A DNA stretch of 64,000 bases from Fibrobacter sp. UWH6 (GTDB taxonomy: Bacteria; Fibrobacterota; Fibrobacteria; Fibrobacterales; Fibrobacteraceae): the NCBI RefSeq assembly GCF_900142465.1, contig NZ_FRAX01000004.1, forward strand, positions 62,001-126,000. The letters are read 5' to 3'. The position numbers were made by a program, and so were the translations under genes. The notes beneath the pieces are model-generated. The model ran no database searches, was not told the DNA's origin, and worked only from the letters and a program-made list of their open reading frames with translations. Below are positions 1 through 64,000 of this stretch, in pieces. Position 1 is the stretch's first letter, and the number at the start of each line of letters is the position of its first letter.

Positions 1-2683
1 CGCGGTAAACAGGCATGTAGAGTTCCTTGCGGATCACCACGGGGCTGTTGATCTTCCATTCCATGCCACCCTTGATTTCCTGACGTTCGAGAGGACCATA
101 TTCTTCGGTAACGAAGCGGTCCTTGTCGGCGTAGATGCGGAATACGGATTCACCAACGGGAACATCCTTGGAACTGATGAAGTTGGTGTAGGGGATCATG
201 CCCTTGTTTTCGATGTTGGTTCGGCTGTACTGCATGTACACGAAGTCTCCCGGTTCCAAGTCCGTCAGGGGGAAGTGGGCCGTCTGGGATTCGTTGCCGC
301 CACCGACTTCGGTTGCATAGGTAATATAGGCACCGTTCAGGCTGGCCTTCTGCTTCAGCTTCATGTTGCTGTCGTAGACTTCCAGGGCGTTAATATAAAT
401 GCGGTCAAAACCGGGCAAGAAGTCGAAGGTTAACTCACGATAGATGGCGGCACCGCGCACATCCAGGATTTCCATGAGCATTTCTTCGGTGCGGGTCCAG
501 GCGAACCCCTTGTCGCTTGCGCCCTTGTCGGCCTTGAGGGCGTGCTTGTTGTAATGGACCACGGCGGGGAAGTCCCCATCTACGGCTTCGGCCTTGGCTT
601 CGGGGCGTAGCAGCTTCTTCAGGTCAGAGGTGCGGTCTTCCACCGGAGTAATGGGCTTTTGCAGGGTGCGGTTGTCAGCCTTGCCCAGGAAAGCCTTGGT
701 AGCCGACAGGAAACTCTTGGCATCTTCGTTATCGGGGCGCAGGGAAAGGGCCTTGGTCAGGCTCTTTTCGGCTTCGCGGTAATTGCGGGAATAGAAAAGG
801 ATCTTACCCTGGGTGGTCCAGATCTTATAATCGTTGCGGTCCTTGGCCAGAGTCTCTTCGCTAATGGCGCGTGCCTCTTCGTAGCGGCCCAGGAACATGA
901 GGGCGTCCATCAAGGCGGTTCCCAGTTCCACGCTCATGCCGAATCGTCCGCGGACACCATAAAGAACGTCCACCGCTTCGGCGTACTGGTCAAGCCCCAT
1001 GTAAGTCTTGGCCAGGTACACGCCCAGGCGGCTGCTGGGCTGGGTATCGTAAAGACGCTGCACCACAATCAGGGACTGGTTGCGCTGGCCCAGGCCCCAC
1101 AAGGCGTCGCTCAGGTTGATTACATATTCAGGATTGTTGGGAGTGTAGCGCAGGGCCCCTTCGGCACATTCGCGGGCGCGGCCATAGTCGAACAGTGCCT
1201 CGTACATTTCACCCAGAATGCTCAGGAGCTTTCCGTTCTTGCGGACCAGTTCCTTCTGGCTTTCAAAATGGCTGATACCCGGGCCGTACAGTTCCTTCAT
1301 CTGGTACACGAAACCGCAGTTGATCAGGTAAAGGGGTTCCTCGGGGTCCATCTTGTTGGCGCGCTCGAAGTAACTCAAGGCCACCAGGGGCTGATTTTCA
1401 AGCAGGCGGAGCAGGCCCACCTGGCTCATGATGGCGGCGTTGAACTTGGCCTGCTTCTTGGCGGCCTCGGCAGAGGCGTCTGCGGCAGGAGCGGCTCCCA
1501 TAGTCAAGCCTTCTACGGCTCGATCCATCAGTTTGCTGTACTTGCCCTTATTTATCCCCTGGGTCCAGGAGACGATCAAAATCCCGCGACCCTCATTATA
1601 TATATATCGACCGGTGTAATAGAAGTCGAACTTGTTCACCGTGTGGGTCAGGGTAAAATCCTGGGCATAAAGGATATTACCGTCGGCATCCTTGATCTTC
1701 TGGCGCTGCACGTCCAGGGTGGGGTTCCCCGGATCCACACCAAGGCGCACCAAAAGCACCTTGAACAGGTCCTGCTGGCTCACTTCGTCCTGGGGAATCA
1801 TGGCGCCGTACACAAACAGCGAAACATCCTCGGCCTTATTAGAAAGAACCAGGTCCGGGTCCTCGTTCTGGCGGGAAATCCCCATCCAGTGGTGCCAGAG
1901 GGTGTCCTTTACGGCCCAGTCGTAGCCCAGGGCGTCGGAATGATAGCTCTGGACGTTCTCCGGAGAAAGCTCGGGGCCCGTTTCCTGGGCGGTCTCCAGC
2001 ATCTGGAAGTCGGCGAAGAATTCCTTCCATTCTTCCTTGAGGGCACCGGGAGCCGGAACATCGTCGGTAGCCGACAGCGTCAGAGTATAAATATGGTTGC
2101 CGCCGCCGGTGACAAAGCCTACGGCCTCATAAGGGGTTTCGTAGCGCTTGCCGGCCACGTCAAAGAAGGCTCCGGTAGTCCCGAAAGCCTCTTCGGGGTA
2201 GGTTTCGGCCAGGGTGGCCTTCTTTCCGCTACTTTCGAAAGCCTGCATTTCTACCTGGGCTCGGTCCATCAGGCGCATAGGTTCGCCCTGGGGGAGTTCC
2301 ACTACTATAAGGACCGCACGACGCCCAGTGCTAGCATTATAAAATTCGTAGGGTACGCCGGATTCTCCGGCTTCGGGGCCGCTAATCAGGGCCCAGTCTG
2401 CGGGGTTCTTGACCTTGAAATTGAAACCGGCCGAACCGATGGCGCCAGAACGGGCTGATTTCTTAGCGGCGGGGGCGGACTTTGCCTGGCTGTTCAGGGT
2501 CGAGGCGGCTGTGGGGGTGCCGTCGTCGAAATAATCGTCGGCGTAACTACCCTGGGTAGTCTCTTCGGGGGCGGACTGGGGGGTGTTTTCGGTCAGGGGA
2601 GCACCGTTACCGGCACAGGAAACCAGAAAAAACAGCCCGAAAAGGGGGGCAAAACGGAACATTTGGGCAATTTTCAAATTCAT
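1..2683 (-). CDS. Lipoprotein with TPR repeats and a DUF3857-like C-terminal region (3' end outside window)
   Basis: The reading frame opens at ATG 2683 and stays open to the window edge, so about 894 codons are visible and the C-terminus is missing. The N-terminus is a lipoprotein signal: basic start, hydrophobic LFFLVSCAG with the lipobox Cys at about residue 23, then a Pro/Ser/Thr-rich tether. The middle carries several tetratricopeptide-like helical pairs (for example around 'LLRLLENQPLVALSYFERA' and 'KIWTTQGKILFYSRNYREA'). The last part before the edge looks like DUF3857, the beta-rich domain that often precedes a transglutaminase-like domain. I expect an envelope-anchored scaffold, possibly with a transglutaminase fold beyond position 1. 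Family assignment is by eye; no enzymatic residue is visible here. Confidence 0.75.
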   Translation of the reverse strand, partial: MNLKIAQMFRFAPLFGLFFLVSCAGNGAPLTENTPQSAPEETTQGSYADDYFDDGTPTAASTLNSQAKSAPAAKKSARSGAIGSAGFNFKVKNPADWALISGPEAGESGVPYEFYNASTGRRAVLIVVELPQGEPMRLMDRAQVEMQAFESSGKKATLAETYPEEAFGTTGAFFDVAGKRYETPYEAVGFVTGGGNHIYTLTLSATDDVPAPGALKEEWKEFFADFQMLETAQETGPELSPENVQSYHSDALGYDWAVKDTLWHHWMGISRQNEDPDLVLSNKAEDVSLFVYGAMIPQDEVSQQDLFKVLLVRLGVDPGNPTLDVQRQKIKDADGNILYAQDFTLTHTVNKFDFYYTGRYIYNEGRGILIVSWTQGINKGKYSKLMDRAVEGLTMGAAPAADASAEAAKKQAKFNAAIMSQVGLLRLLENQPLVALSYFERANKMDPEEPLYLINCGFVYQMKELYGPGISHFESQKELVRKNGKLLSILGEMYEALFDYGRARECAEGALRYTPNNPEYVINLSDALWGLGQRNQSLIVVQRLYDTQPSSRLGVYLAKTYMGLDQYAEAVDVLYGVRGRFGMSVELGTALMDALMFLGRYEEARAISEETLAKDRNDYKIWTTQGKILFYSRNYREAEKSLTKALSLRPDNEDAKSFLSATKAFLGKADNRTLQKPITPVEDRTSDLKKLLRPEAKAEAVDGDFPAVVHYNKHALKADKGASDKGFAWTRTEEMLMEILDVRGAAIYRELTFDFLPGFDRIYINALEVYDSNMKLKQKASLNGAYITYATEVGGGNESQTAHFPLTDLEPGDFVYMQYSRTNIENKGMIPYTNFISSKDVPVGESVFRIYADKDRFVTEEYGPLERQEIKGGMEWKINSPVVIRKELYMPVYR

Positions 2684-2759
2684 AAGCCAATAAAAAGCAA
2701 AAAATTTTCAAAAGACTCTTTTCAACTTTCGCAATTTTAATAAATTTGGAGTCAGTTGA

Positions 2760-3839
<1,080 letters not shown>

Positions 3840-3874
3840 TTTTAAGCTTCTAGCTTAAGAAAACTTAAAGGAAG

Positions 3875-3907
3875 CCCTCGTTGAAAAACGAGGGTTTTCT
3901 TTTTTTT
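3875..3907 (+). terminator. Intrinsic terminator of gap
   Basis: The stem CCCTCGTT/AACGAGGG (3875-3894, loop GAAA) is followed by TTTTCTTTTTTT. Confidence 0.85.
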
Positions 3908-3998
3908 ATGCCGTTTTCGCGGGCCGGACTTGGCCTGGTTTAGGGCCGGCTTAGACTCGGCCCGGCTTAGACCGGCTAGGGCAGACTGAATAAAAAAA

Positions 3999-4024
3999 GA
4001 GCGTTCCTCCACTGGAGGAACGCT
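3999..4024 (-). terminator. Intrinsic terminator, minus-strand reading, for the small peptide genes
   Basis: An 11-bp perfect stem AGCGTTCCTCC/GGAGGAACGCT (4000-4010 with 4014-4024) has an A-run at 3992-3998, which becomes a U-run on the minus strand. It lies 26 bases past the stop of the 68-residue minus-strand gene. Between the gap terminator and this hairpin (3910-3985) is a G+C-rich stretch with repeated GGCTTAG / GGCCCGG words and no open frame of note. Confidence 0.8.
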
Positions 4025-4050
4025 TCTTTTAAGCGATAAGAACCTGGCGC

Positions 4051-4257
4051 TTAGTTGTCTTCGTATTCAGAAGAGCCCCAGCCGTCAAGGTCACCAGCGG
4101 CACGGCCCAGGGTTGCTCCACCCAGGATCTCGTCGATGCCCTTGTCTTCGGATTCGTCTTCTTCTTCTTCGAAGATGGAGTTTTCTTCAAGCTCAACGTC
4201 TTCGTTAGGTACGATCGGTTCGTTGTCCAGGTCGTTATTAACCTTTTTACGTGCCAT
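4051..4257 (-). CDS. Small acidic peptide, possible double-glycine-leader precursor
   Basis: A 68-residue protein with a strong ribosome-binding site (AAGGAG, 4 bases before ATG 4257). Residues 18-40 are nearly all Glu/Asp, followed by 'IDEILGGATLG', where Gly46-Gly47 sits in a context like the Leu-x-x-x-Gly-Gly cut of peptidase-containing ABC exporters. The remaining 21 residues would be GATLG-type Gly/Asp-rich. It lies downstream of a second small gene (4363-4545) that has a much clearer GG leader, and the two share orientation with the upstream esterase lipoprotein. The gene looks real (RBS, terminator, codon use). The secreted-peptide reading is inference, weaker here than for its neighbour. 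Confidence 0.6.
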   Translation of the reverse strand: MARKKVNNDLDNEPIVPNEDVELEENSIFEEEEDESEDKGIDEILGGATLGRAAGDLDGWGSSEYEDN

Positions 4258-4362
4258 TTTTTCTCCTTGATGATGGCGTCTAAGATTTCTATCGCTATAT
4301 ATAACTCTTTTGTACAGAAAAAAACACTTTTTTTCTTACTTTTATAGAAATTTACACCATTA

Positions 4363-4545
4363 TTAGAATCTATTACACTTCGGTTCGCCGTTTTTGCCCT
4401 TATTGAAGTCCTTGCTGACGTCGCCGAGGGAACCTGCAATATCCAAACCGCCGAATTTTCCGCCGCCAGAAACCTGGTCCAGCTGATCTTCGTTCAGTTC
4501 GTCATCAGGATTTGCATTGCTGTTGGGATTGTAATATAGTTTCAT
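4363..4545 (-). CDS. Small peptide with a double-glycine type leader (bacteriocin/RiPP-like precursor)
   Basis: This 60-residue product has the leader signature 'DELNEDQLDQVSGG' at residues 15-28: alternating acidic/Leu/Val positions ending in Gly-Gly, as in class II bacteriocin and other precursors cut by C39-peptidase ABC exporters. After the cut, about 32 residues remain (rich in Gly, Lys, Asn, one Cys near the end). The start ATG 4545 is forced by an in-frame TAA 9 bases upstream; the RBS is poor (GGA abutting the ATG). The gene begins 17 bases after the stop of the esterase lipoprotein on the same strand and may be translated from the same transcript. No exporter or modifying enzyme is seen nearby. 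Function is unknown. Confidence 0.65.
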   Translation of the reverse strand: MKLYYNPNSNANPDDELNEDQLDQVSGGGKFGGLDIAGSLGDVSKDFNKGKNGEPKCNRF

Positions 4546-4562
4546 TCCAAATTAGACGGTCA

Positions 4563-5840
4563 TTAAAACTGCTCGAAGAACTTGTGGACCTCTTCGGGGA
4601 CCCAGGTGTCTTCCCAGCCCCAGCCGATACCCATGTTGCCGGTGTCGTGGGCGGTCCACTGGTGGTTTCCGGGCCAGCTGCAGAACTTTACGGGGAATCG
4701 TTCGTCTACCGTGGTAAAGTCGTGGCAGGTGTGGCCCGTGCTGCCCTGGTTTTCGGCCATGATTTCGCCGCTGGCGTCGGTAAATTGGCTATCTCCGTCG
4801 GAGGCCTTGCCGTTTTTCTTTAAAATTCGGGGGAGGGCGCTGTTCTTTGCCTTGTCGTAAAGGCAGCGGTCGTCGTTCTGGCCGTGAACATTCATCCAGG
4901 CCACGGGCAGGTTCTTGTCGGTACCCGCATCCTGGGGAAGCCAGATGTTGTAATCGGCCACGGCATAGGTGGCGGCGGCGCGGATACGTTCCTGGTAGTC
5001 CTGCATCAGGGAGTAAGAGAACATGGCTCCGAAACTAAAACCGGTAATGAACACGCGGCTGGTGTCGATACAGTAGTTGTCTTCGATGGTGGTGAGGGCC
5101 TGACCGAAGAAATCATGGTCTGCCTGACCCTGGTTCCACAGGCCATTTACCGCCTGGAGCGAGGCGAACATGTAGTTACCCTCGGTATCCTGGGCCTGCT
5201 GGCTGTAATAGGGAGTGGGGTGGTCGTAGTCCGGTGTGTGGTGGACGAAGTCCTCGGCGGAACTGCCGTAGCAGTGGAGGGCGATCAGCAGCTTGTAGGG
5301 CTTGGTATTGTCGTAATTCTTGGGCAGGGTGATAAAATATTCGCGGTAGGTACCGTTAACGTTGACCACATGATGCTCGCCATTTTCGACCAACTTGTCG
5401 GTCTTGAGGGTGGTTTCCCTGCCGCAACCCTTACTGGGGGTGGGGGCGTTCTTGAGGGCATAGCCGAATGCGTAGGAAGGCTCGGCAGGAACCGTTTCGG
5501 AAGAGGCGGGTTCCTCTTCGCTGGAGCTGGAAACCTCTTCGGAAGAACTTGAAATTTCTGCAATTTCGCTGGATGTGGGGGCCGGGTCTGCAATTTCGCC
5601 GGATTCGGAGCTTTCTGCCGGGACCGTATTTTCGCTAGGGTCGGGATTTTCGGCCGGAAACTGGTCTGCCGGGGTTTCGGGCTGGTTGATGCCGCTTTGC
5701 GGCTGTTCCTCTAATCCGGCAGAGGGATCAACCACAGGGGCGGCCGCATGAGGGGTGGAATCGTCGCTACAGGCCATGAACATGGCCAAACCCAAGGCGG
5801 AAAGCCCCGCCACAAAAGTTTTCTGGAAATTGTGCTTCAC
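4563..5840 (-). CDS. Lipoprotein alpha/beta-hydrolase, feruloyl/acetyl-xylan esterase (CE1/PHB-depolymerase type)
   Basis: A 425-residue protein with a lipobox (LAMFMAC, Cys near residue 24). About 100 residues of Ser/Glu/Pro-rich linker of the kind Fibrobacter uses between domains follow, and then an esterase domain. The domain shows 'LLIALHCYG' (oxyanion strand), the nucleophile elbow GFSFG and a late 'GNHQWT' that supplies the catalytic His, as in poly(3-hydroxybutyrate)-depolymerase-like feruloyl esterases. Several Cys could form disulphides outside the cytoplasm. A role in removing ferulate or acetyl groups from plant cell-wall xylan is the natural inference. A TATATTTGGGCG promoter-like motif lies at 5873-5884 on the same strand, 32 bases before the start. 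Two small peptide genes follow directly. Confidence 0.85.
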   Translation of the reverse strand: MKHNFQKTFVAGLSALGLAMFMACSDDSTPHAAAPVVDPSAGLEEQPQSGINQPETPADQFPAENPDPSENTVPAESSESGEIADPAPTSSEIAEISSSSEEVSSSSEEEPASSETVPAEPSYAFGYALKNAPTPSKGCGRETTLKTDKLVENGEHHVVNVNGTYREYFITLPKNYDNTKPYKLLIALHCYGSSAEDFVHHTPDYDHPTPYYSQQAQDTEGNYMFASLQAVNGLWNQGQADHDFFGQALTTIEDNYCIDTSRVFITGFSFGAMFSYSLMQDYQERIRAAATYAVADYNIWLPQDAGTDKNLPVAWMNVHGQNDDRCLYDKAKNSALPRILKKNGKASDGDSQFTDASGEIMAENQGSTGHTCHDFTTVDERFPVKFCSWPGNHQWTAHDTGNMGIGWGWEDTWVPEEVHKFFEQF

Positions 5841-5872
5841 AAGAACTCCTTATTGTATCCCGGGCAAAAATT

Positions 5873-5884
5873 CGCCCAAATATA
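5873..5884 (-). promoter_or_regulatory. TAnnTTT-type promoter motif for the esterase lipoprotein
   Basis: Minus-strand TATATTTGGGCG ends 32 bases upstream of ATG 5840. It matches the word found before many genes in this window (for example 7933, 34571, 44616, 50191, 62786). Confidence 0.5.
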
Positions 5885-5921
5885 ATCTACCCTAAAAAGA
5901 ACCCCCTTAATCTGGCCGAAC

Positions 5922-5953
5922 CAAAAATGCCATAGACGATTTGTCTATGGCAT
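5922..5953 (-). terminator. 11-bp inverted repeat, probable minus-strand terminator
   Basis: ATGCCATAGAC (5927-5937) pairs with GTCTATGGCAT (5943-5953) across a 5-base loop, followed on the minus strand by TTTTTGG. It is the second hairpin after the DUF6261-like gene and lies just upstream of the esterase promoter, so it would insulate the two. Between it and the next hairpin (5954-6045) I see nothing but A/T-rich sequence. Confidence 0.55.
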
Positions 5954-6045
5954 ACCTTGGATGAACATCAGGTAAACAAGTGTTAACCTAGAAACATAAT
6001 CGTAGGTTATACATATTTTATGATTTTGTAAGAAATTTGTTGTGT

Positions 6046-6080
6046 AAAAAAGCCCGGCCATTTTTTTTGATGGGCCGGGC
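6046..6080 (-). terminator. Intrinsic terminator of the DUF6261-like gene
   Basis: GCCCGGCC (6052-6059) pairs with GGCCGGGC (6073-6080). The AAAAAA at 6046-6051 gives the U-tract on the minus strand. It starts 25 bases after the stop of the gene ending at 6105. Confidence 0.8.
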
Positions 6081-6104
6081 GAACTCCTTTAATTAGTTTT
6101 GGGT

Positions 6105-6875
6105 TTAGGCTGCTTTCACTGCGGAGGCAATCACGGTTTTGTTTTCAGATTTTTCTTCTGTTTTTTCCTTGGCGTTTTGCTTGAGGGTTTGACGCAACTT
6201 GTAGACGGAACTGAATCGTTCGATGATTCCGTTGATGTTGTTGACGAAGTTCAGACAGTCTTCGTTACCTGATGCGCCAAGGCCTTCGGCGCCGGAGCAC
6301 ACGCGGTCGAAAATTTCGTTCAACTCATCGCGGGTGTGCTTGACCAGCTCCGTCTCGCGATTCCCCAAGGCGGCTGCGCGCTCGGCAGAAACCTCGATGA
6401 AACGCTCGTTGGCTTCCTTAAGCTGATCCAGGTAAACCTTGAAACCGCAAGCCTCCAGAGCGTTGGAATCCAGGGCGTAGCAACTCTCCACAATCCCCTT
6501 GATTATACCGCTAGTCTGATTCTGGGCAATTTTGTGGATGGTGGGAGCCTTGCTGAAGAACTCAACGATGTTTGCCGTTGTGTTCTGGATGACCGGATCC
6601 TGGCTGGGGAACTGCTGCAATCCCAGGGCGATACGTCGGCAGGCCACATAGATATCGGTGCGCTTGATATCAAGATCCTTGGTGGTTTCGAAGTTCTCGG
6701 TAGCGTTCAACTTTAACGCATCACTATATTTCTGGAATACATTTTCGTAGGCGGCTACGTTGTTTGAAAAGATGTCGGACGAAAGATACTTGGTGAATTT
6801 CAGACATTCGTAGTGGAATGCGCGAACTTCTTCGTTGCGCATACTATGGAAATTAATTCTTTTGATTTTGTTCAT
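6105..6875 (-). CDS. DUF6261-like protein, function unknown
   Basis: 256 residues, predicted all-helical and soluble, with no signal peptide. The N-terminus (basic, 'SMRNEEVRAFHYE') and overall length resemble DUF6261, a family of uncharacterised proteins of about 250 residues that is common in Bacteroidota and Fibrobacterota genomes. The last 30 residues are a Lys/Glu-rich tail ending in Ala-Val-Lys-Ala-Ala. The gene stands alone with its own terminator. No catalytic motif is visible and I assign no function. Family membership is from memory of the N-terminal pattern, so it is moderately certain. Confidence 0.65.
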   Translation of the reverse strand: MNKIKRINFHSMRNEEVRAFHYECLKFTKYLSSDIFSNNVAAYENVFQKYSDALKLNATENFETTKDLDIKRTDIYVACRRIALGLQQFPSQDPVIQNTTANIVEFFSKAPTIHKIAQNQTSGIIKGIVESCYALDSNALEACGFKVYLDQLKEANERFIEVSAERAAALGNRETELVKHTRDELNEIFDRVCSGAEGLGASGNEDCLNFVNNINGIIERFSSVYKLRQTLKQNAKEKTEEKSENKTVIASAVKAA

Positions 6876-7122
6876 ATTTTAATCCTTTATATAAGAAAGT
6901 TTGTTTGTCTTTTTTAGGATAATTGTTCGAACATTTCCTTGCAAAAGAATGTACAAAAAAAGTTTTCGAAAAAACCACATTTTTGGGGGGGTGTTCCGTA
7001 TGAACTGGCCATTTTGGCGTATGAATGAAGAAAAAAATGCATTTTTCTGATTTTTGATACTGAACAAATGAGTAAAATTTACAATAAATGCTGTTCAAAT
7101 TAGCAGCTAAAAAGTGGGGGAA
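6876..7122. other. Intergenic A/T-rich stretch
   Basis: No gene or strong signal is seen between the DUF6261-like start and the tandem repeat. The sequence is A/T-rich with a run of G (about 6985) and would contain the promoter of the minus-strand gene; I could not pick one promoter with confidence. Confidence 0.4.
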
Positions 7123-7268
7123 GTACGTTGGATTGCATCCAAAAGGGTGTCCCAAAAACGGGAAAGTGCGTCGGATTGAATCCCAAGGCAAATCCATTAC
7201 GCGGGAAAGTGCGTCGGATTGAATCCTATGGGTATCCCTTGCGCGGGATGGTGCTTCGGATTGAATCC
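7123..7268 (+). repeat. Tandem repeat, about 43-bp period, four copies
   Basis: The 18-base core GTGCGTCGGATTGAATCC occurs at 7166-7183 and 7209-7226, with variants at 7123-7140 (GTACGTTGGATTGCATCC) and 7251-7268 (GTGCTTCGG...). Spacing is 43, 43 and 42 bases. The segments between cores share GCGGGAAA near their ends. The period is not a multiple of three, so the open frame across it changes reading of the core from copy to copy. This argues for a non-coding repeat. Confidence 0.8.
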
Positions 7269-7323
7269 AACGGACGGAGGTTTGCTCCTATATTTGGTAT
7301 AGGAATCTAAGAAGGAGTTGCTT

Positions 7324-7916
7324 ATGTCTAAATATGTAGTCAAGAACATTCAGTGTGGAATTCGAGGGCTTCCCCAACATCTACAAGACGGATGAATCGG
7401 TGTATACCCGCATGATGAACAAGGGTGCCGAAAGTGAAGAAGAAGCCGACAAGCTCTCCATAGATGAACGGAACGACCTTGAAACCGAATTTTTGGTAAA
7501 TCTGAACGAAAATAATTCGGTTTACAGCGGAGATGGTTACGCAGACTTTTATGATGATGAAGAATGTGGCGGCGAACTCAACGATTTCCGCAATGGACAT
7601 TCCCTTAGCAAGCATCTTGAGCGCGGTTGCCACTTTCAAGAGCGCATGCAATGAAGATTATCTTCTGGAGGAATTTGCCTACTGGAAAAAGAAGAATAAG
7701 CTGCTTAAGGGCGAAGACTTCAAGGCCGCCTGTGAAAAGGCCCGTAAACTGCTGGATTTGACCAACGCCTGTGGCAAAATTATCGGCGAAATCGAAACTA
7801 GCGAAGTCGAAACCCTTGATTCAGAAGACGGAATCCACATCCTCAGCTATAATCTTTGGCCGAAATCCAAATGGATCGATTCTCCAGGTGGCCTCGGCGT
7901 AAGACGGATGCCTTAA
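7324..7916 (+). pseudogene. Hypothetical gene broken across three frames (or two overlapping small genes)
   Basis: A good ribosome-binding site (GAAGGAG) precedes ATG 7324, but that frame ends after 23 codons. Strong coding character (codon use, acidic soluble protein) then continues in the next frame from about 7352 to 7654, and in the third frame from about 7560 or ATG 7593 to the stop at 7916. The middle piece reads 'FEGFPNIYKTDESVYTRMM...' and the last 'YLLEEFAYWKKKNKLLKG...'. Either two single-base indels have split one gene of about 195 codons, or a 5' frameshift precedes two genes overlapping by about 60 bases. I recognise no family. It borders the restriction-modification locus on its left and may be island cargo. 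Confidence 0.5.
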
Positions 7917-7932
7917 GTCGGTTAATTTATTT

Positions 7933-7944
7933 TATATTTAGCCC
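7933..7944 (+). promoter_or_regulatory. TAnnTTT-type promoter motif upstream of hsdM
   Basis: TATATTTAGCCC lies 44 bases before the hsdM start; the same 12 bases recur at 62786-62797 before the ahbD-like gene. Confidence 0.45.
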
Positions 7945-7988
7945 TAGACAAAGGTTTTGTTTTGGGGCTCATTTTTTAAGGTACATTT

Positions 7989-9515
<1,527 letters not shown>

Positions 9516-9644
9516 TGGGGGAGGAATCCCCCTCGCTCCAGCCGCTAACGCGTCTTCCGCTACCCCCTCTCCTAGGGAGATCCCTAAAACCCCGATGCAG
9601 GAAAGGGTCATTAAATCGCAAAAAGTTGATTTAAGTGTATGTTT

Positions 9645-9698
9645 ATCACGTTTTCTGCAAGAATTTTGAGCGGAAAATCACATTTTCTGCAAAAATTT
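9645..9698 (+). repeat. Two 22-bp direct repeats in the leader of the AAA/DUF4143 gene
   Basis: ATCACGTTTTCTGCAAGAATTT (9645-9666) is repeated at 9677-9698 with 2 mismatches, 32 bases apart (three helical turns). They lie 29 bases before the start codon, followed by GTATATTGA, a promoter-like word. A regulator binding both half-sites is possible. Confidence 0.6.
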
Positions 9699-9726
9699 GT
9701 ATATTGACTCTTGAACGAGGCGTCTT

Positions 9727-11085
9727 ATGAAACGAAAAATTCTTGACGAACTTTTGCAATGGAAGAATCGCAACGACCGAAAACCGCTCATACTGCGGGG
9801 TGTTCGCCAATGCGGAAAAACGTGGGCATTAAAGGAATTTGGCCGCACCTGCTTTGAAAACGTAGCCTATTTCAACTTCGATTTTGATCAAAACCTCGCT
9901 TCTGTTTTCGAAAGCACAAAGGATCCCAAGCGCTTGATTCCGCAACTTTCCCTGTTGAGCGGAGTCCCCATAGAACCGCAAAAAACGCTCATTGTATTTG
10001 ATGAAATCCAATGCTGCGGCAAGGCGCTGAATAGCCTCAAATATTTTTGCGAAGACGCTCCGGAATATGCGGTGGCAAGTGCAGGCTCGTTGCTCGGAGT
10101 ATCGCTTTCGAAAGATGGATTCCCTGTTGGGAAGGTTCAGTTCCTGGATGCCTATCCCATGGATTTCGAAGAGTTTCTGACTGCATCAGGTGCAGAGAAC
10201 TTTGCATATTACATGCAGACCATTGACTCTCTAGAAAATATTCCGCTTGCATTTGCAGCCCCGCTCGAAGAAAAACTCAAGCAGTATTTTGTAAGCGGGG
10301 GAATGCCAGGCGTTGTCAAAAACTTTGTTCGAAATTACGATTCCATCCAGGCGGAATACGGGCTTGATGAATTAAACGATTCTTACGAACGTGATTTTGC
10401 ACGCCATGCCGATCGCGGTGATTTTCCCAAAATATCCTTAATCTGGAAATCCGTTCCGTCACAGCTTGCGCGTGAAAACAAGAAGTTCTTGTATAGTGCG
10501 GCAAAACCCGGAGCCCGCGCCCGCGAATACGAGAATGCACTGATGTGGCTGGTAAATGCTGGCCTTGCGTACAAAGTAGCCCGTATCAAGAAGCCGGGAA
10601 TACCCTTGTTGGCGTACGAAGATTTGTCCGCCTTCAAAATCTATATGGCCGATGTAGGCCTATTGCGCAGACTTTCGGGTATGACTCCGCAAACCGTCAT
10701 CTTAGGCGATGCACTCTACACTGAATTCCACGGAGCTTTTGCCGAAAACTATGTGCTGCAGGTGCTACGCAAACAATACGGCAAAAATATATTCTACTGG
10801 ACCGATGAAAATTCAAGATACGAAGTGGACTTCATCATCCAACACGAAAACCTCATTATCCCGGTAGAAGTGAAGTCCGGTAAAAACATCGTTTCGACCA
10901 GCATGAAAAACTACGCGAGTCGTTTTGATGATATCACAAAACTACGCGTCCGCTTCTCCATGAAAAACCTGGCCCTCGACGAGAACGTTCTGAACATCCC
11001 GCTTTATCTCGCCGACCAGGCGAAGCGCCTCATTGGACTGGCCGCTGAGAAACTCGATATGAAAAGTGAGGTCGCATCGCCTTGA
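9727..11085 (+). CDS. AAA ATPase with DUF4143 C-terminal domain
   Basis: 452 residues. Walker A is GVRQCGKT (residues 25-32) and Walker B ends in FDE (Asp92-Glu93). The C-terminal half is DUF4143, including 'EVDFIIQ' and 'PVEVKSG', which resemble the D-x-n-ExK core of PD-(D/E)xK nucleases. Such proteins are abundant, often duplicated and horizontally moved; their role is unknown, though some have been linked to defence or to toxin-like behaviour. Here it sits between hsdM and hsdS. Its lower codon bias and A/T-richness compared with hsdM suggest it inserted into the restriction locus rather than being an integral subunit. Confidence 0.85.
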   Translation: MKRKILDELLQWKNRNDRKPLILRGVRQCGKTWALKEFGRTCFENVAYFNFDFDQNLASVFESTKDPKRLIPQLSLLSGVPIEPQKTLIVFDEIQCCGKALNSLKYFCEDAPEYAVASAGSLLGVSLSKDGFPVGKVQFLDAYPMDFEEFLTASGAENFAYYMQTIDSLENIPLAFAAPLEEKLKQYFVSGGMPGVVKNFVRNYDSIQAEYGLDELNDSYERDFARHADRGDFPKISLIWKSVPSQLARENKKFLYSAAKPGARAREYENALMWLVNAGLAYKVARIKKPGIPLLAYEDLSAFKIYMADVGLLRRLSGMTPQTVILGDALYTEFHGAFAENYVLQVLRKQYGKNIFYWTDENSRYEVDFIIQHENLIIPVEVKSGKNIVSTSMKNYASRFDDITKLRVRFSMKNLALDENVLNIPLYLADQAKRLIGLAAEKLDMKSEVASP

Positions 11086-11116
11086 GGTATAAAGTGAAGC
11101 AGATGTGTCTCTTGGA

Positions 11117-11197
11117 GTCATTCTGAACGAAGTCGATATAGAATTGTTGGAACTTTAGTTCCTTGCAATTCTAAGGTTTGAAGGAACAGGATCTAGA
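11117..11197 (+). repeat. Palindromic repeat element related to the copies inside cobA-hemD
   Basis: It begins GTCATTCTGA and ends GATCTAG, like the 96-bp elements at 52981 and 53785, and it has the same core GAACTTTAGTTC. Here the core is nested in a longer hairpin: AGAATTG..GGAAC (11140-11153) pairs with GTTCC..CAATTCT. It lies between the AAA gene and hsdS. Confidence 0.65.
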
Positions 11198-11219
11198 AAG
11201 TATTTATATTGAATAGTAT

Positions 11220-12341
11220 ATGAGTGAATGGAAAGAATGTTTATTGGGCGACTTTATTGAGTTGCATAGGGGATATGACTTAACAAAAACATCCATTGTT
11301 AAAGGACCGTATCCTGTTGTTTGCTCAACTTCTATCATGGGATATCATAATGAATTTAAAGTGAAAGGTCCAGGGGTTGTGATAGGTCGTTCAGGAACAT
11401 TGGGTGAAGTTCAGTATGTTGAATCCGACTATTGGCCTCATAATACATCACTTTATGTTTCCGATTTTAAGGGAAATGATCCGAAATTTGTTAAGTATTT
11501 TCTTCAACGTTTTGGAACGGGAAATGTCGGTAGTGGTTCAGCAGTTCCCACATTGAATAGAAATCATATACAAGCATTGAAGATAAAGGTTCCCCCGCTT
11601 GCAGATCAGCAACGAATCGCCGGCATCCTCTCCGCCCTTGACGACAAAATCGAACTCAACAATAAGATAAACGATAATTTAGAGAAACAAGCCCAAGCCC
11701 TCTTCAAAAACTGGTTCATCGACTACGCCCCCTTCGGCGGTGTAATGCCTGATGATTGGATAGAAGGAAAACTTGGTGATTTCGTTGAAATCAAAAGAGG
11801 TGGCTCGCCCCGTCCCATTCAAGAATATTTGTCCGATTCAGGTTATCGCTGGTTGAAAATATCTGATGTAACCTCTTTGAATTCTCCGTTCATTCTTGAA
11901 ATCGCAGAATATATTAAGGAAACGGGTCTTAATAAAACTGTTTTCTTGAAGGCGGGATCTTTGGTATTGTCAAATAGTGCCACGCCAGGAATTCCTAAAA
12001 TTTTAGATTTAGATTCCTGCATTCATGATGGATGGCTTTATTTTCCACAATCAAAACTTACAAACGAATTTTTATATCTCTTCTTTAAAGAAATACGCAA
12101 GGATCTTGTCAACTTAGGGAATGGCAGTATTTTTACCAATCTCAAGACCGAAATTCTAAAAAATTTTGAAATTACTTTACCCTCACAAAAAATTTTAGAT
12201 GACTTCCAAAAAATTGTAGAATCTCTTTTTATTCAAATGTTGAATATTCAAAGAGAAATTCAACGCCTAACCACCCTCCGCGACACACTTCTCCCGAAGC
12301 TTATGTCCGGTGAAATGAATGTGGAAAATATCCAGATTTAG
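11220..12341 (+). CDS. hsdS: Type I restriction-modification system, specificity (S) subunit, complete expressed copy
   Basis: 373 residues with the usual two target-recognition domains (TRD1 about residues 1-130, TRD2 about 180-340). These are separated by a conserved helical region and closed by a second one ('IQRLTTLRDTLLPKLMSGE'). It fixes the two half-sites of the DNA target. The 16-base site ATAAACGATAATTTAG at 11667-11682 encodes I150-NDNL in the central helix, and the inverted site at 12346-12361 follows the stop. The C-terminal half can therefore be inverted against the TRD1 half-gene on the other strand. The final 107 bases (12255-12361) are nearly identical to the end of the silent module at 14520-14626. 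Confidence 0.93.
   Translation: MSEWKECLLGDFIELHRGYDLTKTSIVKGPYPVVCSTSIMGYHNEFKVKGPGVVIGRSGTLGEVQYVESDYWPHNTSLYVSDFKGNDPKFVKYFLQRFGTGNVGSGSAVPTLNRNHIQALKIKVPPLADQQRIAGILSALDDKIELNNKINDNLEKQAQALFKNWFIDYAPFGGVMPDDWIEGKLGDFVEIKRGGSPRPIQEYLSDSGYRWLKISDVTSLNSPFILEIAEYIKETGLNKTVFLKAGSLVLSNSATPGIPKILDLDSCIHDGWLYFPQSKLTNEFLYLFFKEIRKDLVNLGNGSIFTNLKTEILKNFEITLPSQKILDDFQKIVESLFIQMLNIQREIQRLTTLRDTLLPKLMSGEMNVENIQI
11667..11682 (+). repeat. hsdS inversion site A
   Basis: ATAAACGATAATTTAG inside hsdS codons 150-155. Homology with site C extends to the right for about 81 bases (11669-11749 against 13916-13996, one mismatch seen). Confidence 0.85.
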
Positions 12342-12880
12342 GCCGCTAAATTATCGTTTATTTTAGCATTCAATTCAATCTTATCGTCTAATGACGATAA
12401 GATTTTTGATATTCTTTTTTGTTCTTCAAATGGAGGAACTTGAACTGGAATCTGTTGCATGGTCTTTCCAGAAACTTCTTTGAAGGTTGTTCCGCTACCC
12501 ATACTTTCAATTAGGTCTTTATTATACAATAAAAGATAATACAGGAACATGTAATCTGTATTTTCATTCGGAATAACGCTTTTGAATCCTTGATTAGTAC
12601 ATACTTCATTTGCAGCAATCGCAACATATCCAATGGGTGCACGTGAGGTGAACAGAATGGAATTTTTAGGGAGTAGTTGAGTTGAACAGCTTTTTAAACC
12701 ATGTTCGGTAATATTACGTTCACCATGAGAAATGAAACGACTTTTGTGATTAGAAAGGTCTTTAGGCGTTATCCAAGCAATCTGGCCACCATCGTAATTA
12801 TTGGGATTTGTTGTTGATGGTGTAGCACCGCCAACAACGGTGCCGATATCTGCTATTGTACATTTTTTCCAATTATCCAT
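12338..12880 (-). CDS. Inverted hsdS half-gene encoding an alternative TRD1 module
   Basis: 180 residues equal to the N-terminal half of an HsdS: one TRD ('VVGGATPSTTNPNNYDGG' and so on) followed by the central helix 'LDDKIELNAKINDNL'. It ends Ala-Ala-stop immediately after the inverted site B (12346-12361). It overlaps the end of hsdS by 4 bases on the opposite strand and begins 5 bases after the stop of the recombinase gene, so it is probably on the recombinase transcript. An inversion A-B would fuse this TRD1 to the TRD2 of hsdS. An inversion B-C would fuse it to the silent TRD2 at 13917-14606. As it stands it could make a half-S protein, which in some systems dimerises. Confidence 0.9.
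   Translation of the reverse strand: MDNWKKCTIADIGTVVGGATPSTTNPNNYDGGQIAWITPKDLSNHKSRFISHGERNITEHGLKSCSTQLLPKNSILFTSRAPIGYVAIAANEVCTNQGFKSVIPNENTDYMFLYYLLLYNKDLIESMGSGTTFKEVSGKTMQQIPVQVPPFEEQKRISKILSSLDDKIELNAKINDNLAA
12346..12361 (-). repeat. hsdS inversion site B (inverted)
   Basis: CTAAATTATCGTTTAT, the exact reverse complement of site A, at the junction of hsdS and the inverted half-gene. Confidence 0.85.
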
Positions 12881-12885
12881 AATAA

Positions 12886-13881
12886 TTATCCAATATATTT
12901 CTTGTGCGCAAGTTTCACATTTGATTGTTTCACCATAGCGTATTGCAATGTTGTGTCGATGCGTTGGTGTCCTAAAAAGCGTTGCAGTTGCTCAATAGGC
13001 ATTCCTTTGTCAATCGCCATTGTTGCCAGAGTTCTCCTGAATTTATGCGGATGAACTCTGTTGATGTCGAGTTGCCTTCCGAATTTTCGCAGACGACTTT
13101 CTATGCCGCTAATAGTAATTCTTGTTGCTGGTTTTCTAAGAGAAACAAATAAAGCCTCGTTCGAATCTGTCCTACTCTCTAAATATTGCTGTAAATGCAG
13201 TTTGGTCCTCGCATCAAAATAAACTACTCGTTCCTTATTCCCCTTGCCGAAAACAATACATTCGCGCTCTGTAAAATTGATGTCTTGCTTGTTCAGCAAT
13301 ACCATTTCGCCAATACGCATGCCAGTAGAGGCAAGAGTGTCAATAACCGCAATATCCCTAGGCGTCGCACAGCTATCACGAAGTCGCTCTAGTTCTTCAT
13401 CGCTATAAGTTTCTTTAATGATTTTATCGGTTTTTACCTTGTGAATCCTGCGAATTGGACTCTTGAAAATATATTCTTCATCTTCAAGCCAAGAAAAGAA
13501 ACTAGAGAAAATGCGCCTGATATTATCGATTGTAACCTTGCTGGAATTTTTACGCTGTTGGTAGCTGGTCAGGTATTGTCTAACATCGTCTGTAGAAATT
13601 TTCTTGATGTTCTTTGATATGCCGAGAATGAAATCCTGGATGGTCTTTTGATAATATTGCAAGGTTTTCTCGGAACAGCCCTCGATTCTCTTCGCTGCAA
13701 TAAACGCTTTTACCAACTGTTGATCAAGATTCTCGTTAAAAGATGTCTCACTTTGCTGATTTGACAAAATTTCAACAGAACTGAATGCAGAATCTAATGC
13801 GTTACTCAAAATCTCAAGCTGAGCATTGTCCAAAGAATTCAACATATCCTGCATAATTTGATCTTTTATCACTTTTTTCAT
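12886..13881 (-). CDS. Tyrosine recombinase, probable hsdS invertase
   Basis: 331 residues. There is an N-terminal SAM-like core-binding domain (about 60-160), then the catalytic domain: the Arg of 'STGMRIGE', the box 'HPHKFRRTLAT' (His-x-x-Arg), 'LGHQRIDTT' and the nucleophile Tyr314. All expected catalytic residues are present. The gene lies between the inverted TRD1 half-gene and the silent TRD2 half-gene, within the outer pair of 14-16 bp sites. This is the arrangement of dedicated hsdS recombinases (such as those of streptococcal inverting type I loci). The inferred role is strand exchange at sites A-D. It is not a phage integrase by context, as no phage genes are present. Confidence 0.9.
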   Translation of the reverse strand: MKKVIKDQIMQDMLNSLDNAQLEILSNALDSAFSSVEILSNQQSETSFNENLDQQLVKAFIAAKRIEGCSEKTLQYYQKTIQDFILGISKNIKKISTDDVRQYLTSYQQRKNSSKVTIDNIRRIFSSFFSWLEDEEYIFKSPIRRIHKVKTDKIIKETYSDEELERLRDSCATPRDIAVIDTLASTGMRIGEMVLLNKQDINFTERECIVFGKGNKERVVYFDARTKLHLQQYLESRTDSNEALFVSLRKPATRITISGIESRLRKFGRQLDINRVHPHKFRRTLATMAIDKGMPIEQLQRFLGHQRIDTTLQYAMVKQSNVKLAHKKYIG

Positions 13882-13913
13882 AAATATAACTCCTTGATTT
13901 GTGCCATATTTAA

Positions 13914-14606
13914 GAAAACGATAATTTAGAGAAACAAGCCCAAGCTCTCTTCAAAAACTGGTTCATCGACTACGCCCCCTTCGGCGGTGTAATGCCAGAA
14001 GATTGGAGAGAAGTTTCCTTGAGAGAATGTTGTTCTTCAATTACTGATGGTGTTCATAACACTGTTGTTGATGATTCTAATGGGGATTGTCTCTTGCTGA
14101 GCTGTAAAAATATTAAGGGTGGGGTTCTGTCAATTGGTTCTGATGAACGTAAGATTAATCGAGAAACGTTTGATAAACTTAGAAAACGAACAAAACTAGC
14201 TAAGGGCGATATTCTGCTTTCATCCGTAGGAACTGTTGGAGAAATGCTCTTGTTGAAAACAGAACCAGAAAATATAGAGTTTCAGCGAAGTGTTGCGATT
14301 ATCAAGCCAAATTATGATGTTATAAGCTCTGAGTTCTTGTACAATTCATTGAACTTGCAGAAAGAAATGGTTACAAATGCAGCTCATGGTGCCGTTCAGC
14401 AATGTCTCTTTTTGTCTGACATTGGCGACTTCAAAACAATATTGCCGACATCAGATTATATGGAAAAATACACAGTAATTATTTCTCCATATTACGAACA
14501 AATCTCAAAAAATCAACAAGAAATTCAACGCCTAACCACCCTCCGCGACACCCTTCTCCCAAAACTCATGTCCGGCGAAATAGATGTGGAAAATATCCAG
14601 ATTTAG
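13914..14606 (+). pseudogene. Silent hsdS half-gene, alternative TRD2 module
   Basis: An open frame follows a TAA at 13911-13913 and starts directly in site C (AAC GAT AAT TTA GAG AAA). It reproduces the central region of hsdS ('EKQAQALFKNWFIDYAPFGG') and continues with a TRD unrelated to the expressed TRD2 ('WREVSLRECCSSITDGVHN'). It closes with the same C-terminal helix and last 107 bases as hsdS. There is no start signal of its own (the internal ATG 13992 encodes the Met of GGVMPEDW). I therefore read it as a donor cassette that becomes expressed only after recombination at site C. Confidence 0.88.
13916..13929 (+). repeat. hsdS inversion site C
   Basis: AAACGATAATTTAG, 14 bases shared with site A. 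The two preceding bases differ, which places the left border of the conserved site. Confidence 0.8.
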
Positions 14607-14610
14607 GCTG

Positions 14611-14626
14611 CTAAATTATCGTTTAT
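14611..14626 (-). repeat. hsdS inversion site D (inverted)
   Basis: CTAAATTATCGTTTAT immediately after the silent TRD2 module, identical to site B. Confidence 0.82.
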
Positions 14627-15060
14627 TGTTCAACAAGAATCTTAAACAAGACCCTAAAAGTTGTCGAACTATTTTTTGTACAAATTGAATATGTCGGACC
14701 ATAGTAATGCGACCGGAGTAATGGAAATCGGTTCCTTGGAAAAGCCACCATTCTTGTTTATGAAATTTGCTTACGGCTGAATAAAATTTGTTTCTTTCAT
14801 TCGCATATACATTGTGTCTTTTAATACGTTTGGTAGCGCTTCTTTCGCACGAATAGGCTTATGAAATCCCGCACGAATACAATGCACTGAATTTAAAGAA
14901 ATAAATGATTTTGGAATAGGAGGCTCTACAGGTTGAGAATGGTGTTTTTTTCTGGATTGGCGGCTCCACCGCACCGGAATATTCAATATTTCAAAAAGTC
15001 AAAACATCATTAGGAATGATATGACTTGTTGTAATATAGAATGTTGCATCCCATCAAATA
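14627..15060. other. Gap downstream of the hsdS array; one weak 71-codon frame
   Basis: The only notable open frame is on the minus strand (14771-14986), with A/T-rich codons, no clear RBS and no recognised family. It could be a gene remnant. No repeat or mobile-element ends were seen. Confidence 0.3.
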
Positions 15061-15094
15061 AAAAAAGAGTTCCTCGAAAAAGAAACTCTTTTTG
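15061..15094. terminator. Bidirectional terminator hairpin
   Basis: AAAAAGAGTT pairs with the later AACTCTTTTT around TCCTCGAAAAAGA. A/T tracts on both sides suit both strands. It lies 22 bases past the stop of the TIR-like gene. Confidence 0.7.
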
Positions 15095-15115
15095 TGCTGA
15101 TCACCCAAAAAAACT

Positions 15116-16195
15116 TTAACTATTTTGTTGGAATAATTTTTTCCAGCCGGGAAAATGAATCTCATCAGCAATCATATCTAGTAGATCGTCAATAGATCCT
15201 GTTTTTGGAGTGTAATTGTTGAGTTTTGCGTTTAAAAGGTAGGTGAATCCTTCAAAGTATTTGTTTTGAAATAAATAACATACTCCTAAAAAATAATAAG
15301 CTGAATGTTTTAATGCGTCTTTTTCGTTAAGTAGAAGTTTGAACGCATCTATTGCGTCGCTAATCTTTTTTTGTCTGAAGAAAGAAAGAGCTTTTGTTTT
15401 TTTGCTGTATGGATCTAATTTAGCATTGTCAATTTTTTGGATTTCTTCATCTTTTCCATTTTTAAACAGCTCCCACACATATTTGCGGGGCAAGTTTTCG
15501 GTTTTGCTTGAAGATGTGCAATCGTCTGAAGCTGATTTGTCAAGGATAGGGTTTTTAGAATCTTTTTCAGAAATTGCGTTGTTTGATTTCCGAGAAATTG
15601 ATTCCTCAGGGTCTTCAGAATTTTCACAATCTTGATTTTGTATGGTTGTTTGAATTCTCTGTTCTTTGCTTGTTTGAATTGGATTTTCGTCAAGATAATT
15701 TTTTAATTGCTCTTCTAAATCATCCATATCGAAACGGTTGTATTTTAAAATGAATAAGTCAGAACAATCTGAAAGAGCTGTGTATATATCAAGTTTTGGA
15801 TTGATAATGGTATATTTTTCTCCATTAATCGCCGGAACAGATAAAGGGTCTGGATACAAGTTCCTTACTAAAATTGTAGCATCCTTTTCGCATAAACAAA
15901 GAATTTTTTTGTTTTCAAGTGCCGCAGCGTACCCCATTTCGTAAACAACATTTGGTCGTAGGCCATCAAGTAATACAATGATTAAATTGGCATCTTTAAT
16001 TTGTTTTTGAAAGTTTCGTCTAATCGTATCGTCCGCTTTAAATGAGTTCGCATCATAGTTTATTTCAATATCTGCTGATTCAAAGGTTTTTTTTATGGTC
16101 TTTATAGTTGAGTTGATATACTCAATTCCATCGCAAATAGGGTGATAGAGCGATGCTTTTTCGTTATTCCATGCGTGAACAATAAATGCTTTCAT
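15116..16195 (-). CDS. TIR-like / nucleoside-deoxyribosyltransferase-fold protein with TPR-like C-terminus
   Basis: 359 residues. The N-terminal 150 residues have the order of a TIR-like NAD/nucleotide-binding fold: strand 'MKAFIVHAW', a helix, 'ANLIIVLLDGLRPNVVYEMGYAAALENKKILCL'-type strand-loop-helix with a conserved Asn82 and Glu86, the position of the catalytic Glu in this superfamily. A charged Ser/Glu/Asn-rich linker (about 175-235) leads to a helical repeat region resembling TPRs ('YYFLGVCYLFQNKYFEG'). In a defence island this layout (sensor repeats plus TIR-like effector) suggests an abortive-infection NADase or nucleotide hydrolase. That is inference. The domain is not a canonical TIR and could be a 2-deoxyribosyltransferase-like binder. 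Confidence 0.7.
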   Translation of the reverse strand: MKAFIVHAWNNEKASLYHPICDGIEYINSTIKTIKKTFESADIEINYDANSFKADDTIRRNFQKQIKDANLIIVLLDGLRPNVVYEMGYAAALENKKILCLCEKDATILVRNLYPDPLSVPAINGEKYTIINPKLDIYTALSDCSDLFILKYNRFDMDDLEEQLKNYLDENPIQTSKEQRIQTTIQNQDCENSEDPEESISRKSNNAISEKDSKNPILDKSASDDCTSSSKTENLPRKYVWELFKNGKDEEIQKIDNAKLDPYSKKTKALSFFRQKKISDAIDAFKLLLNEKDALKHSAYYFLGVCYLFQNKYFEGFTYLLNAKLNNYTPKTGSIDDLLDMIADEIHFPGWKKLFQQNS

Positions 16196-16342
16196 TTTGT
16201 TAATCCTTTAAAATATTTTTATTAAATATATATTTTTTTTTTTTTACGCTTTCTAAAGGAAAAGAACAAGGGTCTTATACAGATTTATACTGTAAATTGG
16301 CGATAGAGAAAAAGAATTAAAAAAAATATTCAAAAATAAAAA

Positions 16343-16717
16343 ATGTCCACCATCCTTCTTTCCATCCATCCCGAATACGTTCGGCAAATCCTCGCCGGTT
16401 CAAAGAAGTTCGAGTTCCGTCGCAACGTGGCCAAGCGCCATGTGGACCGGATTCTCATTTACTCAACTTCGCCGGAAATGAAGGTCGTGGGCTCGGTTTC
16501 CGTTCTGGGCGTGCTGAAGGATACCCCCAAAAAGCTTTGGCAAAAGACGAAGGACTTCTCCGGAATTTCCCATGGCAAGTATATGGAATACTTCTCGAAG
16601 CGGGAATTCGCCTATGCGTACCAGCTGGGCGAAGTGACGATGTTCAAAGAGCCCAAAAGCCTTTCCGACTACGGAATCACCACCGCCCCGCAGTCCTTTG
16701 CATATATTGACGCGTAA
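16343..16717 (+). CDS. ASCH domain protein
   Basis: 124 residues comprising a single ASCH domain. The family hallmark is at the N-terminus, 'LLSIHPEYVRQILAGSKKFEFRR' in short segments: a strand, then K-x-x-E-x-R. Predicted roles of ASCH proteins are RNA or modified-nucleotide binding, related to PUA/EVE folds that recognise modified bases. EVE/ASCH-like genes are enriched near restriction systems, which fits this location. It is divergent from the TIR-like gene and convergent with the TOPRIM gene (2 bases apart at the 3' ends). Confidence 0.82.
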   Translation: MSTILLSIHPEYVRQILAGSKKFEFRRNVAKRHVDRILIYSTSPEMKVVGSVSVLGVLKDTPKKLWQKTKDFSGISHGKYMEYFSKREFAYAYQLGEVTMFKEPKSLSDYGITTAPQSFAYIDA

Positions 16718-16719
16718 AC

Positions 16720-17436
16720 CTACCCAAATACCAACCCAAAATTCGTTCGTCTTTCCAGAGAATTGCATCCAATTTGGATTTGCTTCCAGGACTCCTTATA
16801 GTTCTCAGCAAGGAGAAGTTTCGGATCTGCCTTGAATGAAAAATCGGACTTTGAAATGAAATTGACGAATTCGGGGATGTTGTCTCTGTAATGCAGGGCG
16901 AATTCCAGTGCGTCTTTTTCCTTGTCTTGGTCATTGGAATTTTGCTTGTTGTACAGCACGTGATCCAGGTTGCAAGACATATAGTAGGCGTTGTAAGGAA
17001 CCTTCCAAATGGTCGGTGCGCTAGCCAGTCTCAAAAGGTTCTTTGACTTTCTGGAATTTCGTTCAATAATGTTTTCGCGGACGGGGCAAAGGATTTTTTC
17101 CAAGGTATAGAAGGGGTAGGCAATGTCACTTTGCTCCACTTTGTCCTCGGGAATGAAAGCGCCATCTGTGTCTACTATGTGAATGATACGTTCAAAATGT
17201 TCCGGCTTTAAGCGGTTGGTGTCAGCCCATCTCTTAACAACTTCTGCGATTTTCTTTGTAATGTCTGCAGAACCGACTTTTTGACGGGTGTCCTTGTCGA
17301 ATTCCGTTGTGATGTCGCAATGCATCACATGAGTGTAAACGGAATCCTTGTTGAAATAGCGGGAAAGAATCACGCCCAGGGCCGTTTCATCGGAGGGGCC
17401 CTCTACAATGACAAACACGACCTTTTTACGAGCCAT
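16720..17436 (-). CDS. TOPRIM-domain protein (OLD/AriB/RloB-like), partner of the AAA15 ATPase
   Basis: 238 residues from ATG 17436, chosen because AGGAGG lies 5 bases upstream; longer in-frame versions lack this. The start of the domain, 'VVFVIVEGPSDE', gives the TOPRIM Glu12. The second motif 'IIHIVDTDG' gives Asp89-x-Asp91, the metal-binding pair. The gene overlaps the 3' end of the AAA15 ATPase gene by 11 bases, so the two are translationally coupled. An ATPase of this class with a separate TOPRIM nuclease is the arrangement of PARIS (AriA/AriB), RloAB and class 2 OLD/Gabija-like defence. Which of these it belongs to cannot be settled by eye. Confidence 0.75.
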   Translation of the reverse strand: MARKKVVFVIVEGPSDETALGVILSRYFNKDSVYTHVMHCDITTEFDKDTRQKVGSADITKKIAEVVKRWADTNRLKPEHFERIIHIVDTDGAFIPEDKVEQSDIAYPFYTLEKILCPVRENIIERNSRKSKNLLRLASAPTIWKVPYNAYYMSCNLDHVLYNKQNSNDQDKEKDALEFALHYRDNIPEFVNFISKSDFSFKADPKLLLAENYKESWKQIQIGCNSLERRTNFGLVFG

Positions 17437-18805
17437 TGGAGCCTCCTGCAATCTTGAATGCCAAGGCAATCTCGGAATTGTTGGTGGTCTCGTAAACGGG
17501 TTCGCTCTGCTCGCCAAGAATAATGTCGCGGTAATAGAAGTCTCGCAAATTGTTGGTTGTCTTGACTCCGCTAAAGCGAATGTACCTGTTCATTGGATTT
17601 GTGGTGGTGAACACGATAAAATTCTTGTCCAGCGTTTCCAAAGGGCGCAAGTTGTGGGACGTAAATAGCAATTGGCCTTTACCCTTTTCAGAAATGATTC
17701 TGAGAATTTCACCAAGCAGGTATTCAAAAATACCGGAGTCCAGTTCGTCGATGGCGACTGTAATGGAATGGTTGTTGTAAACGTCGATGAGTAACGACAG
17801 GATAGATATAATTTTCTTGACGCCGTCGGATTCCATAGCTAAAGGAAATTCGTGGCCATCTTTGCTGGATGTCATTTGCACAATATGGCCCGGTATGCCG
17901 TTTTGCATGAGTTCCTGGCCAAGATGTTTCAAGCCTACTTTAAGATTGGGAACAATCTGCGGCAACACAATGTTCAAACTGCTGATGGTTCGTTCCAAAA
18001 TCTGAAGGATATGCGGTGCGACCGTATTGGGCCTGTTCAAGGGCAACAGCAAACTTCCTGACTTATGATCCTCATTGTGGTCCAGAGAAATGTGGATGGG
18101 CATGTCGTTCAAGGTGATTCGCCCTGTCGATGCTGTTCTAATCACAAAGAGCTCTCGTGCGCCATAATTTGCCAAACGTTCCAAAATGAAGTTTGTTTCT
18201 TCGGACTGTATGGCATCGTGCATTTCCTTTGAAAAGATAAAGGATGCTGTATTTGCCTCTGCCATCTTTTTTGCGACAAGCAAAGCGGTTTTCTTGTTTT
18301 TGTCTTTGCCGATAAGTGCGTCGTATTTTGATTTCGGCACAAAAGGAGCTTCGCTATCGGTATCTATATAGTCTACAAACTTTGTTGAGGTGTCTTTATT
18401 CTTGCTGGAATAGGAAATCTTTTCGTTGCAAATGATCAGCTTGGTATTGCGGTTGCTATCTTCTTTCTTCAATGTGAAGCAATAGACAACCTTGTAGTTG
18501 GTTTCGGCTTCAACGTCTTCAATGGCAAATTCAAATTCAAGACGTGCAGATTCGCTATCTACGTTAATGCAGGATGCAAAATAATTCGTAATGGTGGGGT
18601 CCATAGGATACCCCAGAAGACAATGCTTCAGCAAACTCATTGCTTCGATAATAGCCGTTTTACCGGAGCCGTTTTGCCCGTAAATGCCGACAATGCAGGC
18701 TCCATTTTCCACCTTGCGAACTAGGGAAATTTCACCTTTTTTGACATTTTTGAAGTTCTCCAGGAGAATTCTTTTTAAGCTAACGGTTGAGTTTTTCATA
18801 CCCAT
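17426..18805 (-). CDS. AAA15/AAA21-family ATPase (RloA/AriA-like)
   Basis: 459 residues. An ABC-type ATPase head of the SMC/RecF class: 'LKRILLENFKNVKKGEI' strand start, Walker A GQNGSGKT (residues 43-50). A long insertion is followed by the C-terminal 'TVAIDELDSGI' Walker B/D-loop and 'LLFTSHNLRPLE' with the switch His. It ends overlapping the TOPRIM gene. It probably forms an ATPase-nuclease defence complex with it. The start could be ATG 18805 or ATG 18799 (Met-Gly-Met); neither has a strong ribosome-binding site. Upstream lie three TTTTGACA/TGTCAAAA half-sites. Confidence 0.82.
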   Translation of the reverse strand: MGMKNSTVSLKRILLENFKNVKKGEISLVRKVENGACIVGIYGQNGSGKTAIIEAMSLLKHCLLGYPMDPTITNYFASCINVDSESARLEFEFAIEDVEAETNYKVVYCFTLKKEDSNRNTKLIICNEKISYSSKNKDTSTKFVDYIDTDSEAPFVPKSKYDALIGKDKNKKTALLVAKKMAEANTASFIFSKEMHDAIQSEETNFILERLANYGARELFVIRTASTGRITLNDMPIHISLDHNEDHKSGSLLLPLNRPNTVAPHILQILERTISSLNIVLPQIVPNLKVGLKHLGQELMQNGIPGHIVQMTSSKDGHEFPLAMESDGVKKIISILSLLIDVYNNHSITVAIDELDSGIFEYLLGEILRIISEKGKGQLLFTSHNLRPLETLDKNFIVFTTTNPMNRYIRFSGVKTTNNLRDFYYRDIILGEQSEPVYETTNNSEIALAFKIAGGSNGS

Positions 18806-18861
18806 AAAATAGCTTAACCTGTTGAAAAATGCAATGCCAAATGTGAAAATGAAATAAAAAA

Positions 18862-18918
18862 TGTCAAAATTATGTTTTAACGCTTTGTTTTTGACACTTT
18901 ACTGTCAAAATCTTTAAT
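18862..18918 (+). promoter_or_regulatory. Sigma70-like promoter overlapped by TGTCAAAA operator half-sites
   Basis: TTGACA (18891-18896), 16-base spacer, TTTAAT (18913-18918). The -35 is part of a palindrome TTTTGACA-CTTTAC-TGTCAAAA (18889-18910), and another TGTCAAAA lies at 18862-18869. The promoter points at the non-coding segment that follows. The palindrome could also regulate the divergent ATPase gene. Confidence 0.55.
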
Positions 18919-18924
18919 TATATT

Positions 18925-19125
18925 TCATTCCGTATTTCACCAATCCTTGCGACAGTCGACATAGACTTGTAAAGTCCGTACGTGCATTCGCGGCAAGGCT
19001 CATTAACCATCTGGTTGATGTTGTTGGATAGCTGGCAGGAGACGCAGCCTGCTCGAGTTCAGCAGAAACGCTGACAAGTAACGCCGGGGAATGCCCCCGC
19101 CAACAGCATGGCTAGAACATTCCAA
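18925..19125 (+). ncRNA. Candidate structured non-coding RNA
   Basis: No open frame crosses this segment, yet it is much richer in G+C than its flanks and pairs well. CCTTGC (18945-18950) pairs with GCAAGG (18993-18998), closing the hairpin GACTT-GTA-AAGTC (18964-18976). AACC/GGTT (19005-19016) follows. TGTTGG (19022-19027) pairs with CCAACA (19100-19105) and encloses GCAGG/CCTGC (19035-19052), CTGCT/AGCAG and GGGG-AATG-CCCC. A promoter precedes it by a few bases. I could not match it to a known RNA family; remnants of a lost gene are the alternative. Confidence 0.4.
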
Positions 19126-19143
19126 ATATCACGAAATAGCTGT

Positions 19144-19208
19144 AAATGGAACAATTCCATTTGTGTATTGTAATGTGTATTGACATTTGTCTATACATTT
19201 GCTATCAT
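19144..19208 (+). promoter_or_regulatory. Promoter and likely operator of the toxin-antitoxin pair
   Basis: TTGACA (19180-19185), 17-base spacer, TATCAT (19203-19208), just before the toxin RBS (GAAGGT). Upstream is the palindrome AAATGGAA-CAA-TTCCATTT (19144-19162), a plausible autoregulatory site. Confidence 0.65.
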
Positions 19209-19222
19209 GATGAAGGTAATAG

Positions 19223-19456
19223 ATGAATATTACAAAACACGCTTTTGAAAGAATGCGTGAAAGGGGCTTTACCGTAGAAATGCTCGGAAAGGTCCTGCAC
19301 AAAAAAGAGATTAGAAGAGCTCCATCAAAAAGAGATGGAATGTCAAAGATTGTTGCGGAAGTAGATGGATTGTATTGGACTTTAATTGTCACAGACGATT
19401 TGTCTACCTTGGTTACTGTAAGGAGGGCTCATGAAGACGAGGTGCAAAATGCATAA
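19223..19456 (+). CDS. DUF4258-type toxin of a toxin-antitoxin pair
   Basis: 77 residues. The 'HAFERMRERGFT' pattern near the start and the late strands 'IVAEVDGLYWTLIV' match DUF4258, a RelE/BrnT-related fold usually found as the toxin in two-gene modules. An RBS (AAGG, 9 bases upstream) and a textbook promoter precede it. It overlaps the next gene by 26 bases, typical for tightly coupled toxin and antitoxin. The target, probably mRNA or ribosome-associated RNA, is inferred only from the fold. Confidence 0.72.
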   Translation: MNITKHAFERMRERGFTVEMLGKVLHKKEIRRAPSKRDGMSKIVAEVDGLYWTLIVTDDLSTLVTVRRAHEDEVQNA

Positions 19457-19769
19457 GAAGACTAGACTGCCCAAAGGCTTTAAGCTGGTTGATGATTTCC
19501 TTTCTAAGGAGGAAATTGAGGAACTCGAAAATGACACCTCCGTGAGAGAGCCGATGACCCTAATTACCGGGGGGCATGAATCGGAAACTCTTGAGGAATC
19601 CATTGCCCGCATCAAGAAGGCTATTGCAGATTCCAAAGAAGAGAAGAAAATGTATTCTATCCGGCTTAAAGTCAAAACGGTTGATGCAATCAAGAAAAAA
19701 GCGGCCGAAGCGGGTATTCCGTACCAGACGTATGTGAACGTTTTGCTGGATAAAGCCGCTTTCGCATAA
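19431..19769 (+). CDS. Antitoxin partner (BrnA/CopG-like C-terminus)
   Basis: 112 residues starting at ATG 19431, supported by AAGGAGG 4 bases before it, inside the end of the toxin gene. The C-terminal 40 residues ('YSIRLKVKTVDAIKKKAAEAGIPYQTYVNVLL' in parts) form a ribbon-helix-helix-like pattern seen in BrnA/CopG antitoxins. The N-terminal part is acidic and flexible, suited to binding the basic toxin. It probably represses the operon through the palindrome at 19144-19162. It is followed 49 bases later by hsdR. Confidence 0.72.
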   Translation: MKTRCKMHKKTRLPKGFKLVDDFLSKEEIEELENDTSVREPMTLITGGHESETLEESIARIKKAIADSKEEKKMYSIRLKVKTVDAIKKKAAEAGIPYQTYVNVLLDKAAFA

Positions 19770-19818
19770 ATCATGTTTGTAAAATTTGATTATCTTTCGT
19801 ATAAAAGAGAGATAATCA

Positions 19819-22800
19819 ATGCCAATCTACGACGAAAATGCTTACGAGCAGTGCTTAAAGGAACTATTCCAGGATGTTCTGGGATGGGATTACCGTTATG
19901 GCCCCGACGTAGATAGAGATTTCCATAGCCCGTTACTGGATTCTGTACTTGAGGAATCGATCCGTAGGATCAATCCCAAGGCTGCGCCCGAGGCTATCGA
20001 AGAGGCCCTGAATAAGGTCCGCAACTTCGAAAACGATGATCTTGTAAAGCAGAATGCCCTGTTCATGGATTACATCCAGTGTGGCGTTGAGGTCAGTTAT
20101 CATAAGGCAGGGGAGACCAAGTCCGATATCATCTACCTTGTGGATTACAAGGACGTTGATAACAATTCTTTCATTTTTGCAAACCAGTGGACCTTTATCG
20201 AAAAGTCCAACAAGCGGCCCGACGTGCTCTTGTTCTTGAATGGTTTGCCTGTTTGCCTTTTTGAATTGAAGTCTCCCAGCCGCGAAGAGACCGACGCCAG
20301 CGAAGCTTACCTGCAAATCCGCAATTATATGCAGGAGATTCCTACGCTGTTTATCTATAACTGCATCTGCGTCATGTCTGACCAGCTGATTTCAAAAGCC
20401 GGTACCATTACCAGCGGCGAAGACCGCTTTATGGAATGGAAAACCAAGGATGGTAACCGTGAATCTGGTGCTATTGCAGACTTTTCCACCTTCTTTGAAG
20501 GAATCTTCCAGAAGGATCGACTTCTTGATATTATCAAGAACTTCATCTGCTTCAATAACGATGGATTAAAGACTTTTAAGATTCTGTCTGGCTACCATCA
20601 GTATTTTGCAGTGCGCAAGGCTGTAGAACGAACTAAGCAAGCTGTAAGTGGCGATGGCAAAATCGGCGTTTTCTGGCATACCCAGGGCTCCGGAAAATCC
20701 CTTTCCATGGTGTTCTATGCCAACTTGCTTCAGTCCAGCATCGAAAGCCCGACCATTGTGGTGATTACGGACAGAAACGATCTGGATAACCAGCTGTATG
20801 GCCAGTTTGCCAACTGTAAGGATTTCCTACGTCAGGAACCTGTTCAGGCTGAATCTCGCGAGCACCTGAAGAAGTTGCTTAATGGTCGTAAGGCCAACGG
20901 CATCATCTTTACCACCATGCAGAAGTTCGAGGAATCCGACGAACCTCTGTCTGATCGCCGCAATATCATTGTGATGGCTGATGAAGCCCATCGCGGTCAG
21001 TATGGTTTAGCAGAAAAGGTAAAGACTTCCGAAGATGCTTCTGGTAATTTAGTAGTCCGCACCATAAAGGGTACAGCTCGCATTATTCGTGACAGTCTGC
21101 CCAATGCAAGCTTCATCGGCTTTACGGGTACGCCCATTAGCCGTGAAGATCGCAACACCACGGAAGTTTTTGGTGGCTATATTGATATTTACGATATGAC
21201 CCAGGCTGTGGAAGATGGTGCAACTCGCCCTGTCTATTATGAAAGCCGAGTTGTCCGCCTAAAGTTGGACGACAAGGTCCTTGCCCAGATTGATTCTGAA
21301 TATGATATGTTGGCTGGGGGTGCCTCTCCGGAAATCATTGAGAAAAGCAAGCATGAATTAGGCCAGCTAGAAGCAATTCTCGGTCACGAAAAGACAATCA
21401 ACTCCTTGGTTGATGACATCCTGGAACACTACGAAACTAATCGTCAGGATCTTTATACTGGCAAGGCCATGATTGTGGCTTATTCTCGTGGCATTGCCAT
21501 GAAGATGTTTAATCGTATTCTGGAACTGCGTCCTGAATGGGCAGGAACCACATCTCAAGTGATGGTGGGTGATCAAACCGTAACAGTTCCCGGAGAAGAT
21601 GCAAAGATTGCCGTGGTCATGACCGAAAGCAACAAGGATCCCGAAACATGGCATCCTATTGTGGGCAATAAGACTCACCGCCAGGAATTGGCTGTAAGAT
21701 TCAAGGACAATAAAGGTCCGTTGAAAATCGTGATTGTGGTGGACATGTGGCTTACGGGATTCGACGTTCCGTCCCTTGCGACCATGTACGTCTTTAAGCC
21801 GATGGAAAGCCATAACCTGATGCAGGCCATTGCACGCGTAAACCGAGTCTACGAAGACAAGGAAGGCGGCCTGGTGGTAGATTACATCGGTATCGCCAGC
21901 GCATTAAAACGTGCCATGAACGACTATACCGTTCGTGACCGTAAGAACTATGGCGAAATGGACATTGCAAAACAGGCTTTGCCCAAGGCCCAGGAAAAAC
22001 TGGAAATTTGCCGTAGCCTGTTCCATGGATTCGACTACTCCGATTTCTTCAGCAATTCCTCGCTGAAGATGGGTGTATGCATTACCGATGCATTGAACTT
22101 TATTTTAGAGAAAAGCCGCGAAGAACAGAAGAAGTCTTTTGTCAAAGAAGCCTTGATGCTTCGCCAATCCCTCTCACTATGCTCTTCCATAGCTCCTGCA
22201 GAAATGCGAAACGAAGCGAACTTCTTTGAAGCAGTTCGTGTGCAGCTCATGCGCTTTATGTATGGCGCAGGCAAGAGCAAGGTTACCCTCAAGGATGTAA
22301 ACGCACGAATCAACGAATTGCTGAAGCAAAGCGTAAAATCTAAAGGCGTTCTAAATCTGTTCAGTAGTGTAGGGGAGAACTTCTCCCTGTTTGATCCCAA
22401 GTTCCTTGAAGATGTGGCCAAGATGAAACACAAGAACATCGCGGTGGAAATCTTGAAGAAACTTATCGAGGAACAAGTTCGGGTTTATTCCAGAACGAAT
22501 ATCGTGAACTCCCAGAAGTTCTCGGAGCTTTTCCATCAGGCCATGAACCGTTACCTGAACGGTCAGCTAACCAACGAAGAAGTAATCCAGGAATTGCTGA
22601 AGTTGGCAAGTAGCATTTCCGACGCCGCTGCTTCTGGCGAAAAGCTTGGCCTGACCAAGGAAGAAACCGCATTCTACGATGCCCTTACAAGCCCCGAAGG
22701 GATTCGTAAGGCGTATAGCGACGAGCAGTTTATCGCACTTACTAAGGAGCTTACAGAAAAGCTTCGTAAGAGCCGCACCATCGACTGGCAACGAAAGGAA

Positions 22801-23070
22801 AGCGCCCGCGCCTCCATGCGCACCGCCATCAAGAAACTCCTCAAGAAATACAAGTACCCGCCCGAAGGCTGGGAAAGTGCCATCAAGACCGTAATCACCC
22901 AGTGCGAACTCTGGACCGACAACGAAGAAATGTTTGACAGCATGCGCGCCGCGAATTCCGCAGAAGGAAGTGCAAACGCAAATAAGAACATCGCCGGTAA
23001 TCAGCTATACTTCGCACCCGGAGACGATGTGACCAGCTACGGAATTGCTGCGGATAAAGGGATAAATTAG
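19819..23070 (+). CDS. hsdR: Type I restriction endonuclease (R) subunit
   Basis: 1083 residues. The N-terminal nuclease domain has Asp135 and Glu149-Leu-Lys151 (D-x13-ExK). The SF2 translocase has Walker A 'HTQGSGKS' (Lys293) and the DEAH box at residues 388-391, then 'FIGFTGTPI' (motif III) and a long helical C-terminus that binds HsdM. It translocates and cuts DNA lacking the methylation set by hsdM/hsdS. It lies 10 kb from hsdM, separated by the hsdS array, a TIR-like gene, an ASCH gene, the AAA/TOPRIM pair and a toxin-antitoxin pair. It is intact and is the only R gene here, so it presumably works with the invertible hsdS. Confidence 0.95.
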   Translation: MPIYDENAYEQCLKELFQDVLGWDYRYGPDVDRDFHSPLLDSVLEESIRRINPKAAPEAIEEALNKVRNFENDDLVKQNALFMDYIQCGVEVSYHKAGETKSDIIYLVDYKDVDNNSFIFANQWTFIEKSNKRPDVLLFLNGLPVCLFELKSPSREETDASEAYLQIRNYMQEIPTLFIYNCICVMSDQLISKAGTITSGEDRFMEWKTKDGNRESGAIADFSTFFEGIFQKDRLLDIIKNFICFNNDGLKTFKILSGYHQYFAVRKAVERTKQAVSGDGKIGVFWHTQGSGKSLSMVFYANLLQSSIESPTIVVITDRNDLDNQLYGQFANCKDFLRQEPVQAESREHLKKLLNGRKANGIIFTTMQKFEESDEPLSDRRNIIVMADEAHRGQYGLAEKVKTSEDASGNLVVRTIKGTARIIRDSLPNASFIGFTGTPISREDRNTTEVFGGYIDIYDMTQAVEDGATRPVYYESRVVRLKLDDKVLAQIDSEYDMLAGGASPEIIEKSKHELGQLEAILGHEKTINSLVDDILEHYETNRQDLYTGKAMIVAYSRGIAMKMFNRILELRPEWAGTTSQVMVGDQTVTVPGEDAKIAVVMTESNKDPETWHPIVGNKTHRQELAVRFKDNKGPLKIVIVVDMWLTGFDVPSLATMYVFKPMESHNLMQAIARVNRVYEDKEGGLVVDYIGIASALKRAMNDYTVRDRKNYGEMDIAKQALPKAQEKLEICRSLFHGFDYSDFFSNSSLKMGVCITDALNFILEKSREEQKKSFVKEALMLRQSLSLCSSIAPAEMRNEANFFEAVRVQLMRFMYGAGKSKVTLKDVNARINELLKQSVKSKGVLNLFSSVGENFSLFDPKFLEDVAKMKHKNIAVEILKKLIEEQVRVYSRTNIVNSQKFSELFHQAMNRYLNGQLTNEEVIQELLKLASSISDAAASGEKLGLTKEETAFYDALTSPEGIRKAYSDEQFIALTKELTEKLRKSRTIDWQRKESARASMRTAIKKLLKKYKYPPEGWESAIKTVITQCELWTDNEEMFDSMRAANSAEGSANANKNIAGNQLYFAPGDDVTSYGIAADKGIN

Positions 23071-23182
23071 CTTTTTTGTGAAATTTGTCTGTTATGTGGA
23101 ACAAGTCGCCCCTTTGGAGACTTTTTCTCTTTTTATAAGGTTATATTTACTTTTGAAATAAAATTTAACGCGATGGATTTAT

Positions 23183-24439
23183 ATGCCCACTCTCTCTTTT
23201 AAAGATGCTGCTATAAAGATTCTTCACGAATCAAAACATCCCATGACTCCCATTGAAATTTATCAAATTGCAGCAAAGCAGCAGTTGGTAAAAACTTCAG
23301 GTAAAACTCCGGAAGCTACAATGGGTGCGCAAATTTATACAGATATTAAAAAGAACGGAGCTAATTCTCCTTTTGTCCAAGTGGGTAAGGGTTTGTTCAC
23401 TGCTGCGACTAAGTCTAATAAAGAAAAAAGTCCTGAACAGCTGATTCTTGAATATAATGAGGCTCAGACGATAGCTTTGAAAGAACGCCTGTTGAATACA
23501 GATCCGTTTATTTTTGAACATCTCATCGGAGATCTTCTCGAAAAACTTGGTTATGAGAATGTAGAAGTGACTAAGCGGTCTGGAGATGGAGGCATAGATG
23601 TAAAAGCGAATCTTACTGTTTATGGTTTTACAAATGTTAAAACCGCCGTTCAAGTTAAACGATATTCTCACAATGTTAGTGACAATGTTGTTAGAGAACT
23701 TCGCGGCGCTGCAGAAGTTGATCAGAGAGGTTTGATTATTACAACTGCTGATTTCACAAAGGCTGCTAAAGAAGAGGCTTCCGCTCCAAATAAAATGCCG
23801 GTTTCCCTTGTTAATGGGAAAAAACTTTTAGAGTTGCTGATTAAGTATGAAATAGGTGTCAAGTCCAAAAAGACAGAATTGATTTCTTTGGATGAAGACT
23901 ATTTTGAATCTTTAGAGGACGATGATTCTAGTTTGATTTTGGAAAAAAGGATGTCTATTTGGCCTTTGCCAGGCGGAATCGATCATTATTATGATTCTTT
24001 GCTTGATGTTTTGAATGCACTAAAAAGCCAGCCCAAGTCAAAAGAAGATATGGTGAAATGGTTTAAAACACAATATGATTCTGTAAATAGTGATAAAACA
24101 ATTGCTAGCTACATGAGTACGATTTTCTCAAATCTCGGCTTAGTTCAACTTGTCGATAAAAAATATAAACTAACGCCTTCTGCAGAATCTTTCATAGAAA
24201 ACCCTTCAAAAGATGCTGCTTTTGAAATATTGAACGAACGAATTTTTGGAATTGAAGAAACATTGTCTTTTGTTGAAAACTCTGAAAACCCCGTATCGGA
24301 CAATGATGTTCGTATCTATCTCAATGATAATTTCAATGTAGATTGGTCCACAAATGCGCAGGCTTCATTTAGGCTTCTGTGGCTTTGGAATCTTGGTAAA
24401 ATTCAACGCAATGAAGATGGAAGGTATAGTAAGCTATGA
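23183..24439 (+). CDS. HARE-HTH plus Mrr-type restriction endonuclease
   Basis: 418 residues. Residues 1-72 form a HARE-HTH winged helix ('FKDAAIKILHESKHPMT', 'IYTDIKKNG', 'FVQVGKGLF'), a domain known to be joined to restriction enzymes and proposed to sense modified DNA. Residues about 110-205 are an Mrr-type PD-(D/E)xK nuclease with Asp139 and Gln157-Val-Lys159. The C-terminal 180 residues are helical, with no family recognised. The stop overlaps the start of the next DUF262 gene (ATGA), marking an operon of three intact genes. A modification-dependent (type IV) restriction activity is inferred. Confidence 0.85.
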   Translation: MPTLSFKDAAIKILHESKHPMTPIEIYQIAAKQQLVKTSGKTPEATMGAQIYTDIKKNGANSPFVQVGKGLFTAATKSNKEKSPEQLILEYNEAQTIALKERLLNTDPFIFEHLIGDLLEKLGYENVEVTKRSGDGGIDVKANLTVYGFTNVKTAVQVKRYSHNVSDNVVRELRGAAEVDQRGLIITTADFTKAAKEEASAPNKMPVSLVNGKKLLELLIKYEIGVKSKKTELISLDEDYFESLEDDDSSLILEKRMSIWPLPGGIDHYYDSLLDVLNALKSQPKSKEDMVKWFKTQYDSVNSDKTIASYMSTIFSNLGLVQLVDKKYKLTPSAESFIENPSKDAAFEILNERIFGIEETLSFVENSENPVSDNDVRIYLNDNFNVDWSTNAQASFRLLWLWNLGKIQRNEDGRYSKL

Positions 24440-25746
24440 ATGTTGATCCCAAAATTGTTTGGCTTAAGGAATTACTGACTTGGCCTTTGTGCGTTCCACC
24501 TTATCAACGACCGTACACTTGGAGTGTAAAGGCTGCATCAACCTTATTTCATGATGTAGTGAATGCGTGCGAAAATTCCATTCAGGAATATCGTATGGGA
24601 TCGGTTATTCTCTATGAAAATGGAGAACAAATGGAAATTGTGGATGGACAGCAACGTTTAACGACCTTGTCCATCCTTTTTTATTGTTTGGATAATAATT
24701 TCGTAAATGGATTGTTGTCTCAAGAATATGGCAGGGCTTCTAAGCCTGCTATATCTCAGAATTTTATAATTCTGAGTCAGCTATGTGGAAACTTTACAGA
24801 AGACAAACGAAAAAAACTGATGGACTATGTTCAGGAGCATTGCTCATTGGTTGTTATTTCAGCTCCAAGTGAACAATCTGCTTTTCAGTTTTTCGATTCT
24901 CAGAATTCAAGAGGCAAGGAACTGGCTCCCCATGATTTGCTTAAGTCTTATCATTTAAGGGAAATGAATGACGATTCTGTGGAGACCAAAACTCAGATCA
25001 TAAACACCTGGGAAAATTCTGACCAAAAACAGCTTGCTGCGCTCTTTGAAAATTCGCTTTATCCCTTGGTGCAATGGCATCGTCGCTTAAATGGTCTTGG
25101 ATATTCATCCAAGGACATTAACACTTTCAAGGGCATTCAAAGAAATTCCGGTTTTAATTTCTCTGTTTACCATAAGGCAGCCAATCTTTACATAGAACAG
25201 GCTAACCAAAGCAATGTTTATGAATTGCTTTCGGATCGAAAGATTTGTCAATTTCAGTTGACTCAGCCTATAATTGCGGGAAAGCGCTTTTTTGCATATA
25301 CCTTACATTATCTAGAACTGTACAAACAGATTAATGTACAAATTGCATTCAAGTATCCGGAACTTTCTAACGGTGGCCGCGGTGATTGGCTAGTTCGAAA
25401 TCTTTTTGTTAATGCAGTCATGTTTTTTGTTGATAGATTTGGAATGAATTGTTTGAATGATTCTGTCTTTTGTACTTTGTTCTCGTGGGTGTATGTATTA
25501 AGGATCTCTTTGTATAGTGTTTATGAAGAATCTGTGAATAAGTATGCCAGAGGCGAACATTCTATCAATTACGGACTCAATATCTTTTATGAAATCAGTA
25601 TGATGAACAATCCCAACGAGTTGTTTTCTGTTGCGTTGGCAAGACCTGACAAAACCAAGGCAACCCCTAGCGAAAAGAAAAGTTATCAAAATCGTGTCAA
25701 ATCCTATTTTGATCTTTGGGATAAATATTCTGGGGTGGAGGCGTAA
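24436..25746 (+). CDS. DUF262 protein without nuclease domain (GmrS-like)
   Basis: 436 residues. The N-terminal ParB-like DUF262 domain is seen in 'PPYQRPYTW' and 'IVDGQQRLTTL' (Asp70), the conserved DGQQR loop of the GmrS NTPase. The rest is helical and lacks the DUF1524 His-Asn-His motif. It overlaps the Mrr gene by 4 bases and is followed, with no gap, by a second DUF262 gene that does have DUF1524. Together they resemble a split and duplicated GmrSD-type system against modified phage DNA. Confidence 0.82.
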   Translation: MNVDPKIVWLKELLTWPLCVPPYQRPYTWSVKAASTLFHDVVNACENSIQEYRMGSVILYENGEQMEIVDGQQRLTTLSILFYCLDNNFVNGLLSQEYGRASKPAISQNFIILSQLCGNFTEDKRKKLMDYVQEHCSLVVISAPSEQSAFQFFDSQNSRGKELAPHDLLKSYHLREMNDDSVETKTQIINTWENSDQKQLAALFENSLYPLVQWHRRLNGLGYSSKDINTFKGIQRNSGFNFSVYHKAANLYIEQANQSNVYELLSDRKICQFQLTQPIIAGKRFFAYTLHYLELYKQINVQIAFKYPELSNGGRGDWLVRNLFVNAVMFFVDRFGMNCLNDSVFCTLFSWVYVLRISLYSVYEESVNKYARGEHSINYGLNIFYEISMMNNPNELFSVALARPDKTKATPSEKKSYQNRVKSYFDLWDKYSGVEA

Positions 25747-27609
25747 ATGCAGATTAATCCCAATACGAAGAATGTTGTGCAACCACAAATGTTGAGTGTT
25801 GCAGATATTTTTAAAAATGTTCATTATGTGGTTCCTATTTACCAGCGAAACTATGCGTGGGAAAAGGATCAGATAGAACAATTACTTCAAGATATTCTTG
25901 ATGTAACTGATGATTATTATTTGGGAAATTTGATTGTCAATAAGTCAGGCAATAATTTTGAAGTAATCGATGGACAGCAACGTTTGACCACTCTTTATTT
26001 AATGATGCTTTGCTTGAAAAAGAGTGTGGCTGAAGATGCACTAACCTTTGAAGCACGCGATAAATCTAATGACACCTTCAAAAAAATGAAGACGGGGGCC
26101 CCTTCTTCAGAATGGCTGTCGACGGAACTGAAAACTGGCTACGATATCATTGAAAATTTCTTTAAATCAAAAATGAAAGATTCTGCTGCGTACGATAATT
26201 TCTACGAAAAATTATCTAAAATCAAGATTGCCCGTGTACAGGTTCCAGAAGGAATAGACCTTAATCATTATTTTGAAATAATGAATACTCGAGGAGAACA
26301 GCTGACTCCTCACGAAATTGTTAAGGCAAGAATTCTTGCAATTCTCGATAAGAATGATGCCGTTGTTGCCGCCAAGATTTGGGATGCCTGTGCTTTAATG
26401 GATTCATACGTTCAAATGAATTTTGATACGGAATCTAGAAAAAAGTTATTTGGCGAAGACTGGACTGGCTTTAATTGTGATTCTTTTGAAAGCGCCGCGG
26501 CAAATTGCACTTCTACAGTAAAATCTGAAGAAGATGATGTAACATTTAAATTGGTCGAATTTTTAAAAGGTGGAGCCGTTTTAAAAGATGGTGATAAACT
26601 TAAGAACGATTCAAAGGATGAACAAGAACGTTTTGAATCGGTAATTTCGTTCCCTAATTTTTTGTTACATGTAAATGCTGTTATTTCTGGCCCAAATTTC
26701 TCCAATTTGGATAGCCTTGATGATAAAAAGTTTCTTAAATCTTTAATGGTTTACTGGGAAAACTCTGAAAAAGCCAAGACTTTTATTTTCACTTTACTAA
26801 AGTGCCGTTATTTGTTGGACAAATATATAATCAAACGCGAATTCTACAAGGATTACCGCGAAGAGGGCCGTTGGATGCTTCAGGGCATAAAGGCCTATCA
26901 TGATAAGAAAAAAGATTCTCTAAAGCCTCAGTATTTCGGAACATACAATACGCAAACAGATGCAGATTCTGAAAGTATCGAAGATAAAACTCGTTTTGAT
27001 ACCGAAAAAACAAAAAGTATAAGAATGCTGGAATCTTGCCTGAGGATTACCTATACTTCTCCCAAGATGATGCATTGGATTACTGATGTTTTACTTGCAC
27101 TGTATAAAAATGAAAATGTAGAATTGATTCCTTTGCTAGAAAAGTATTGCTGTACAAAAGTTCAGGAAAGCAATTATGAAAACGCCTCTGGCTTTGGTAT
27201 TGAACGAATCGTATTCACGTATTTAGACTACTTGCTTTGGCGCGATGGCTTCTCTTATAATGGATCTTCTGTTATAAGTAAAATGGAAAACTATCAGTAT
27301 CAATATCGTAATTCCATTGAACATTTCTCACCACAGCATCCTGCTGAAAGAAAAGCTTGGGATGATGGAGACTTGAATTCATTTGGCAATCTAGCCTTGG
27401 TTACCGTTTCTGGAAATTCTAAGTTTTCTAACAATGAACCGGTTGGAAAAATCAGCAGTTTTGGAAGTGTTGTAGAACAAAGTATGAAACTGAAGGTTAT
27501 GGCTGCGATGACAAAGTCTAATAACGGAAATTGGACGCAAGAAATGGCTGCGATTCATAAGGATGATATGTTCTCTATTATTCAGAATGATTTAAAGTTG
27601 AACCTTTAA
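25747..27609 (+). CDS. DUF262-DUF1524 protein (GmrSD-like type IV restriction)
   Basis: 620 residues starting directly after the TAA of the previous gene. The N-terminal DUF262 domain has 'PIYQRNYAWE' and DGQQRLTT at Asp75. The C-terminal DUF1524 nuclease shows 'RNSIEHFSPQHP' followed by 'FGNLALVT' and a late 'NSKFSN', the expected H-x(n)-N-x-x-x-N pattern of this HNH family. GmrSD-type enzymes use NTP hydrolysis to cut glucosylated or otherwise modified DNA. The pairing with an Mrr/HARE-HTH protein in one operon suggests a composite modification-sensing system. Confidence 0.87.
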   Translation: MQINPNTKNVVQPQMLSVADIFKNVHYVVPIYQRNYAWEKDQIEQLLQDILDVTDDYYLGNLIVNKSGNNFEVIDGQQRLTTLYLMMLCLKKSVAEDALTFEARDKSNDTFKKMKTGAPSSEWLSTELKTGYDIIENFFKSKMKDSAAYDNFYEKLSKIKIARVQVPEGIDLNHYFEIMNTRGEQLTPHEIVKARILAILDKNDAVVAAKIWDACALMDSYVQMNFDTESRKKLFGEDWTGFNCDSFESAAANCTSTVKSEEDDVTFKLVEFLKGGAVLKDGDKLKNDSKDEQERFESVISFPNFLLHVNAVISGPNFSNLDSLDDKKFLKSLMVYWENSEKAKTFIFTLLKCRYLLDKYIIKREFYKDYREEGRWMLQGIKAYHDKKKDSLKPQYFGTYNTQTDADSESIEDKTRFDTEKTKSIRMLESCLRITYTSPKMMHWITDVLLALYKNENVELIPLLEKYCCTKVQESNYENASGFGIERIVFTYLDYLLWRDGFSYNGSSVISKMENYQYQYRNSIEHFSPQHPAERKAWDDGDLNSFGNLALVTVSGNSKFSNNEPVGKISSFGSVVEQSMKLKVMAAMTKSNNGNWTQEMAAIHKDDMFSIIQNDLKLNL

Positions 27610-27610
27610 A

Positions 27611-27908
27611 ATGTCTTCGAATTTGTTTAAATACCTTGATGCTCCAACGGTATTCGTGTTTATCAGAATAGTGAACTGACCATTGGGGGCGTTTACGAAG
27701 GCGATATTTCTCAATTAGGGGCCGATTTGGCTATATTTGGGCCATTATGGATGAAGAGAAGAAACTTGATGACGAAAAGCGCAAGGCCGAACGTATCAAA
27801 AGGATGCGTGGCTGGCTTGGAGTGAAGGGCGCGGTTACCGGGGGAGGTCACCCCGATGATAACGGCCCCCTGCTTTATGGAGACGGCCATTCCGGCTGGA
27901 ACCGTTAA
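27611..27908 (+). pseudogene. Frameshifted small gene at the end of the Mrr/DUF262 operon
   Basis: One base after the DUF262-DUF1524 stop an ATG opens 'MSSNLFKYLDAP'. Coding character then passes to a second frame ('NGIRVYQNSELTIGGVYEG...') and finally to a third, which is open from ATG 27747 ('MDEEKKLDDEKRKAERIKRM...') to the TAA at 27908. Two indels thus interrupt a gene of about 95 codons. No family was recognised. It may have been a fourth component or simply a small gene that decayed at the island border; a sequencing error cannot be excluded. Confidence 0.5.
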
Positions 27909-27911
27909 CTT

Positions 27912-28478
27912 CTAGCGATTTACAAGGCATTCCTTTGCCAGGACGCCCATGATGTTGCCGCCATCTACGATGGTGCAGGTGATGGTCGCCTTGTTCCCTT
28001 TTACCAGGGTGGCCAGGTCTTTTTTGGCCGAGGTGGGGAAGATGGCCTTGATGGTTTTTGAGCCCAGGATTCCGCAGTTGTTGATGTGAACCGTCGAAAA
28101 GAGGAGCATGTCGTTGACGGATTCCACGCATCCCGAGAAAGAGACCCGCTTTTCGTTGAACATTTCGCCGGCGCGGATTTCGTTGTCGTTGAATTCCTTG
28201 AGCAGTGTCTTTGCAGTGGTGGTGATGGACCCGTTTGCGTTGTGGATGATGGCGTCGGGATTGGTTTTCGAATCTTCGTACACGGTGAGTGCCATGGATA
28301 CGCAGACCGCGATAATCAATACCAGCACGATTCCCACGATAATTGCGATCTTAAACCAGATCGCTTTCTTTTTTGCAGGTACTGGGCGAGGCAGGGGGCT
28401 CTTTTGCGGAGTCCCGCAGTGAGGGCAATACTCGTGCCCTTCACCGATATCCCTTGCACATCGTATACAGTATCGCAT
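27912..28478 (-). CDS. Zinc-ribbon membrane protein with tRNA_anti-like OB domain
   Basis: 188 residues from ATG 28478. The N-terminus 'MRYCIRCARDIGEGHEYCPHCG' is a two-CxxC zinc ribbon, followed by a basic Pro-rich linker and one transmembrane helix ('IAIIVGIVLVLIIAVCV'). The C-terminal domain (about 100-188) looks like the tRNA_anti-like OB fold ('VSFSGCVESV', 'ATITCTIVDGG'). Such proteins are uncharacterised and probably anchored in the inner membrane with the OB domain outside. The frame stays open far upstream on this strand, but the zinc ribbon marks the true start. Confidence 0.78.
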   Translation of the reverse strand: MRYCIRCARDIGEGHEYCPHCGTPQKSPLPRPVPAKKKAIWFKIAIIVGIVLVLIIAVCVSMALTVYEDSKTNPDAIIHNANGSITTTAKTLLKEFNDNEIRAGEMFNEKRVSFSGCVESVNDMLLFSTVHINNCGILGSKTIKAIFPTSAKKDLATLVKGNKATITCTIVDGGNIMGVLAKECLVNR

Positions 28479-28556
28479 ACCGATTAATATAAATCCAAAA
28501 AGTCTGAATTGTACTGTTTGCTGTATTCCAATCTTAAATGGGATTTGGCTTTTTTC

Positions 28557-28567
28557 TATCTTTACCC
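28557..28567 (+). promoter_or_regulatory. Promoter-like TATCTTTACCC abutting the rluD-type start
   Basis: It ends 4 bases before ATG 28572, so if this is the -10 element the transcript would be leaderless or nearly so. Confidence 0.4.
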
Positions 28568-28571
28568 TTGT

Positions 28572-29858
28572 ATGAATTATCTCGTAGACGAAAAGAAGAA
28601 TGGTGAACGCATCGACAAGTTCCTTGTTGGCGTTCTTGAAAATGTTTCCCGTACCGATGTGCAGAAGATGATCGCTGCCGGCGAAGTGAAGGTGGGTGGG
28701 GTGGCCACTCCCAAGAACTTCCGTGTAGAAACGGGTATGGTGGTGGTTTGCGGTGAAGTTCCCGAAAAGGAAGCCTCTACCCTGGAACCGGAAGAAATTC
28801 CTCTGGATATCGTTTACGAAGATGACGATATTGTGGTGATCAACAAGCCCCGTAATCTGGTGGTGCATCCGGGTGCCGGCGTAAAGGGCGGTACCTTGGC
28901 CAACGGTTTGCTGTACCATTTCAAGGAAAACCTTTCTACCATCAATGGCGCTCTGCGCCCGGGTATTGTCCATCGTTTGGATAAGGACACTCCGGGTTTG
29001 ATGGTGGTTGCCAAAAATGACAACGCTCACCGTCATCTGGCACATCAGTTGGAAACCCGCACTTTGCACCGCACCTATAACGCTCTGGTGTGGGGCCATG
29101 TTCGCGACTTGGAAGGTACTATCGATGCGCCCATTGGTCGTAATCCCAAGAACCGCTTGAAGATGGCTGTGGTCAATGGCGGCAAGGAAAGCCGTACCCA
29201 TTATACCGCCAAGAAGTTCTTTAATTTTGCAACCCTTCTGGAACTGCAGCTGGAATCCGGCCGTACTCACCAGATCCGCGTGCATAGCCGTTACATGGGC
29301 CACCCTGTGGTGGGCGATCCCTTGTACGATGGTCGCGAAGGTTGCCTGAACCGCGTGTCTCCCTTGATGCGCGAATATGCAGAACAGGTTCTGGAAATTG
29401 CTCCGGCCCAGTTGTTGCAGGCTGTGAAGATTGAACTGATTCACCCGACTACCGGCAAGAAGATGAAGTTCAAGGTTCCTCTGGAAAAGCCTTTCGACAA
29501 GGTGCTGAAACTCTTGAAGAAGGAATGCCCCGAAGACGCTCCCAACTTCTCTGAAGACGATACCGCCTTCCGCGAACTGGATCCCGAAATGCGTTTTGAG
29601 GACGAGGGCGATTACATCGACGAATACGAAAGCGACGAACTCCTGGCCATCACTCCGGAAGAAGCTGCTCCTTATAAGGAACGTAAGACTCGTGCCCAGC
29701 GTTTTGCTGAACGTAAGGAACGTGCCGCTGCCCGTAAGGCCAAGGCTGCCGAACGCAAGCTTATCAAGCAGATGAAGGCCGCCCGCAAGAAGGGAATTGC
29801 CAAGGAAGACTTCGTAGAACCCGGTTACGAACCCACAATCGATCCGAACCTTTTATAA
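28572..29858 (+). CDS. RluD-family 23S rRNA pseudouridine synthase with long charged tail
   Basis: 428 residues from ATG 28572, the start that begins the S4 domain ('RIDKFLVGVLENVSRTDVQ'). The catalytic motif 'GIVHRLDKDTPGL' contains the active Asp, and 'LESGRTHQIRVH' is the second signature. These enzymes isomerise uridines in large-subunit rRNA (RluD type: helix 69). The last about 90 residues go beyond the usual 320-residue length: an acidic stretch, then a Lys/Arg/Ala-rich coil ('AERKERAAARKAKAAERK'). This may bind rRNA. A promoter-like word lies right at the start codon. Confidence 0.92.
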   Translation: MNYLVDEKKNGERIDKFLVGVLENVSRTDVQKMIAAGEVKVGGVATPKNFRVETGMVVVCGEVPEKEASTLEPEEIPLDIVYEDDDIVVINKPRNLVVHPGAGVKGGTLANGLLYHFKENLSTINGALRPGIVHRLDKDTPGLMVVAKNDNAHRHLAHQLETRTLHRTYNALVWGHVRDLEGTIDAPIGRNPKNRLKMAVVNGGKESRTHYTAKKFFNFATLLELQLESGRTHQIRVHSRYMGHPVVGDPLYDGREGCLNRVSPLMREYAEQVLEIAPAQLLQAVKIELIHPTTGKKMKFKVPLEKPFDKVLKLLKKECPEDAPNFSEDDTAFRELDPEMRFEDEGDYIDEYESDELLAITPEEAAPYKERKTRAQRFAERKERAAARKAKAAERKLIKQMKAARKKGIAKEDFVEPGYEPTIDPNLL

Positions 29859-29892
29859 TTGATGATTGAAGGTCGCTAAGTTTCTATTGGGC

Positions 29893-30945
29893 ATGAAAAG
29901 GGTTATCGTCTACATTCTTTTGACTTTGGCATTTTGTTTAAGTGCCTGTGAGGATGAGACTCCGAAGAATGAGGTTCAAAAACCTTCTGTCTCCAATACG
30001 AAACTTGTGGTAATGGAGACTCCTTTCTTCAGTTCCCGTTCTCAGCATGTCACATTGAAAATACCTAAGGATTGGACCTTTAGAATCCTAGATCATTGGG
30101 AACGCCCGGGTTATTTCCTGATAGGACCGTCTGGATCTAAAATGCAATTGGTCCCGCTGATGGCAGGTCCCCGTGATTTAGAAAATGAAAATACGGATGA
30201 TGTCCTTTTTGTTAGACAGAGAGTCTATGAGGATACTTTGGATGGCGTGCCTAGGCGATTGAATATTTCTTTAGTGAGAGTTCTTCTTAAAGGAAAAAAT
30301 AAGGCGGCCCCAAAGCACCCTTTCTATTACGAGTTGGTTTACGATCCTACGAAGTCTGACTCGGCGGTTTGTGAACAGGTTGTCAAGTCCATTGCCGTTG
30401 TAGATTCTATTCCTGAAAATACCCAAAAACCTGAGTTTATTTTTTCCTGGAGAAATGGCTTAAAAATCCCCAGACTCAGTGATTTCCTTTGTGAAGGATG
30501 TTCGTTACAAGATTCTGTTGAATCTCGAAATGACTCCATTCAGTATTTTGAATGCTCTTTTGATAGTGTAACTTATCGCTTGATTTCCGATTCTAACACC
30601 GTAGAAGATACCCTTTCAGCAGTGTATATCAAGAAAGGTCTTGATGAATCTTTACCTCGGTGCAAAAATGGACTTCGAACTGGAAATTGGATGGATGTTG
30701 GTTATTCGCGAGACCGAATGTATAAAGCCGAGTTTGATTTTAGAAACAAGGATCATTGGATTTATAATAAGATGGATACACTTTTGGGGGATTGGTTTAA
30801 TGAAAATTCTGATTCATTAACGTTGCGATATGAACATGCAGATGTATATTTCGTGAATGATACGGTGGATCATTTGTATTATTCAAATTACCAGAAAAAA
30901 GTTTTGAAAAAAAAGGTTTCTAGGAAACGGAAGAAGGCTTTGTAA
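29893..30945 (+). CDS. Lipoprotein of unknown function
   Basis: 350 residues from ATG 29893. The product starts 'MKRVIVYILLTLAFCLSACEDE', given here as a normal lipoprotein signal with the lipobox Cys at residue 19. An upstream TTG in frame (29866) would add nine residues before the signal and is less likely. The mature part is beta-rich and acidic, with 'IPKDWTFRILDHWERPGY' and similar to nothing I recognise. The stop overlaps the start of the Mur ligase gene (TAATG), so the two are co-translated; an envelope role is inferred from that. Confidence 0.7.
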   Translation: MKRVIVYILLTLAFCLSACEDETPKNEVQKPSVSNTKLVVMETPFFSSRSQHVTLKIPKDWTFRILDHWERPGYFLIGPSGSKMQLVPLMAGPRDLENENTDDVLFVRQRVYEDTLDGVPRRLNISLVRVLLKGKNKAAPKHPFYYELVYDPTKSDSAVCEQVVKSIAVVDSIPENTQKPEFIFSWRNGLKIPRLSDFLCEGCSLQDSVESRNDSIQYFECSFDSVTYRLISDSNTVEDTLSAVYIKKGLDESLPRCKNGLRTGNWMDVGYSRDRMYKAEFDFRNKDHWIYNKMDTLLGDWFNENSDSLTLRYEHADVYFVNDTVDHLYYSNYQKKVLKKKVSRKRKKAL

Positions 30946-32381
30946 TGATGGAATCTTATTTCTTTATTGGTGTTGCTGGTGTTGGCATGAGTGCCATTGG
31001 CCAGTACTTGGTTGGCCGCGGTGTTGATGTTCGCGGATCTGATCGTCAGTTTGGTGAATATCTTGCTGGCAACTGCGAGAAGCCCCGGGTTATGGAGCAG
31101 CTGGAGGAGTGCGGTATCAAGTGCTTTGCCCAGGATGGTTCAGGTGTTTCCGCAGACTTGACCGCCGTTGTGGTCAGCACCGCCATCGAAGATTCCAATC
31201 CGGATTTGAAGCGTGCCAAGGAACTTGGTGTGAAGGTGATGCACCGCAGTGAAATGCTGGCCAAGATTTCCAAGGAAGCAAAGACCATTGCTGTGAGCGG
31301 TACTAGTGGAAAGTCCACTGTGACTGCCATGATTTACCACATTCTGCAGTACGCCGGTTTGCAGCCTTCTGTAATGACTGGCGCTGGCCTTGTGAATTTG
31401 CAGAAGGAAGGTAAGATCGGTAATGCTGTCAGCGGCAAGGGCGAATGGCTGGTGGTTGAAGCTGACGAAAGCGATGGAACGCTGGTCCGCTACGAACCTG
31501 AAGTAGGTCTTATTCTCAACGTGGATAAGGACCATAAGGAAATGAGCGAACTGCAGGAAATCTTCGGCAAGTTCCGCGACAACATTTTGAATAACGGCAA
31601 GACCTTGATCGTGAATGACGCCCATCCGCTGGCAAAGCCTTTCAGCCAGGATCGTCATAACGACTTCGGTACTGAAAGCTATGTGGGCGTCCAGGGAATT
31701 GATTTCCGCACGGAAGGCCCCAGCATCATTTTCCGTTGCCGTCACAATAATGAACTGGTGAAGTTTACGGTACCGCTGCCGGGCCGCCACAATATGGAAA
31801 ATGCCCTGGCTGCAACCGCAGCCGCGCTCAAGGCCGGCGTTTCCCTCCGCACCTGCGCGGACGCCCTCAGCTCCTTCCCGGGCGTGTTCCGCCGTCATCA
31901 GATTCTTGGCACCTTCAATGGCGTTACCCTGGTGGATGACTTTGCCCACAATCCAGCAAAGATTTCTGCAAGTATCCTGAGCGCCCAGAGTTTCACCAAG
32001 GGCCGCGTTCTGGCTTGGTTCCAGCCTCATGGATTTGGACCTACTCGCTTCTTGCGTAACGATCTGGTTGAATTCATCAACAAGGCTCTGCGCGGTTCCG
32101 ACGCAGCCTCCGCAGACGGGGAACGTGCCGCCGACACAATGTACTTCAGCGAAATCTACTACGCTGGTGGAACGGTTACTCGCGACATTTCCGCAGGCGA
32201 TCTGGCCAACGACCTGGTGGCCCTTGGCGCAGATGCTCGTTACATTGAAAAGCGTGATGAATGTGCCAAGGCTATGGTCGCCGACGCCAAGCCCGGTGAT
32301 ACCATCCTCCTGATGGGCGCCCGCGACCCCAGCCTGGAAAAGTTTGCCCAGAGCGTCCAGAAACTGCTGGAAAACGCATAG
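30945..32381 (+). CDS. Mur ligase, UDP-N-acetylmuramate--alanine ligase (MurC/Mpl type)
   Basis: 478 residues with all three Mur ligase parts: N-terminal Rossmann 'FIGVAGVGMSAIGQYL', ATP loop 'VSGTSGKSTVTAM' (P-loop Gly-Lys-Ser), central 'VVEADESDGTL' and 'LILNVDKDHKEM', C-terminal 'VTLVDDFAHNPAKI' and 'LMGARDPSL'. The pattern is that of MurC (adds L-Ala to UDP-MurNAc) or Mpl (adds a recycled tripeptide). 'DDFAHNPAKI' where MurC usually has DDYxHHPTE leaves the choice open. It is translationally coupled to a lipoprotein and lies outside a division/wall cluster. Confidence 0.85.
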   Translation: MMESYFFIGVAGVGMSAIGQYLVGRGVDVRGSDRQFGEYLAGNCEKPRVMEQLEECGIKCFAQDGSGVSADLTAVVVSTAIEDSNPDLKRAKELGVKVMHRSEMLAKISKEAKTIAVSGTSGKSTVTAMIYHILQYAGLQPSVMTGAGLVNLQKEGKIGNAVSGKGEWLVVEADESDGTLVRYEPEVGLILNVDKDHKEMSELQEIFGKFRDNILNNGKTLIVNDAHPLAKPFSQDRHNDFGTESYVGVQGIDFRTEGPSIIFRCRHNNELVKFTVPLPGRHNMENALAATAAALKAGVSLRTCADALSSFPGVFRRHQILGTFNGVTLVDDFAHNPAKISASILSAQSFTKGRVLAWFQPHGFGPTRFLRNDLVEFINKALRGSDAASADGERAADTMYFSEIYYAGGTVTRDISAGDLANDLVALGADARYIEKRDECAKAMVADAKPGDTILLMGARDPSLEKFAQSVQKLLENA

Positions 32382-32493
32382 AAACTACTTGAAAATTTCA
32401 AGTAAAAAATCTGAGAAACGTTCCTCTTTTTTTTTGGGGGGGGGACGTTTTTTTTGCTTTGCACAAACGTTCTGCATTTTCTACAAGTCCAAA

Positions 32494-32524
32494 AGAAAAA
32501 GCCTCTTGAATCAAGAGGCTTTTC
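32494..32524. terminator. Bidirectional terminator between the Mur ligase and agmatine deiminase genes
   Basis: AAAAGCCTCTTGA-A-TCAAGAGGCTTTT (32498-32524) is a perfect 13-bp inverted repeat with A and T tracts, placed between convergent genes. A poly-T/poly-G run (TTTTTTTTTGGGGGGGGG) lies upstream at about 32426-32444. Confidence 0.85.
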
Positions 32525-32576
32525 TTACAGGTTGCAGTTTTTTTCTGCGGCCCATATTTCAAAGAGTTCGCTTGAA

Positions 32577-33602
32577 CTACGCGTTCTCGTGCTTGCTCAT
32601 GCAGTGAAGGCTTCCGCCTTCTTCCAGAACGGTTCGGCTATCGATCGCAATAACTTTGCGGTCAGGATAGACGCTCTGGAAATACTTCATAGCGACGGCA
32701 TCGTTAGGAGACTTGTATTTGGGGAAAATCAATGCTCCATTTGCATAAATGAAGTTCATATAGCTTGCTGGCATGATTTCGCCGGTGGGCAAGGTGCGCT
32801 GGGGCGGCATGGGGAGGGTGTCGACCTTGGCGGAATCACCGTAGTGCTTTTTGAGCCAGGCTTCCAACAGGTACTTGGCTTCGGCGAGGATGGGGGCATT
32901 GGGGGACTTGCCTTCGGCCCAGCACATGACCACGCGGTCTTTTTCTACGAAGCGGGCGACGTTGTCGATGTGGCCGTCGGTGTGGTCGCCGTGGAGGCCG
33001 TGGGGGAGGACCAGCAGATCGCGGAGTCCAAAGGCGCTGCAGAGGGCCTTTACAACCTTGGGCAGGTCCTTGTCGGCGTTGCGGTTCTTGCCGATAAGGC
33101 AATCCAGGGTGGTGATGCCCAGACCGTCGCCGTTCACTTCGATGGCGCCGCCTTCAAAGATGTAGGGAACGCTCTTGACCAGCTTGGTTCCGGTCTTTTC
33201 GGCGATGGCTGCGGGAATCTTGTTGTCGAGAGTCCAAGGGGGGAACTTGGCGCCCCAGGCGTTGAACTGGGTTTCTACGATGACTTTCTTTTTGCCCTTC
33301 TGCATGAAGAACGGACCGTAGTCACGGATCCAGATGTCGTTGTTCTTGATGACCATGACGTTGGCCGGGTGCTTGCAGGAGGCCAGGATACTTTTTTCTT
33401 CGTCAGAGAAGAACTTCTGACTGGGGACAATGACGTTGACCGGCTGGAAATCGGTAATGGTCTTGATCAGCTTGAAATAGAAGGCGCGGATTTTTACGCC
33501 GCGTTCGCCGTTCCAGTTCTTGGGATTGTGGGGGAAGGCGAGCCAGGTGGCTGCCTGTTCTTCCCATTCAGCGGGATATCGGAGAGAATTAGATGTAGCC
33601 AT
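32577..33602 (-). CDS. aguA: Agmatine deiminase
   Basis: 341 residues from ATG 33602, preferred over ATG 33614 because GGA lies 7 bases before it. It hydrolyses agmatine to N-carbamoylputrescine and ammonia. Family motifs: 'RYPAEWEEQAATWLAFPH' at the start, 'VIKNNDIWIRDYGPFF', 'FEGGAIEVNGDG', 'HGDHTDGHIDN' with the active His/Asp, and the catalytic Cys in 'EEGGSLHCMS' near the C-terminus. The next gene upstream on the same strand, N-carbamoylputrescine amidase, completes the route to putrescine. The two are separated by about 80 bases. Confidence 0.95.
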   Translation of the reverse strand: MATSNSLRYPAEWEEQAATWLAFPHNPKNWNGERGVKIRAFYFKLIKTITDFQPVNVIVPSQKFFSDEEKSILASCKHPANVMVIKNNDIWIRDYGPFFMQKGKKKVIVETQFNAWGAKFPPWTLDNKIPAAIAEKTGTKLVKSVPYIFEGGAIEVNGDGLGITTLDCLIGKNRNADKDLPKVVKALCSAFGLRDLLVLPHGLHGDHTDGHIDNVARFVEKDRVVMCWAEGKSPNAPILAEAKYLLEAWLKKHYGDSAKVDTLPMPPQRTLPTGEIMPASYMNFIYANGALIFPKYKSPNDAVAMKYFQSVYPDRKVIAIDSRTVLEEGGSLHCMSKHENA

Positions 33603-33657
33603 AGATAAATCCATTTTTAGGTTTGAGCGATGAGGTCGGTCGGCGACGCCTCCCTAA

Positions 33658-33683
33658 ACCTCAACGCACCGAAGGTGCGTCCT
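33658..33683 (+). repeat. 26-bp hairpin repeat shared with hemD coding sequence
   Basis: ACCTCAACGCACCGAAGGTGCGTCCT occurs here, between aguA and aguB, and with two mismatches at 54074-54099 inside the cobA-hemD gene. The core GCACC-GAA-GGTGC is a hairpin. Confidence 0.55.
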
Positions 33684-34545
33684 AGTCGCACCAGATTTTT
33701 AGGATGTCGCCGTACAGGTCTACTCGGCGGTCTCTGAAGTGCGGCCACCAGCGGCGATTGAATTCAGTTTCGCCCAGGTCGATTTCGACGATGGAGGCTC
33801 CCAGGAAATCGGTATCGCATTTCTTGATCAGGTAGCCATCGGGGGCTGCAACAAAGCTTGTTCCCCAGAAGGTCAGTTCGCCTTCGGTGCCGATGCGGTT
33901 TGCAGAAAGCACGAAGGTGCGGTTGGCGATGGCGTGGCCGCGCATGACGGTGGTCCAGCTGTCCTGCTGACGGGGGTAAAGTTCTGCGGGTTCGGATTTC
34001 ATCCAGCCGATTGCGGTGGGGTAGATCAGAAGGTCTGCGCCCTTCAGGCTCATGATGCGGGCGGCTTCGGGGAACCACTGGTCCCAGCAAATCAGCACGC
34101 CGATCTTGCCGGCGGAAGTCTGGATGGGTTCAAAGCCGGTGTCGCCGGGGATGAAGTAATACTTTTCGTAGAAGGCGGGATCGTCGGGAATGTGGCTCTT
34201 GCGATAAAGGCCGGCGATGCTTCCGTCGCGTTCAAAGACAAAGGCTGAATTGTGGTAGATGCCGCGGGCGCGCTTTTCGAAGAAGGGGAACACCACGACG
34301 GCGTTCAATTCGCGGGCGATGTTCTGCCATTCCTGAACAAGGACGTCATCTTTTTCGATGGCCATGTCGAAGAAGTCGGCGTTTTCTTCGAAGGGGAAGT
34401 AGGGCGTGTGGAACATTTCGGGGAGGATGATGATATCAACACCCTGGCCTTTGAGCTTGCGGGCTTCGGCCTTGTACCATTCGTTGTTGGACTTGGTATC
34501 ACCAGTCCACTTTCCTTGCAGAGTTGCGGTTTTAATCTTTGTCAT
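33682..34545 (-). CDS. aguB: N-carbamoylputrescine amidase
   Basis: 287 residues of the nitrilase superfamily, branch 11. The catalytic triad is in order: Glu in 'IIILPEMFHTPYF', Lys in 'GLYRKSHIPDDP', Cys in 'IGVLICWDQWFPEAARIM'. It converts N-carbamoylputrescine to putrescine, CO2 and ammonia. Together with aguA it forms the arginine-decarboxylase-dependent putrescine pathway. The start ATG 34545 follows ATAAATTTGTAGGT, a promoter-like word that is again very close to the start codon. Complete and normal in length. Confidence 0.95.
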   Translation of the reverse strand: MTKIKTATLQGKWTGDTKSNNEWYKAEARKLKGQGVDIIILPEMFHTPYFPFEENADFFDMAIEKDDVLVQEWQNIARELNAVVVFPFFEKRARGIYHNSAFVFERDGSIAGLYRKSHIPDDPAFYEKYYFIPGDTGFEPIQTSAGKIGVLICWDQWFPEAARIMSLKGADLLIYPTAIGWMKSEPAELYPRQQDSWTTVMRGHAIANRTFVLSANRIGTEGELTFWGTSFVAAPDGYLIKKCDTDFLGASIVEIDLGETEFNRRWWPHFRDRRVDLYGDILKIWCD

Positions 34546-34570
34546 ACCTACAAATTTATGAAAATTTGTC

Positions 34571-34580
34571 TATATTTCCC
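34571..34580 (+). promoter_or_regulatory. TAnnTTT-type promoter motif for the secreted hydrolase
   Basis: TATATTTCCC, 27 bases before ATG 34608, followed by the RBS AAGAAAGGAAGAG. Confidence 0.45.
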
Positions 34581-34607
34581 GCCGAATTTTTAAGAAAGGA
34601 AGAGAAT

Positions 34608-36008
34608 ATGAACTATTTTTCATCAAAAACATGGGGCGTAGCCGCCGTTGCGCTCTCTATGTTGGTTCTTTCGACGTCTGCAACTGCCGCAGAACGCTAT
34701 AAGGATCGCCAGTTCAAGGTCAAGAAGACTACTGACGTTAGCTTCGCTACCAAGGTGCCGCACCTCAGCTCCTATCATACCATTACGGAATCCCTGCTGA
34801 AGTACAATCAGGCAGCTTCAATTCTGAAGCAGGACCCCACGACGGTCGCCTACTTCTACAACAACGAAAATGATACCGAAAAGCGCGACCTGAAGCTGGA
34901 CCTTTATGAACCGAAGGATGACAAGGCCAAGGATCGTGCCCTGGTGATCGTGAGTCATGGTGGTGCCATGGTGGCCGGTGCCAAGGACGATTTCGAACAG
35001 AAGTCCGTGAACTATTGCGACTCCCTGGCTGCCCGCGGTTACGTGGCCGCTTCCATTGAATACCGCCTGGGCGTAACCTTGACCGGTAAGGATAAGCAGC
35101 TCAGCATCGATAGCGTTGACTTCGCCCGCGCCGTTTACCGTGGCGTTCAGGACGTTCGTGCCGCCGTTCGTTACTTCCGTGCCAACGCCGACAAGTACGG
35201 CATCAACCCCGAACGTATCTACCTCCTCGGAAATAGCGCCGGCGCAATCATCTCCCTGGAAGATGTTTATGCCCGTACCGAAGATGATTTCCCCTCTTAT
35301 ATCAAGAAGAAGGGCGCTCCTGACCTGGGTCTCCTGGATGATTACGGTTCTGAGGGAAATCCCTTTGCCAACGGTGTGGTTGCCCTGTGGGGTGCCGTTC
35401 ACAACCTGAAGATGATTGGTGACAACAAGACTCCGGTGCTCCTGATTCACGGCACCAAGGATGAAACCGTTTACTTCAAGACGGGTCGCCCCCTGAGCAA
35501 TGTGGCCAAGGTGCTGCAGAACCTGATTCCTTCTGAATTGGGTGCCACTGTGGCTTCTTATGCCTTGGATTTGCACGCTCCCACTCTGTATGGCAGCTAT
35601 GTGATTGACTCCCTGCTGACCAAGAAGAAGATTGAACACGAAACTTACTTTGTCGAAGGTGTTGCCCACGAATTCTACGATGACGATCCCAAGTACGAAA
35701 AGGAAGTGCAGAAGAGAGCCTTCGAGTTCCTTTACAAGCTGACCCAGAGCGAACCTGTGGTGGGTATCGAACGCAAGCCCATTATGCTTGCCCAGGCTTC
35801 TGCAATCCGCATGGGCGCAGGCAACATGAACTTCAGCGTTTCTCGCGGCAAGGACCTGCAGTATGCAGTTGTGGACCTTCGCGGTCGTGCAGCCATGAGC
35901 GGCAATGTTTCTGCCGGTCAGATGGTTGACCTGAGCTCCCTGAATAGCGGCGTGTATGTGCTCCGCGTGCAGGGTGAACGCGCTATCCGCTTCGGCCTGG
36001 GCAAGTAA
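34608..36008 (+). CDS. Secreted alpha/beta-hydrolase (carboxylesterase) with T9SS-like C-terminal tail
   Basis: 466 residues from ATG 34608 (RBS AGGAAGAG). A signal peptide ends near 'STSATAA'. The esterase domain has 'VIVSHGGAMVAG' (oxyanion HGG), nucleophile elbow 'LLGNSAGAI', acid in 'IHGTKDETVY' and His in 'EGVAHEFYDD'. The last 60 residues form a small beta domain ('VVDLRGRAAMSG', 'SSLNSGVYVLRVQGE'). It resembles the C-terminal sorting domains of type IX secretion substrates. An acetyl-xylan or similar cell-wall esterase exported to the surface is the likely role; substrate is inference. Confidence 0.83.
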   Translation: MNYFSSKTWGVAAVALSMLVLSTSATAAERYKDRQFKVKKTTDVSFATKVPHLSSYHTITESLLKYNQAASILKQDPTTVAYFYNNENDTEKRDLKLDLYEPKDDKAKDRALVIVSHGGAMVAGAKDDFEQKSVNYCDSLAARGYVAASIEYRLGVTLTGKDKQLSIDSVDFARAVYRGVQDVRAAVRYFRANADKYGINPERIYLLGNSAGAIISLEDVYARTEDDFPSYIKKKGAPDLGLLDDYGSEGNPFANGVVALWGAVHNLKMIGDNKTPVLLIHGTKDETVYFKTGRPLSNVAKVLQNLIPSELGATVASYALDLHAPTLYGSYVIDSLLTKKKIEHETYFVEGVAHEFYDDDPKYEKEVQKRAFEFLYKLTQSEPVVGIERKPIMLAQASAIRMGAGNMNFSVSRGKDLQYAVVDLRGRAAMSGNVSAGQMVDLSSLNSGVYVLRVQGERAIRFGLGK

Positions 36009-36085
36009 TCGGCCTGAACAAAATCAGCCCGAGTAAGTAATTGCTGCGGGCTCCCTCGGGGCTGTAGACCTCGGAATGGCGCAAA

Positions 36086-36132
36086 AAAAACGGACTAAAC
36101 TTTGCTTTGATGCAGGTTTAGTCCGTTTTGTT
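36086..36132 (+). terminator. Intrinsic terminator of the secreted hydrolase
   Basis: CGGACTAAAC (36091-36100) pairs with GTTTAGTCCG (36116-36125), extended by A/T pairs and followed by TTTTGTTTTT. Confidence 0.82.
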
Positions 36133-36191
36133 TTTATGGGTTTGATCCGCGAAAGAGTTCGTCTGACCTTTAATATTTAGGCTAAAATACT

Positions 36192-36329
36192 AAAAAATGG
36201 TCTAACCCAACAAAAATTAGGTTAGACCAAGTATCTAAGATACAGTTTTTAGGTAGGTAAATCTCAGATTATAATAGGGTGTGTTTTTTAGATAGTTATA
36301 TTACATCTACACTTTGAAAGAACATAGCC
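36192..36329 (+). repeat. 138-bp direct repeat, left copy
   Basis: Nearly identical to 37725-37862 (same length; differences cluster around 36271-36280). It starts with the hairpin TGGTCTAACC/GGTTAGACCA and also holds GTATC-TAA-GATAC. The two copies bracket the FISUMP lipoprotein gene. A plus-strand terminator-like hairpin (GCACGG/CCGTGC, 36364-36382, then T6) follows the left copy only. Confidence 0.85.
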
Positions 36330-36363
36330 TGTTTTTATTGATATTGGACAAAGATTCCCCCCT

Positions 36364-36389
36364 GCACGGTGTATCGCCGTGCCTTTTTT
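36364..36389 (+). terminator. Plus-strand terminator-like hairpin without an obvious gene
   Basis: GCACGG (36364-36369) pairs with CCGTGC (36377-36382), followed by CTTTTTT. The U-run is on the plus strand, although the adjacent gene is on the minus strand. It may end a short transcript that begins within the 138-bp repeat, or be left over from a lost gene. Confidence 0.5.
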
Positions 36390-36430
36390 GTTTAAAATTT
36401 CTTGAATTTGGCCTGGATTATGTCAGGCGG

Positions 36431-37567
36431 CTAGTAATTCTTGACGCAGCGGACAGGGAATCTGTTGAGTTCAGATTTCTGAGCAGCCCCCATTTTAACA
36501 TAAACGTCATTTACATGGACACTATAAGCAATCGTTGCGGATTCTTCTGCGGGTGTAAAGAAGTTCGTCAGCATCCAGCTGAGTTCATAGTCGCGCATGT
36601 CGAACAGCACGGACATGCCGAGCAGGTTCGCGCCGGTCTTGTCCGTTGTCCAGTTCGCCTTCGACGCCATGCTCAATCCGCCTCCCGCCGTATAGTTTTC
36701 CCACTCGTAGCCGTTCATGATGTGCCAGCCCTCCGGGCAGATGCCCTGGTGTATGCGGGTGTTGCCGCCGGTCGTATCCTTCCAGAGCACGGAATCGTAC
36801 TTCGACGATATCCCCATCGCCTCGCTCCAAGTATAGCGGCCGCCCCAGCCGTTCTCGCAGAACCACTCGTCGTTCAGCTCGCAGTACTTCTCCACCTTGC
36901 CGTCGTCCAGCCGGTGGACGCTCGAGTCCACCATCTCGCCGTAGTTCAGGTTCTGCGCGAAAACCTCGATGGAATCGTCGTCAATTATCTTCTTGTCACT
37001 ATCACGCTTGTGGAGTATCAGCGTCGTGTACTTCTGGCCGTCACGCGGGTCCGTGAACTCGCTGAGTGTGCTGTACGGGTTTTCGAATTGGCGGTCCATG
37101 TTCGGGTAAACCTTGGGCTTGGGTGGGTAAATTATCGTATCCGTTCGCCAATAGTTATCCCTACACGTCATATACGCAGTTGAATTTTCTTTTACAACTG
37201 TGTCCTTGGCGCCCTCCTCGCAACGGCGGGGCAAAAAGACGCTGCTCGACGATGCCACCCCGCTGCTGCTAGATCCCCGGTCGGTGCCGGGGATGACACT
37301 GCTGCTGGAGGCGGCACTTTCGCTCGATTTTGCGGAGCTTCCCTTGCTCGAGGAGCTATTCTTGGAAGTCTTCCCGCTGCTGGAGGCGGCGTCGAGGCCT
37401 TCGTCGTCGCTCGAGTTCACGGAAATTTCGTCGCCGCTGCTCAGGATTTCGCTAGACGAGGATTCCTTTTCCGGTTCAACGAAGCTGCTGCTGTCGTCGT
37501 CACCGCAGGCGGTAAAGCACATGGTAGCGGCAACAAGGGCAAGGGCAAAAGGTAACAGTCGATTCAT
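36431..37567 (-). CDS. FISUMP-domain lipoprotein with Ser-rich linker
   Basis: 378 residues. Lipobox 'AATMCFTACGDD' (Cys near residue 21), about 90 residues of Ser/Glu/Gly/Ala linker, then a Fibrobacter paralogous (FISUMP) domain from about residue 160. Landmarks are 'FTDPRDGQKYTTLIL', 'FAQNLNYG', 'YTWSEAMG', 'GICPEGWHIMNGYEWE' and the end 'NRFPVRCVKNY'. FISUMP proteins are numerous, surface-anchored and of unknown function. The gene is enclosed by two 138-bp direct repeats and has codons slightly richer in G+C (CGC, GTC, TCG) than its neighbours. This suggests it moved as a cassette. Confidence 0.87.
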   Translation of the reverse strand: MNRLLPFALALVAATMCFTACGDDDSSSFVEPEKESSSSEILSSGDEISVNSSDDEGLDAASSSGKTSKNSSSSKGSSAKSSESAASSSSVIPGTDRGSSSSGVASSSSVFLPRRCEEGAKDTVVKENSTAYMTCRDNYWRTDTIIYPPKPKVYPNMDRQFENPYSTLSEFTDPRDGQKYTTLILHKRDSDKKIIDDDSIEVFAQNLNYGEMVDSSVHRLDDGKVEKYCELNDEWFCENGWGGRYTWSEAMGISSKYDSVLWKDTTGGNTRIHQGICPEGWHIMNGYEWENYTAGGGLSMASKANWTTDKTGANLLGMSVLFDMRDYELSWMLTNFFTPAEESATIAYSVHVNDVYVKMGAAQKSELNRFPVRCVKNY

Positions 37568-37724
37568 TTTTTTACTCCAAAGAAAGAAAATAGAAATTGT
37601 TGATGAGGCACGGTTCGAGCGACTCGATTTTGAAGCTGTTCTTGCGAGACTTGTTCTTTTTCTTGTTGTTTTTAGGCTATGTTCTATTAGAGTGTAGGAC
37701 TGCCATTTTATGTTGAATTTACTG

Positions 37725-37862
37725 AAAAAATGGTCTAACCCAACAAAGATTAGGTTAGACCAAGTATCTAAGATACAGTTTTTAGGTAGGTAAATCTCAG
37801 TTTCTAAAAGGGTGTGTTTTTTAGATAGTTATATTACATCTACACTTTGAAAGAACATAGCC
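37725..37862 (+). repeat. 138-bp direct repeat, right copy
   Basis: See 36192-36329. This copy lies between the start of the FISUMP gene and the end of the DUF2914 gene. The interval 37568-37724 upstream of the FISUMP gene is A/T-rich with no further gene. Confidence 0.85.
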
Positions 37863-37889
37863 AATATTTATGTAGGGGAGTCAGGTTGA

Positions 37890-39362
37890 TTACTGCAGGG
37901 TATCGCGGACGAAGGTGTCTTCGGGGGTGGCGTCAAAGACCTCGAACGCACCTGCGCCAATCACGGCGCCGTTCTTGTAGGCGATTTCTACGCGGTATTT
38001 GCCGGGGGGCGCGTTCTTCTTGCGAGAGAAACTGCGGAATCCGGTTTCGCGGCCACCGTTAATGACCATGCGGCCCGAAGAGATCTTGTCGGTCAGCTTG
38101 AACTTTTCGGTGGTGGGGTCTTCGTAGTACCAGCGGTATTCTATTTCGGCCTTGAGCTTGGCGGGGGCATAAACCGAGGCCAGGAAGTAGACTTCGTTAC
38201 CTTCTTGCTTATGGACGGTGGGGGTGCCCAGGCCGATCTTTTGCAGGAAGGTGGGTTCGTCCATGTCGCAGGTGTAGGTGGCCTTGTCAAAATTCTGGCA
38301 GGCCATGTGTTGCTTTAATACCAGGGGAACAGGCGGAACCCAGTTCATGAGGTAAGCAACCACCAGCAGGATGCTGATGAGGGCGGGTGCAATCAGGACG
38401 CCCTTGGAACGGCGGGAAATCTTCCAGATGGCGGTACAGATGCCGAAGGAAAGAAGTGTAGAGAGGAAGAACCATCCGAAACCGATGCGGTGAACCACAT
38501 GGGGGATGGTGAAGTTCATGAACATGGTCCCCAGCAGGCAGAACAGCGCCAGGTTCAAGCCGAAACTTTCGTAATGCTTCTTGAGGAATTCGTTTCCGAC
38601 CAGGAGGATTGCAAGTAAAATAACGAGGATGAAGGAGGCGATGGAACCGCTGCTCTTGAAATAGCAGACCACCAGGGCGCTGAACATGCCGCCGAAGAAG
38701 AACTGCAGGGCCCAAGTGAAACGGTCCTTCCAGACGGGACTCCATTCGCGGTCCAGGAAGTGGTGCTCTACGACGATGGCGTTCTGGGGGATGGCGGTAC
38801 TTTCGTAGCCCACCTTGTCGGCCAGCTTCCCGGCGGCGTTTGCTGCGGCTCGGGCGGTAGCTCCTGCGGCGTTTGCGGCGGCATTTGCAGTTGCCTTGGC
38901 GGCAACTCCCGCGGCGTTTGCGGCTACACCTGCTGCATTTGCGGCCACTCCTGCTGCCATTTCGGCGGCCTTGCCCAGTTTTCCGGTGGGGGCGGCCTTG
39001 GCGGCAGTTGCGGGCTTGGGGGCTTCTGCCTTGATTTCGGCAGGGGGTTCAACCTTTGCTTCGGCCTTGCTGTCGGTTTTTGCCGTGCTTTTGGCGGCGG
39101 GCCTTACAGGCTGTGCGGCGGCAGCGGCTGCCAGGCGCTCCTTGGTCCATCCTTCAGGGTGTTCCAGGCGGGCAGACAGCAAAATGACCAGGATCAGGGC
39201 GCCGGTGTAGTAGGCCAGCAGAAACCACAGGTCCGAATCATCGATAGACATTCCCAGGGTAATGGAATCCCAGCCGAAACCGCCTAAAAAGGCGATTGCC
39301 GGGAAAAACTTCATGATTTTTTGAACGGAAGGCTTGTTGCGAACTTTATCTATAAATTCCAT
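37890..39362 (-). CDS. DUF2914 membrane protein with Ala-rich cytoplasmic linker
   Basis: 490 residues. Two N-terminal transmembrane segments ('FFPAIAFLGGFGW', 'LLAYYTGALILVILL') are followed by about 130 residues of Lys/Pro/Ala linker. Inside this, AAGVAANAAGVAANAAGVAAKA-type heptad repeats suggest a long helix. About six more membrane segments follow, and a C-terminal DUF2914 domain ('ASVYAPAKLKAEIEYRWYYED', 'FRSFSRKKNAPPGKYRVEI'), probably periplasmic. DUF2914 proteins are uncharacterised envelope proteins. The gene is monocistronic and diverges from proS. The Ala-rich part is compositionally biased but in frame throughout. Confidence 0.8.
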   Translation of the reverse strand: MEFIDKVRNKPSVQKIMKFFPAIAFLGGFGWDSITLGMSIDDSDLWFLLAYYTGALILVILLSARLEHPEGWTKERLAAAAAAQPVRPAAKSTAKTDSKAEAKVEPPAEIKAEAPKPATAAKAAPTGKLGKAAEMAAGVAANAAGVAANAAGVAAKATANAAANAAGATARAAANAAGKLADKVGYESTAIPQNAIVVEHHFLDREWSPVWKDRFTWALQFFFGGMFSALVVCYFKSSGSIASFILVILLAILLVGNEFLKKHYESFGLNLALFCLLGTMFMNFTIPHVVHRIGFGWFFLSTLLSFGICTAIWKISRRSKGVLIAPALISILLVVAYLMNWVPPVPLVLKQHMACQNFDKATYTCDMDEPTFLQKIGLGTPTVHKQEGNEVYFLASVYAPAKLKAEIEYRWYYEDPTTEKFKLTDKISSGRMVINGGRETGFRSFSRKKNAPPGKYRVEIAYKNGAVIGAGAFEVFDATPEDTFVRDTLQ

Positions 39363-39485
39363 GGCCGAAAAAATACAAAATTGGCGGTGCCAAACCCTGA
39401 CATTTAAAAAAATAGCTGTTGTAATATTGCTAAATTTTCGCCCGAAAAATTTGTCTTATAGTCCATACGGATTTAAAGGATCGTT

Positions 39486-41180
39486 ATGAAACTCTCTAAG
39501 TACTTCTACGTCACGCTCCGCGAAACGCCCAGCGACGCTACCATGCCCAGCCACATCTTCCTGATGCGCGGCGGCTACATCAAGCCCGTTTCCACCGGTA
39601 TCTATTCCATGATGCCCATGGGTTTCCGCGTGATCCAGAAGATCACCAACATTGTTCGCGAAGAAATGAACAAGATTGGCGGTATCGAAGTGGATCTGCC
39701 TGTGGTTCAGACCGCAGACCTGTGGAGCGAATCTGGCCGTTACCAGGCCATTGGCGAAGAACTTCTCCGCTTTAAGGATCGTAACAACCACAACATGGTG
39801 CTGGCCATGACCCACGAAGAAGCCATGACCGATATGGCCCGTTACGTTCTGAACAGCTACAAGCAGCTGCCCTTCATGCTGTACCAGTTCAAGACCAAGT
39901 ACCGCGACGAAGCCCGTGCCCGCGGCGGTCTGATCCGCGTTCGCGAATTCCTCATGAAGGATGCCTACAGCTTCCACTCTTCTCAGGAAGACCTGGACAA
40001 GCACTACCAGGAAGAATATGACGCCTACCTCCGCATCTATCGCCGCGTAGGCATTGAACCGGTGGTGGTGCAGAGCGATACCGGCATCATGGGCGGTAAG
40101 GTTGCCCACGAATTCATGCTGGACACTCCCAACGGCGAAGACTACCTGATCCTCTGTAAGAAGTGCGGCTACCAGGCTAACCGTGAAATTGCAAAGTTTA
40201 CCCGCGAAACCTACAAGGGCGACGCCAATGCCATGCCCGAAAAGGTTGAAACTCCCCACTGCCCGTCTATTGAAGAACTGAGCGCATTCCTGAAGATCGA
40301 TCCCAAGTCCACCGCCAAGTGCGTGTTCTTCGACTTCGAAGGCAAGCTCATTACCGTCATGGTTCCGGGCAACCTGGACGTTTCCGAAATCAAGCTCCAC
40401 AACCTGCTGAAGGCCAAGGAACTTTACCCCGCAGACGACGCTCTCATCAAGTCTTGCGGCATGGTGCCGGGCTTTGCTAGCCCCATCGGCGCACACGACA
40501 CCCGCATCATCGTTGACGAAGCTCTGGCTGACGCTTGCGATCTCGTTATGGGCGCAAACGAAGAAAACTACCACTTGCTGCACTGCACCCCGAAGCGCGA
40601 CTTCCCGGCATTCGAAGTGGCCGACATCGCCGAAGCTCAGGGCGGCTGCAAGTGCCCCAGCTGCGGTGGCGAACTTTCTGAAACCCGCGGTATCGAACTG
40701 GGTAACATCTTCAAGCTGGGTACCAAGTTCTCTGAATCCATGGGTGCCAAGTATCTTACTGCCGAAAAGACCACCGCTCCTGCCATCATGGGCTGCTACG
40801 GTATCGGCATTGGCCGCTTGATGGCTTCTGTTGTTGAAAATAGCCACGATGACTTCGGCCCCATCTGGCCCAAGTCCATCGCTCCCTTCCAGGTGGAAAT
40901 CGTTCCCATCGGCAAGGAACCGGAACTGGTCGAACTGGCTGAAAAGTTCGAAGCTGAACTGGAAGCTAATGGTATCGACGTTCTCGTGGATGACCGTGAC
41001 GAACGTCCGGGCGTCAAGTTCAAGGATGCCGACCTGTGGGGCTCCCCGGTCCGTATCGCTATCGGCAAGAAGGGTCTTGCTAACGGCGAAGTGGAATGGA
41101 AGTTCCGCAACGAAAAGGAATTCACCATGGTCAAGGTGGAAGACGTTGTCGCCAAGGCCAAGGAATATTTTGCTGAATAA
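39486..41180 (+). CDS. proS: Prolyl-tRNA synthetase, bacterial type
   Basis: 564 residues. Class II synthetase motifs: 'GIYSMMPMGFRVIQKI' (motif 1 region), 'YRDEARARGGLIRVREFLMKDAYSFH' in parts (motif 2), 'GCYGIGIGRLMAS' (motif 3). The INS editing domain typical of bacterial ProRS lies between motifs 2 and 3 (residues about 230-390, YbaK-like, clearing Ala-tRNA(Pro)), and the C-terminal anticodon-binding domain follows ('VLVDDRDERPGVKFKDADLW'). Complete. It is followed 15 bases later by the FKBP-N/thioredoxin lipoprotein gene, which may be co-transcribed. Confidence 0.97.
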   Translation: MKLSKYFYVTLRETPSDATMPSHIFLMRGGYIKPVSTGIYSMMPMGFRVIQKITNIVREEMNKIGGIEVDLPVVQTADLWSESGRYQAIGEELLRFKDRNNHNMVLAMTHEEAMTDMARYVLNSYKQLPFMLYQFKTKYRDEARARGGLIRVREFLMKDAYSFHSSQEDLDKHYQEEYDAYLRIYRRVGIEPVVVQSDTGIMGGKVAHEFMLDTPNGEDYLILCKKCGYQANREIAKFTRETYKGDANAMPEKVETPHCPSIEELSAFLKIDPKSTAKCVFFDFEGKLITVMVPGNLDVSEIKLHNLLKAKELYPADDALIKSCGMVPGFASPIGAHDTRIIVDEALADACDLVMGANEENYHLLHCTPKRDFPAFEVADIAEAQGGCKCPSCGGELSETRGIELGNIFKLGTKFSESMGAKYLTAEKTTAPAIMGCYGIGIGRLMASVVENSHDDFGPIWPKSIAPFQVEIVPIGKEPELVELAEKFEAELEANGIDVLVDDRDERPGVKFKDADLWGSPVRIAIGKKGLANGEVEWKFRNEKEFTMVKVEDVVAKAKEYFAE

Positions 41181-41195
41181 TTAGGAGATTACAAA

Positions 41196-42500
41196 ATGAA
41201 CATGAAAAAGTTTGCTCTGGGTGCCGCAGCCCTCGCTCTGGTTGCCTGTAATGAACAGGCTGCCAAGAAGGTTGTTGCCATCGATGCCAATTCTACCGAC
41301 GACCAGAAGTTCGCCTATATGCTTGGTGCTCAGTTTGGTGGTCAGAACGCTACCTTCATTCCTCGCCAGATGGGCGAAGAACTGTACATGGACGCTGTGG
41401 TCCAGGGCGTACGCGACATGGTGAAGGCTTCTAAGGATACCAGCTTCAAGCCGCAGATGACCGATGATTCCCTGCAGGCTGTGGGTGGCCGTTACACTGC
41501 TATCGCCCGTAACCGAGCCCAGGCAACCCGCCCGGATAGCGCAACCTTCGCTTCTTTCGAAGGCGACCAGCAGAAGATGCGTGCCTGGATGGATTCTGCA
41601 ACCAACGCCCTGCCTGTTGTTGCAGCCCAGGCTTCTACCGGTGCTAACGTTACCATTAACGCACAGTCCAGCGACAATGCCAAGTTCTCTTACCTGATCG
41701 GTATGCAGTTCGGTAACCAGCTGAACGCTATTGGTGGCCAGTTTGATACTTCTCTTGATGAAGACTACTTCATTCTCGGTATCAAGGAAGCTGCCGCCAA
41801 GGTGAAGGACTCGACCCTTACCCTCCAGCTGCCCCAGGATTCTCTGGCTGCAGTGGGCCAGCGCTACCAGCAGAAGGCTCAGGAACTCCGTCAGGCTGCC
41901 ATGAAGAAGCAGCAGGAAGAACAGGAAAAGGTGAAGGCTGCCGTGGCTGAACTCCGTGGCGATACTCTCGCTAACGGCATGCCCAAGCTCATGAACTACA
42001 AGGTTCCTGTAACTGGTGTTACCGGTAAGTCTACCGACCTTTCTGACATCGCCGGCAAGTCTGCCCTGGTGTTCTACTTCTCTGCAACTTGCGGCCACTG
42101 CCAGCACGCTGCTCCCCAGATTCTCGACATCGCCAAGGAATTTGCTTCTACCGGCCTGACCACCCTGGCTGTTGCTAGCGGCGGAAACAACAAGGTTGGC
42201 ATCCGTAAGTTCATGGACAACGCCAAGTGGGACGAAACCATTAACGTTGTGTGGGATGAAACCCGCGAATTCGGCGAACTCTATAGCGATGGCTACGTTC
42301 CCAAGGTCTACCTGGTGAACCCGGATGGTACCTACAAGCTGTACGGTTCCTTCGAAAGCGAAAAGGAAACTTTGAAGACCGAAATCGCTGCCTTGCTGAA
42401 GGGCACTCCGGTTGTCTGGACTGTCGAAGCTCCCAAGGCTGCCGAAGCTCCGGCTGAAGCTCCTGCCGCTCCTGCAGCACCTGCTCCCGCAGCTAAGTAG
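41196..42500 (+). CDS. Lipoprotein with two FKBP N-terminal-like domains and a thioredoxin domain
   Basis: 434 residues. RBS AGGAG; lipobox 'ALALVACNE' (Cys19). Two successive segments ('DDQKFAYMLGAQFGGQ' at about 37 and 'SDNAKFSYLIGMQFGNQ' at about 164) look like the dimerisation domain of FkpA-type prolyl isomerases, yet no isomerase domain follows. Instead a TlpA/thioredoxin domain carries the redox motif CGHC ('YFSATCGHCQHAAPQIL') and ends in an Ala/Pro-rich tail. It would work as an envelope thiol-disulphide oxidoreductase or chaperone. The combination is unusual; both domain calls are by eye, the thioredoxin one with more certainty. Confidence 0.8.
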   Translation: MNMKKFALGAAALALVACNEQAAKKVVAIDANSTDDQKFAYMLGAQFGGQNATFIPRQMGEELYMDAVVQGVRDMVKASKDTSFKPQMTDDSLQAVGGRYTAIARNRAQATRPDSATFASFEGDQQKMRAWMDSATNALPVVAAQASTGANVTINAQSSDNAKFSYLIGMQFGNQLNAIGGQFDTSLDEDYFILGIKEAAAKVKDSTLTLQLPQDSLAAVGQRYQQKAQELRQAAMKKQQEEQEKVKAAVAELRGDTLANGMPKLMNYKVPVTGVTGKSTDLSDIAGKSALVFYFSATCGHCQHAAPQILDIAKEFASTGLTTLAVASGGNNKVGIRKFMDNAKWDETINVVWDETREFGELYSDGYVPKVYLVNPDGTYKLYGSFESEKETLKTEIAALLKGTPVVWTVEAPKAAEAPAEAPAAPAAPAPAAK

Positions 42501-42651
42501 TTTAGAGTTTAAAGGTTAAAGATTAAAGGTTAAAGGATTTGGCTGATTCTAATGAGCTCGATTCTTTAACCTTTATCCTTTCCGCTTTATCCTTTCCGCT
42601 TTAATCTCGTTTTAACCCTTATCCTTTCTGCTATCCGCTTTATCCTAACCT
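42501..42651 (+). repeat. Period-7 intergenic repeat upstream of mnmG
   Basis: The left part reads AAAGGTT-AAAGATT-AAAGGTT-AAAGG (from 42511). The right part (from about 42564) reads CTTTAAC-CTTTATC-CTTTCCG-CTTTATC-CTTTCCG-CTTTAAT and goes on to the start codon. Left and right parts are complementary and could fold into a long imperfect stem. Similar but different heptads precede the genes at 46969 and 55222. Confidence 0.65.
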
Positions 42652-44568
42652 ATGATTATTGCTGAATACGACGTTGTTGTGATTGGTGGCGGTCATGCCG
42701 GTATCGAGGCCACGCATGCTGCCTGGAAACTTGGCGTAAAGACGGCCATGCTGACTATGGAAATTGATGCCATCGGTCGCATGAGTTGCAACCCGGCTGT
42801 GGGCGGTGTGGCCAAGGGCCAGATCGTTCGCGATATCGATGCCTTGGGTGGCCTGATGGGCTTGCTGACCGATAAGGCCGGTATTCAGTTCCGCATGTTG
42901 AACATGAGCAAGGGGCCTGCCGTTTGGGGACCCCGCGCCCAGTGCGACATGAAGTATTATAGCGAAGTGGCGAAGGAAGTGATTACGAACCTCCCGGGGC
43001 TGGATGTAATCGAAGGGGAACTGGCTGCCTTTGAACGTATGGCTGATGGCCGTCTGGAATTGACCTTGCTGGACGGCAAGCGTTACATTACCAAGTCTAT
43101 CGTGGTGACGAGCGGAACCTTCCTGGCTTCTAAGATGTTTACCGGTCTGGATACCAGCATCGGTGGGCGAGTCGGGGAGCCTAGTTCCGACAAGCTTTCG
43201 GAATGCCTGGCCCGCGAAGGGGTGCAGCTCCGTCGCCTTAAGACGGGTACGCCTAGCCGCCTGGATCCGGATTCCATCGACTTTAACGAATGCGAAGTGC
43301 AGCGTGGTGACGATTCCCCGTGGCCCATGAGCGACCGCCACTTGGACAATGCCGTTCCCGGCCGCGATGCGAACTACTTCTGGGGCGACCCCAAGAACAG
43401 CTTTGTCCGCAACGATTGCGTCTGCTGGATTACCCGCACCAACATAAAGACTCACGATATTCTGCGTAGCGGCTTTAAGGATAGCCCCATGTTCAGTGGA
43501 CGTATCCACGGCAAGGGCCCCCGCTATTGCCCCAGTATCGAAGACAAGATCAACCGCTTTGGCGACCGTGATGGCCACCAGCTGTTCCTGGAACCGGAAC
43601 AGGCCGATATTGGTCGAGTGTATATCAACGGTTTCAGCTCCAGTCTGCCGGCGGATATTCAGCTCCAGGCCATTCATACCATTCCTGGCTTGACCCGCGC
43701 CAAGGTGCTGCAGATCGGTTATGCGGTTGAGTATGATTCCGTAGATGCGACCCAGCTTTACCCCACCTTTGAATGCAAGAAGGTGCCCGGCCTCTATTTT
43801 GCCGGCCAGGTTTGTGGCACCAGCGGTTACGAAGAGGCTGCTGGCCAGGGTTTGATGGCTGGTATTAATGCTGCCCTTAAAGTTAAAGGCGAAGAACCTC
43901 TGATTCTGGGCCGCTCCGAAAGCTACCTGGGCGTCATGGTGGATGACCTGGTGAACGTTCTGCTGGACGAACCCTACCGTATGTTTACCAGCCGTGCCGA
44001 ATACCGTCTGTTCCTCCGCAGCGATAACGCCGAAGCCCGCCTCAAGGAAAAGGCCCGCAAGATCGGCATGCTGTCGGAATCCGACTTTGCCGACTGGGTC
44101 CGCCGTCAGGAACTGATGGCTACTGTAAAGGAACGTCTTGCAACTACCAGCGCCCTCCCCGAAGAGGCAAACAGCATTCTGGCCGAAGGTGGTCAGGCCC
44201 TGGCAACGGAACGTACCCGCTGGATTAACGTTTTGCGCCGCCCCGGCATCGACCCTGAAGTGTTTTTCAAGGTGGCTACTCCCGATTTGAACATTTCCCG
44301 CCGCGACCAGTGGTATATGTATGCCGAAGAGATTTATGCCGGTTTCTTCGACCGTCAGGCCCGAGAAATCGACGACCAGAAGAAGATGGAGTCTGTAAAG
44401 CTGTCTCCGGACCTGGATTTCATGCAGATTTCGGCCATCAGTATCGAAAGTCGTCAGCGCCTGAACGCCCAGAAGCCCCTCACATTGGGCCAGGCAAGCC
44501 GAATTCCGGGGGTCCGACCGGCCGATATTACGGTTTTGGCCCACTGGTTGGAAAATCGCTACGCCTAA
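42652..44568 (+). CDS. mnmG: tRNA uridine-5-carboxymethylaminomethyl modification enzyme MnmG
   Basis: 638 residues. The FAD-binding 'DVVVIGGGHAGIEATHA', 'MSCNPAVGGVAKGQIVRDIDALGG' in parts (GidA signature), 'GTFL', 'YCPSIEDKI' and the C-terminal 'RIPGVRPADITVL' are all present. With MnmE it installs the cmnm5 group on U34 of several tRNAs. The start codon is preceded by a period-7 repeat rather than a Shine-Dalgarno sequence. Full length, monocistronic. Confidence 0.96.
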   Translation: MIIAEYDVVVIGGGHAGIEATHAAWKLGVKTAMLTMEIDAIGRMSCNPAVGGVAKGQIVRDIDALGGLMGLLTDKAGIQFRMLNMSKGPAVWGPRAQCDMKYYSEVAKEVITNLPGLDVIEGELAAFERMADGRLELTLLDGKRYITKSIVVTSGTFLASKMFTGLDTSIGGRVGEPSSDKLSECLAREGVQLRRLKTGTPSRLDPDSIDFNECEVQRGDDSPWPMSDRHLDNAVPGRDANYFWGDPKNSFVRNDCVCWITRTNIKTHDILRSGFKDSPMFSGRIHGKGPRYCPSIEDKINRFGDRDGHQLFLEPEQADIGRVYINGFSSSLPADIQLQAIHTIPGLTRAKVLQIGYAVEYDSVDATQLYPTFECKKVPGLYFAGQVCGTSGYEEAAGQGLMAGINAALKVKGEEPLILGRSESYLGVMVDDLVNVLLDEPYRMFTSRAEYRLFLRSDNAEARLKEKARKIGMLSESDFADWVRRQELMATVKERLATTSALPEEANSILAEGGQALATERTRWINVLRRPGIDPEVFFKVATPDLNISRRDQWYMYAEEIYAGFFDRQAREIDDQKKMESVKLSPDLDFMQISAISIESRQRLNAQKPLTLGQASRIPGVRPADITVLAHWLENRYA

Positions 44569-44615
44569 AGAGGGATTTTTTGCTTTACAATCTTTGCTAA
44601 AAATCAAAAAATTAC

Positions 44616-44627
44616 TACATTTGGCCC
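44616..44627 (+). promoter_or_regulatory. TAnnTTT-type promoter motif
   Basis: TACATTTGGCCC, 31 bases before ATG 44659, which has the RBS AAGAGG. Confidence 0.45.
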
Positions 44628-44658
44628 GACAATTAACAATATTTTCAAGAGGTATATC

Positions 44659-44991
44659 ATGGCAGAAGAAAAAGTCGAAGAAGTTAAGGTTGAAGCTGCA
44701 GAAACTGCAGAAGTTAAGGTAGAAGCTAAGGAAGAAGTTAAGGCTGCCGATAAGAAGAAGGCTCCCCGTAAGGGTGGCAAGCGCCCGTTCAACAAGAAGG
44801 GTGGTAAGTTCGGTGGCAAGCCGGCCGCTCCTAAGGCTCCCAAGGTATTCAGCGACTCTCTTGAAGATCGTTTCCCGGCTCTCGCTGCAAAGCTGAAGAA
44901 GCAGATCGAAGATGGTATCAAGCAGAAGATCAAGGACGCTCAGAAGGACCCGAAGGTTGCTGAAGCTTCCAAGAAGTTCGCTGATAAGTAA
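44659..44991 (+). CDS. Small Lys/Ala/Glu-rich basic protein
   Basis: 110 residues. The first 30 are Glu/Val/Lys repeats (VEEVKVEAAE...), the middle is strongly basic and Gly-rich ('KKAPRKGGKRPFNKKGGKFGGK' in parts), and the last 45 are an amphipathic helical segment. The composition recalls nucleoid-associated or RNA-binding proteins, but I recognise no family. Highly biased codons (AAG, GAA, GCT) suggest strong expression. It has its own promoter-like motif and terminator. Confidence 0.75.
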   Translation: MAEEKVEEVKVEAAETAEVKVEAKEEVKAADKKKAPRKGGKRPFNKKGGKFGGKPAAPKAPKVFSDSLEDRFPALAAKLKKQIEDGIKQKIKDAQKDPKVAEASKKFADK

Positions 44992-45021
44992 TTCTTCTGA
45001 ATCTCAAAAAATCTTGAAAGT

Positions 45022-45050
45022 GCCCCTGTCCTCGGATGGGGGTATTTTTT
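45022..45050 (+). terminator. Intrinsic terminator of the small basic protein gene
   Basis: CCCC-GTCC pairs with GGAT-GGGG (45023-45041, one bulged base), then GGTATTTTTT. Confidence 0.7.
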
Positions 45051-45086
45051 CTATATATGGGTCATAAAATCTAAAAGGAGATAATT

Positions 45087-45695
45087 ATGCGTAAACTGTT
45101 CGCTCTTCTCGCCGTTGGTTGCTGCCTTTGCTTTGTTGCTTGCAGCAGCGGTGGTGGCAAGTCCGTTACCCGTATCGACGAAAATTCCACTACAGACCTG
45201 TCTGGCAAGTGGAACGACACCGATTCCCGCCTGGTGGCTGACGAAATGATCTCTAGCTGCCTTTCTAGCGCAAAGATCGACCGTCTCATCAAGTCTATGG
45301 ATCGTACTCCCACTGTCGTAATCGGCAAGGTCAAGAACAAGAGCCACGAACATATCAGTGTCGAAACCTTTACCAAGGACATGGAACGTGCCCTGCTGAA
45401 CTCCGGTGCTGTTGACTTCGTTGCCAACTCCGACGAACGCGCAGAACTCCGCCAGGAAGTTATGGACCAGCGCGGCAACGCTACCGAAGAAACCGCCAAG
45501 GAACTGGGCATGGAACAGGGCGCCGACTGGATGCTCACCGGCACCATCAACACCATCGTCGACCAGGAAGGTGGCAAGTCCGTTATCTTCTACCAGGTTG
45601 ATATGGAACTTACCGACCTCCAGTCTCACAAGAAGCTCTGGATTGGCGACAAGAAGATCAAGAAGTTCGTCTCCCAGGATTCTGTGAAGATGTAA
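45087..45695 (+). CDS. LpoB-like lipoprotein (penicillin-binding protein activator family)
   Basis: 202 residues. Signal 'CCLCFVACSSGG' with lipobox, RBS AAGGAG. The body follows the LpoB family: 'DSRLVADEMISSCL', 'PTVVIGKVKNKSHEHI', 'GADWMLTGTINTIVDQ', 'YQVDMELTDLQSHKKLWIG'. In Enterobacteria LpoB stimulates PBP1B; in distant phyla the partner is unknown. It is followed 27 bases later by the ahbC-like radical SAM gene, probably by chance rather than by function. Confidence 0.85.
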   Translation: MRKLFALLAVGCCLCFVACSSGGGKSVTRIDENSTTDLSGKWNDTDSRLVADEMISSCLSSAKIDRLIKSMDRTPTVVIGKVKNKSHEHISVETFTKDMERALLNSGAVDFVANSDERAELRQEVMDQRGNATEETAKELGMEQGADWMLTGTINTIVDQEGGKSVIFYQVDMELTDLQSHKKLWIGDKKIKKFVSQDSVKM

Positions 45696-45722
45696 TTTGA
45701 CCTTAGGAACCGAGAATTCACG

Positions 45723-46895
45723 ATGATCAGTATTACCAAGCTTTTGATGGATGCCCCAAATTATGGGGACCAGTTGCGCTATACTCCCAAGGCTCACGAA
45801 GCCAAGAACGGAGTTTCTGAAGGCCGCGGCCCGGTGGTGGTTTGGAACTGCACCAAGACCTGCAACCTGAAGTGCGTACACTGCTATGCCCGTTCTGAAG
45901 CCATCAAGTATCAGAACGAACTGACCCACGAAGAAGGTCTGGCACTTATCGATCAGCTGGCTGAATTCAAGGTTCCTGTGATCTTGTTCAGCGGTGGCGA
46001 ACCTCTGCTTCGCCCCGACTTTTTTGAACTGGCCAACTATGCGGCCAGCAAGGGCATTCGCCCTACAATTTCTACCAACGGTACATGCATCACTCCCGAA
46101 GTGGCCGAAAAGCTGAAGGCCATGGGGGTGGGCTATGTTGGTATTAGCCTTGATGGTAACGAGTCTACCCATGACAAGTTCCGCGGTAAAGAGGGCGCCT
46201 ATAAGCTTGCCATCCGCGGCATTCGTAACTGTGTGGCTACCGGTCAGAAGGTGGGCCTCCGCTTTACCATTACCAAGGACAATTTCCGCGACCTGAATTC
46301 CATCTTCGATTTGATCGAAGCCGAAAACATCGATCGTGCCTGCTTCTACCACCTGGTCTATAGCGGCCGTGGCAGCGGCATTGTTGACCATGACCTGAGC
46401 CACGAAGAAAGCCGTGAAGTCATGGACTTGATTATCGACCGCGTTCTTGATTTTAAGAAGCGTGGTCTCAATAAGGAAATTCTGACTGTCGACAATCACG
46501 CCGACGCCGTGTATCTGTACCAGCGCATGAAGCGCGAAGATCCGGAACGCGCCAAGAAGATTCTGGAACTGATCCAGAGCAATGGCGGTAACCGTAGCGG
46601 TATGGCTTTCGGTAACATCGACAGTATCGGTAACGTTCATCCCGACCAGTTCACCCAGTACATTACCCTGGGCAATGTTCGCGAACGCAAGTTCGGCGAT
46701 ATCTGGACCGACGAATCCAATCCCATTATGGCGGGCCTCAAGAACCGTAAGCCGCTGCTTAAGGGTCGCTGCCCCAAGTGCGCCTTCCTGAACCTTTGCA
46801 ACGGTAACTTCCGTACCCGCGCCGAAGCTGTTACAGGTGACTTCTGGGAAATGGACCCGGCTTGCTACCTGAACGACGACGAAGTGGTTATCTAG
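45723..46895 (+). CDS. ahbC: Radical SAM enzyme, AhbC-like (12,18-didecarboxysiroheme deacetylase)
   Basis: 390 residues. The radical SAM cluster is Cys47-x3-Cys51-x2-Cys54 ('CNLKCVHCYA'), with 'LFSGGEPLLRPD' (GGEP) and 'ISLDGNESTHDKFRG'. The C-terminal region has an auxiliary Fe-S set of Cys ('GRCPKCAFLNLCNGNFR', 'MDPACYL'), as in NirJ/AhbC. AhbC removes two acetate side chains of didecarboxysiroheme to give Fe-coproporphyrin III. The neighbour downstream is the siroheme decarboxylase, which makes its substrate, and the AhbD-like gene at 62817 completes the route. Assignment between AhbC and NirJ rests on this context. Confidence 0.85.
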   Translation: MISITKLLMDAPNYGDQLRYTPKAHEAKNGVSEGRGPVVVWNCTKTCNLKCVHCYARSEAIKYQNELTHEEGLALIDQLAEFKVPVILFSGGEPLLRPDFFELANYAASKGIRPTISTNGTCITPEVAEKLKAMGVGYVGISLDGNESTHDKFRGKEGAYKLAIRGIRNCVATGQKVGLRFTITKDNFRDLNSIFDLIEAENIDRACFYHLVYSGRGSGIVDHDLSHEESREVMDLIIDRVLDFKKRGLNKEILTVDNHADAVYLYQRMKREDPERAKKILELIQSNGGNRSGMAFGNIDSIGNVHPDQFTQYITLGNVRERKFGDIWTDESNPIMAGLKNRKPLLKGRCPKCAFLNLCNGNFRTRAEAVTGDFWEMDPACYLNDDEVVI

Positions 46896-46901
46896 TCAAC
46901 A

Positions 46902-46963
46902 GTGATTAGTGGTTAGTGATTAGAATTATAAACCTGTTTACTAACCACTGCTTATTAACCACT
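46902..46963 (+). repeat. Period-7 inverted repeat upstream of the siroheme decarboxylase gene
   Basis: GTGATTA-GTGGTTA-GTGATTAG (46902-46923) and CTAACCACTGCTTATTAACCACT (46941-46963) are imperfectly complementary heptad tracts ending 5 bases before ATG 46969. Confidence 0.65.
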
Positions 46964-46968
46964 ATATT

Positions 46969-48033
46969 ATGACTGAATTAGAACAGCAAATCCTTGACAT
47001 CATCCAGGACGGATTCCCCATTGTGGAACGTCCTTATGCTGCCTTGGCCGATATGCTGAATCGCGAAGCCGTGTTGCAGCATGCGGATGATGCTCAACAT
47101 TTGCATACTACGGAACAGCTTGTATTTGATGTGGTTGAATCCCTTCGTTCATCTGGCGTTATCCGTCGACTTGGCGGTGTGTACGATACAAAACGACTTG
47201 GTCTGGTAAGCCGCCTGTGTGCCGGCAAGGTTCCTAGCGTGGCGACTGGTGCCACTGACGATTCTGCCCTGGAACAGTTTGCTGCTGCGGTTATGGAAAT
47301 TCCTGCCATTACCCACAATTACGTCAGGTCTCACCAGTATAATGTGTGGTTTACGGTCATTGCCGAAAGTGAATTGGCTTTGCAGGCTGTAATCGATAAA
47401 CTTTGCGGGGAGACCGCTCTGCACGATGTTCATTCCATGCCGGCCCGCAAGATGTTCAAGATCAACACGGTCATGTCTCGGCGTTCCAGGACTTCGACAA
47501 AGCAGGGCGAACCTTCGGCTAGCGCGATGAACTCGGTAAGTTCGGCGAATGCCTTGAACGTTTCGGCGTTGTCTGTTTCTGACCGAACCCGCATCCGGTT
47601 GCTGAGTGGAGATTTGCCTCATTCCCTGACTCCGTTTAACGAACTTTTCGCGGATGTCATTAGCGGGACGAAGTCTCTGGCGGATCTTTTACAGGATGCT
47701 TGTTCTGACCTGACGTCCAGGCGTATGCGCCGATTCGGGGCCGTACTTCGCCATCAGGATGCCGGCTTCCCGTGCAATGCCATGGTTTGTTTTGATGTGG
47801 CTGATGGGTCTGCTGCCGGTGCGGTTCTCGCGGCGAATTCCCACGTGTCCCATTGCTATGAACGCCCTCCGTTTGAGGGGTTCCCCTATAATGTTTATGC
47901 CATGTTCCATGCTTCTACAAGCGAAGAACTTCTGCGTTTTGTGAACGAGGCTGTGGCGGCTCTTGGCAATCCTCAGTTTGCGGTACTGCATTCTGTACGC
48001 GAACTTAAGAAGACCAGCTATAAGTACTTCTAG
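46969..48033 (+). CDS. ahbAB: Siroheme decarboxylase, fused AhbA-AhbB-like protein
   Basis: 354 residues composed of two Lrp/AsnC-like halves. First half: winged helix about 1-80 with 'SGVIRRLGGVYDTKRLGL', then the ligand domain with 'AITHNYVRSHQYNVWFTV' and 'ALHDVHSMPARKMFKI'. Second half, from about residue 200: 'SRRMRRFGAVLRHQDAGF', 'HVSHCYERPPFEGFPYNVYAMF' in parts, 'VLHSVRELKKTSYKYF'. AhbA and AhbB are normally separate proteins that together decarboxylate siroheme to 12,18-didecarboxysiroheme; here they form one chain. A Ser/Ala/Thr-rich linker (about 170-200) joins them. It follows ahbC and overlaps the convergent outer-membrane gene by 4 bases. Confidence 0.87.
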   Translation: MTELEQQILDIIQDGFPIVERPYAALADMLNREAVLQHADDAQHLHTTEQLVFDVVESLRSSGVIRRLGGVYDTKRLGLVSRLCAGKVPSVATGATDDSALEQFAAAVMEIPAITHNYVRSHQYNVWFTVIAESELALQAVIDKLCGETALHDVHSMPARKMFKINTVMSRRSRTSTKQGEPSASAMNSVSSANALNVSALSVSDRTRIRLLSGDLPHSLTPFNELFADVISGTKSLADLLQDACSDLTSRRMRRFGAVLRHQDAGFPCNAMVCFDVADGSAAGAVLAANSHVSHCYERPPFEGFPYNVYAMFHASTSEELLRFVNEAVAALGNPQFAVLHSVRELKKTSYKYF

Positions 48034-48872
48034 ATTCCTGCTTTCAGGAAGATGCCGATGCGATGACCCGTCTCGAAACCGAAGAGGGTGCCTTCGTGAA
48101 TTTCGTAATTGAGACCTAGGCTAATGGGGAGGGCGCTGAACCTTCTGGAAAGGTCGAATCGCATCTTGTAACCATGGAAGTCGTCCTTCATTTTGCGGTA
48201 GGGCTTGTCCATGTGCAGGTTTTCGGATTCGTGGATTCGGTTCTGGTATAGGAACACCTGGTCAAAAATCCAGCCACTCTGTGTGCTTTCGTTCCACCAG
48301 AATTTCCATGCCAGAGATGCCTTGAAGCCGACTTCGTCACCTGGGGCGAAGTCGTTCTTTTCAAAAAATCTGTTGTACCTGAATGCGGTCCCCAAAATCA
48401 ATCTTTGCGTAAACTTGAACGCGTAGAAGGGCTCTATGTTCAGACGGTGGAATCGGTTCCGCTGGGAACCTTCTCCTGGAGGGAATCGCCAGCCGACGTT
48501 CAGGCCGGCACCTTTCAGAATGTCGGCTTCTTCGTTGACGAAGGGCATGAACTTGGCGCCTACGTAGGTTTCGTTAAAACCGTTTACGTGAAGGTTGCAG
48601 TAATTGTGGACGTACCCCTTGGTCGAATATTCGTAGCTGAAGCTCAAGAAGCGGAAGGCTCCGTCAACATAAAGGCTGGCCTTGCCACCGGTCATAGGAA
48701 GGGCAAACTCGGCAGAGACATTCATGTCGGCACTGTAGATGTCTTCGTCTAGATCGACGGCTCCTTCTACAGAGGCCCAGGTGCTTGGGGGTAAAATAGG
48801 GTGCAGGACTTCGGTTGCGTAGGCCATGGCGGCCGCGCCCAACAACATTAAAATGGAAGTCCCTCGCATCAT
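48030..48872 (-). CDS. Putative outer-membrane beta-barrel protein
   Basis: 280 residues. A signal peptide ('SILMLLGAAAMAYAT') is followed by alternating polar/aromatic strands and ends in a hydrophobic strand 'HRIGIFLKAGI', as barrels do. No family recognised. The start could be ATG 48872 or ATG 48869. The second has GGAG at a proper distance, and the promoter-like TATATTTGGAGC (48873-48884, minus strand) abuts the first. It diverges from the CotH-like gene. Confidence 0.68.
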   Translation of the reverse strand: MMRGTSILMLLGAAAMAYATEVLHPILPPSTWASVEGAVDLDEDIYSADMNVSAEFALPMTGGKASLYVDGAFRFLSFSYEYSTKGYVHNYCNLHVNGFNETYVGAKFMPFVNEEADILKGAGLNVGWRFPPGEGSQRNRFHRLNIEPFYAFKFTQRLILGTAFRYNRFFEKNDFAPGDEVGFKASLAWKFWWNESTQSGWIFDQVFLYQNRIHESENLHMDKPYRKMKDDFHGYKMRFDLSRRFSALPISLGLNYEIHEGTLFGFETGHRIGIFLKAGI

Positions 48873-48933
48873 GCTCCAAATATATCAAAGATTTAAACAA
48901 ATGATGATTTATGTTGTATTTTTGAAATGTCGT

Positions 48934-50172
48934 ATGCGGTTGTCTTTCGTAAAAAGTTTGATGTTCCTTTTGATCGCCTTGTTGTTTGGCGGTTGTGTTT
49001 ATGATGGAACGGATGACGAAATGGATTACTTGCCCATTGATGATTCGCAGTACCCTTATGCGGGTATTCCCCGTGTGGTTATCGAGACCGAAAATTTTTC
49101 TCAGATCCGGGATGTTGAAACGGAATTCCCGTCGCGGCTCCAGATTTATGGCGACTCGGCTCCGGTTAGCGGTGTCTATAAGCTGACTGTTCGTGGCCGC
49201 GGAAATTCAAGCGCCAAGATGCCCAAGTACGGGCTGAAACTGGAATTTGAAGACAAGGTAAAAATGTTCGGCATGCCCAAGAATAGGGACTGGGCCCTGA
49301 TCGCCAATTATGGGGACAAGACTCATTTGCGGAATTTTATGATGTCCAGAATTTCGGAATGGCTTGGGGCGAGATATACTCCCAAGATGCAATTTGTAGA
49401 GCTTTATCTAAATCGCAAATATATGGGCCTCTACCTTTTTTCTGAAACCGTAAAGGTGGGCAAGAACCGGGTGAACATCGAAGAGAACGATTCTACCTTT
49501 TTGTTTGAAAAGGAAGACAGTAAAAAATTGGATCCGCCTTATGTGACCACGAATTTGGGATACACATTCCATGTGAAGTCGCCCAAGAATATGACGGAAA
49601 AGTCAGAAGCGCTGCTGACGGAACACCTGAATGAATTTGAGATTTTTATTCATGGCGGTCACAATGGTTATTCTGATACCATGAGCAAATGGATTGATAT
49701 GGAAGATTATCTGCGCTACTATTGGGTGCAGGAATATTCAAAGAATGAAGATGGCTCTTTTGCCCGCAGCGTTTATATGACTTGGTCGAAGGGAGGCTTG
49801 ATTCATTTTGGCCCCCTGTGGGATTTTGACCTGGCTTTCGGCAATGCTTCCTATGATCAGAATAAATCTGCCGATGGTTGGTACATTCGTTCTCAACGCT
49901 GGAACCGTCTAATTTTCAATGACTATTACGTTCTGTTGGAAGCGCAAAAATTCTGGGAAGATCACAAGGAACTTTTTTATGACTTGATCGATAGCGTGCC
50001 CCTGTACCGTAAGGGAATCGAGAAGGCTATTGCCAATGAATACAAGCGTTGGCCCATTATCCGCAATACCGAAAACTGGGCTTTGAAGGAACCGTATGAT
50101 TCTTACGATGAAGCGGTTGAAGCCATGGTGAAGTGGATGAAAGAACGGTACGAATGGATTGAAGAACATTAA
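48934..50172 (+). CDS. CotH-kinase-family lipoprotein
   Basis: 412 residues from ATG 48934, which gives a lipoprotein signal ('RLSFVKSLMFLLIALLFGGC' at most, lipobox Cys about 23). Upstream in-frame ATGs would place hydrophilic residues before it. CotH features: 'LTVRGRGNSSAKMPKYGLKL' in parts, 'WALIANYGDKTHLRNF', 'YMGLYLFSETVKVGKNRVNI' in parts and 'GPLWDFDLAFGN' with the DFD metal-binding motif. In Bacillus CotH is a spore-coat protein kinase; in cellulolytic bacteria CotH modules occur with cellulosomes and cell-surface proteins. A surface role is inferred. Confidence 0.85.
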   Translation: MRLSFVKSLMFLLIALLFGGCVYDGTDDEMDYLPIDDSQYPYAGIPRVVIETENFSQIRDVETEFPSRLQIYGDSAPVSGVYKLTVRGRGNSSAKMPKYGLKLEFEDKVKMFGMPKNRDWALIANYGDKTHLRNFMMSRISEWLGARYTPKMQFVELYLNRKYMGLYLFSETVKVGKNRVNIEENDSTFLFEKEDSKKLDPPYVTTNLGYTFHVKSPKNMTEKSEALLTEHLNEFEIFIHGGHNGYSDTMSKWIDMEDYLRYYWVQEYSKNEDGSFARSVYMTWSKGGLIHFGPLWDFDLAFGNASYDQNKSADGWYIRSQRWNRLIFNDYYVLLEAQKFWEDHKELFYDLIDSVPLYRKGIEKAIANEYKRWPIIRNTENWALKEPYDSYDEAVEAMVKWMKERYEWIEEH

Positions 50173-50190
50173 AGATCAGAACGTTTTTTC

Positions 50191-50202
50191 TACATTTGGG
50201 CC
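50191..50202 (+). promoter_or_regulatory. Promoter-like TACATTTGGGCC directly abutting the hemA start codon
   Basis: The motif ends at the base before ATG 50203, which implies a leaderless or nearly leaderless mRNA if it is the -10 element. Confidence 0.45.
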
Positions 50203-51429
50203 ATGCGAAAAATCTACATGGCAGGAATGAGTCATAAGGTCGCGGATATTGCTGTCCGCGAGAAGTTCTATATCCCCATGGATATAAAGACCGAAACTCT
50301 CCAGCGCAAACCTTTTGATGAACTTTTGATTCTTGCCACCTGTAACCGCACTGAATTTTACGTGGCCAGCGACAGGGAACTTGAAGAAGGCGAACTGGTC
50401 CGCTACATTTGCGGATTGGTTGGACAGAAGTTTGAAGACTTCGGACAGTTCTTCTATGTGAAGTGTGGTGACGATGTGGCCCATCATGTGATGAACGTGT
50501 GTGCGGGCCTGGATTCCGTGGCCGTGGGGGAGGACCAGATCCTTAACCAGATTAATCGTGCTTACGAAACGGCTCACCAGCTTGGGGCTACAGGCAACAG
50601 CCTGAATAAGCTTTTTCAGAGTGCCATTCACACCACCAAGCGCATCAAGACCGAAACCAATTTGAGCAAGCTTAGCTGCAACATTCCCTTTTTGGCCATG
50701 AAGCAGGTCCTTAAGACTTTTGACGATCTTGAAAACCGTTCGGTCTACATTATCGGCCTTGGCGAAATGGGTTCCCTGATGTTGAAGTATGTTCAGGAAT
50801 ATACGACTCACATTTTTGCCAGCAGCCGCACTTTTTCTAATGCCGAAAAGTTTGCCGACGTGTTGACTCCTGTTCCGTTTGAAAACCGCTACGATGTGGT
50901 TGGAACGTGCGATGTGGTCATTCTATGTAGCGCTTGCCATGACCCGATTATTACCAGGGATGAGTACGCTGCCGCCTTAAAGGAAAAGTCCCACTTGGTC
51001 ATCGACTTGGGAAGCCCCCGTAATGGTGAAGCCTCTATTGGCGAACTTCCGGACGTTACCTATGTCTGCGTCGATGAACTGCAGAAAGTTGTGGATGAAA
51101 ACCGCCGCCTCCGCGTTATCGAACTGGAGGCCGCCCAGAAAATCCTTCAGGAAGGTATCGAGGAATTTTTGCAGTGGTACCGCATGGATGATGTGGCCAA
51201 GCTTATTAATGTCCAGGCCGAAAAGATGATGCGGATGGCTTCCGAGGAATCTGAGAAATTGCTCCGCTCCTTGCCGAATTTGGAAACTGCGGAATCTGAA
51301 AAAATTCAGATGATGTTTGAACGGTTCGCCAAGAAAATCGCCAGCGAGTACCTCTATAAGGTAAAGGACAAAAATTCTCCTGAAAACGTTCAGAAGTATT
51401 TGGAATGCCTTTGCAACGTGTCATCCTGA
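50203..51429 (+). CDS. hemA: Glutamyl-tRNA reductase
   Basis: 408 residues. The first step of the C5 tetrapyrrole pathway: glutamyl-tRNA to glutamate-1-semialdehyde. The catalytic Cys is in 'LLILATCNRTEFYV', with 'AGLDSVAVGEDQILNQI', the NADPH domain 'VYIIGLGEMGSLML' and the C-terminal dimerisation helices. No Shine-Dalgarno is evident. The last codons and the stop (Val-Ser-Ser-TGA) are supplied by a short repeat at 51420-51450 (GTCATCCTGAGCGTAGCGAAGG...), so the C-terminus has been altered or set by that element. It heads the operon hemA-hemC-cobA/hemD-chelatase/dehydrogenase. Confidence 0.96.
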   Translation: MRKIYMAGMSHKVADIAVREKFYIPMDIKTETLQRKPFDELLILATCNRTEFYVASDRELEEGELVRYICGLVGQKFEDFGQFFYVKCGDDVAHHVMNVCAGLDSVAVGEDQILNQINRAYETAHQLGATGNSLNKLFQSAIHTTKRIKTETNLSKLSCNIPFLAMKQVLKTFDDLENRSVYIIGLGEMGSLMLKYVQEYTTHIFASSRTFSNAEKFADVLTPVPFENRYDVVGTCDVVILCSACHDPIITRDEYAAALKEKSHLVIDLGSPRNGEASIGELPDVTYVCVDELQKVVDENRRLRVIELEAAQKILQEGIEEFLQWYRMDDVAKLINVQAEKMMRMASEESEKLLRSLPNLETAESEKIQMMFERFAKKIASEYLYKVKDKNSPENVQKYLECLCNVSS

Positions 51430-51450
51430 GCGTAGCGAAGGATCTAGCAG
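51420..51450 (+). repeat. Short palindromic repeat (GTCATCCTGAGC...GGATCTAGC) at the hemA-hemC junction
   Basis: A short relative of the 96-bp elements: same ends (GTCATyCTGAGC, GATCTAGC), without the central hairpin. The TCCTGAGC...GAAGGAT part is a small inverted repeat. It contains the hemA stop codon and supplies the purine-rich tract (AGCAGAAGG) before hemC. Confidence 0.65.
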
Positions 51451-51461
51451 AAGGTTATGTA

Positions 51462-52463
51462 ATGAAGCTAAGAATCGCGACCCGTAAGAGCGCCTTGGCG
51501 CTTGCCCAGACCACCCAGGCTGCCGATGAAATCGTTGCGGCCAACCGCAGTTTTTTCGCTGACGAAAAGGTCGGTGGGAATTGCGCCGATGGTGGGGACT
51601 GCGCGGGCCTCTCATACGAACTGGTTTCTATGACTACTGAAGGGGACCGTCGTCTGGACAAGTCCCTGGCAAGTTTTGGAGGCAAGGGCGTTTTTATCAA
51701 GGAACTTGAAGTGGCTCTTCTGGAAGGGCGCGCTGACATTGCGATTCATAGCCTGAAGGATATGCCTGCCGAAGTGCTTCCCCAGTTTAAGTTGGCTGCC
51801 GTGTTAAAACGCGAAGATCCCCGTGACGCTTTTTTGGCCCGCGGGGGTGTCGCTGGCATCCGCTTTATGGACCTGCCTGCGGGAGCCAAGGTTGGAACGG
51901 GTAGCATTCGACGTGTCGTTCAGCTGAAGGCCTTGCGCCCGGATTTGGAATACGTTCCCATTCGCGGAAACATCCAGACCCGCATTTCTAAGCTGGCCGA
52001 ATTGGACGGTGTTGTCCTTGCTGCCGCCGGCTTGAACCGAATGGGGTTGACGGATCAGGTGACTGAATATTTTAGCACCGAACAGATGCTCCCTGCCAGC
52101 GGCCAGGGCATCCTCGCCATTGAAACCCTGCGCCAACCCGAAGAGCTGTGTGTCGAAACGATCCTCTCCCGCGTAAACCACGTTCCCACCTTCTGTATTG
52201 CCGTTGCCGAAATGGCTTTCTTGAAGGCTCTGGATGCAGGATGCCAATTCCCTGTGGCAAGTTTTGCAGAATTTGAAAAAGACGCAATTGGTGATGTACG
52301 TACTTTGAAAATTCGCGGTATCTATTGGGACGAATCTTCCTCTCGTTTGCTTCGTGCTGAAACGTCCCGTGAAATCCACATGAATGAATCCAATACGCTC
52401 GAAGAATCCAAGGCTTTGGGCGTTGCCCTTGCGGAACTCATTAAAAAGCAGCTGGCTGAATAA
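51462..52463 (+). CDS. hemC: Porphobilinogen deaminase (hydroxymethylbilane synthase)
   Basis: 333 residues from ATG 51462, chosen because it begins the canonical 'KLRIATRKSALALAQT' and follows AGAAGG at a suitable distance; the longer frame lies in the repeat. It polymerises four porphobilinogens. Family signatures: 'LEVALLEGRADIAIHSLKDMP', 'VGTGSIRRVVQLKALRPDL' in parts. The dipyrromethane cofactor Cys is Cys261 in 'LDAGCQFPVASF'. A Gly/Cys/Asp-containing insertion (about residues 28-45, between the first helix and 'LSYELVSMTTEGDR') makes it slightly longer than usual. Confidence 0.95.
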   Translation: MKLRIATRKSALALAQTTQAADEIVAANRSFFADEKVGGNCADGGDCAGLSYELVSMTTEGDRRLDKSLASFGGKGVFIKELEVALLEGRADIAIHSLKDMPAEVLPQFKLAAVLKREDPRDAFLARGGVAGIRFMDLPAGAKVGTGSIRRVVQLKALRPDLEYVPIRGNIQTRISKLAELDGVVLAAAGLNRMGLTDQVTEYFSTEQMLPASGQGILAIETLRQPEELCVETILSRVNHVPTFCIAVAEMAFLKALDAGCQFPVASFAEFEKDAIGDVRTLKIRGIYWDESSSRLLRAETSREIHMNESNTLEESKALGVALAELIKKQLAE

Positions 52464-52508
52464 TAAAAGATTTTACGTCCTACCATAAATTCTAAATTAT
52501 AATACGGA

Positions 52509-54251
52509 ATGAAGAATTTTGGTAAAGTTTATTTGATTGGCGCAGGCCCCGGTGATCCGGGTCTGTTTACCTTGAAGGGCAAGTCCATTTTGGAACGTGC
52601 CGATGTTGTTGTGTACGACCGTTTGGTTTCTCCGGCAATTTTGTCTTTTTGTAATGCAAGTGCCGAAATGGTGGATGTAGGCAAGATGCCTACACATCAC
52701 AAGGTTAAGCAATCCGAAATCAATAAACTGTTGGTGAAGTTTGCCCAGGAAAAGCCTGGTGCCGTAATCGCCCGCCTGAAAGGTGGTGATCCCTTTGTGT
52801 TCGGTCGTGGTGGCGAAGAGGCTTTGGAACTGATTGATGCCGGTGTGGAATTCGAAGTGGTTCCCGGTATCACAAGTGCCATTTCTGTGCCCGCCTACGC
52901 AGGCATTCCTGTAAGCCATCGTGGAATTGCTACCAGCTTCCACATTGTTACCGGCCATGAGAAGCAGGAAATGCAGACGTGTCATTCTGAGCTATACGAA
53001 ACTAAGAACTTTAGTTCTCAAGTTGAGTTATGCCCTTTGGGTAGAAGCACGAAGGGCGGAGTCGAAGAATCTAGCATTTCTGGTCTCGATTTTCCCGCTC
53101 TTGCCAAGTGCCCTGGCACTCTGATTTTCTTGATGGGCATTTCCAATATGGAAATGATTTCTCGCCGTCTGATTGAATGCGGTAAGGATCCCAAGACTCC
53201 TCTGGCTTTTATCGAAAAGGGAACAACCCCCTACCAGCGTACCGTTATGTGTACCTTGGAAACCGCAGGGGAGACTATCCTTCGTGAAAACGTAACCGCT
53301 CCTGCCATTACCATTATGGGTGGCGTAGTGGAATTGGGCAAGATTCTTGCATGGCGAAAGGATTTGCCCCTGTCCGGTAGGCGTCTGGTGATTACTCGAG
53401 CCGCAAAGCAGGCTGGGGGAATCGCTTCCCGCCTGACGGCTCTCGGAGCCGAAGTTATTGAGACGCCCATGATCGAGACTCGTGGTGTTGAACCTCGCGT
53501 AGGTTCTTTGGATGGGACTGCTGCTGATTTCGCAGACCTTTCAAACTTTGACGTCCTCGCATTCACCAGTACCAACGGCGTAGATTCCTTCTTTGAATTG
53601 TTGTTCAGGGCGGGTCTGGATATTCGTTCTCTCGCCGGAAAGAAAATCGCCAGTGTTGGGAAGATTACCGAAAAGAAATTGTTGGAACGGGGTATTCGCT
53701 GTGATTACGTTCCCGAAGATCACACCGGCGAAGGTCTGGGCAAATTGCTCGCCTCCAAGTGTCTTTCAGAAACACAGTGTGCGAGTCATTCTGAGCTATA
53801 CGAAACTAAGAACTTTAGTTCTCAAGTTGAGTTATGCCCTTTGGGTAGAAGCACGAAGTGCGAAGTCGAAGAATCTCGCATCCTCCTTCTCCAGGGAAAT
53901 CTTGCCGACGATACCATCTTGAAGCTTTTGCCGAAGGCAACCCGTTGGGTGGTTTACGAAACCCTTCCTGTGGCCACCTTGCCCGACTGGAAGCGTGAAG
54001 CCGTTGCCGGTGCTGATGCCGTCGTATTCGCCAGCTCCAGTGCCGTGGAAAATTTCATGAACGCTTTGAAATTACCTCAAAGCACCGAAGGTGCGGCCTC
54101 AAACCTCAGCGCGCAGCGCCCTCATTTGGCCTTCTCCATTGGTCGCCTGACCTCTGCCACCGCCAAGAAGTACGACTTTGAAGTTGTGGAAAGCGAAGAG
54201 ACTTCCATGGATTCCCTGGTCAAGAAAATCACGGAATACTACGCCGTATGA
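52509..54251 (+). CDS. cobA-hemD: Uroporphyrinogen-III C-methyltransferase / uroporphyrinogen-III synthase fusion with in-frame repeat insertions
   Basis: 580 residues. The N-terminal SUMT domain ('[18 protein letters not shown]', '[15 protein letters not shown]', 'VVPGITSA') methylates uroporphyrinogen III to precorrin-2. The C-terminal HemD domain ('[19 protein letters not shown]', '[15 protein letters not shown]', '[16 protein letters not shown]') closes and inverts hydroxymethylbilane. This fusion is known. What is odd is that the same 32-codon segment ('[20 protein letters not shown]...') occurs at about residues 158-190 and again at 426-458, encoded by 96-bp repeats that keep the frame. 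A third short repeat (54074-54099) lies near residue 525. The protein is otherwise intact and in its operon, so the insertions are probably tolerated in surface loops. Confidence 0.93.
52981..53076 (+). repeat. 96-bp palindromic repeat, copy 1, in frame within the CobA domain
   Basis: Begins GTCATTCTGAGC, core AAGAACTTTAGTTCTC, ends GTCGAAGAATCTAGCA. Differs from copy 2 at only a few bases. 96 bases = 32 codons. Confidence 0.9.
53785..53880 (+). repeat. 96-bp palindromic repeat, copy 2, in frame within the HemD domain
   Basis: Same length, orientation and reading frame as copy 1 (52981-53076); differences lie near the 3' end (GAAGTGCGAAGTC for GAAGGGCGGAGTC, CTCGCA for CTAGCA). Confidence 0.9.
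54074..54099 (+). repeat. 26-bp hairpin repeat inside hemD, shared with the aguA-aguB spacer
   Basis: ACCTCAAAGCACCGAAGGTGCGGCCT matches 33658-33683 in 24 of 26 positions. It encodes 'PQSTEGAA', a loop-like segment in the HemD domain. Confidence 0.6.
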
Positions 54252-55135
54252 AAGTCGTTCTGATTATCGCCCATAACTGCATCCGTCCGGGAGCTTACCG
54301 CGGTTTTGAAACTGTTCTTGACCGCCTTCGTAAGGATATGCCTGACGCTCGTATAGCAAGTACTAGCCTTGTGGATTTGGATAATGATTTGCGTGCTATC
54401 TTACGCGAGGATGTGGAATCCGTAACCTTGTTGCCTTACTTGCTTTTGAACGGTCAGCATTCCAAGGGTGATATTCCCGCCATTGTTGCCGCAGCCCAGA
54501 AGGACTTCCCACAGATTCCCATGACGCTTTTGCCACCCCTGGGAGAATGGGATGGCTTTGCGGATATGGTGGTCAATGGTGTTCGTCGTGCGAATCGCGC
54601 CGAAGCACAAAAGGAAAATCAAGCTCATTCCAATTCCAGCCTTTTCGCTATTGAAATGAATCTGGAAGGTAAAAATGTGCTGGTGGTGGGCGGTGGCCGC
54701 ATAGCCCTTCGTAAGGTAAAGACCTTGCTTCCTACAGGAGCCCGCATCACCGTGGTGGCACCCATGTTTGATCCTGAGTTCAAGACTCTAGAAGTGCCGC
54801 AGAATTCTCTTACGACTGTAACTCTGGAAGAGCGTCCTTACGATGTTCTGGATCTTCGTTCCGTTTCTATGGTGTTCATCTGTACGGATCAGCCGGCAGT
54901 AAATGCACAAGTCAGTAACGATGCGCGAGCCCGCCGCATTCTGGTGAACAACGCTTGCGATTACCTGGACGGTGATTTCATTGTTCCCGCCCGAATGGAC
55001 TTTGGTAAAAACATCACCGTAACCGTTTCCTCCCAGGGCCGCGCTCCCAGCCTGGCAAAAAAACTGAAACAGAAAATTCAGGCAGACTGGAAAAAAGACC
55101 TAGAACAAATTGAAAAAGAAAGCTGTGAGCTATGA
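54248..55135 (+). CDS. Sirohydrochlorin ferrochelatase / precorrin-2 dehydrogenase fusion
   Basis: 295 residues, starting inside the cobA-hemD stop (ATGA overlap). Residues 1-118 are a short CbiX/SirB-like chelatase ('VVLIIAHNCIRP', 'VTLLPYLLLNGQHSKGDIPAIV' in parts), keeping His9 and the second His of 'NGQHSKGDI'. Residues 131-295 are a Met8/CysG-type dehydrogenase with the NAD loop 'VLVVGGGRIALRKV' and 'ITVTVSSQGRAPSLAKKLK'. Together they turn precorrin-2 into siroheme, supplying the Ahb pathway. CysG and Met8 combine these reactions differently; a CbiX-type chelatase fused to the dehydrogenase is less common. A start within the conserved HG motif of CbiX has changed to H-N, which deserves attention. 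Confidence 0.87.
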   Translation: MKVVLIIAHNCIRPGAYRGFETVLDRLRKDMPDARIASTSLVDLDNDLRAILREDVESVTLLPYLLLNGQHSKGDIPAIVAAAQKDFPQIPMTLLPPLGEWDGFADMVVNGVRRANRAEAQKENQAHSNSSLFAIEMNLEGKNVLVVGGGRIALRKVKTLLPTGARITVVAPMFDPEFKTLEVPQNSLTTVTLEERPYDVLDLRSVSMVFICTDQPAVNAQVSNDARARRILVNNACDYLDGDFIVPARMDFGKNITVTVSSQGRAPSLAKKLKQKIQADWKKDLEQIEKESCEL

Positions 55136-55159
55136 GTAATGAGTTTTGTGCTAAAACAA

Positions 55160-55220
55160 GGCGCCCTCGGCGCGATTATTAAACCTCATACCTTTAATCT
55201 TTAACCTTAAAACTTTAACC
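55160..55220 (+). repeat. Hairpin and period-7 tract upstream of hemB
   Basis: GGCGCCCTCGGCGC (55160-55173) is a small hairpin. The tract CCTTTAATCTTTAACCTTAAAACTTTAACC (55191-55220) is built of heptads like those before mnmG and ends at the base before the TATG of hemB. Confidence 0.55.
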
Positions 55221-55221
55221 T

Positions 55222-56190
55222 ATGATTATCCGTCCTCGTCGTCTTCGTCAGAATACTACCATCCGCAACATGATTGCGGAAACTTCCGTTAGCCCCGATT
55301 GCCTCGTTTACCCCATGTTCGTGGTAGAAGGGGAGGGCGTCAAAGAAGAAATTCCCAGCATGCCCAACCAGTTCCGCTTCAGCATCGATGAACTGCTGAA
55401 GGAAATTGAAACCTTTGGACCTTTGGGCTTGAAGTCCGTGTTGCTGTTTGGTATTCCCGACCATAAGGACGAAATGGGCTCACAGGCTTATGATGATGAT
55501 GGTATCGTTCAGCGCGCCACCCGTGCAATCAAGGCCAGATTCCCGGAAATCTACGTGATTTGCGACGTCTGCCTTTGCGAATACATGAGCCACGGCCACT
55601 GCGGAATCATCAAGGATTGCGATGTGGATAACGATCCCACCTTGGAACTTCTGGCAAAGACAGCTGTTTCTCAGATTGCTGCCGGCGCAGATATGGTGGC
55701 CCCCAGTGATATGATGGACGGTCACATTACCGCCATCCGTGAAGCTTTGGACGAAGCTGGTTTTACCAACGCTCCCATTATGGGTTACAGCGCTAAGTTC
55801 GCCAGCGCCTATTACGGCCCCTTCCGCGATGCCGCCGATTCCGCACCCCATTTCGGCAACCGCAAAACTTACCAGATGGATGTCCGCAACATCCGTGAAG
55901 CTATGCACGAAGTGGAACTGGATTTGGAAGAAGGTGCCGATATCGTTATGGTAAAGCCGGGTCTTGCTTTTTTGGATGTGCTTCGCGGTGCTGCCGAAAT
56001 CAGCAACGTCCCCGTAGCCGTCTACAACGTCAGTGGAGAATACTCCATGGTGAAGGCCGCTGCAAAGATGGGCTGGATCGACGAAGATTCCATCATCCGC
56101 GAAAATATGATTGCATTCAAGCGTGCCGGCGCCGACATCATCATTACCTACCACGCCAAGGAAATCCTGGAAAAGGGACTGCTAGGGTAG
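55222..56190 (+). CDS. hemB: Delta-aminolevulinic acid dehydratase (porphobilinogen synthase)
   Basis: 322 residues, joins two 5-aminolevulinates to porphobilinogen. The metal region is 'VICDVCLCEYMSHGHCG' with three Cys, as in zinc-type enzymes. The active Lys residues lie in 'APIMGYSAKFASAYYGPF' in parts and 'ADIVMVKPGLAFLDVL'. Complete length. Separated from the upstream operon by a period-7 leader, so it may have its own promoter, and ended by a clear terminator. Confidence 0.97.
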   Translation: MIIRPRRLRQNTTIRNMIAETSVSPDCLVYPMFVVEGEGVKEEIPSMPNQFRFSIDELLKEIETFGPLGLKSVLLFGIPDHKDEMGSQAYDDDGIVQRATRAIKARFPEIYVICDVCLCEYMSHGHCGIIKDCDVDNDPTLELLAKTAVSQIAAGADMVAPSDMMDGHITAIREALDEAGFTNAPIMGYSAKFASAYYGPFRDAADSAPHFGNRKTYQMDVRNIREAMHEVELDLEEGADIVMVKPGLAFLDVLRGAAEISNVPVAVYNVSGEYSMVKAAAKMGWIDEDSIIRENMIAFKRAGADIIITYHAKEILEKGLLG

Positions 56191-56211
56191 AGTGCTTGTT
56201 GTCTAAAAATG

Positions 56212-56240
56212 ACTCTCCTGTTTTTGCAGGGGAGTTTTTT
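56212..56240 (+). terminator. Intrinsic terminator of hemB
   Basis: ACTCTCCTG (56212-56220) pairs with CAGGGGAGT (56227-56235), then TTTTT. Confidence 0.82.
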
Positions 56241-56361
56241 GTATAAAATGAAAAACCCCAGCCGTTGGGTTCTTTTTTTATGCAGGAAATAATAAATAAA
56301 AAATTTTTTTGTCTGGAAAAAAATAAACTTACTTTTTGTAGACAAAATCATTTTTTTTTCT

Positions 56362-56372
56362 TACATTTACCG
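56362..56372 (+). promoter_or_regulatory. TAnnTTT-type promoter motif of the collagen-like lipoprotein gene
   Basis: TACATTTACCG, 24 bases before ATG 56397; an RBS AAAAGGAGTG lies between. Confidence 0.5.
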
Positions 56373-56396
56373 CGTCTTTTTTTAAAAGGAGTGAGT

Positions 56397-58184
56397 ATGA
56401 GTGCTCAGTTTGGTAAATATGCAGTAGTTGCATCTGCTGTTATTTTGGGATTGTCTGCTTGCGGTGATGAATCTACCGTATCTGACGGAGGATCTAACGT
56501 CTCGATTCTTGACGAGAAGCTTGGTGAATGCAGCGAAAGCAACCAGGGCGCAATGGCCTATGTGACTGATTCCGCTGCCCTGTATTTCTGTGCTGATGGG
56601 GAATGGGTTCCCCTGAAGGGCCAGGATGGCGAAGACGGCAAGGATGGTAAGGACGGCAAGGATGGCAAGAATGGCGCAAGCTGTACTGCCAAGGTCGTTG
56701 ATGACGGCGTCGAAGTTAGCTGCGATGGCAAAGTCGTAGGCACCATCAAGAATGGTGAAGACGGCGAAAACGGCAAGAACGGCGAAAACGGCAAGAACGG
56801 CGAAGACGGCAAGAACGGTGACAAGGGTGACAAGGGTGATAAGGGCGACAAGGGTGACAATGGCGACAACGGCACCAGCTGTACAGCCGAAATCATTAAT
56901 GAAGGCATCGAAGTTAGCTGCGATGGCGAAGTCCTAGACACCCTCAGGAATGGCAAGAGCGCCTTCGAACTGGCTGAATCCGAATTGTCCTTGGAAGACT
57001 GGCTTGCCAGCCTGAAGGGTGATAAGGGTGACAAGGGCGATAAGGGTGACAAGGGCGACAAGGGCGATAAGGGCGAAGATGGCCTTTCCTGCTCTGCATC
57101 GCAGATCGAAAATAATGATGGCACGAAGACGACGACCATCACTTGCGAAACCGCCGAAGGCGAATCTGCCGAATATGTGGTGAATGACGGTAAGGATGGT
57201 GCCAGCTGCAGCATCAGTGACAAAGGCAATGGTGTCGTGAAACTTATCTGCGGTGACAATTCCGTCAATCTCAAAGAGCCCTTGTGCGGAAGCACTCCCT
57301 ATGATCCGGAAGAATGGATTTGCCTTGACGACGATGAACTTCTTCAAAATACTGCCTCCAGCACAGCAACCTCCAGCGCTGCACCAGCCTACTCCAGCGC
57401 GGCCGCTCCGATAATCTCCAGCGCATCCTATTCTAGCGAAGCTGCTCCTAGCTCTAGCGCATCTGTTCCGAGCTCCAGCGCTGCACCTGCCTACTCCAGC
57501 GCGGTCGCTCCGATAATCTCCAGCGCATCCTATTCTAGCGAAGCTGCTCCTAGCTCTAGCGCATCTGTTCCGAGCTCCAGCGCTGTACCGGAAGTATTTG
57601 AATACAGCTCCAGCGCGGCCGCTCCGATAATCTCCAGCGGTGCAGCCCCCTCTTGTGAAGAGACTGTTAAGGGTACCTATATCGATACTCGCGATAAGCA
57701 TGAGTACAAGACAGTGACCATCGGTGATCGGACATGGTTTGCTGAAAACATTCAATATCCTGCTTCTTCCGTCACGACAAAAGTACATACTGACGGTGTA
57801 CAACTGCTTTATTACGGTGCAAATGGTGTTTGCCCTGAGGATTGGCGTTTGCCGTCGAGGGCTGATTTTGAGGATCTAATCGCTCGTGCCACATGTGGGG
57901 GAACCGGCGATCCGTCCAAAGTTTTGAGATCCACGACATGGGACGGAACTGATGAACTGGGATTCAGTGTCGTTCCCACAGGTAATTGTGGATCGAGCGA
58001 TTGTTGGAATCCTGACAAGTATACGGCATTCTGGACGACTGATGCTAATCCGGTGGCAACAAGTACGTATTCCACCTTGGCTTTTGACTATGCTGATGAT
58101 GACCCTAATAAAGGAAAAATGTCTTTTACTGAAACTAAGACAGCTTATGCAATATCCATCCGTTGCGTAAAGGATAAAGAATAA
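56397..58184 (+). CDS. Collagen-like lipoprotein with C-terminal FISUMP domain
   Basis: 595 residues from ATG 56397 (AAAGGAG). Lipobox 'LGLSACGDE'. Three stretches of Gly-X-Y triplets (about residues 79-98, 120-160 and 203-226: GKDGKDGKDGKDGKNG, GDKGDKGDKG types) alternate with Cys-containing repeats ('ASCTAKVVDDGVEVSCDGKVV', near-identical to a second copy). A Ser/Ala/Pro linker contains a 34-residue unit repeated twice (102 bp period, from 57371). The last about 175 residues are a FISUMP domain ('TVTIGDRTWFAENIQYP', 'GVCPEDWRLPSRADFEDLI', 'AISIRCVKDKE'). Probably a rod-like surface protein presenting the FISUMP domain; a role in adhesion is inference. Confidence 0.9.
   Translation: MSAQFGKYAVVASAVILGLSACGDESTVSDGGSNVSILDEKLGECSESNQGAMAYVTDSAALYFCADGEWVPLKGQDGEDGKDGKDGKDGKNGASCTAKVVDDGVEVSCDGKVVGTIKNGEDGENGKNGENGKNGEDGKNGDKGDKGDKGDKGDNGDNGTSCTAEIINEGIEVSCDGEVLDTLRNGKSAFELAESELSLEDWLASLKGDKGDKGDKGDKGDKGDKGEDGLSCSASQIENNDGTKTTTITCETAEGESAEYVVNDGKDGASCSISDKGNGVVKLICGDNSVNLKEPLCGSTPYDPEEWICLDDDELLQNTASSTATSSAAPAYSSAAAPIISSASYSSEAAPSSSASVPSSSAAPAYSSAVAPIISSASYSSEAAPSSSASVPSSSAVPEVFEYSSSAAAPIISSGAAPSCEETVKGTYIDTRDKHEYKTVTIGDRTWFAENIQYPASSVTTKVHTDGVQLLYYGANGVCPEDWRLPSRADFEDLIARATCGGTGDPSKVLRSTTWDGTDELGFSVVPTGNCGSSDCWNPDKYTAFWTTDANPVATSTYSTLAFDYADDDPNKGKMSFTETKTAYAISIRCVKDKE
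57371..57574 (+). repeat. 102-bp tandem repeat encoding the Ser/Ala linker
   Basis: Two head-to-tail copies (57371 and 57473) encode SSAAPAYSS...VPS units of 34 residues; a third, partial match (GCGGCCGCTCCGATAATCTCCAGC) begins near 57616. Confidence 0.8.
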
Positions 58185-58200
58185 CTGTTTAATTCTCAAA

Positions 58201-58235
58201 AGCCCGCTGGTTTTAGTGCCGGCGGGCTTTTTTTA
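58201..58235 (+). terminator. Intrinsic terminator of the collagen-like gene
   Basis: AGCCCGC (58201-58207) pairs with GCGGGCT (58222-58228), then TTTTTTT. Confidence 0.85.
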
Positions 58236-58309
58236 CTACTGGTTTCAAAAAAAACTCACCCGCAGTATATAACCGCGGGTGAGATTTTTTTCTGAAAGAA
58301 ATCTGAATC

Positions 58310-58990
58310 TTAGGGCTTTGGGATTGCAAGCTTCCTGATCTCTTCTTCTTCCCTGAGAACGTCGCCGACAGTCTTGTAATTGGGACGAACGAAATCCATC
58401 TTGAATGCCTCCATAAAGTTGGCTCTTAACCATCCTTTCAAATATACATCCATCTGGTACAGTAAGTCAAGGGCTTCCGATTTGGGCAGTTCCCTGTGGA
58501 TTCGGTCCAGTACTTTAGAGAATGTCTCCCGAGAATTGTCTGGATTCCAGATGTACTTCATGGCGCAGATGAAGGCTGCAAGGCGCGCCCCGAATCCGTT
58601 CAGAGATTCGTCAGAAACCTCCTTCACGTTCAGCAGGATGCACTTGAAGGGGAGCAGGTACCTCTGGAGTTCCTTGGGGTACGCCTGCAGCTTTTTAAGC
58701 GGGTCCCAGTTGTCCTTGCCATTGTAGAGGATGATTGCCACGGAGGGAATCCCCTTTTCCGCATTGGCCTTCAGCTAGTTTTCCATCAGATAGTAGTGGT
58801 ACTTGCGGAGCTGATCCATGACGCCATCGTCGCTGGAAGATTTGTGCTCCACCAGGAAGCCGACGCAGACCTGAACCGGTTTGGCCTTGCCCGTCAGAAA
58901 TTCCTGACGAACTTCGGCGATAAATACCAAGTCCGCATAACCAGTCTTTTCTGTGTTACTGTAATCGCCGGGAACCTGCCCTCGGGTCAC
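58310..58990 (-). pseudogene. Rpn-like PD-(D/E)xK nuclease gene, truncated and with an internal stop
   Basis: Two stretches in the same frame are separated by a single TAG (at 58775-58777) between 'YHYYLMEN' and 'LKANAEKGIPSV'. The likely ancestral codon is TGG, as Trp suits 'MENWLK'. The first part has 'GYADLVFIAEV...VCVGFLVEHKSSSD', giving the Asp and Glu-x-Lys of the Rpn/YhgA-like nuclease family; the second is the usual helical C-terminus. The N-terminus is also missing: an in-frame TGA lies just before GTG 58990. These recombination-promoting nucleases are common mobile genes, and this one appears dead. Confidence 0.8.
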
Positions 58991-58995
58991 CTCCT

Positions 58996-59085
58996 GAATT
59001 CAAGGGTGACCTCGGTTTAGATTGTTGTAAAGAAGGTGACAATCCAAACTGCGGAAAATGCAGGTTAAAGGTTGAAGCTATGTAA
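58996..59085 (+). pseudogene. Remnant of the C-terminus of a Cys-rich protein
   Basis: An open frame ending at TAA 59085 reads 'EFKGDLGLDCCKEG' and 'NPNCGKCRLKVEAM', protein-like, with five Cys and no start. It sits directly behind the broken Rpn gene and is probably a relic of a deletion. Confidence 0.35.
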
Positions 59086-59156
59086 AAAAAATCTGCATTC
59101 GCAGATGAATACGATATATGAAAAAATCTGCACTCGCAGATAGACGGAATATATGA
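59085..59156 (+). repeat. 35-bp direct repeat, two copies, each with a hairpin
   Basis: AAAAAATCTGCATTCGCAGAT and AAAAAATCTGCACTCGCAGAT recur 35 bases apart, each ATCTGC-N4-GCAGAT, followed by GAATAyGATATATG-type sequence. The remaining gap to hemL shows only a promoter-like TATATTG at 59256. Confidence 0.65.
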
Positions 59157-59268
59157 AACTTAGAACAAACTGTCAAGCGAGATGCTGCAGAAAAATCATG
59201 AAGTTTTTTGATGCACAACTGTAAAATCTTGGGGATGCTTAAAGTTCATAATTCCTATATTGTATCCT

Positions 59269-60555
59269 ATGAATCATTCTGTTAGTGAAAAACTGTTTGC
59301 TGAAGCAAAGTCCCTGATGCCGGGTGGTGTCAATAGTCCTGTTCGAGCCTTTGGAAACGTGGGGGCAACTCCTCCCTTTATCGCTCGTGCCAAGGGTAGC
59401 CATATCTATGACGTCGATGGAAACGACTATGTGGACTATGTGGGTTCCTGGGGCCCCATGATGTTGGGCCACGCTCACGATGCCGTTATCAAGGCTGTTG
59501 CCGAAACGGCTCAGAATGGCCTTAGTTTTGGCGCACCCTGCGGTCTGGAATCTGAACTTGCGAAATTGGTGATGCAGTTGGTTCCCAGCATCGAGATGAT
59601 TCGTATGGTGAACTCCGGTACCGAAGCTACCATGAGTGCCATCCGTGCTGCCCGTGGCTTTACCGGGCGCGATAAGATTATCAAGTTTGAAGGTTGCTAT
59701 CATGGTCACAGCGATAGCCTGCTGATCAAGGCCGGCTCCGGCATGCTGACTACGGGCAAGCCCAGCAGTAAGGGTGTTCCCGCAGACCTTGCCAAGTATA
59801 CTTTGACGCTCCAGTACAATGATGTGGCTCAGGTTCGCGAAACTTTCAACGCCATCGGTGATGAAATCGCAGGCGTTATCGTGGAACCGGTGGCTGGCAA
59901 CATGGGCGTTGTTCCTGCGACTCAGGAATTCCTCCAGGCTCTTTCCGAAGAAACCAAGAAGCATGGCTCCATCCTGATTTTCGATGAAGTGATGACCGGC
60001 TTCCGTGTGGGTGTTCATTGCGCCCAGGGCCTTTACGGCATTAAGCCGGATCTGACCACCTTCGGTAAGATCATTGGCGGTGGCATGCCGGTGGGTGCTT
60101 ATGGCGGCCGCCTGGATGTGATGCAGCAGATTGCTCCCTTGGGCGGAATCTATCAGGCTGGTACTTTGTCAGGTAACCCGGTGGCCATGGCTGCTGGTCT
60201 TGCTACCATGGGCGAACTGAGCCGCAATCCGGAACATTACACTCGTGCGGAACGATCCACGACGAACTTGTTAAAAGGCCTCAAGGCTGCTGCCCAGGAA
60301 GCGGGTCTCCCTATGACTACCAACCAGGTGGGTTCCATGGGTTGCGTCTTCTTCACTGATGGTCCTGTAAATTGCTTCGCAGATGTTCAGAAGTCTGACT
60401 TGGAACTTTTCCGCAAGTATTTCCTGGGAATGTTGGATGAAGGCATTTACTTGGCCCCCAGCCAGTTCGAAGCCATTTTCGTCAGCTCTGCCCACACTGA
60501 TGCCGACATCGAAAAGACTATCGAAGCTGCCCGCAAGGTCCTAAAAGCACTTTAG
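59269..60555 (+). CDS. hemL: Glutamate-1-semialdehyde 2,1-aminomutase
   Basis: 428 residues from ATG 59269 (an upstream TTG at 59260 adds three residues and is less likely). A PLP enzyme making 5-aminolevulinate from the product of HemA. It has the start '[20 protein letters not shown]', '[20 protein letters not shown]' in parts, '[14 protein letters not shown]' and the PLP Lys in '[18 protein letters not shown]'. Complete. It is set apart from the hemA operon by the collagen-like gene and the nuclease relic, and a promoter-like TATATTG ends only 6 bases before the start. Confidence 0.96.
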
Positions 60556-60607
60556 CTTAGGTTTAAATCACTTTTTTTGAAAAAAGACTGCTCTCGCACT
60601 TGCTGCT

Positions 60608-60946
60608 ATGGGTTTGGCAGCCATGATTACTGCTTGCGGTGATGACTCTTCCTCTAGCGGTGGTAAGATTATATCTTGCGACATGAAGACTGAACGCGTT
60701 TTTATGGGTGAAACCCTTACTTCGCATTCCTGTGCTGAAATTTCTTCCAATGCTGTTGCTGCTGATGAGTTGGAAAAAAGCTGTGTAGGTGCACCGGATT
60801 TCGGAATTACAGCTACTAAGGGTTCTGGCTGCGCCGGTGGCGAAAAGAAGAAGTGCGATTCTCCTGACGGAAGTGGTGCTGTGTACTTCTACGACGCTGA
60901 TGCCGCCGACTCCAGTTGTGATAAACTCTTGGACGGTGAAGACTAA
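60608..60946 (+). CDS. Small Cys-rich lipoprotein with a damaged or shortened signal peptide
   Basis: 112 residues if ATG 60608 is used ('MGLAAMITACGDDSSSS', lipobox ITAC). Upstream codons continue a normal signal peptide backwards (AAA AAG ACT GCT CTC GCA CTT GCT GCT) but run into TGA with no start codon. The sequence TTTGAAAAAAGACT has one A more than ATG AAA AAG ACT would. It therefore looks as if the start was lost by a point change or by slippage in the A-run. There is no RBS at 60608. The mature part has about seven Cys and resembles the lipoprotein at 62357. Function unknown. Confidence 0.55.
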   Translation: MGLAAMITACGDDSSSSGGKIISCDMKTERVFMGETLTSHSCAEISSNAVAADELEKSCVGAPDFGITATKGSGCAGGEKKKCDSPDGSGAVYFYDADAADSSCDKLLDGED

Positions 60947-60979
60947 TAATTAGTCTTTCTAAATCAAGTTTCACATATA

Positions 60980-61009
60980 AAGGTTTCCTGATGTCAGGAA
61001 GCCTTTTTT
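60980..61009 (+). terminator. Intrinsic terminator after the small lipoprotein gene
   Basis: AAGGTTTCCTGA (60980-60991) pairs with TCAGGAAGCCTT (60994-61005) with one wobble, then TTTT. Confidence 0.8.
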
Positions 61010-61083
61010 GCTTTTAGGGTAATAAAACTAGACTTTTATTTCTATCTTTTTCCCCAAAATTTGAAAAACTCCTAGGAACTTAT

Positions 61084-62271
61084 ATGGAAAAGAAGACGAG
61101 CGTTTTTACTAACGGAATCATTTGGTTTGGTGTAGCCATCTCCGTTTCTGAAATTGAATGTGGTATCGAGATTGGGGCTTCCAATACCCCCGATGGTTTG
61201 TGGCTCCCGCTGATTCTTGGTCATGTCTTGGGCGGTATCATGCTGTACTTTGTGGGACTTATCGGTGCCAGGGTCCGCTTGAACGCCATGGAGACTACGG
61301 CTTCCACTTTTGGTAAGTACGGTTCCAAGTTTTTTGCCTCGTTGAACTTGCTGCAGCTTATTGGCTGGATTGCAGTTCTGAATGCCCAGGGTGCCATGGC
61401 TTTGGCGGGTTTGAACTTGCCGGTTTCATTCCCGTTGACTTGCATTATCTTGGCTGTGCTTATTGCGGCCTGGGTTTTTGTGGGGCTTCGCCGTACCCAG
61501 AAGATCACCACGGTGGTCATGGGCTTGCTGGCCGTTCTTTTGGTGGTGCTTACCGCGAAGTTCTTTGGCCTGGGTGGTGCCGCGGCTACGGTAGCTTCCA
61601 GTGGAGCAGCCTCTAGTCTTCCTACCTTCAATTTCTGGACGGTCTTTGAGATCTCCATTGCCATGCCCCTTTCCTGGCTGCCGGTAATTTCTGACTATAC
61701 CAAGGACGTGGCTCGCCCCAGGGCGGCAACTGCGGTTTCTGCCATTGCCTATTCTGCCGCCAGCTTCTGGATGTACTTTATTGGCCTGCAGATTGCTGGT
61801 CTTGGTGTAGGGACCAACATCGCCCAGGCAATTCTTTTGGCTGGCATCGGTATCCCAGGCATTCTGATTGTCGCCCTTTCTACGGTGACGACCAACTTTT
61901 TGGCCGCCAACTCTGCAGGTGAATCGGCCAAGGCCATTGTGGGTAGGCTGAATCCCAAGGTTACGGGAGTCGTGGTTTGCGCCCTCAGTACGGTTCTTGC
62001 TATTTGGGGAATCGTGGACCACTACATTCATTTCTTGTACCTGATCGCTTCTGTATTTGCGCCCATGGCGGCTGTTCTTCTGGTTTCGTTCTTCTTTGTG
62101 AAGGAACATCTCGAAAGAAAGGGTTTTTGGATCTGGAATTTATTTGCCTGGCTGGTGGGTTTTGCATCTTACCAGGTGGCTGTAAATACTGGCTTTGATG
62201 CTGTTGGCCCCACTTTGCTTGCGGTTGCAATTTCTGCAGCACTGACATTTGCTGCAAAAATCAAGAAGTAG
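61084..62271 (+). CDS. NCS1-family transporter, CytX-like (putative hydroxymethylpyrimidine transporter)
   Basis: 395 residues with about eleven or twelve membrane segments. The start 'GIIWFGVAISVSEIECGIEIGAS' in parts, 'LPLILGHVLGGIMLYFVGLIGARVRL' in parts and 'PLSWLPVISDYTKD' follow the CytX branch of the nucleobase:cation symporter-1 family. CytX is predicted to take up the thiamin precursor HMP and is often under a TPP riboswitch. None is visible upstream: only a terminator and the promoter-like TATCTTTTTCCCC at 61043-61055. The substrate is therefore less certain. Confidence 0.8.
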   Translation: MEKKTSVFTNGIIWFGVAISVSEIECGIEIGASNTPDGLWLPLILGHVLGGIMLYFVGLIGARVRLNAMETTASTFGKYGSKFFASLNLLQLIGWIAVLNAQGAMALAGLNLPVSFPLTCIILAVLIAAWVFVGLRRTQKITTVVMGLLAVLLVVLTAKFFGLGGAAATVASSGAASSLPTFNFWTVFEISIAMPLSWLPVISDYTKDVARPRAATAVSAIAYSAASFWMYFIGLQIAGLGVGTNIAQAILLAGIGIPGILIVALSTVTTNFLAANSAGESAKAIVGRLNPKVTGVVVCALSTVLAIWGIVDHYIHFLYLIASVFAPMAAVLLVSFFFVKEHLERKGFWIWNLFAWLVGFASYQVAVNTGFDAVGPTLLAVAISAALTFAAKIKK

Positions 62272-62356
62272 TTTTTTCTATATTTTTATCGATGATGAAA
62301 AAATATTTCATTGTTATATTTTAGGAAAGAAATTTTCAAAATCTTTAGGAGAATAA

Positions 62357-62707
62357 ATGAAAAAGTTCTTTATGATTCTTGCTTCTCTGGGTCTTGCCGC
62401 TGCAATCTCTGCTTGCGGTGATGATTCTTCTTCGTCTCCGTCTGCATCTAACGGTGGGGACAATGGTGGAAACAATGGCGGAAGCAAGTCCGGCAAGGCT
62501 TGCCTTAACACATTCAATGATGGAGAAATCCGTTGTTTTACTCACGAGTCTGTAGAGTTCCTTTGCGGTGGCTCCAGTTCGGACTTGAAGTCTTCGGTTT
62601 TGGTGGACGCCTGCCCGGAAGGCTATACCATGGAGTGCCCGAATGATGTGGGTGAAGGCGCTACCTACTTTTATCGGGAAGGCATGACGGACTGCCATAA
62701 GTTCTAA
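62357..62707 (+). CDS. Small Cys-rich lipoprotein
   Basis: 116 residues, RBS TTTAGGAGA. Signal 'FFMILASLGLAAAISACGDD' with lipobox, a Ser/Asn/Gly linker, then a compact domain with six Cys ('ACLNTFNDGEIRCFTHESVEF' in parts, 'DACPEGYTMECPNDVGEGATYFYREG' in parts). Paralogous in plan to 60608-60946. Such small lipoproteins are frequent in Fibrobacter; function is unknown. Followed by a terminator. Confidence 0.78.
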   Translation: MKKFFMILASLGLAAAISACGDDSSSSPSASNGGDNGGNNGGSKSGKACLNTFNDGEIRCFTHESVEFLCGGSSSDLKSSVLVDACPEGYTMECPNDVGEGATYFYREGMTDCHKF

Positions 62708-62754
62708 TCAGACATTGTTTGTAATTGATAACCAAGTTATTAACTGATATGGAA

Positions 62755-62786
62755 ATGGAAATCCAAACTGAGGATTTCCATTTTTT
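62755..62786 (+). terminator. Intrinsic terminator of the small lipoprotein gene
   Basis: ATGGAAATCC (62755-62764) pairs with GGATTTCCAT (62772-62781), then TTTTT. The T-run merges with the promoter motif of the next gene. Confidence 0.85.
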
Positions 62787-62797
62787 ATATTTAGCCC
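62786..62797 (+). promoter_or_regulatory. TAnnTTT-type promoter motif of the ahbD-like gene
   Basis: TATATTTAGCCC, 19 bases before ATG 62817; identical to 7933-7944. Confidence 0.5.
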
Positions 62798-62816
62798 TAG
62801 TAAAAAGAGGATAATC

Positions 62817-63809
62817 ATGATCGTTTCTTGGATGACCACCAATAAGTGTAACTTGACCTGTAAGCATTGCTACCAGAACGCTGGTGGTACCAGGGATCGA
62901 GAACTGACAACTGCCGAAGGCCACAAGCTCATTGATGAAATCACCAAGGCCGGTTTCAAGATCATGATTTTCAGCGGTGGCGAACCCATGACCCGCCCGG
63001 ACATTTTGGAATTGGTGGAACATGCTTCCAGGAATGGTCTCCGTCCGGTGTTCGGTACTAACGGTACCATGATTACCGCTGAATTGGCCCAGGGACTTAA
63101 GAAGGCCGGAGCCATGGCCATGGGCATTAGCATTGACAGTATCGATCCCAAGCGTCATAATGATTTCCGTGGCTTGGACAACGCTTTTGAACTGACCATG
63201 GCTGGTATCGAAAACTGCAAGGCCGCAGGTCTCCCGTTCCAGATTCATACCACCATTATGGATTGGAACCAGGGCGAAATCCTGGAAATTATGGATTGGG
63301 TCAAGAGCATCGGTGCTGTAAACCATCAGATTTTCTTTTTAGTGCCGGTGGGACGTGGCAAGGAAATTGCGGATCATGCACTTCATGTAGCGGAGTATGA
63401 AAAGTTGCTCCGCAGCATTATGGAAAAGAGCCGCACTCTGGGTATTCCTGTAAAGCCTACTTGCGCTCCGCAGTTCCTGCGTATTGCTGACCAGTTGGGC
63501 ATCAAGACTCGCTACACCCGCGGTTGCCTTGCCGGGCTGGATTATTGCATTGTAAATCCGGTGGGCCTCGTTCGCCCTTGTGCTTACATGCTTGAAGACG
63601 CAGGCGATGTTCACGATACGCCCTTTGACGAAATCTGGGCCAATGCGGAAGTTTTCAAGAAACTGCGTACCAAGGCTTACGAAGGGGCTTGCGGCAAGTG
63701 CAAGTTCAATGACCGTTGCGGAGGCTGTCGCGCCCGTGCCGCCTACTATCACGATGGCGACTATATGCAGGAAGATAACAACTGCGCCTATGGAAGAGGC
63801 TTGAAGTAG
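62817..63809 (+). CDS. ahbD: Radical SAM enzyme, AhbD-like haem b synthase
   Basis: 330 residues. The radical SAM cluster is Cys11-x3-Cys15-x2-Cys18 ('NKCNLTCKHCYQ'), with 'IFSGGEPMTRPDI'. The SPASM-like C-terminus has 'CAPQFLR', 'YTRGCLAGLDYCIVNPVGLVRPCAYM' in parts, and 'CGKCKFNDRCGGCRARA', as expected for AhbD, which decarboxylates the two propionates of Fe-coproporphyrin III to give haem b. This completes the Ahb pathway in the window. RBS AGAGG. It stands alone after the small lipoprotein gene. Confidence 0.87.
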   Translation: MIVSWMTTNKCNLTCKHCYQNAGGTRDRELTTAEGHKLIDEITKAGFKIMIFSGGEPMTRPDILELVEHASRNGLRPVFGTNGTMITAELAQGLKKAGAMAMGISIDSIDPKRHNDFRGLDNAFELTMAGIENCKAAGLPFQIHTTIMDWNQGEILEIMDWVKSIGAVNHQIFFLVPVGRGKEIADHALHVAEYEKLLRSIMEKSRTLGIPVKPTCAPQFLRIADQLGIKTRYTRGCLAGLDYCIVNPVGLVRPCAYMLEDAGDVHDTPFDEIWANAEVFKKLRTKAYEGACGKCKFNDRCGGCRARAAYYHDGDYMQEDNNCAYGRGLK

Positions 63810-63853
63810 ACTGAAATATTCGGGATCACGTTTGGGTATAAGATGAGGTGTTT

Positions 63854-64000
63854 ATGTCAGACGTAAAAGAAAGTGAAATTTCGGAACTTCGTGAAAAGGA
63901 TCGTGAGCACGATGCTCGCCTTGATTCCCTGAGCACACAGAATCAGAGTCAGGAATTCAAGTTGAAGTCTCAGGTGGCCAAGGATCGCGAACATGATTTC
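63854..64000 (+). CDS. Coiled-coil protein, 5' end only
   Basis: 49 codons from ATG 63854 to the window edge, Lys/Glu/Asp/Arg-rich with 'EKDREHDARLDSL' and 'VAKDREHDF' as a repeated motif. This predicts a coiled coil. Upstream are TATAAGATGAGGTG with an RBS-like GAGG. Too short to assign. Confidence 0.55.
   Translation, partial: MSDVKESEISELREKDREHDARLDSLSTQNQSQEFKLKSQVAKDREHDF

Follow-up and report, generated by a model that had tools for sequence, protein, structure and literature searches.

A probable four-site inverting specificity switch in a type I restriction-modification locus of Fibrobacter sp. UWH6

Does a type I restriction-modification (R-M) locus that holds one complete hsdS gene, two hsdS half-genes and a recombinase gene keep a fixed specificity, or can it exchange its TRDs? 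The question is raised by a locus of Fibrobacter sp. UWH6, located in a 64-kb stretch of DNA that was analysed as a whole (the window). The features on which the answer depends are the following.

7989..9515, plus strand: hsdM, type I methyltransferase subunit (Pfam N6_Mtase, 7.5e-110, and HsdM_N; PADLOC MTase_I)
11220..12341, plus strand: complete hsdS (TRD1-TRD2), 373 aa, spanning site A (Methylase_S, 8.6e-38)
11668..11682, plus strand: site A, TAAACGATAATTTAG, inside the coding sequence of the hsdS central helix
11669..11766 and 13916-14013, plus strand: A/C direct repeat, 98 nt, 96%, coding for the second half of the central helix
12234..12362 and 14499-14627, plus strand: B/D direct repeat, 129 nt, 88%, coding for the C-terminal helix plus the site
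12338..12880, minus strand: TRD1' half-gene, 180 aa, ending in KINDNLAA and a stop at site B (Methylase_S, 1.1e-39)
12346..12360, minus strand: site B, where both the TRD2 cassette and the TRD1' half-gene end
12886..13881, minus strand: tyrosine recombinase, XerA-like, 331 aa (Phage_integrase, 9.8e-32; NF040815)
13915..13929, plus strand: site C, AAAACGATAATTTAG, first base differs; starts the silent TRD2' cassette
13992..14606, plus strand: silent TRD2' half-gene, 204 aa (Methylase_S, 2.1e-5; PADLOC Specificity_I, 3e-33)
14611..14625, minus strand: site D, closing the silent TRD2' cassette
19819..23070, plus strand: hsdR, intact gene for the type I restriction subunit, 1083 aa (TIGR00348, 7.9e-179; PADLOC REase_I)

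All three genes of the type I R-M system, hsdM, hsdS and hsdR, are intact. The window HsdS matches the HsdS of PDB 1yf2 (7e-27). Between hsdS and hsdR lie TRD1' and the recombinase gene on the minus strand and TRD2' on the plus strand, with the TRD1' half-gene starting 5 nt past the recombinase stop. The assignment of the recombinase gene to the tyrosine recombinases, made in an earlier note on this DNA, agrees with its Phage_integrase match, with an NF040815 score of 239.8 bits (cut-off 220) and with an alignment to PDB 4a8e, in which the catalytic motifs R-K-HxxR-H-Y are all present. The same note had the minus-strand half-gene end at site B and the silent module start at site C after a stop, as they do: the TRD2' reading frame is open from site C, at 13917, and an in-frame TAA lies directly 5' of the site at 13911-13913.

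Several other genes accompany the locus. An ATPase gene of the AAA_14/DUF4143 type (9727-11085; PADLOC candidate PDC-S01, 5e-169) is placed between hsdM and hsdS, and is missing from the corresponding place in two related loci, L013 and L110. The product of 15116-16195 (minus strand), with a weakly matched Nuc_deoxyrib_tr/TIR-like N-terminal half and a TPR-like C-terminal half, is possibly a defence effector nested in the R-M locus. A small ASCH-domain protein is encoded amid defence-like genes at 16343-16717 (plus strand), and at 16720-18805 (minus strand) an AbiLi/AriA-like ATPase gene overlaps a DUF4276/AriB-like partner gene (weak match); a similar pair adjoins hsdR in L110 (3572-5383). 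Immediately 3' of hsdR, a Mrr-type restriction endonuclease with a HARE-HTH domain is encoded at 23183-24439 (plus strand).

The four-site arrangement claimed in the earlier note was found in full. The 14-mer AAACGATAATTTAG is exact, and in the claimed orientations, at 11669 (+, site A), 12346 (-), 13916 (+) and 14611 (-), and the flanks shared by A and C and by B and D are present at the lengths and identities listed above. The 3,921,019-base genome contains no other exact copy, and all four lie within 3 kb. A backwards control gave 0. Two one-mismatch copies occur elsewhere, and no HsdS-like reading frame was found at either place. Chance repeats were ruled out as an origin, the exact sites being four in 3.9 Mb and confined to those 3 kb. 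Ordered A+ B- C+ D-, the sites bracket two TRD2 cassettes; extra variable hsdS sequence shares inverted repeats with the expressed hsdS, a feature of inverting type I R-M systems. The unit conserved across relatives is 15 bp, TAAA-N6-TTTAG, and the spacer in the window is CGATAA. Site C has the arm AAAA for TAAA (leading T to A) and may be weaker through this one-base change. A second inverted repeat at the hsdS 5' ends was also sought, and no 12-mer is common to the 5' parts of TRD1 and TRD1' in the window or in most relatives.

The position of the site in the protein bears on how halves could be exchanged. In an AlphaFold2 model of the window HsdS (mean pLDDT 89.8) the central helix spans residues 127-167 and the C-terminal helix residues 323-362. 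The site codons, residues 150-154, fall in the middle of the central helix, so that hsdS crosses site A there, as had been proposed. They encode the invariant INxNL turn of this helix; when 36 HsdS of related loci were aligned, the site-encoded N151, N153 and L154 were among the few invariant columns. Since the site sits in the middle of the spacer helix between the TRDs, the halves are swappable without touching either TRD.

The inversions themselves were carried out in silico. Flipping A-B joins TRD1' to TRD2 in an in-frame gene of 397 aa on the minus strand, immediately behind the recombinase, and reduces TRD1 to a 156-aa stub; flipping B-C creates an in-frame TRD1'-TRD2' gene of 403 aa and leaves TRD1-TRD2 unchanged. 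Both joins had been foreseen in the earlier note. The A-D flip leaves zero complete hsdS, and the C-D flip gives no new TRD pairing. When successive inversions were enumerated, 16 configurations were obtained that include all four TRD pairings, the number anticipated: TRD1 alone is complete in six, TRD1' alone in six, both in two and neither in two. In-frame new TRD pairings and a locus-encoded recombinase are further features of inverting type I R-M systems.

Rearranged states of this kind are observed in relatives. In the Lactococcus plasmids pJM2A, pJM1A, pUC073A and pUCCL627F, whose recombinase is about 60% identical to that of the window, the recombinase segments are identical (1608/1608 bases) and the arrangements different. 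Cassette X of pJM2A is inverted in pJM1A at 100% identity, in pUCCL627F cassettes X and Y have traded places, both in inverted orientation and again at 100%, and the joints fall within TAAATCATCATTTAG. Both cassettes of pJM1A (L095, 5277-8182) are one and the same TRD2 at 100%, one specificity half having been lost there through duplication or conversion. Within the genus, L013 from Fibrobacter sp. UBA1765 is close to the window in hsdM (97.4% nt) and in the recombinase (92.4% DNA, 98% aa); their TRDs are dissimilar at the DNA level, where the central and tail repeats alone are retained. The metagenome contig of UBA1765 breaks off within the recombinase gene (L013, 1-880), where the assembly might have met mixed orientations. 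In another Fibrobacter locus, L110 (genome G097), the recombinase-side TRD1 has as its joined partner a TRD2 86% identical to that of the window, and the TRD1 on the hsdM side is cut short, which is the A-B type of state predicted earlier. L110 and a further locus, L111, have TRD1 in common at 98% and not the partner TRD2, while L111 and L013 have TRD2 in common at 82% with different TRD1. At a threshold of E 1e-25, no other genome of the genus gave a match to the TRD1 of the window.

The recombinase is distributed well beyond Fibrobacter. A search of genome contigs gave 80 loci (65-98% identity in the best segment) hosted by Bacillota, Treponema, Bacteroidales and others, and in the phylum of the window it is carried by 6 of 168 genomes. 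Across all samples, the +-+- site order with two cassettes around the recombinase was seen in about 74 distinct loci, mostly in Bacillota, including all completeness states of hsdS; cassettes are about 550-880 bp long (22 loci measured). A Streptococcus homologue, 67% identical (L040), also has the four-site layout. Family sites fit TAAA-N6-TTTA, with perfect arms in 286 of 308 copies, and the 6-bp spacer is the same in all four copies of a locus in 74 of 77 loci (about three of them counted twice owing to orientation; shuffle mean 0.44), with 15 spacer versions between loci. The search pattern favours the arms, and the spacer result is therefore the safer part. Matched spacers within a locus are expected if strand exchange by a tyrosine recombinase needs them, and common ancestry of the repeats could also contribute. 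In a tree the window and L013 group with ruminant Bacteroidales, Treponema and Lachnospiraceae (98/98), while two other Fibrobacter lineages fall apart from them, a placement that suggests horizontal transfer. Two other Fibrobacter genomes (L112, L113) hold recombinase relatives (62%) without TAAA-N6-TTTA sites, adjoining hsdS-like genes of a different type (type read in L112).

The number of complete genes follows a pattern in this family. Among loci with co-oriented recombinase and hsdM (L010-L155), exactly one complete hsdS is present in 61 of 67, both in three and none in three, where cassettes flipping independently would give 50%; these loci are related, and the significance of the count is only a guide. 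In the second sample alone the figure is 12/13. Selection for a single specificity, or concerted flips, would explain the pattern. Where the recombinase segment is opposed to hsdM, as in the window, TRD1 and TRD1' have a single cassette to compete for, and the presence of exactly one complete gene follows automatically. This opposed state occurs in only 6 of 74 family loci, so flips of the recombinase segment (B-C, A-D) may be rare.

Could the shuffling proceed mainly through the direct repeats (A/C, 98 bp; B/D, 129 bp), by excision and reintegration or RecA-dependent exchange, as in pneumococcal tvr, and not by inversion? The repeats are long enough for homologous exchange, tvr operates via direct repeats and circles (PMC6265443), and the duplicated cassette of pJM1A requires more than simple inversion. 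However, inversion of the Lactococcus cassettes, at 100% identity, has its joints at the short site, inverted site pairs are kept in all family loci, and no tvrA/tvrT-like genes were noted adjoining the recombinase; we consider this route unlikely.

It is also improbable that the half-genes are inert relics of past hsdS duplication and exchange, with a recombinase inactive on them and a fixed specificity. The recombinase is intact with complete catalytic motifs, the four 14-mers are exact with matched spacers, every half-gene is open up to the site, and in L013 the TRDs have changed while the backbone is still 97% identical; these points are set against the single orientation seen at the window locus, the inability of the half-genes by themselves to encode a normal HsdS, and the arm mismatch at site C. 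A very improbable reading is that the TRD1' half-protein works unaided, two half-subunits pairing so that a second, symmetric specificity arises with no inversion. For NgoAV, truncated forms of HsdS whose specificity is altered have been reported (PMC7394358), and TRD1' begins close behind the recombinase stop, but it retains only about half of the central helix (its end is the equivalent of residue 154 plus AA), and the site architecture would be unnecessary if this half-protein sufficed.

The locus is thus very likely a phase-variable, inverting type I R-M specificity switch, and is a further case of a known class. This reading is based on the parts of the locus, their frames, the conservation of the sites and the inversion in relatives. 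One orientation is known in strain UWH6, and we infer switching there from the anatomy of the locus and from its relatives; the earlier note was right on the structure and very probably right on the mechanism. The recombinase (12886-13881) would act on the four TAAA-N6-TTTA sites with their 6-bp spacer, inverting the DNA between oppositely oriented copies, and each crossover would fuse TRD1 or TRD1' in frame with TRD2, with TRD2' or with a stop tail of two residues. From the starting state, with TRD1-TRD2 complete on the hsdM side, the A-B flip would move TRD2 to TRD1' behind the recombinase and the B-C flip would join TRD1' to TRD2', with sixteen arrangements and four specificities reachable. 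The target of restriction and methylation would change in a reversible way, with mixed populations that could resist phages; gene expression may also be altered.

There is ample documentation of phase-variable type I loci with a recombinase of their own, among them cod/SpnIII with PsrA (CreX) and the 15-bp IR1 (PMC4948785, PMC4190663, PMC7096588), with further cases in Listeria (PMC4783014, PMC7662400) and L. reuteri (PMC6122466), a REBASE survey (PMC7394358) and 13 species in PMC5903667. Like the window, cod/SpnIII of S. pneumoniae has one expressed hsdS, truncated hsdS copies, a local tyrosine recombinase and several configurations; in pneumococcus a 15-bp inverted repeat drives TRD exchange, as the 15-bp site of the window would. 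The pneumococcal repeats are of three types (15, 85 and about 300 bp) and the silent copy has two TRDs, whereas the window has a single site type in four copies and silent half-genes, a comparison made from the published descriptions. The loci of Listeria monocytogenes CC8 (PMC4783014) and L. reuteri (LreRMII/lsrA, PMC6122466) likewise place hsdS around an integrase and reach four specificities from four TRDs via inversion; as published, they have two opposed hsdS genes and two repeat pairs (in Listeria, at the 5' end and the centre), whereas the window has the central site only, and each TRD2 cassette carries it again at its 3' end. The Lactococcus plasmids, the nearest proven cases in spite of a recombinase only about 60% identical, share the four-site layout, nearby hsdM and hsdR and the related recombinase, and their cassettes occur in both orientations; unlike the window, their recombinase segment is co-oriented with hsdM and their spacer is TCATCA. 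A further counterpart is UBA1765 (L013/G150), with the same locus, the same site and the TRD1-TRD2 plus TRD1' anatomy, and with every visible TRD different and the ATPase gene absent.

In a literature search that covered only a minority of subscription journals, no paper on a Fibrobacter system of this kind turned up. The earlier note knew of no description of the layout for this genus; this stands insofar as the host is little described, but the layout is not unusual, being widespread in Bacillota, Treponema and Bacteroidales. It is common in gut bacteria and not peculiar to Fibrobacter. Tentatively, and with rather more doubt than confidence, a widespread sub-class of inverting type I systems may be proposed, undescribed in the literature searched, in which one TAAA-N6-TTTA site occurs four times, cassettes are common to two N-terminal halves that are expressed from separate points (hsdM operon, recombinase operon), and by some rule or by selection the number of complete hsdS is held at exactly one.

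Fibrobacter is a major fibre-degrading gut genus. On the present reading the genus gains a phase-variable type I system driven by a recombinase, and the module is seen to cross phyla. The defined site offers a simple search handle and lets spacer homology and the exactly-one-hsdS pattern be tested directly. A switch of specificity alters phage defence and DNA uptake, and perhaps gene expression as well, and strain differences and failed genetic manipulation in Fibrobacter could depend on it.

Follow-up and report, generated by a model that had tools for sequence, protein, structure and literature searches.

Two direct MITE-like copies with crosswise-matching 8-bp flanks enclose a FISUMP lipoprotein gene in Fibrobacter sp. 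UWH6, a candidate mobile unit

We examined a stretch of 64,000 nucleotides from Fibrobacter sp. UWH6 (contig NZ_FRAX01000004.1, positions 62,001 to 126,000 of the forward strand), hereafter the window, whose own numbering is used throughout. A gene for a lipoprotein of 378 aa lies on the minus strand at 36431-37567. It scores 62.4 bits against TIGR02145 (cut-off 41.65), which bears out an earlier note on this DNA that had placed it in the FISUMP family (Fib_succ_major, TIGR02145 / PF09603); its match to PF09603 falls below that profile's cut-off. Direct repeats border the gene at 36192-36338 and 37725-37871 (95% over an alignment of 147 nt). The second copy matches the first with 97% identity over 138 nt (E = 8e-62), which rules out chance, so that the two near-identical direct repeats described in that note are real. 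The hairpin it had reported in each of them, TGGTCTAACC/GGTTAGACCA, is likewise present on the plus strand at 36198-36229, with a 10-bp stem, and at 37731-37762.

The two repeats are A+T-rich (30-32% G+C). The gene had been thought richer in G+C than its neighbours, which the figures do not clearly support: it has 55.8%, against 57.4% in the DUF2914 gene and 53.9% in the esterase gene. Third-position G+C is 0.734 in the FISUMP gene, 0.705 in the DUF2914 gene, and 0.647 in the esterase gene. An Rfam scan of 36000-38000 listed five matches at E values of 1 or less, and each scored far under its gathering score. Between the esterase gene and the left repeat, at 36084-36133, is a strong inverted repeat (ACGGACTAAAC...GTTTAGTCCGT) bordered by A/T runs, which looks like a bidirectional terminator.

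We set the limits of the repeat by aligning its copies from the same genome and from other genomes of the genus. The 138 bp previously taken as the unit proved to be part of a longer element of about 199 bp, here called M, with 23-bp imperfect terminal inverted repeats (GGCTATGTTC...GAACATAGCC); its ends, GGCTATGTTCTATTAGAGTGTAG and CTACACTTTGAAAGAACATAGCC, are imperfect inverted repeats of one another. Full-length copies measure 188-200 bp and contain no transposase reading frame. When 20 of the 23 end positions were tested as pairs, 92.8% of the cells over all copies were paired, and the full element folds end to end into a single long, imperfect hairpin (z -6.4), a stability that none of 200 shuffles attained. 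The copies of genome G029 have two pairs of the internal hairpin changed on both sides; 12 of 500 shuffles reached two such compensatory pairs, which gives modest support for conservation of the hairpin. M is thus short (the range for MITEs is 50-500 bp), noncoding, ended by inverted repeats, flanked by target duplications, and dispersed in many copies: it is a MITE-like, non-autonomous transposable element.

Both copies in the window lie on the plus strand. The left one, M1 (36180-36329), has an intact right terminal repeat and an internally deleted left one, of which GGCTA alone is kept, while M2 (37675-37862) has both terminal inverted repeats. M2 and the copy in genome G035 share a 10-bp deletion and one base, and M1 has neither. 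The two M copies of G029 are sisters, identical at 193 of 199 positions.

The genome of the window (G000) holds five substantial copies and one short fragment. In collections with one representative genome per species, M occurs in 10 of 80 genomes of the genus and in 11 of 167 of the phylum, the latter belonging to 2 of 40 genera. Insertions lie in A+T-rich intergenic DNA at many places. A simple insertion in G035 has an exact 8-bp duplication, AATAATTA, on both sides, and one in G150 has TTTCTTTT on both sides, read from the sequence. M therefore makes 8-bp A+T-rich target duplications, although most single copies lack matching flanks of their own.

These features bear on the proposal, also made earlier, that the repeats are shared docking or regulatory units of FISUMP genes. 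The check for further copies beside such genes was positive: a FISUMP frame directly adjoins M in 9 of 21 loci (the window, L097, L098, L104, L105, L106, L107, L113, and L114), a count that excludes FISUMP hits at least 1.2 kb from M (L106 8233, L111). The background is 96 FISUMP domains in the 3.92 Mb of the window's genome, about one per 41 kb, from which simple arithmetic gives a chance of about 7% of finding one in a 3-kb neighbourhood; across 10 genomes, domain hits number 45-109 per genome. The association speaks for such a role, as does an internal hairpin kept through two compensatory pairs in the G029 copies. Against it, M has terminal inverted repeats and makes target duplications, and it also stands alone beside unrelated genes with no FISUMP neighbour (G035, G150, contig C13 of G011, and others). 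With five substantial M copies in the window's genome, most of its roughly 96 FISUMP domains have no M. We regard this proposal as unsupported and very improbable.

The 8-mers flanking the two window copies match crosswise. The outer target-site copies, t1 (AATATTTA), are identical at 36172-36179 and 37863-37870, and the inner ones, t2 (TGTTTTTA), are identical at 36330-36337, to the right of M1, and 37667-37674, to the left of M2, all on the plus strand. The order is t1-M-t2-gene-t2-M-t1 (AATATTTA-M1-TGTTTTTA ... TGTTTTTA-M2-AATATTTA), and neither copy has matching flanks of its own. A second complete case is found on contig C1 of G029, where TATTTGTT-M-ATTATGAA...FISUMP...ATTATGAA-M-TATTTGTT spans copies 2.1 kb apart. 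We pieced three further units together across contig ends. In G011 (C2/C26), the outer flank AAATAAAA is common and the inner flanks differ (AAATTGAA / AAAACTTA); in G032 (C46/C6), the outer flank AATTTTAT is common; in G031/G033, the inner flank TTTTGTAT is common and the outer flanks are TTAGAAAA and TTAAAAAA. The last two contig ends have 55 identical bases in common within a single FISUMP gene, and binning may have divided one genome between these two MAGs.

At the junction, 7 of 44 same-genome left-right pairs have exactly matching 8-mers; moving the comparison outward by 1-99 bases gave a mean of 0.01 matches and a maximum of 1. The 44 pairs omit the G000 C2 fragment, the short hits on G034 C18 and G029 C4, and G150; copies with a missing or altered left end (C31, C6, G034 C1, G030 C65, G030 C67, G029 C5, G027); and copies whose right end is lost at a contig end (G032 C37, C46). 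The four flanking 8-mers show that the unit went in as a whole. A FISUMP gene is present in each of the five two-ended units, and the four outside the window were located through M, not through FISUMP. The gene is split by a contig break in the G011 unit, and its 5' part alone is visible in the G032 unit, with 93% DNA identity to the start of the window gene. The suggestion that the window holds a repeat-bounded cassette gained by recombination or transposition is therefore supported, both by the four 8-mers and by the recurrence beside FISUMP genes.

Several observations concern these units and their neighbours. The G029 cassette also has two short frames upstream of its FISUMP gene (L097:7170-7993), which we take to resemble a HEPN/MNT toxin-antitoxin pair. 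At L098:8028-8969 (G000 C7), a YhgA-like/Rpn nuclease gene (PF04754) adjoins M and a frameshifted FISUMP gene. Two contigs of G032 end inside M (L108:10163-10218 and L109:10068-10122), and two more break at the same place in a FISUMP linker, which shows that M and FISUMP linkers break up assemblies and conceal cassettes of this kind.

The units, each a gene plus a site in direct orientation, could also be read as integron-like gene cassettes, with M, which folds into a single long, imperfect hairpin, as an attC-like site. Integron sites are not known to make target duplications. Single M copies do have 8-bp target duplications, and the copies end in inverted repeats at their exact tips; we give the integron reading hardly any credence.

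The sequence around the enclosed gene points to tandem FISUMP arrays in the same genome. In the arrays on contigs C11 and C16 of G000, a terminator-like hairpin comes after each of the three examined FISUMP stops, then AGGGG, and then a frame with a GTG start, SKFNKKNKKSKK..NNYKIESLEPRLL, so that the order on both contigs is FISUMP-terminator-GTG-SKFNKKNKKSKK..KIESLEPRLL. The frame, which from its motif we presume to be LEPR-like, is a short remnant in two of the three cases, and a fourth array gene, on C16, has a different sequence downstream. The leaders and linkers of the tandem units at L167:4646-8000 (C11) and L168:4700-7250 (C16) are almost the same from unit to unit, and a short remnant of the LEPR-like N-terminus stands between the units, which suggests modular shuffling of surface-protein genes in these arrays. 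A self-repeat scan of 30 FISUMP loci found a second similar stretch in the window (L117) and in L118, L120, L126, L129, L140, and L144; several of these six other loci look like tandem FISUMP paralogues.

In the window, the ends of the cassette divide a LEPR-like start into two parts. The start half lies 3' of the FISUMP gene, where AGGGGGG is followed by TTG TCC AAT ATC AA (36338-36351, minus strand). The second half, KNNKKKNKSRKNSFKIESLEP (37612-37674, minus strand), lies 5' of the gene and reads, from t2, AAA AAC AAC AAG AAA ... AAA ATC GAG TCG CTC GAA CCG. Joined through one t2, the inner flanks read LSNINKNNKKKNKSRKNSFKIESLEP, with a TTG start; immediately 3' of the FISUMP gene, this brings back an RBS-like run, that start, and SNINKNNKKKNKSRKNSFKIESLEP, in the order seen in the arrays. 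The two inner flanks were thus once a single continuous sequence that was interrupted by the insertion of M, and the FISUMP unit had its two ends joined, either in a circle or by being one repeat of a tandem array. The gene itself is a mosaic. Its leader and two linker stretches have 92-95% DNA identity to the C11 and C16 array genes, the 5' leader and start (37429-37619, minus strand) matching them at 94% (G000:C16:19050-19242 and G000:C11:119826-120018), and the best same-genome match to its C-terminal part is the C7 gene, with 61% over residues 130-378.

Alternatively, the FISUMP gene might have been resident all along without moving, and two M copies might have inserted independently, one on each side of it. 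M does enter A+T-rich intergenic DNA at many places, and on G000 C7 one M alone sits beside a FISUMP gene. Independent insertions should leave t1-M-t1 and t2-M-t2, however, whereas both complete cases have swapped flanks, which refutes this explanation unless a later rearrangement or gene conversion is invoked, and the inner flanks would not be expected to rejoin into a reading frame. We consider it improbable.

The reading we prefer, with a probability of about 0.58, is that the segment 36172-37870 is a mobile unit of one FISUMP gene and two direct M copies, which would have formed by integration of a one-M circle at an M that was already in place. M would first have inserted into a LEPR-like start within a tandem FISUMP array, duplicating t2. 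Recombination between array units could then have freed a circle of one FISUMP unit and one M, and this circle would have integrated at an M in the chromosome, flanked by t1 as its own duplication, either by RecA-type recombination or by an IS26-like targeted exchange driven by a transposase. Direct M copies would allow the unit to leave by the same route, and the expected effect is that FISUMP alleles are moved between loci and species.

A serious, though clearly less probable, alternative is composite transposition or a replicative cointegrate, in which an M-FISUMP unit was duplicated in tandem and M-FISUMP-M was inserted at t1 by a transposase acting in trans. It predicts the same four 8-mers, since both M copies keep t2, and it accounts for the exact outer 8-bp duplication, for the sister copies of G029, and for G011, whose common outer duplication with different inner flanks resembles a classical composite. 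The window argues otherwise, because, by their derived characters, M1 and M2 are not each other's closest kin: with the shared deletion and base linking M2 to the G035 copy and not M1, the two look like different lineages, which favours the joining of two pre-existing M copies. The circle and composite routes both fit G029, given its sister copies, and for G011 ordinary composite transposition fits better than a circle, because its inner flanks differ.

Neither the circle nor the composite route has a transposase candidate among the genomes searched, and the collections of one genome per species showed no circle, empty site, or strain variant, which counts against the preferred reading. The IS6-type transposase profile PF13610 had no match in 12 genomes (control matches, 5 of 14), nor did PF12762 of the IS1595 family (control matches, 1 of 14). 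An end-pattern search over 80 genomes found no longer element with M ends, giving M copies and one hit in G018 that has no inverted partner in the fetched stretch. The autonomous partner, absent from these 80 genomes, may be elsewhere; its absence weakens the case for a known MITE lineage but leaves that for MITE-like anatomy as it was. As the left end of M1 is lost, the present unit could probably leave by recombination between the M copies alone and may no longer be able to move by transposition. Of 80 genomes, 73 have the DUF2914 neighbour, and locus order is not conserved: in the fetched flanks of 29 non-self loci (30 fetched), the esterase gene occurs in one, that of G028, where it stands on the opposite side, and proS in none.

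MITE-bounded composites are already known. TIME-COMPs, as presented in the available part of PMC13367494, are MITE-bounded composite elements with resistance genes; as in the window, two MITEs bound a passenger, direct orientation occurs, and outer direct repeats mark the insertion. The route suggested there for MITESen1 is the same: a circle of one MITE plus the gene, which integrates at a resident MITE (same part of PMC13367494). According to that text, TIMEs are Tn3-derived elements of Enterobacteriaceae plasmids with 5-6-bp repeats, whereas M makes repeats of exactly 8 bp in Fibrobacter, and TIME-COMPs carry resistance genes on plasmids, whereas contigs with M have genes of chromosomal type and the unit carries a gene for a surface lipoprotein. 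We therefore do not assign M to the TIMEs or the unit to the TIME-COMPs, since the repeats are 8 bp and not 5-6 bp, although the unit works like one.

The pseudo-compound transposons and translocatable units of IS26 and the IS6 family (PMC7986276, available part) are a second likeness: direct copies flank a gene, target repeats are 8 bp, and an IS26 cointegrate has the same kind of swapped 8-mers (TGTTTTTT-IS-TTATTAAT / TTATTAAT-IS-TGTTTTTT). IS6-family inverted repeats, in the same source, have a GG tip and cTGTt and caaa motifs. M shares with them the GG tip and a TGTT motif near the tip (GGCTATGTTC, GGCTCTGTTC), but it differs in its length of about 199 bp, its lack of a reading frame, and 23-bp imperfect ends without caaa after TGTT. 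Despite its 8-bp repeats, we do not file M as an IS6-family MITE, nor as an IS1595-family one, in view of the empty PF13610 and PF12762 searches. Identical MITEs also stand at both ends of Acinetobacter integrons and of blaPER-1 and are read as mobilisation in trans (PMC3934969, PMC10969869). Cargo, host, and element family are different there, and the available parts of the two papers mention no inner-flank signature.

A literature search on the term FISUMP found nothing, and none of the papers retrieved dealt with MITEs in Fibrobacter, as judged by title and the start of the abstract. The F. succinogenes S85 genome paper, in its available part, refers insertion sequences to a supplement (PMC3079729). 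The literature searched holds no description of how the large FISUMP paralogue family spread. The swapped 8-mers offer a readable record of the capture of a one-gene unit and, if the reading is right, would link MITEs to surface variation in cellulose degraders.

The core M pattern was found in nine named contigs, eight labelled Fibrobacter sp. (seven horse-faeces MAG contigs and UBA1765) and one labelled Bacteroidales, also a horse-faeces MAG. Exact M-pattern searches of viral contigs in IMG/VR gave 0 hits, and PLSDB plasmids gave no match. M is near-identical between species: the G011 C13 copy agrees with that of MAG134 at 198 of 198 positions, and the G032 C6 copy at 197 of 198. By contrast, the DUF2914 protein of the window has about 60-80% identity to its counterparts in other genomes. 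Such near-identity of M beside far more diverged proteins suggests recent movement between species, among those of the horse gut, with the caveat that MAG contigs may be misbinned. On the Bacteroidales-labelled contig, M (L065:5979-6176) is identical to the G011 C13 copy at 198 of 198 positions and is accompanied by a FISUMP-like gene; this could reflect either cross-phylum transfer or misbinning. More broadly, hindgut Fibrobacter species might share a circulating set of surface-protein genes, as single-gene circles with one MITE that dock at resident chromosomal MITEs; a transposable element that has no enzyme would then act as an integron-like capture site for surface variation and move alleles between species. 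We offer this idea as speculative and more doubtful than not.

Some M copies stand in other settings. M lies about 20-50 bp upstream of the same gene, which we presume to be endoglucanase-like, at L099:5391-5560 (G000 C31), L111:6000-6157 (G030 C67), and L180:7864-8114 (G150), in three species of two genera. The right flank is TTTCTTTT every time, and the 8-bp duplication is complete in G150; M may supply or alter the promoter of this gene. In G150, M is preceded by genes that are presumably DNA methyltransferase-like and restriction-endonuclease-like (L180:4906-7092), and further M copies have likewise island-like surroundings. Finally, GGCTGTGTCAAG / GGCTCTGTCAAG, found at about 7840-7855 in L180, near 4770 in L168, and near 5290 in L099, could be the ends of a second short element beside M or FISUMP genes.
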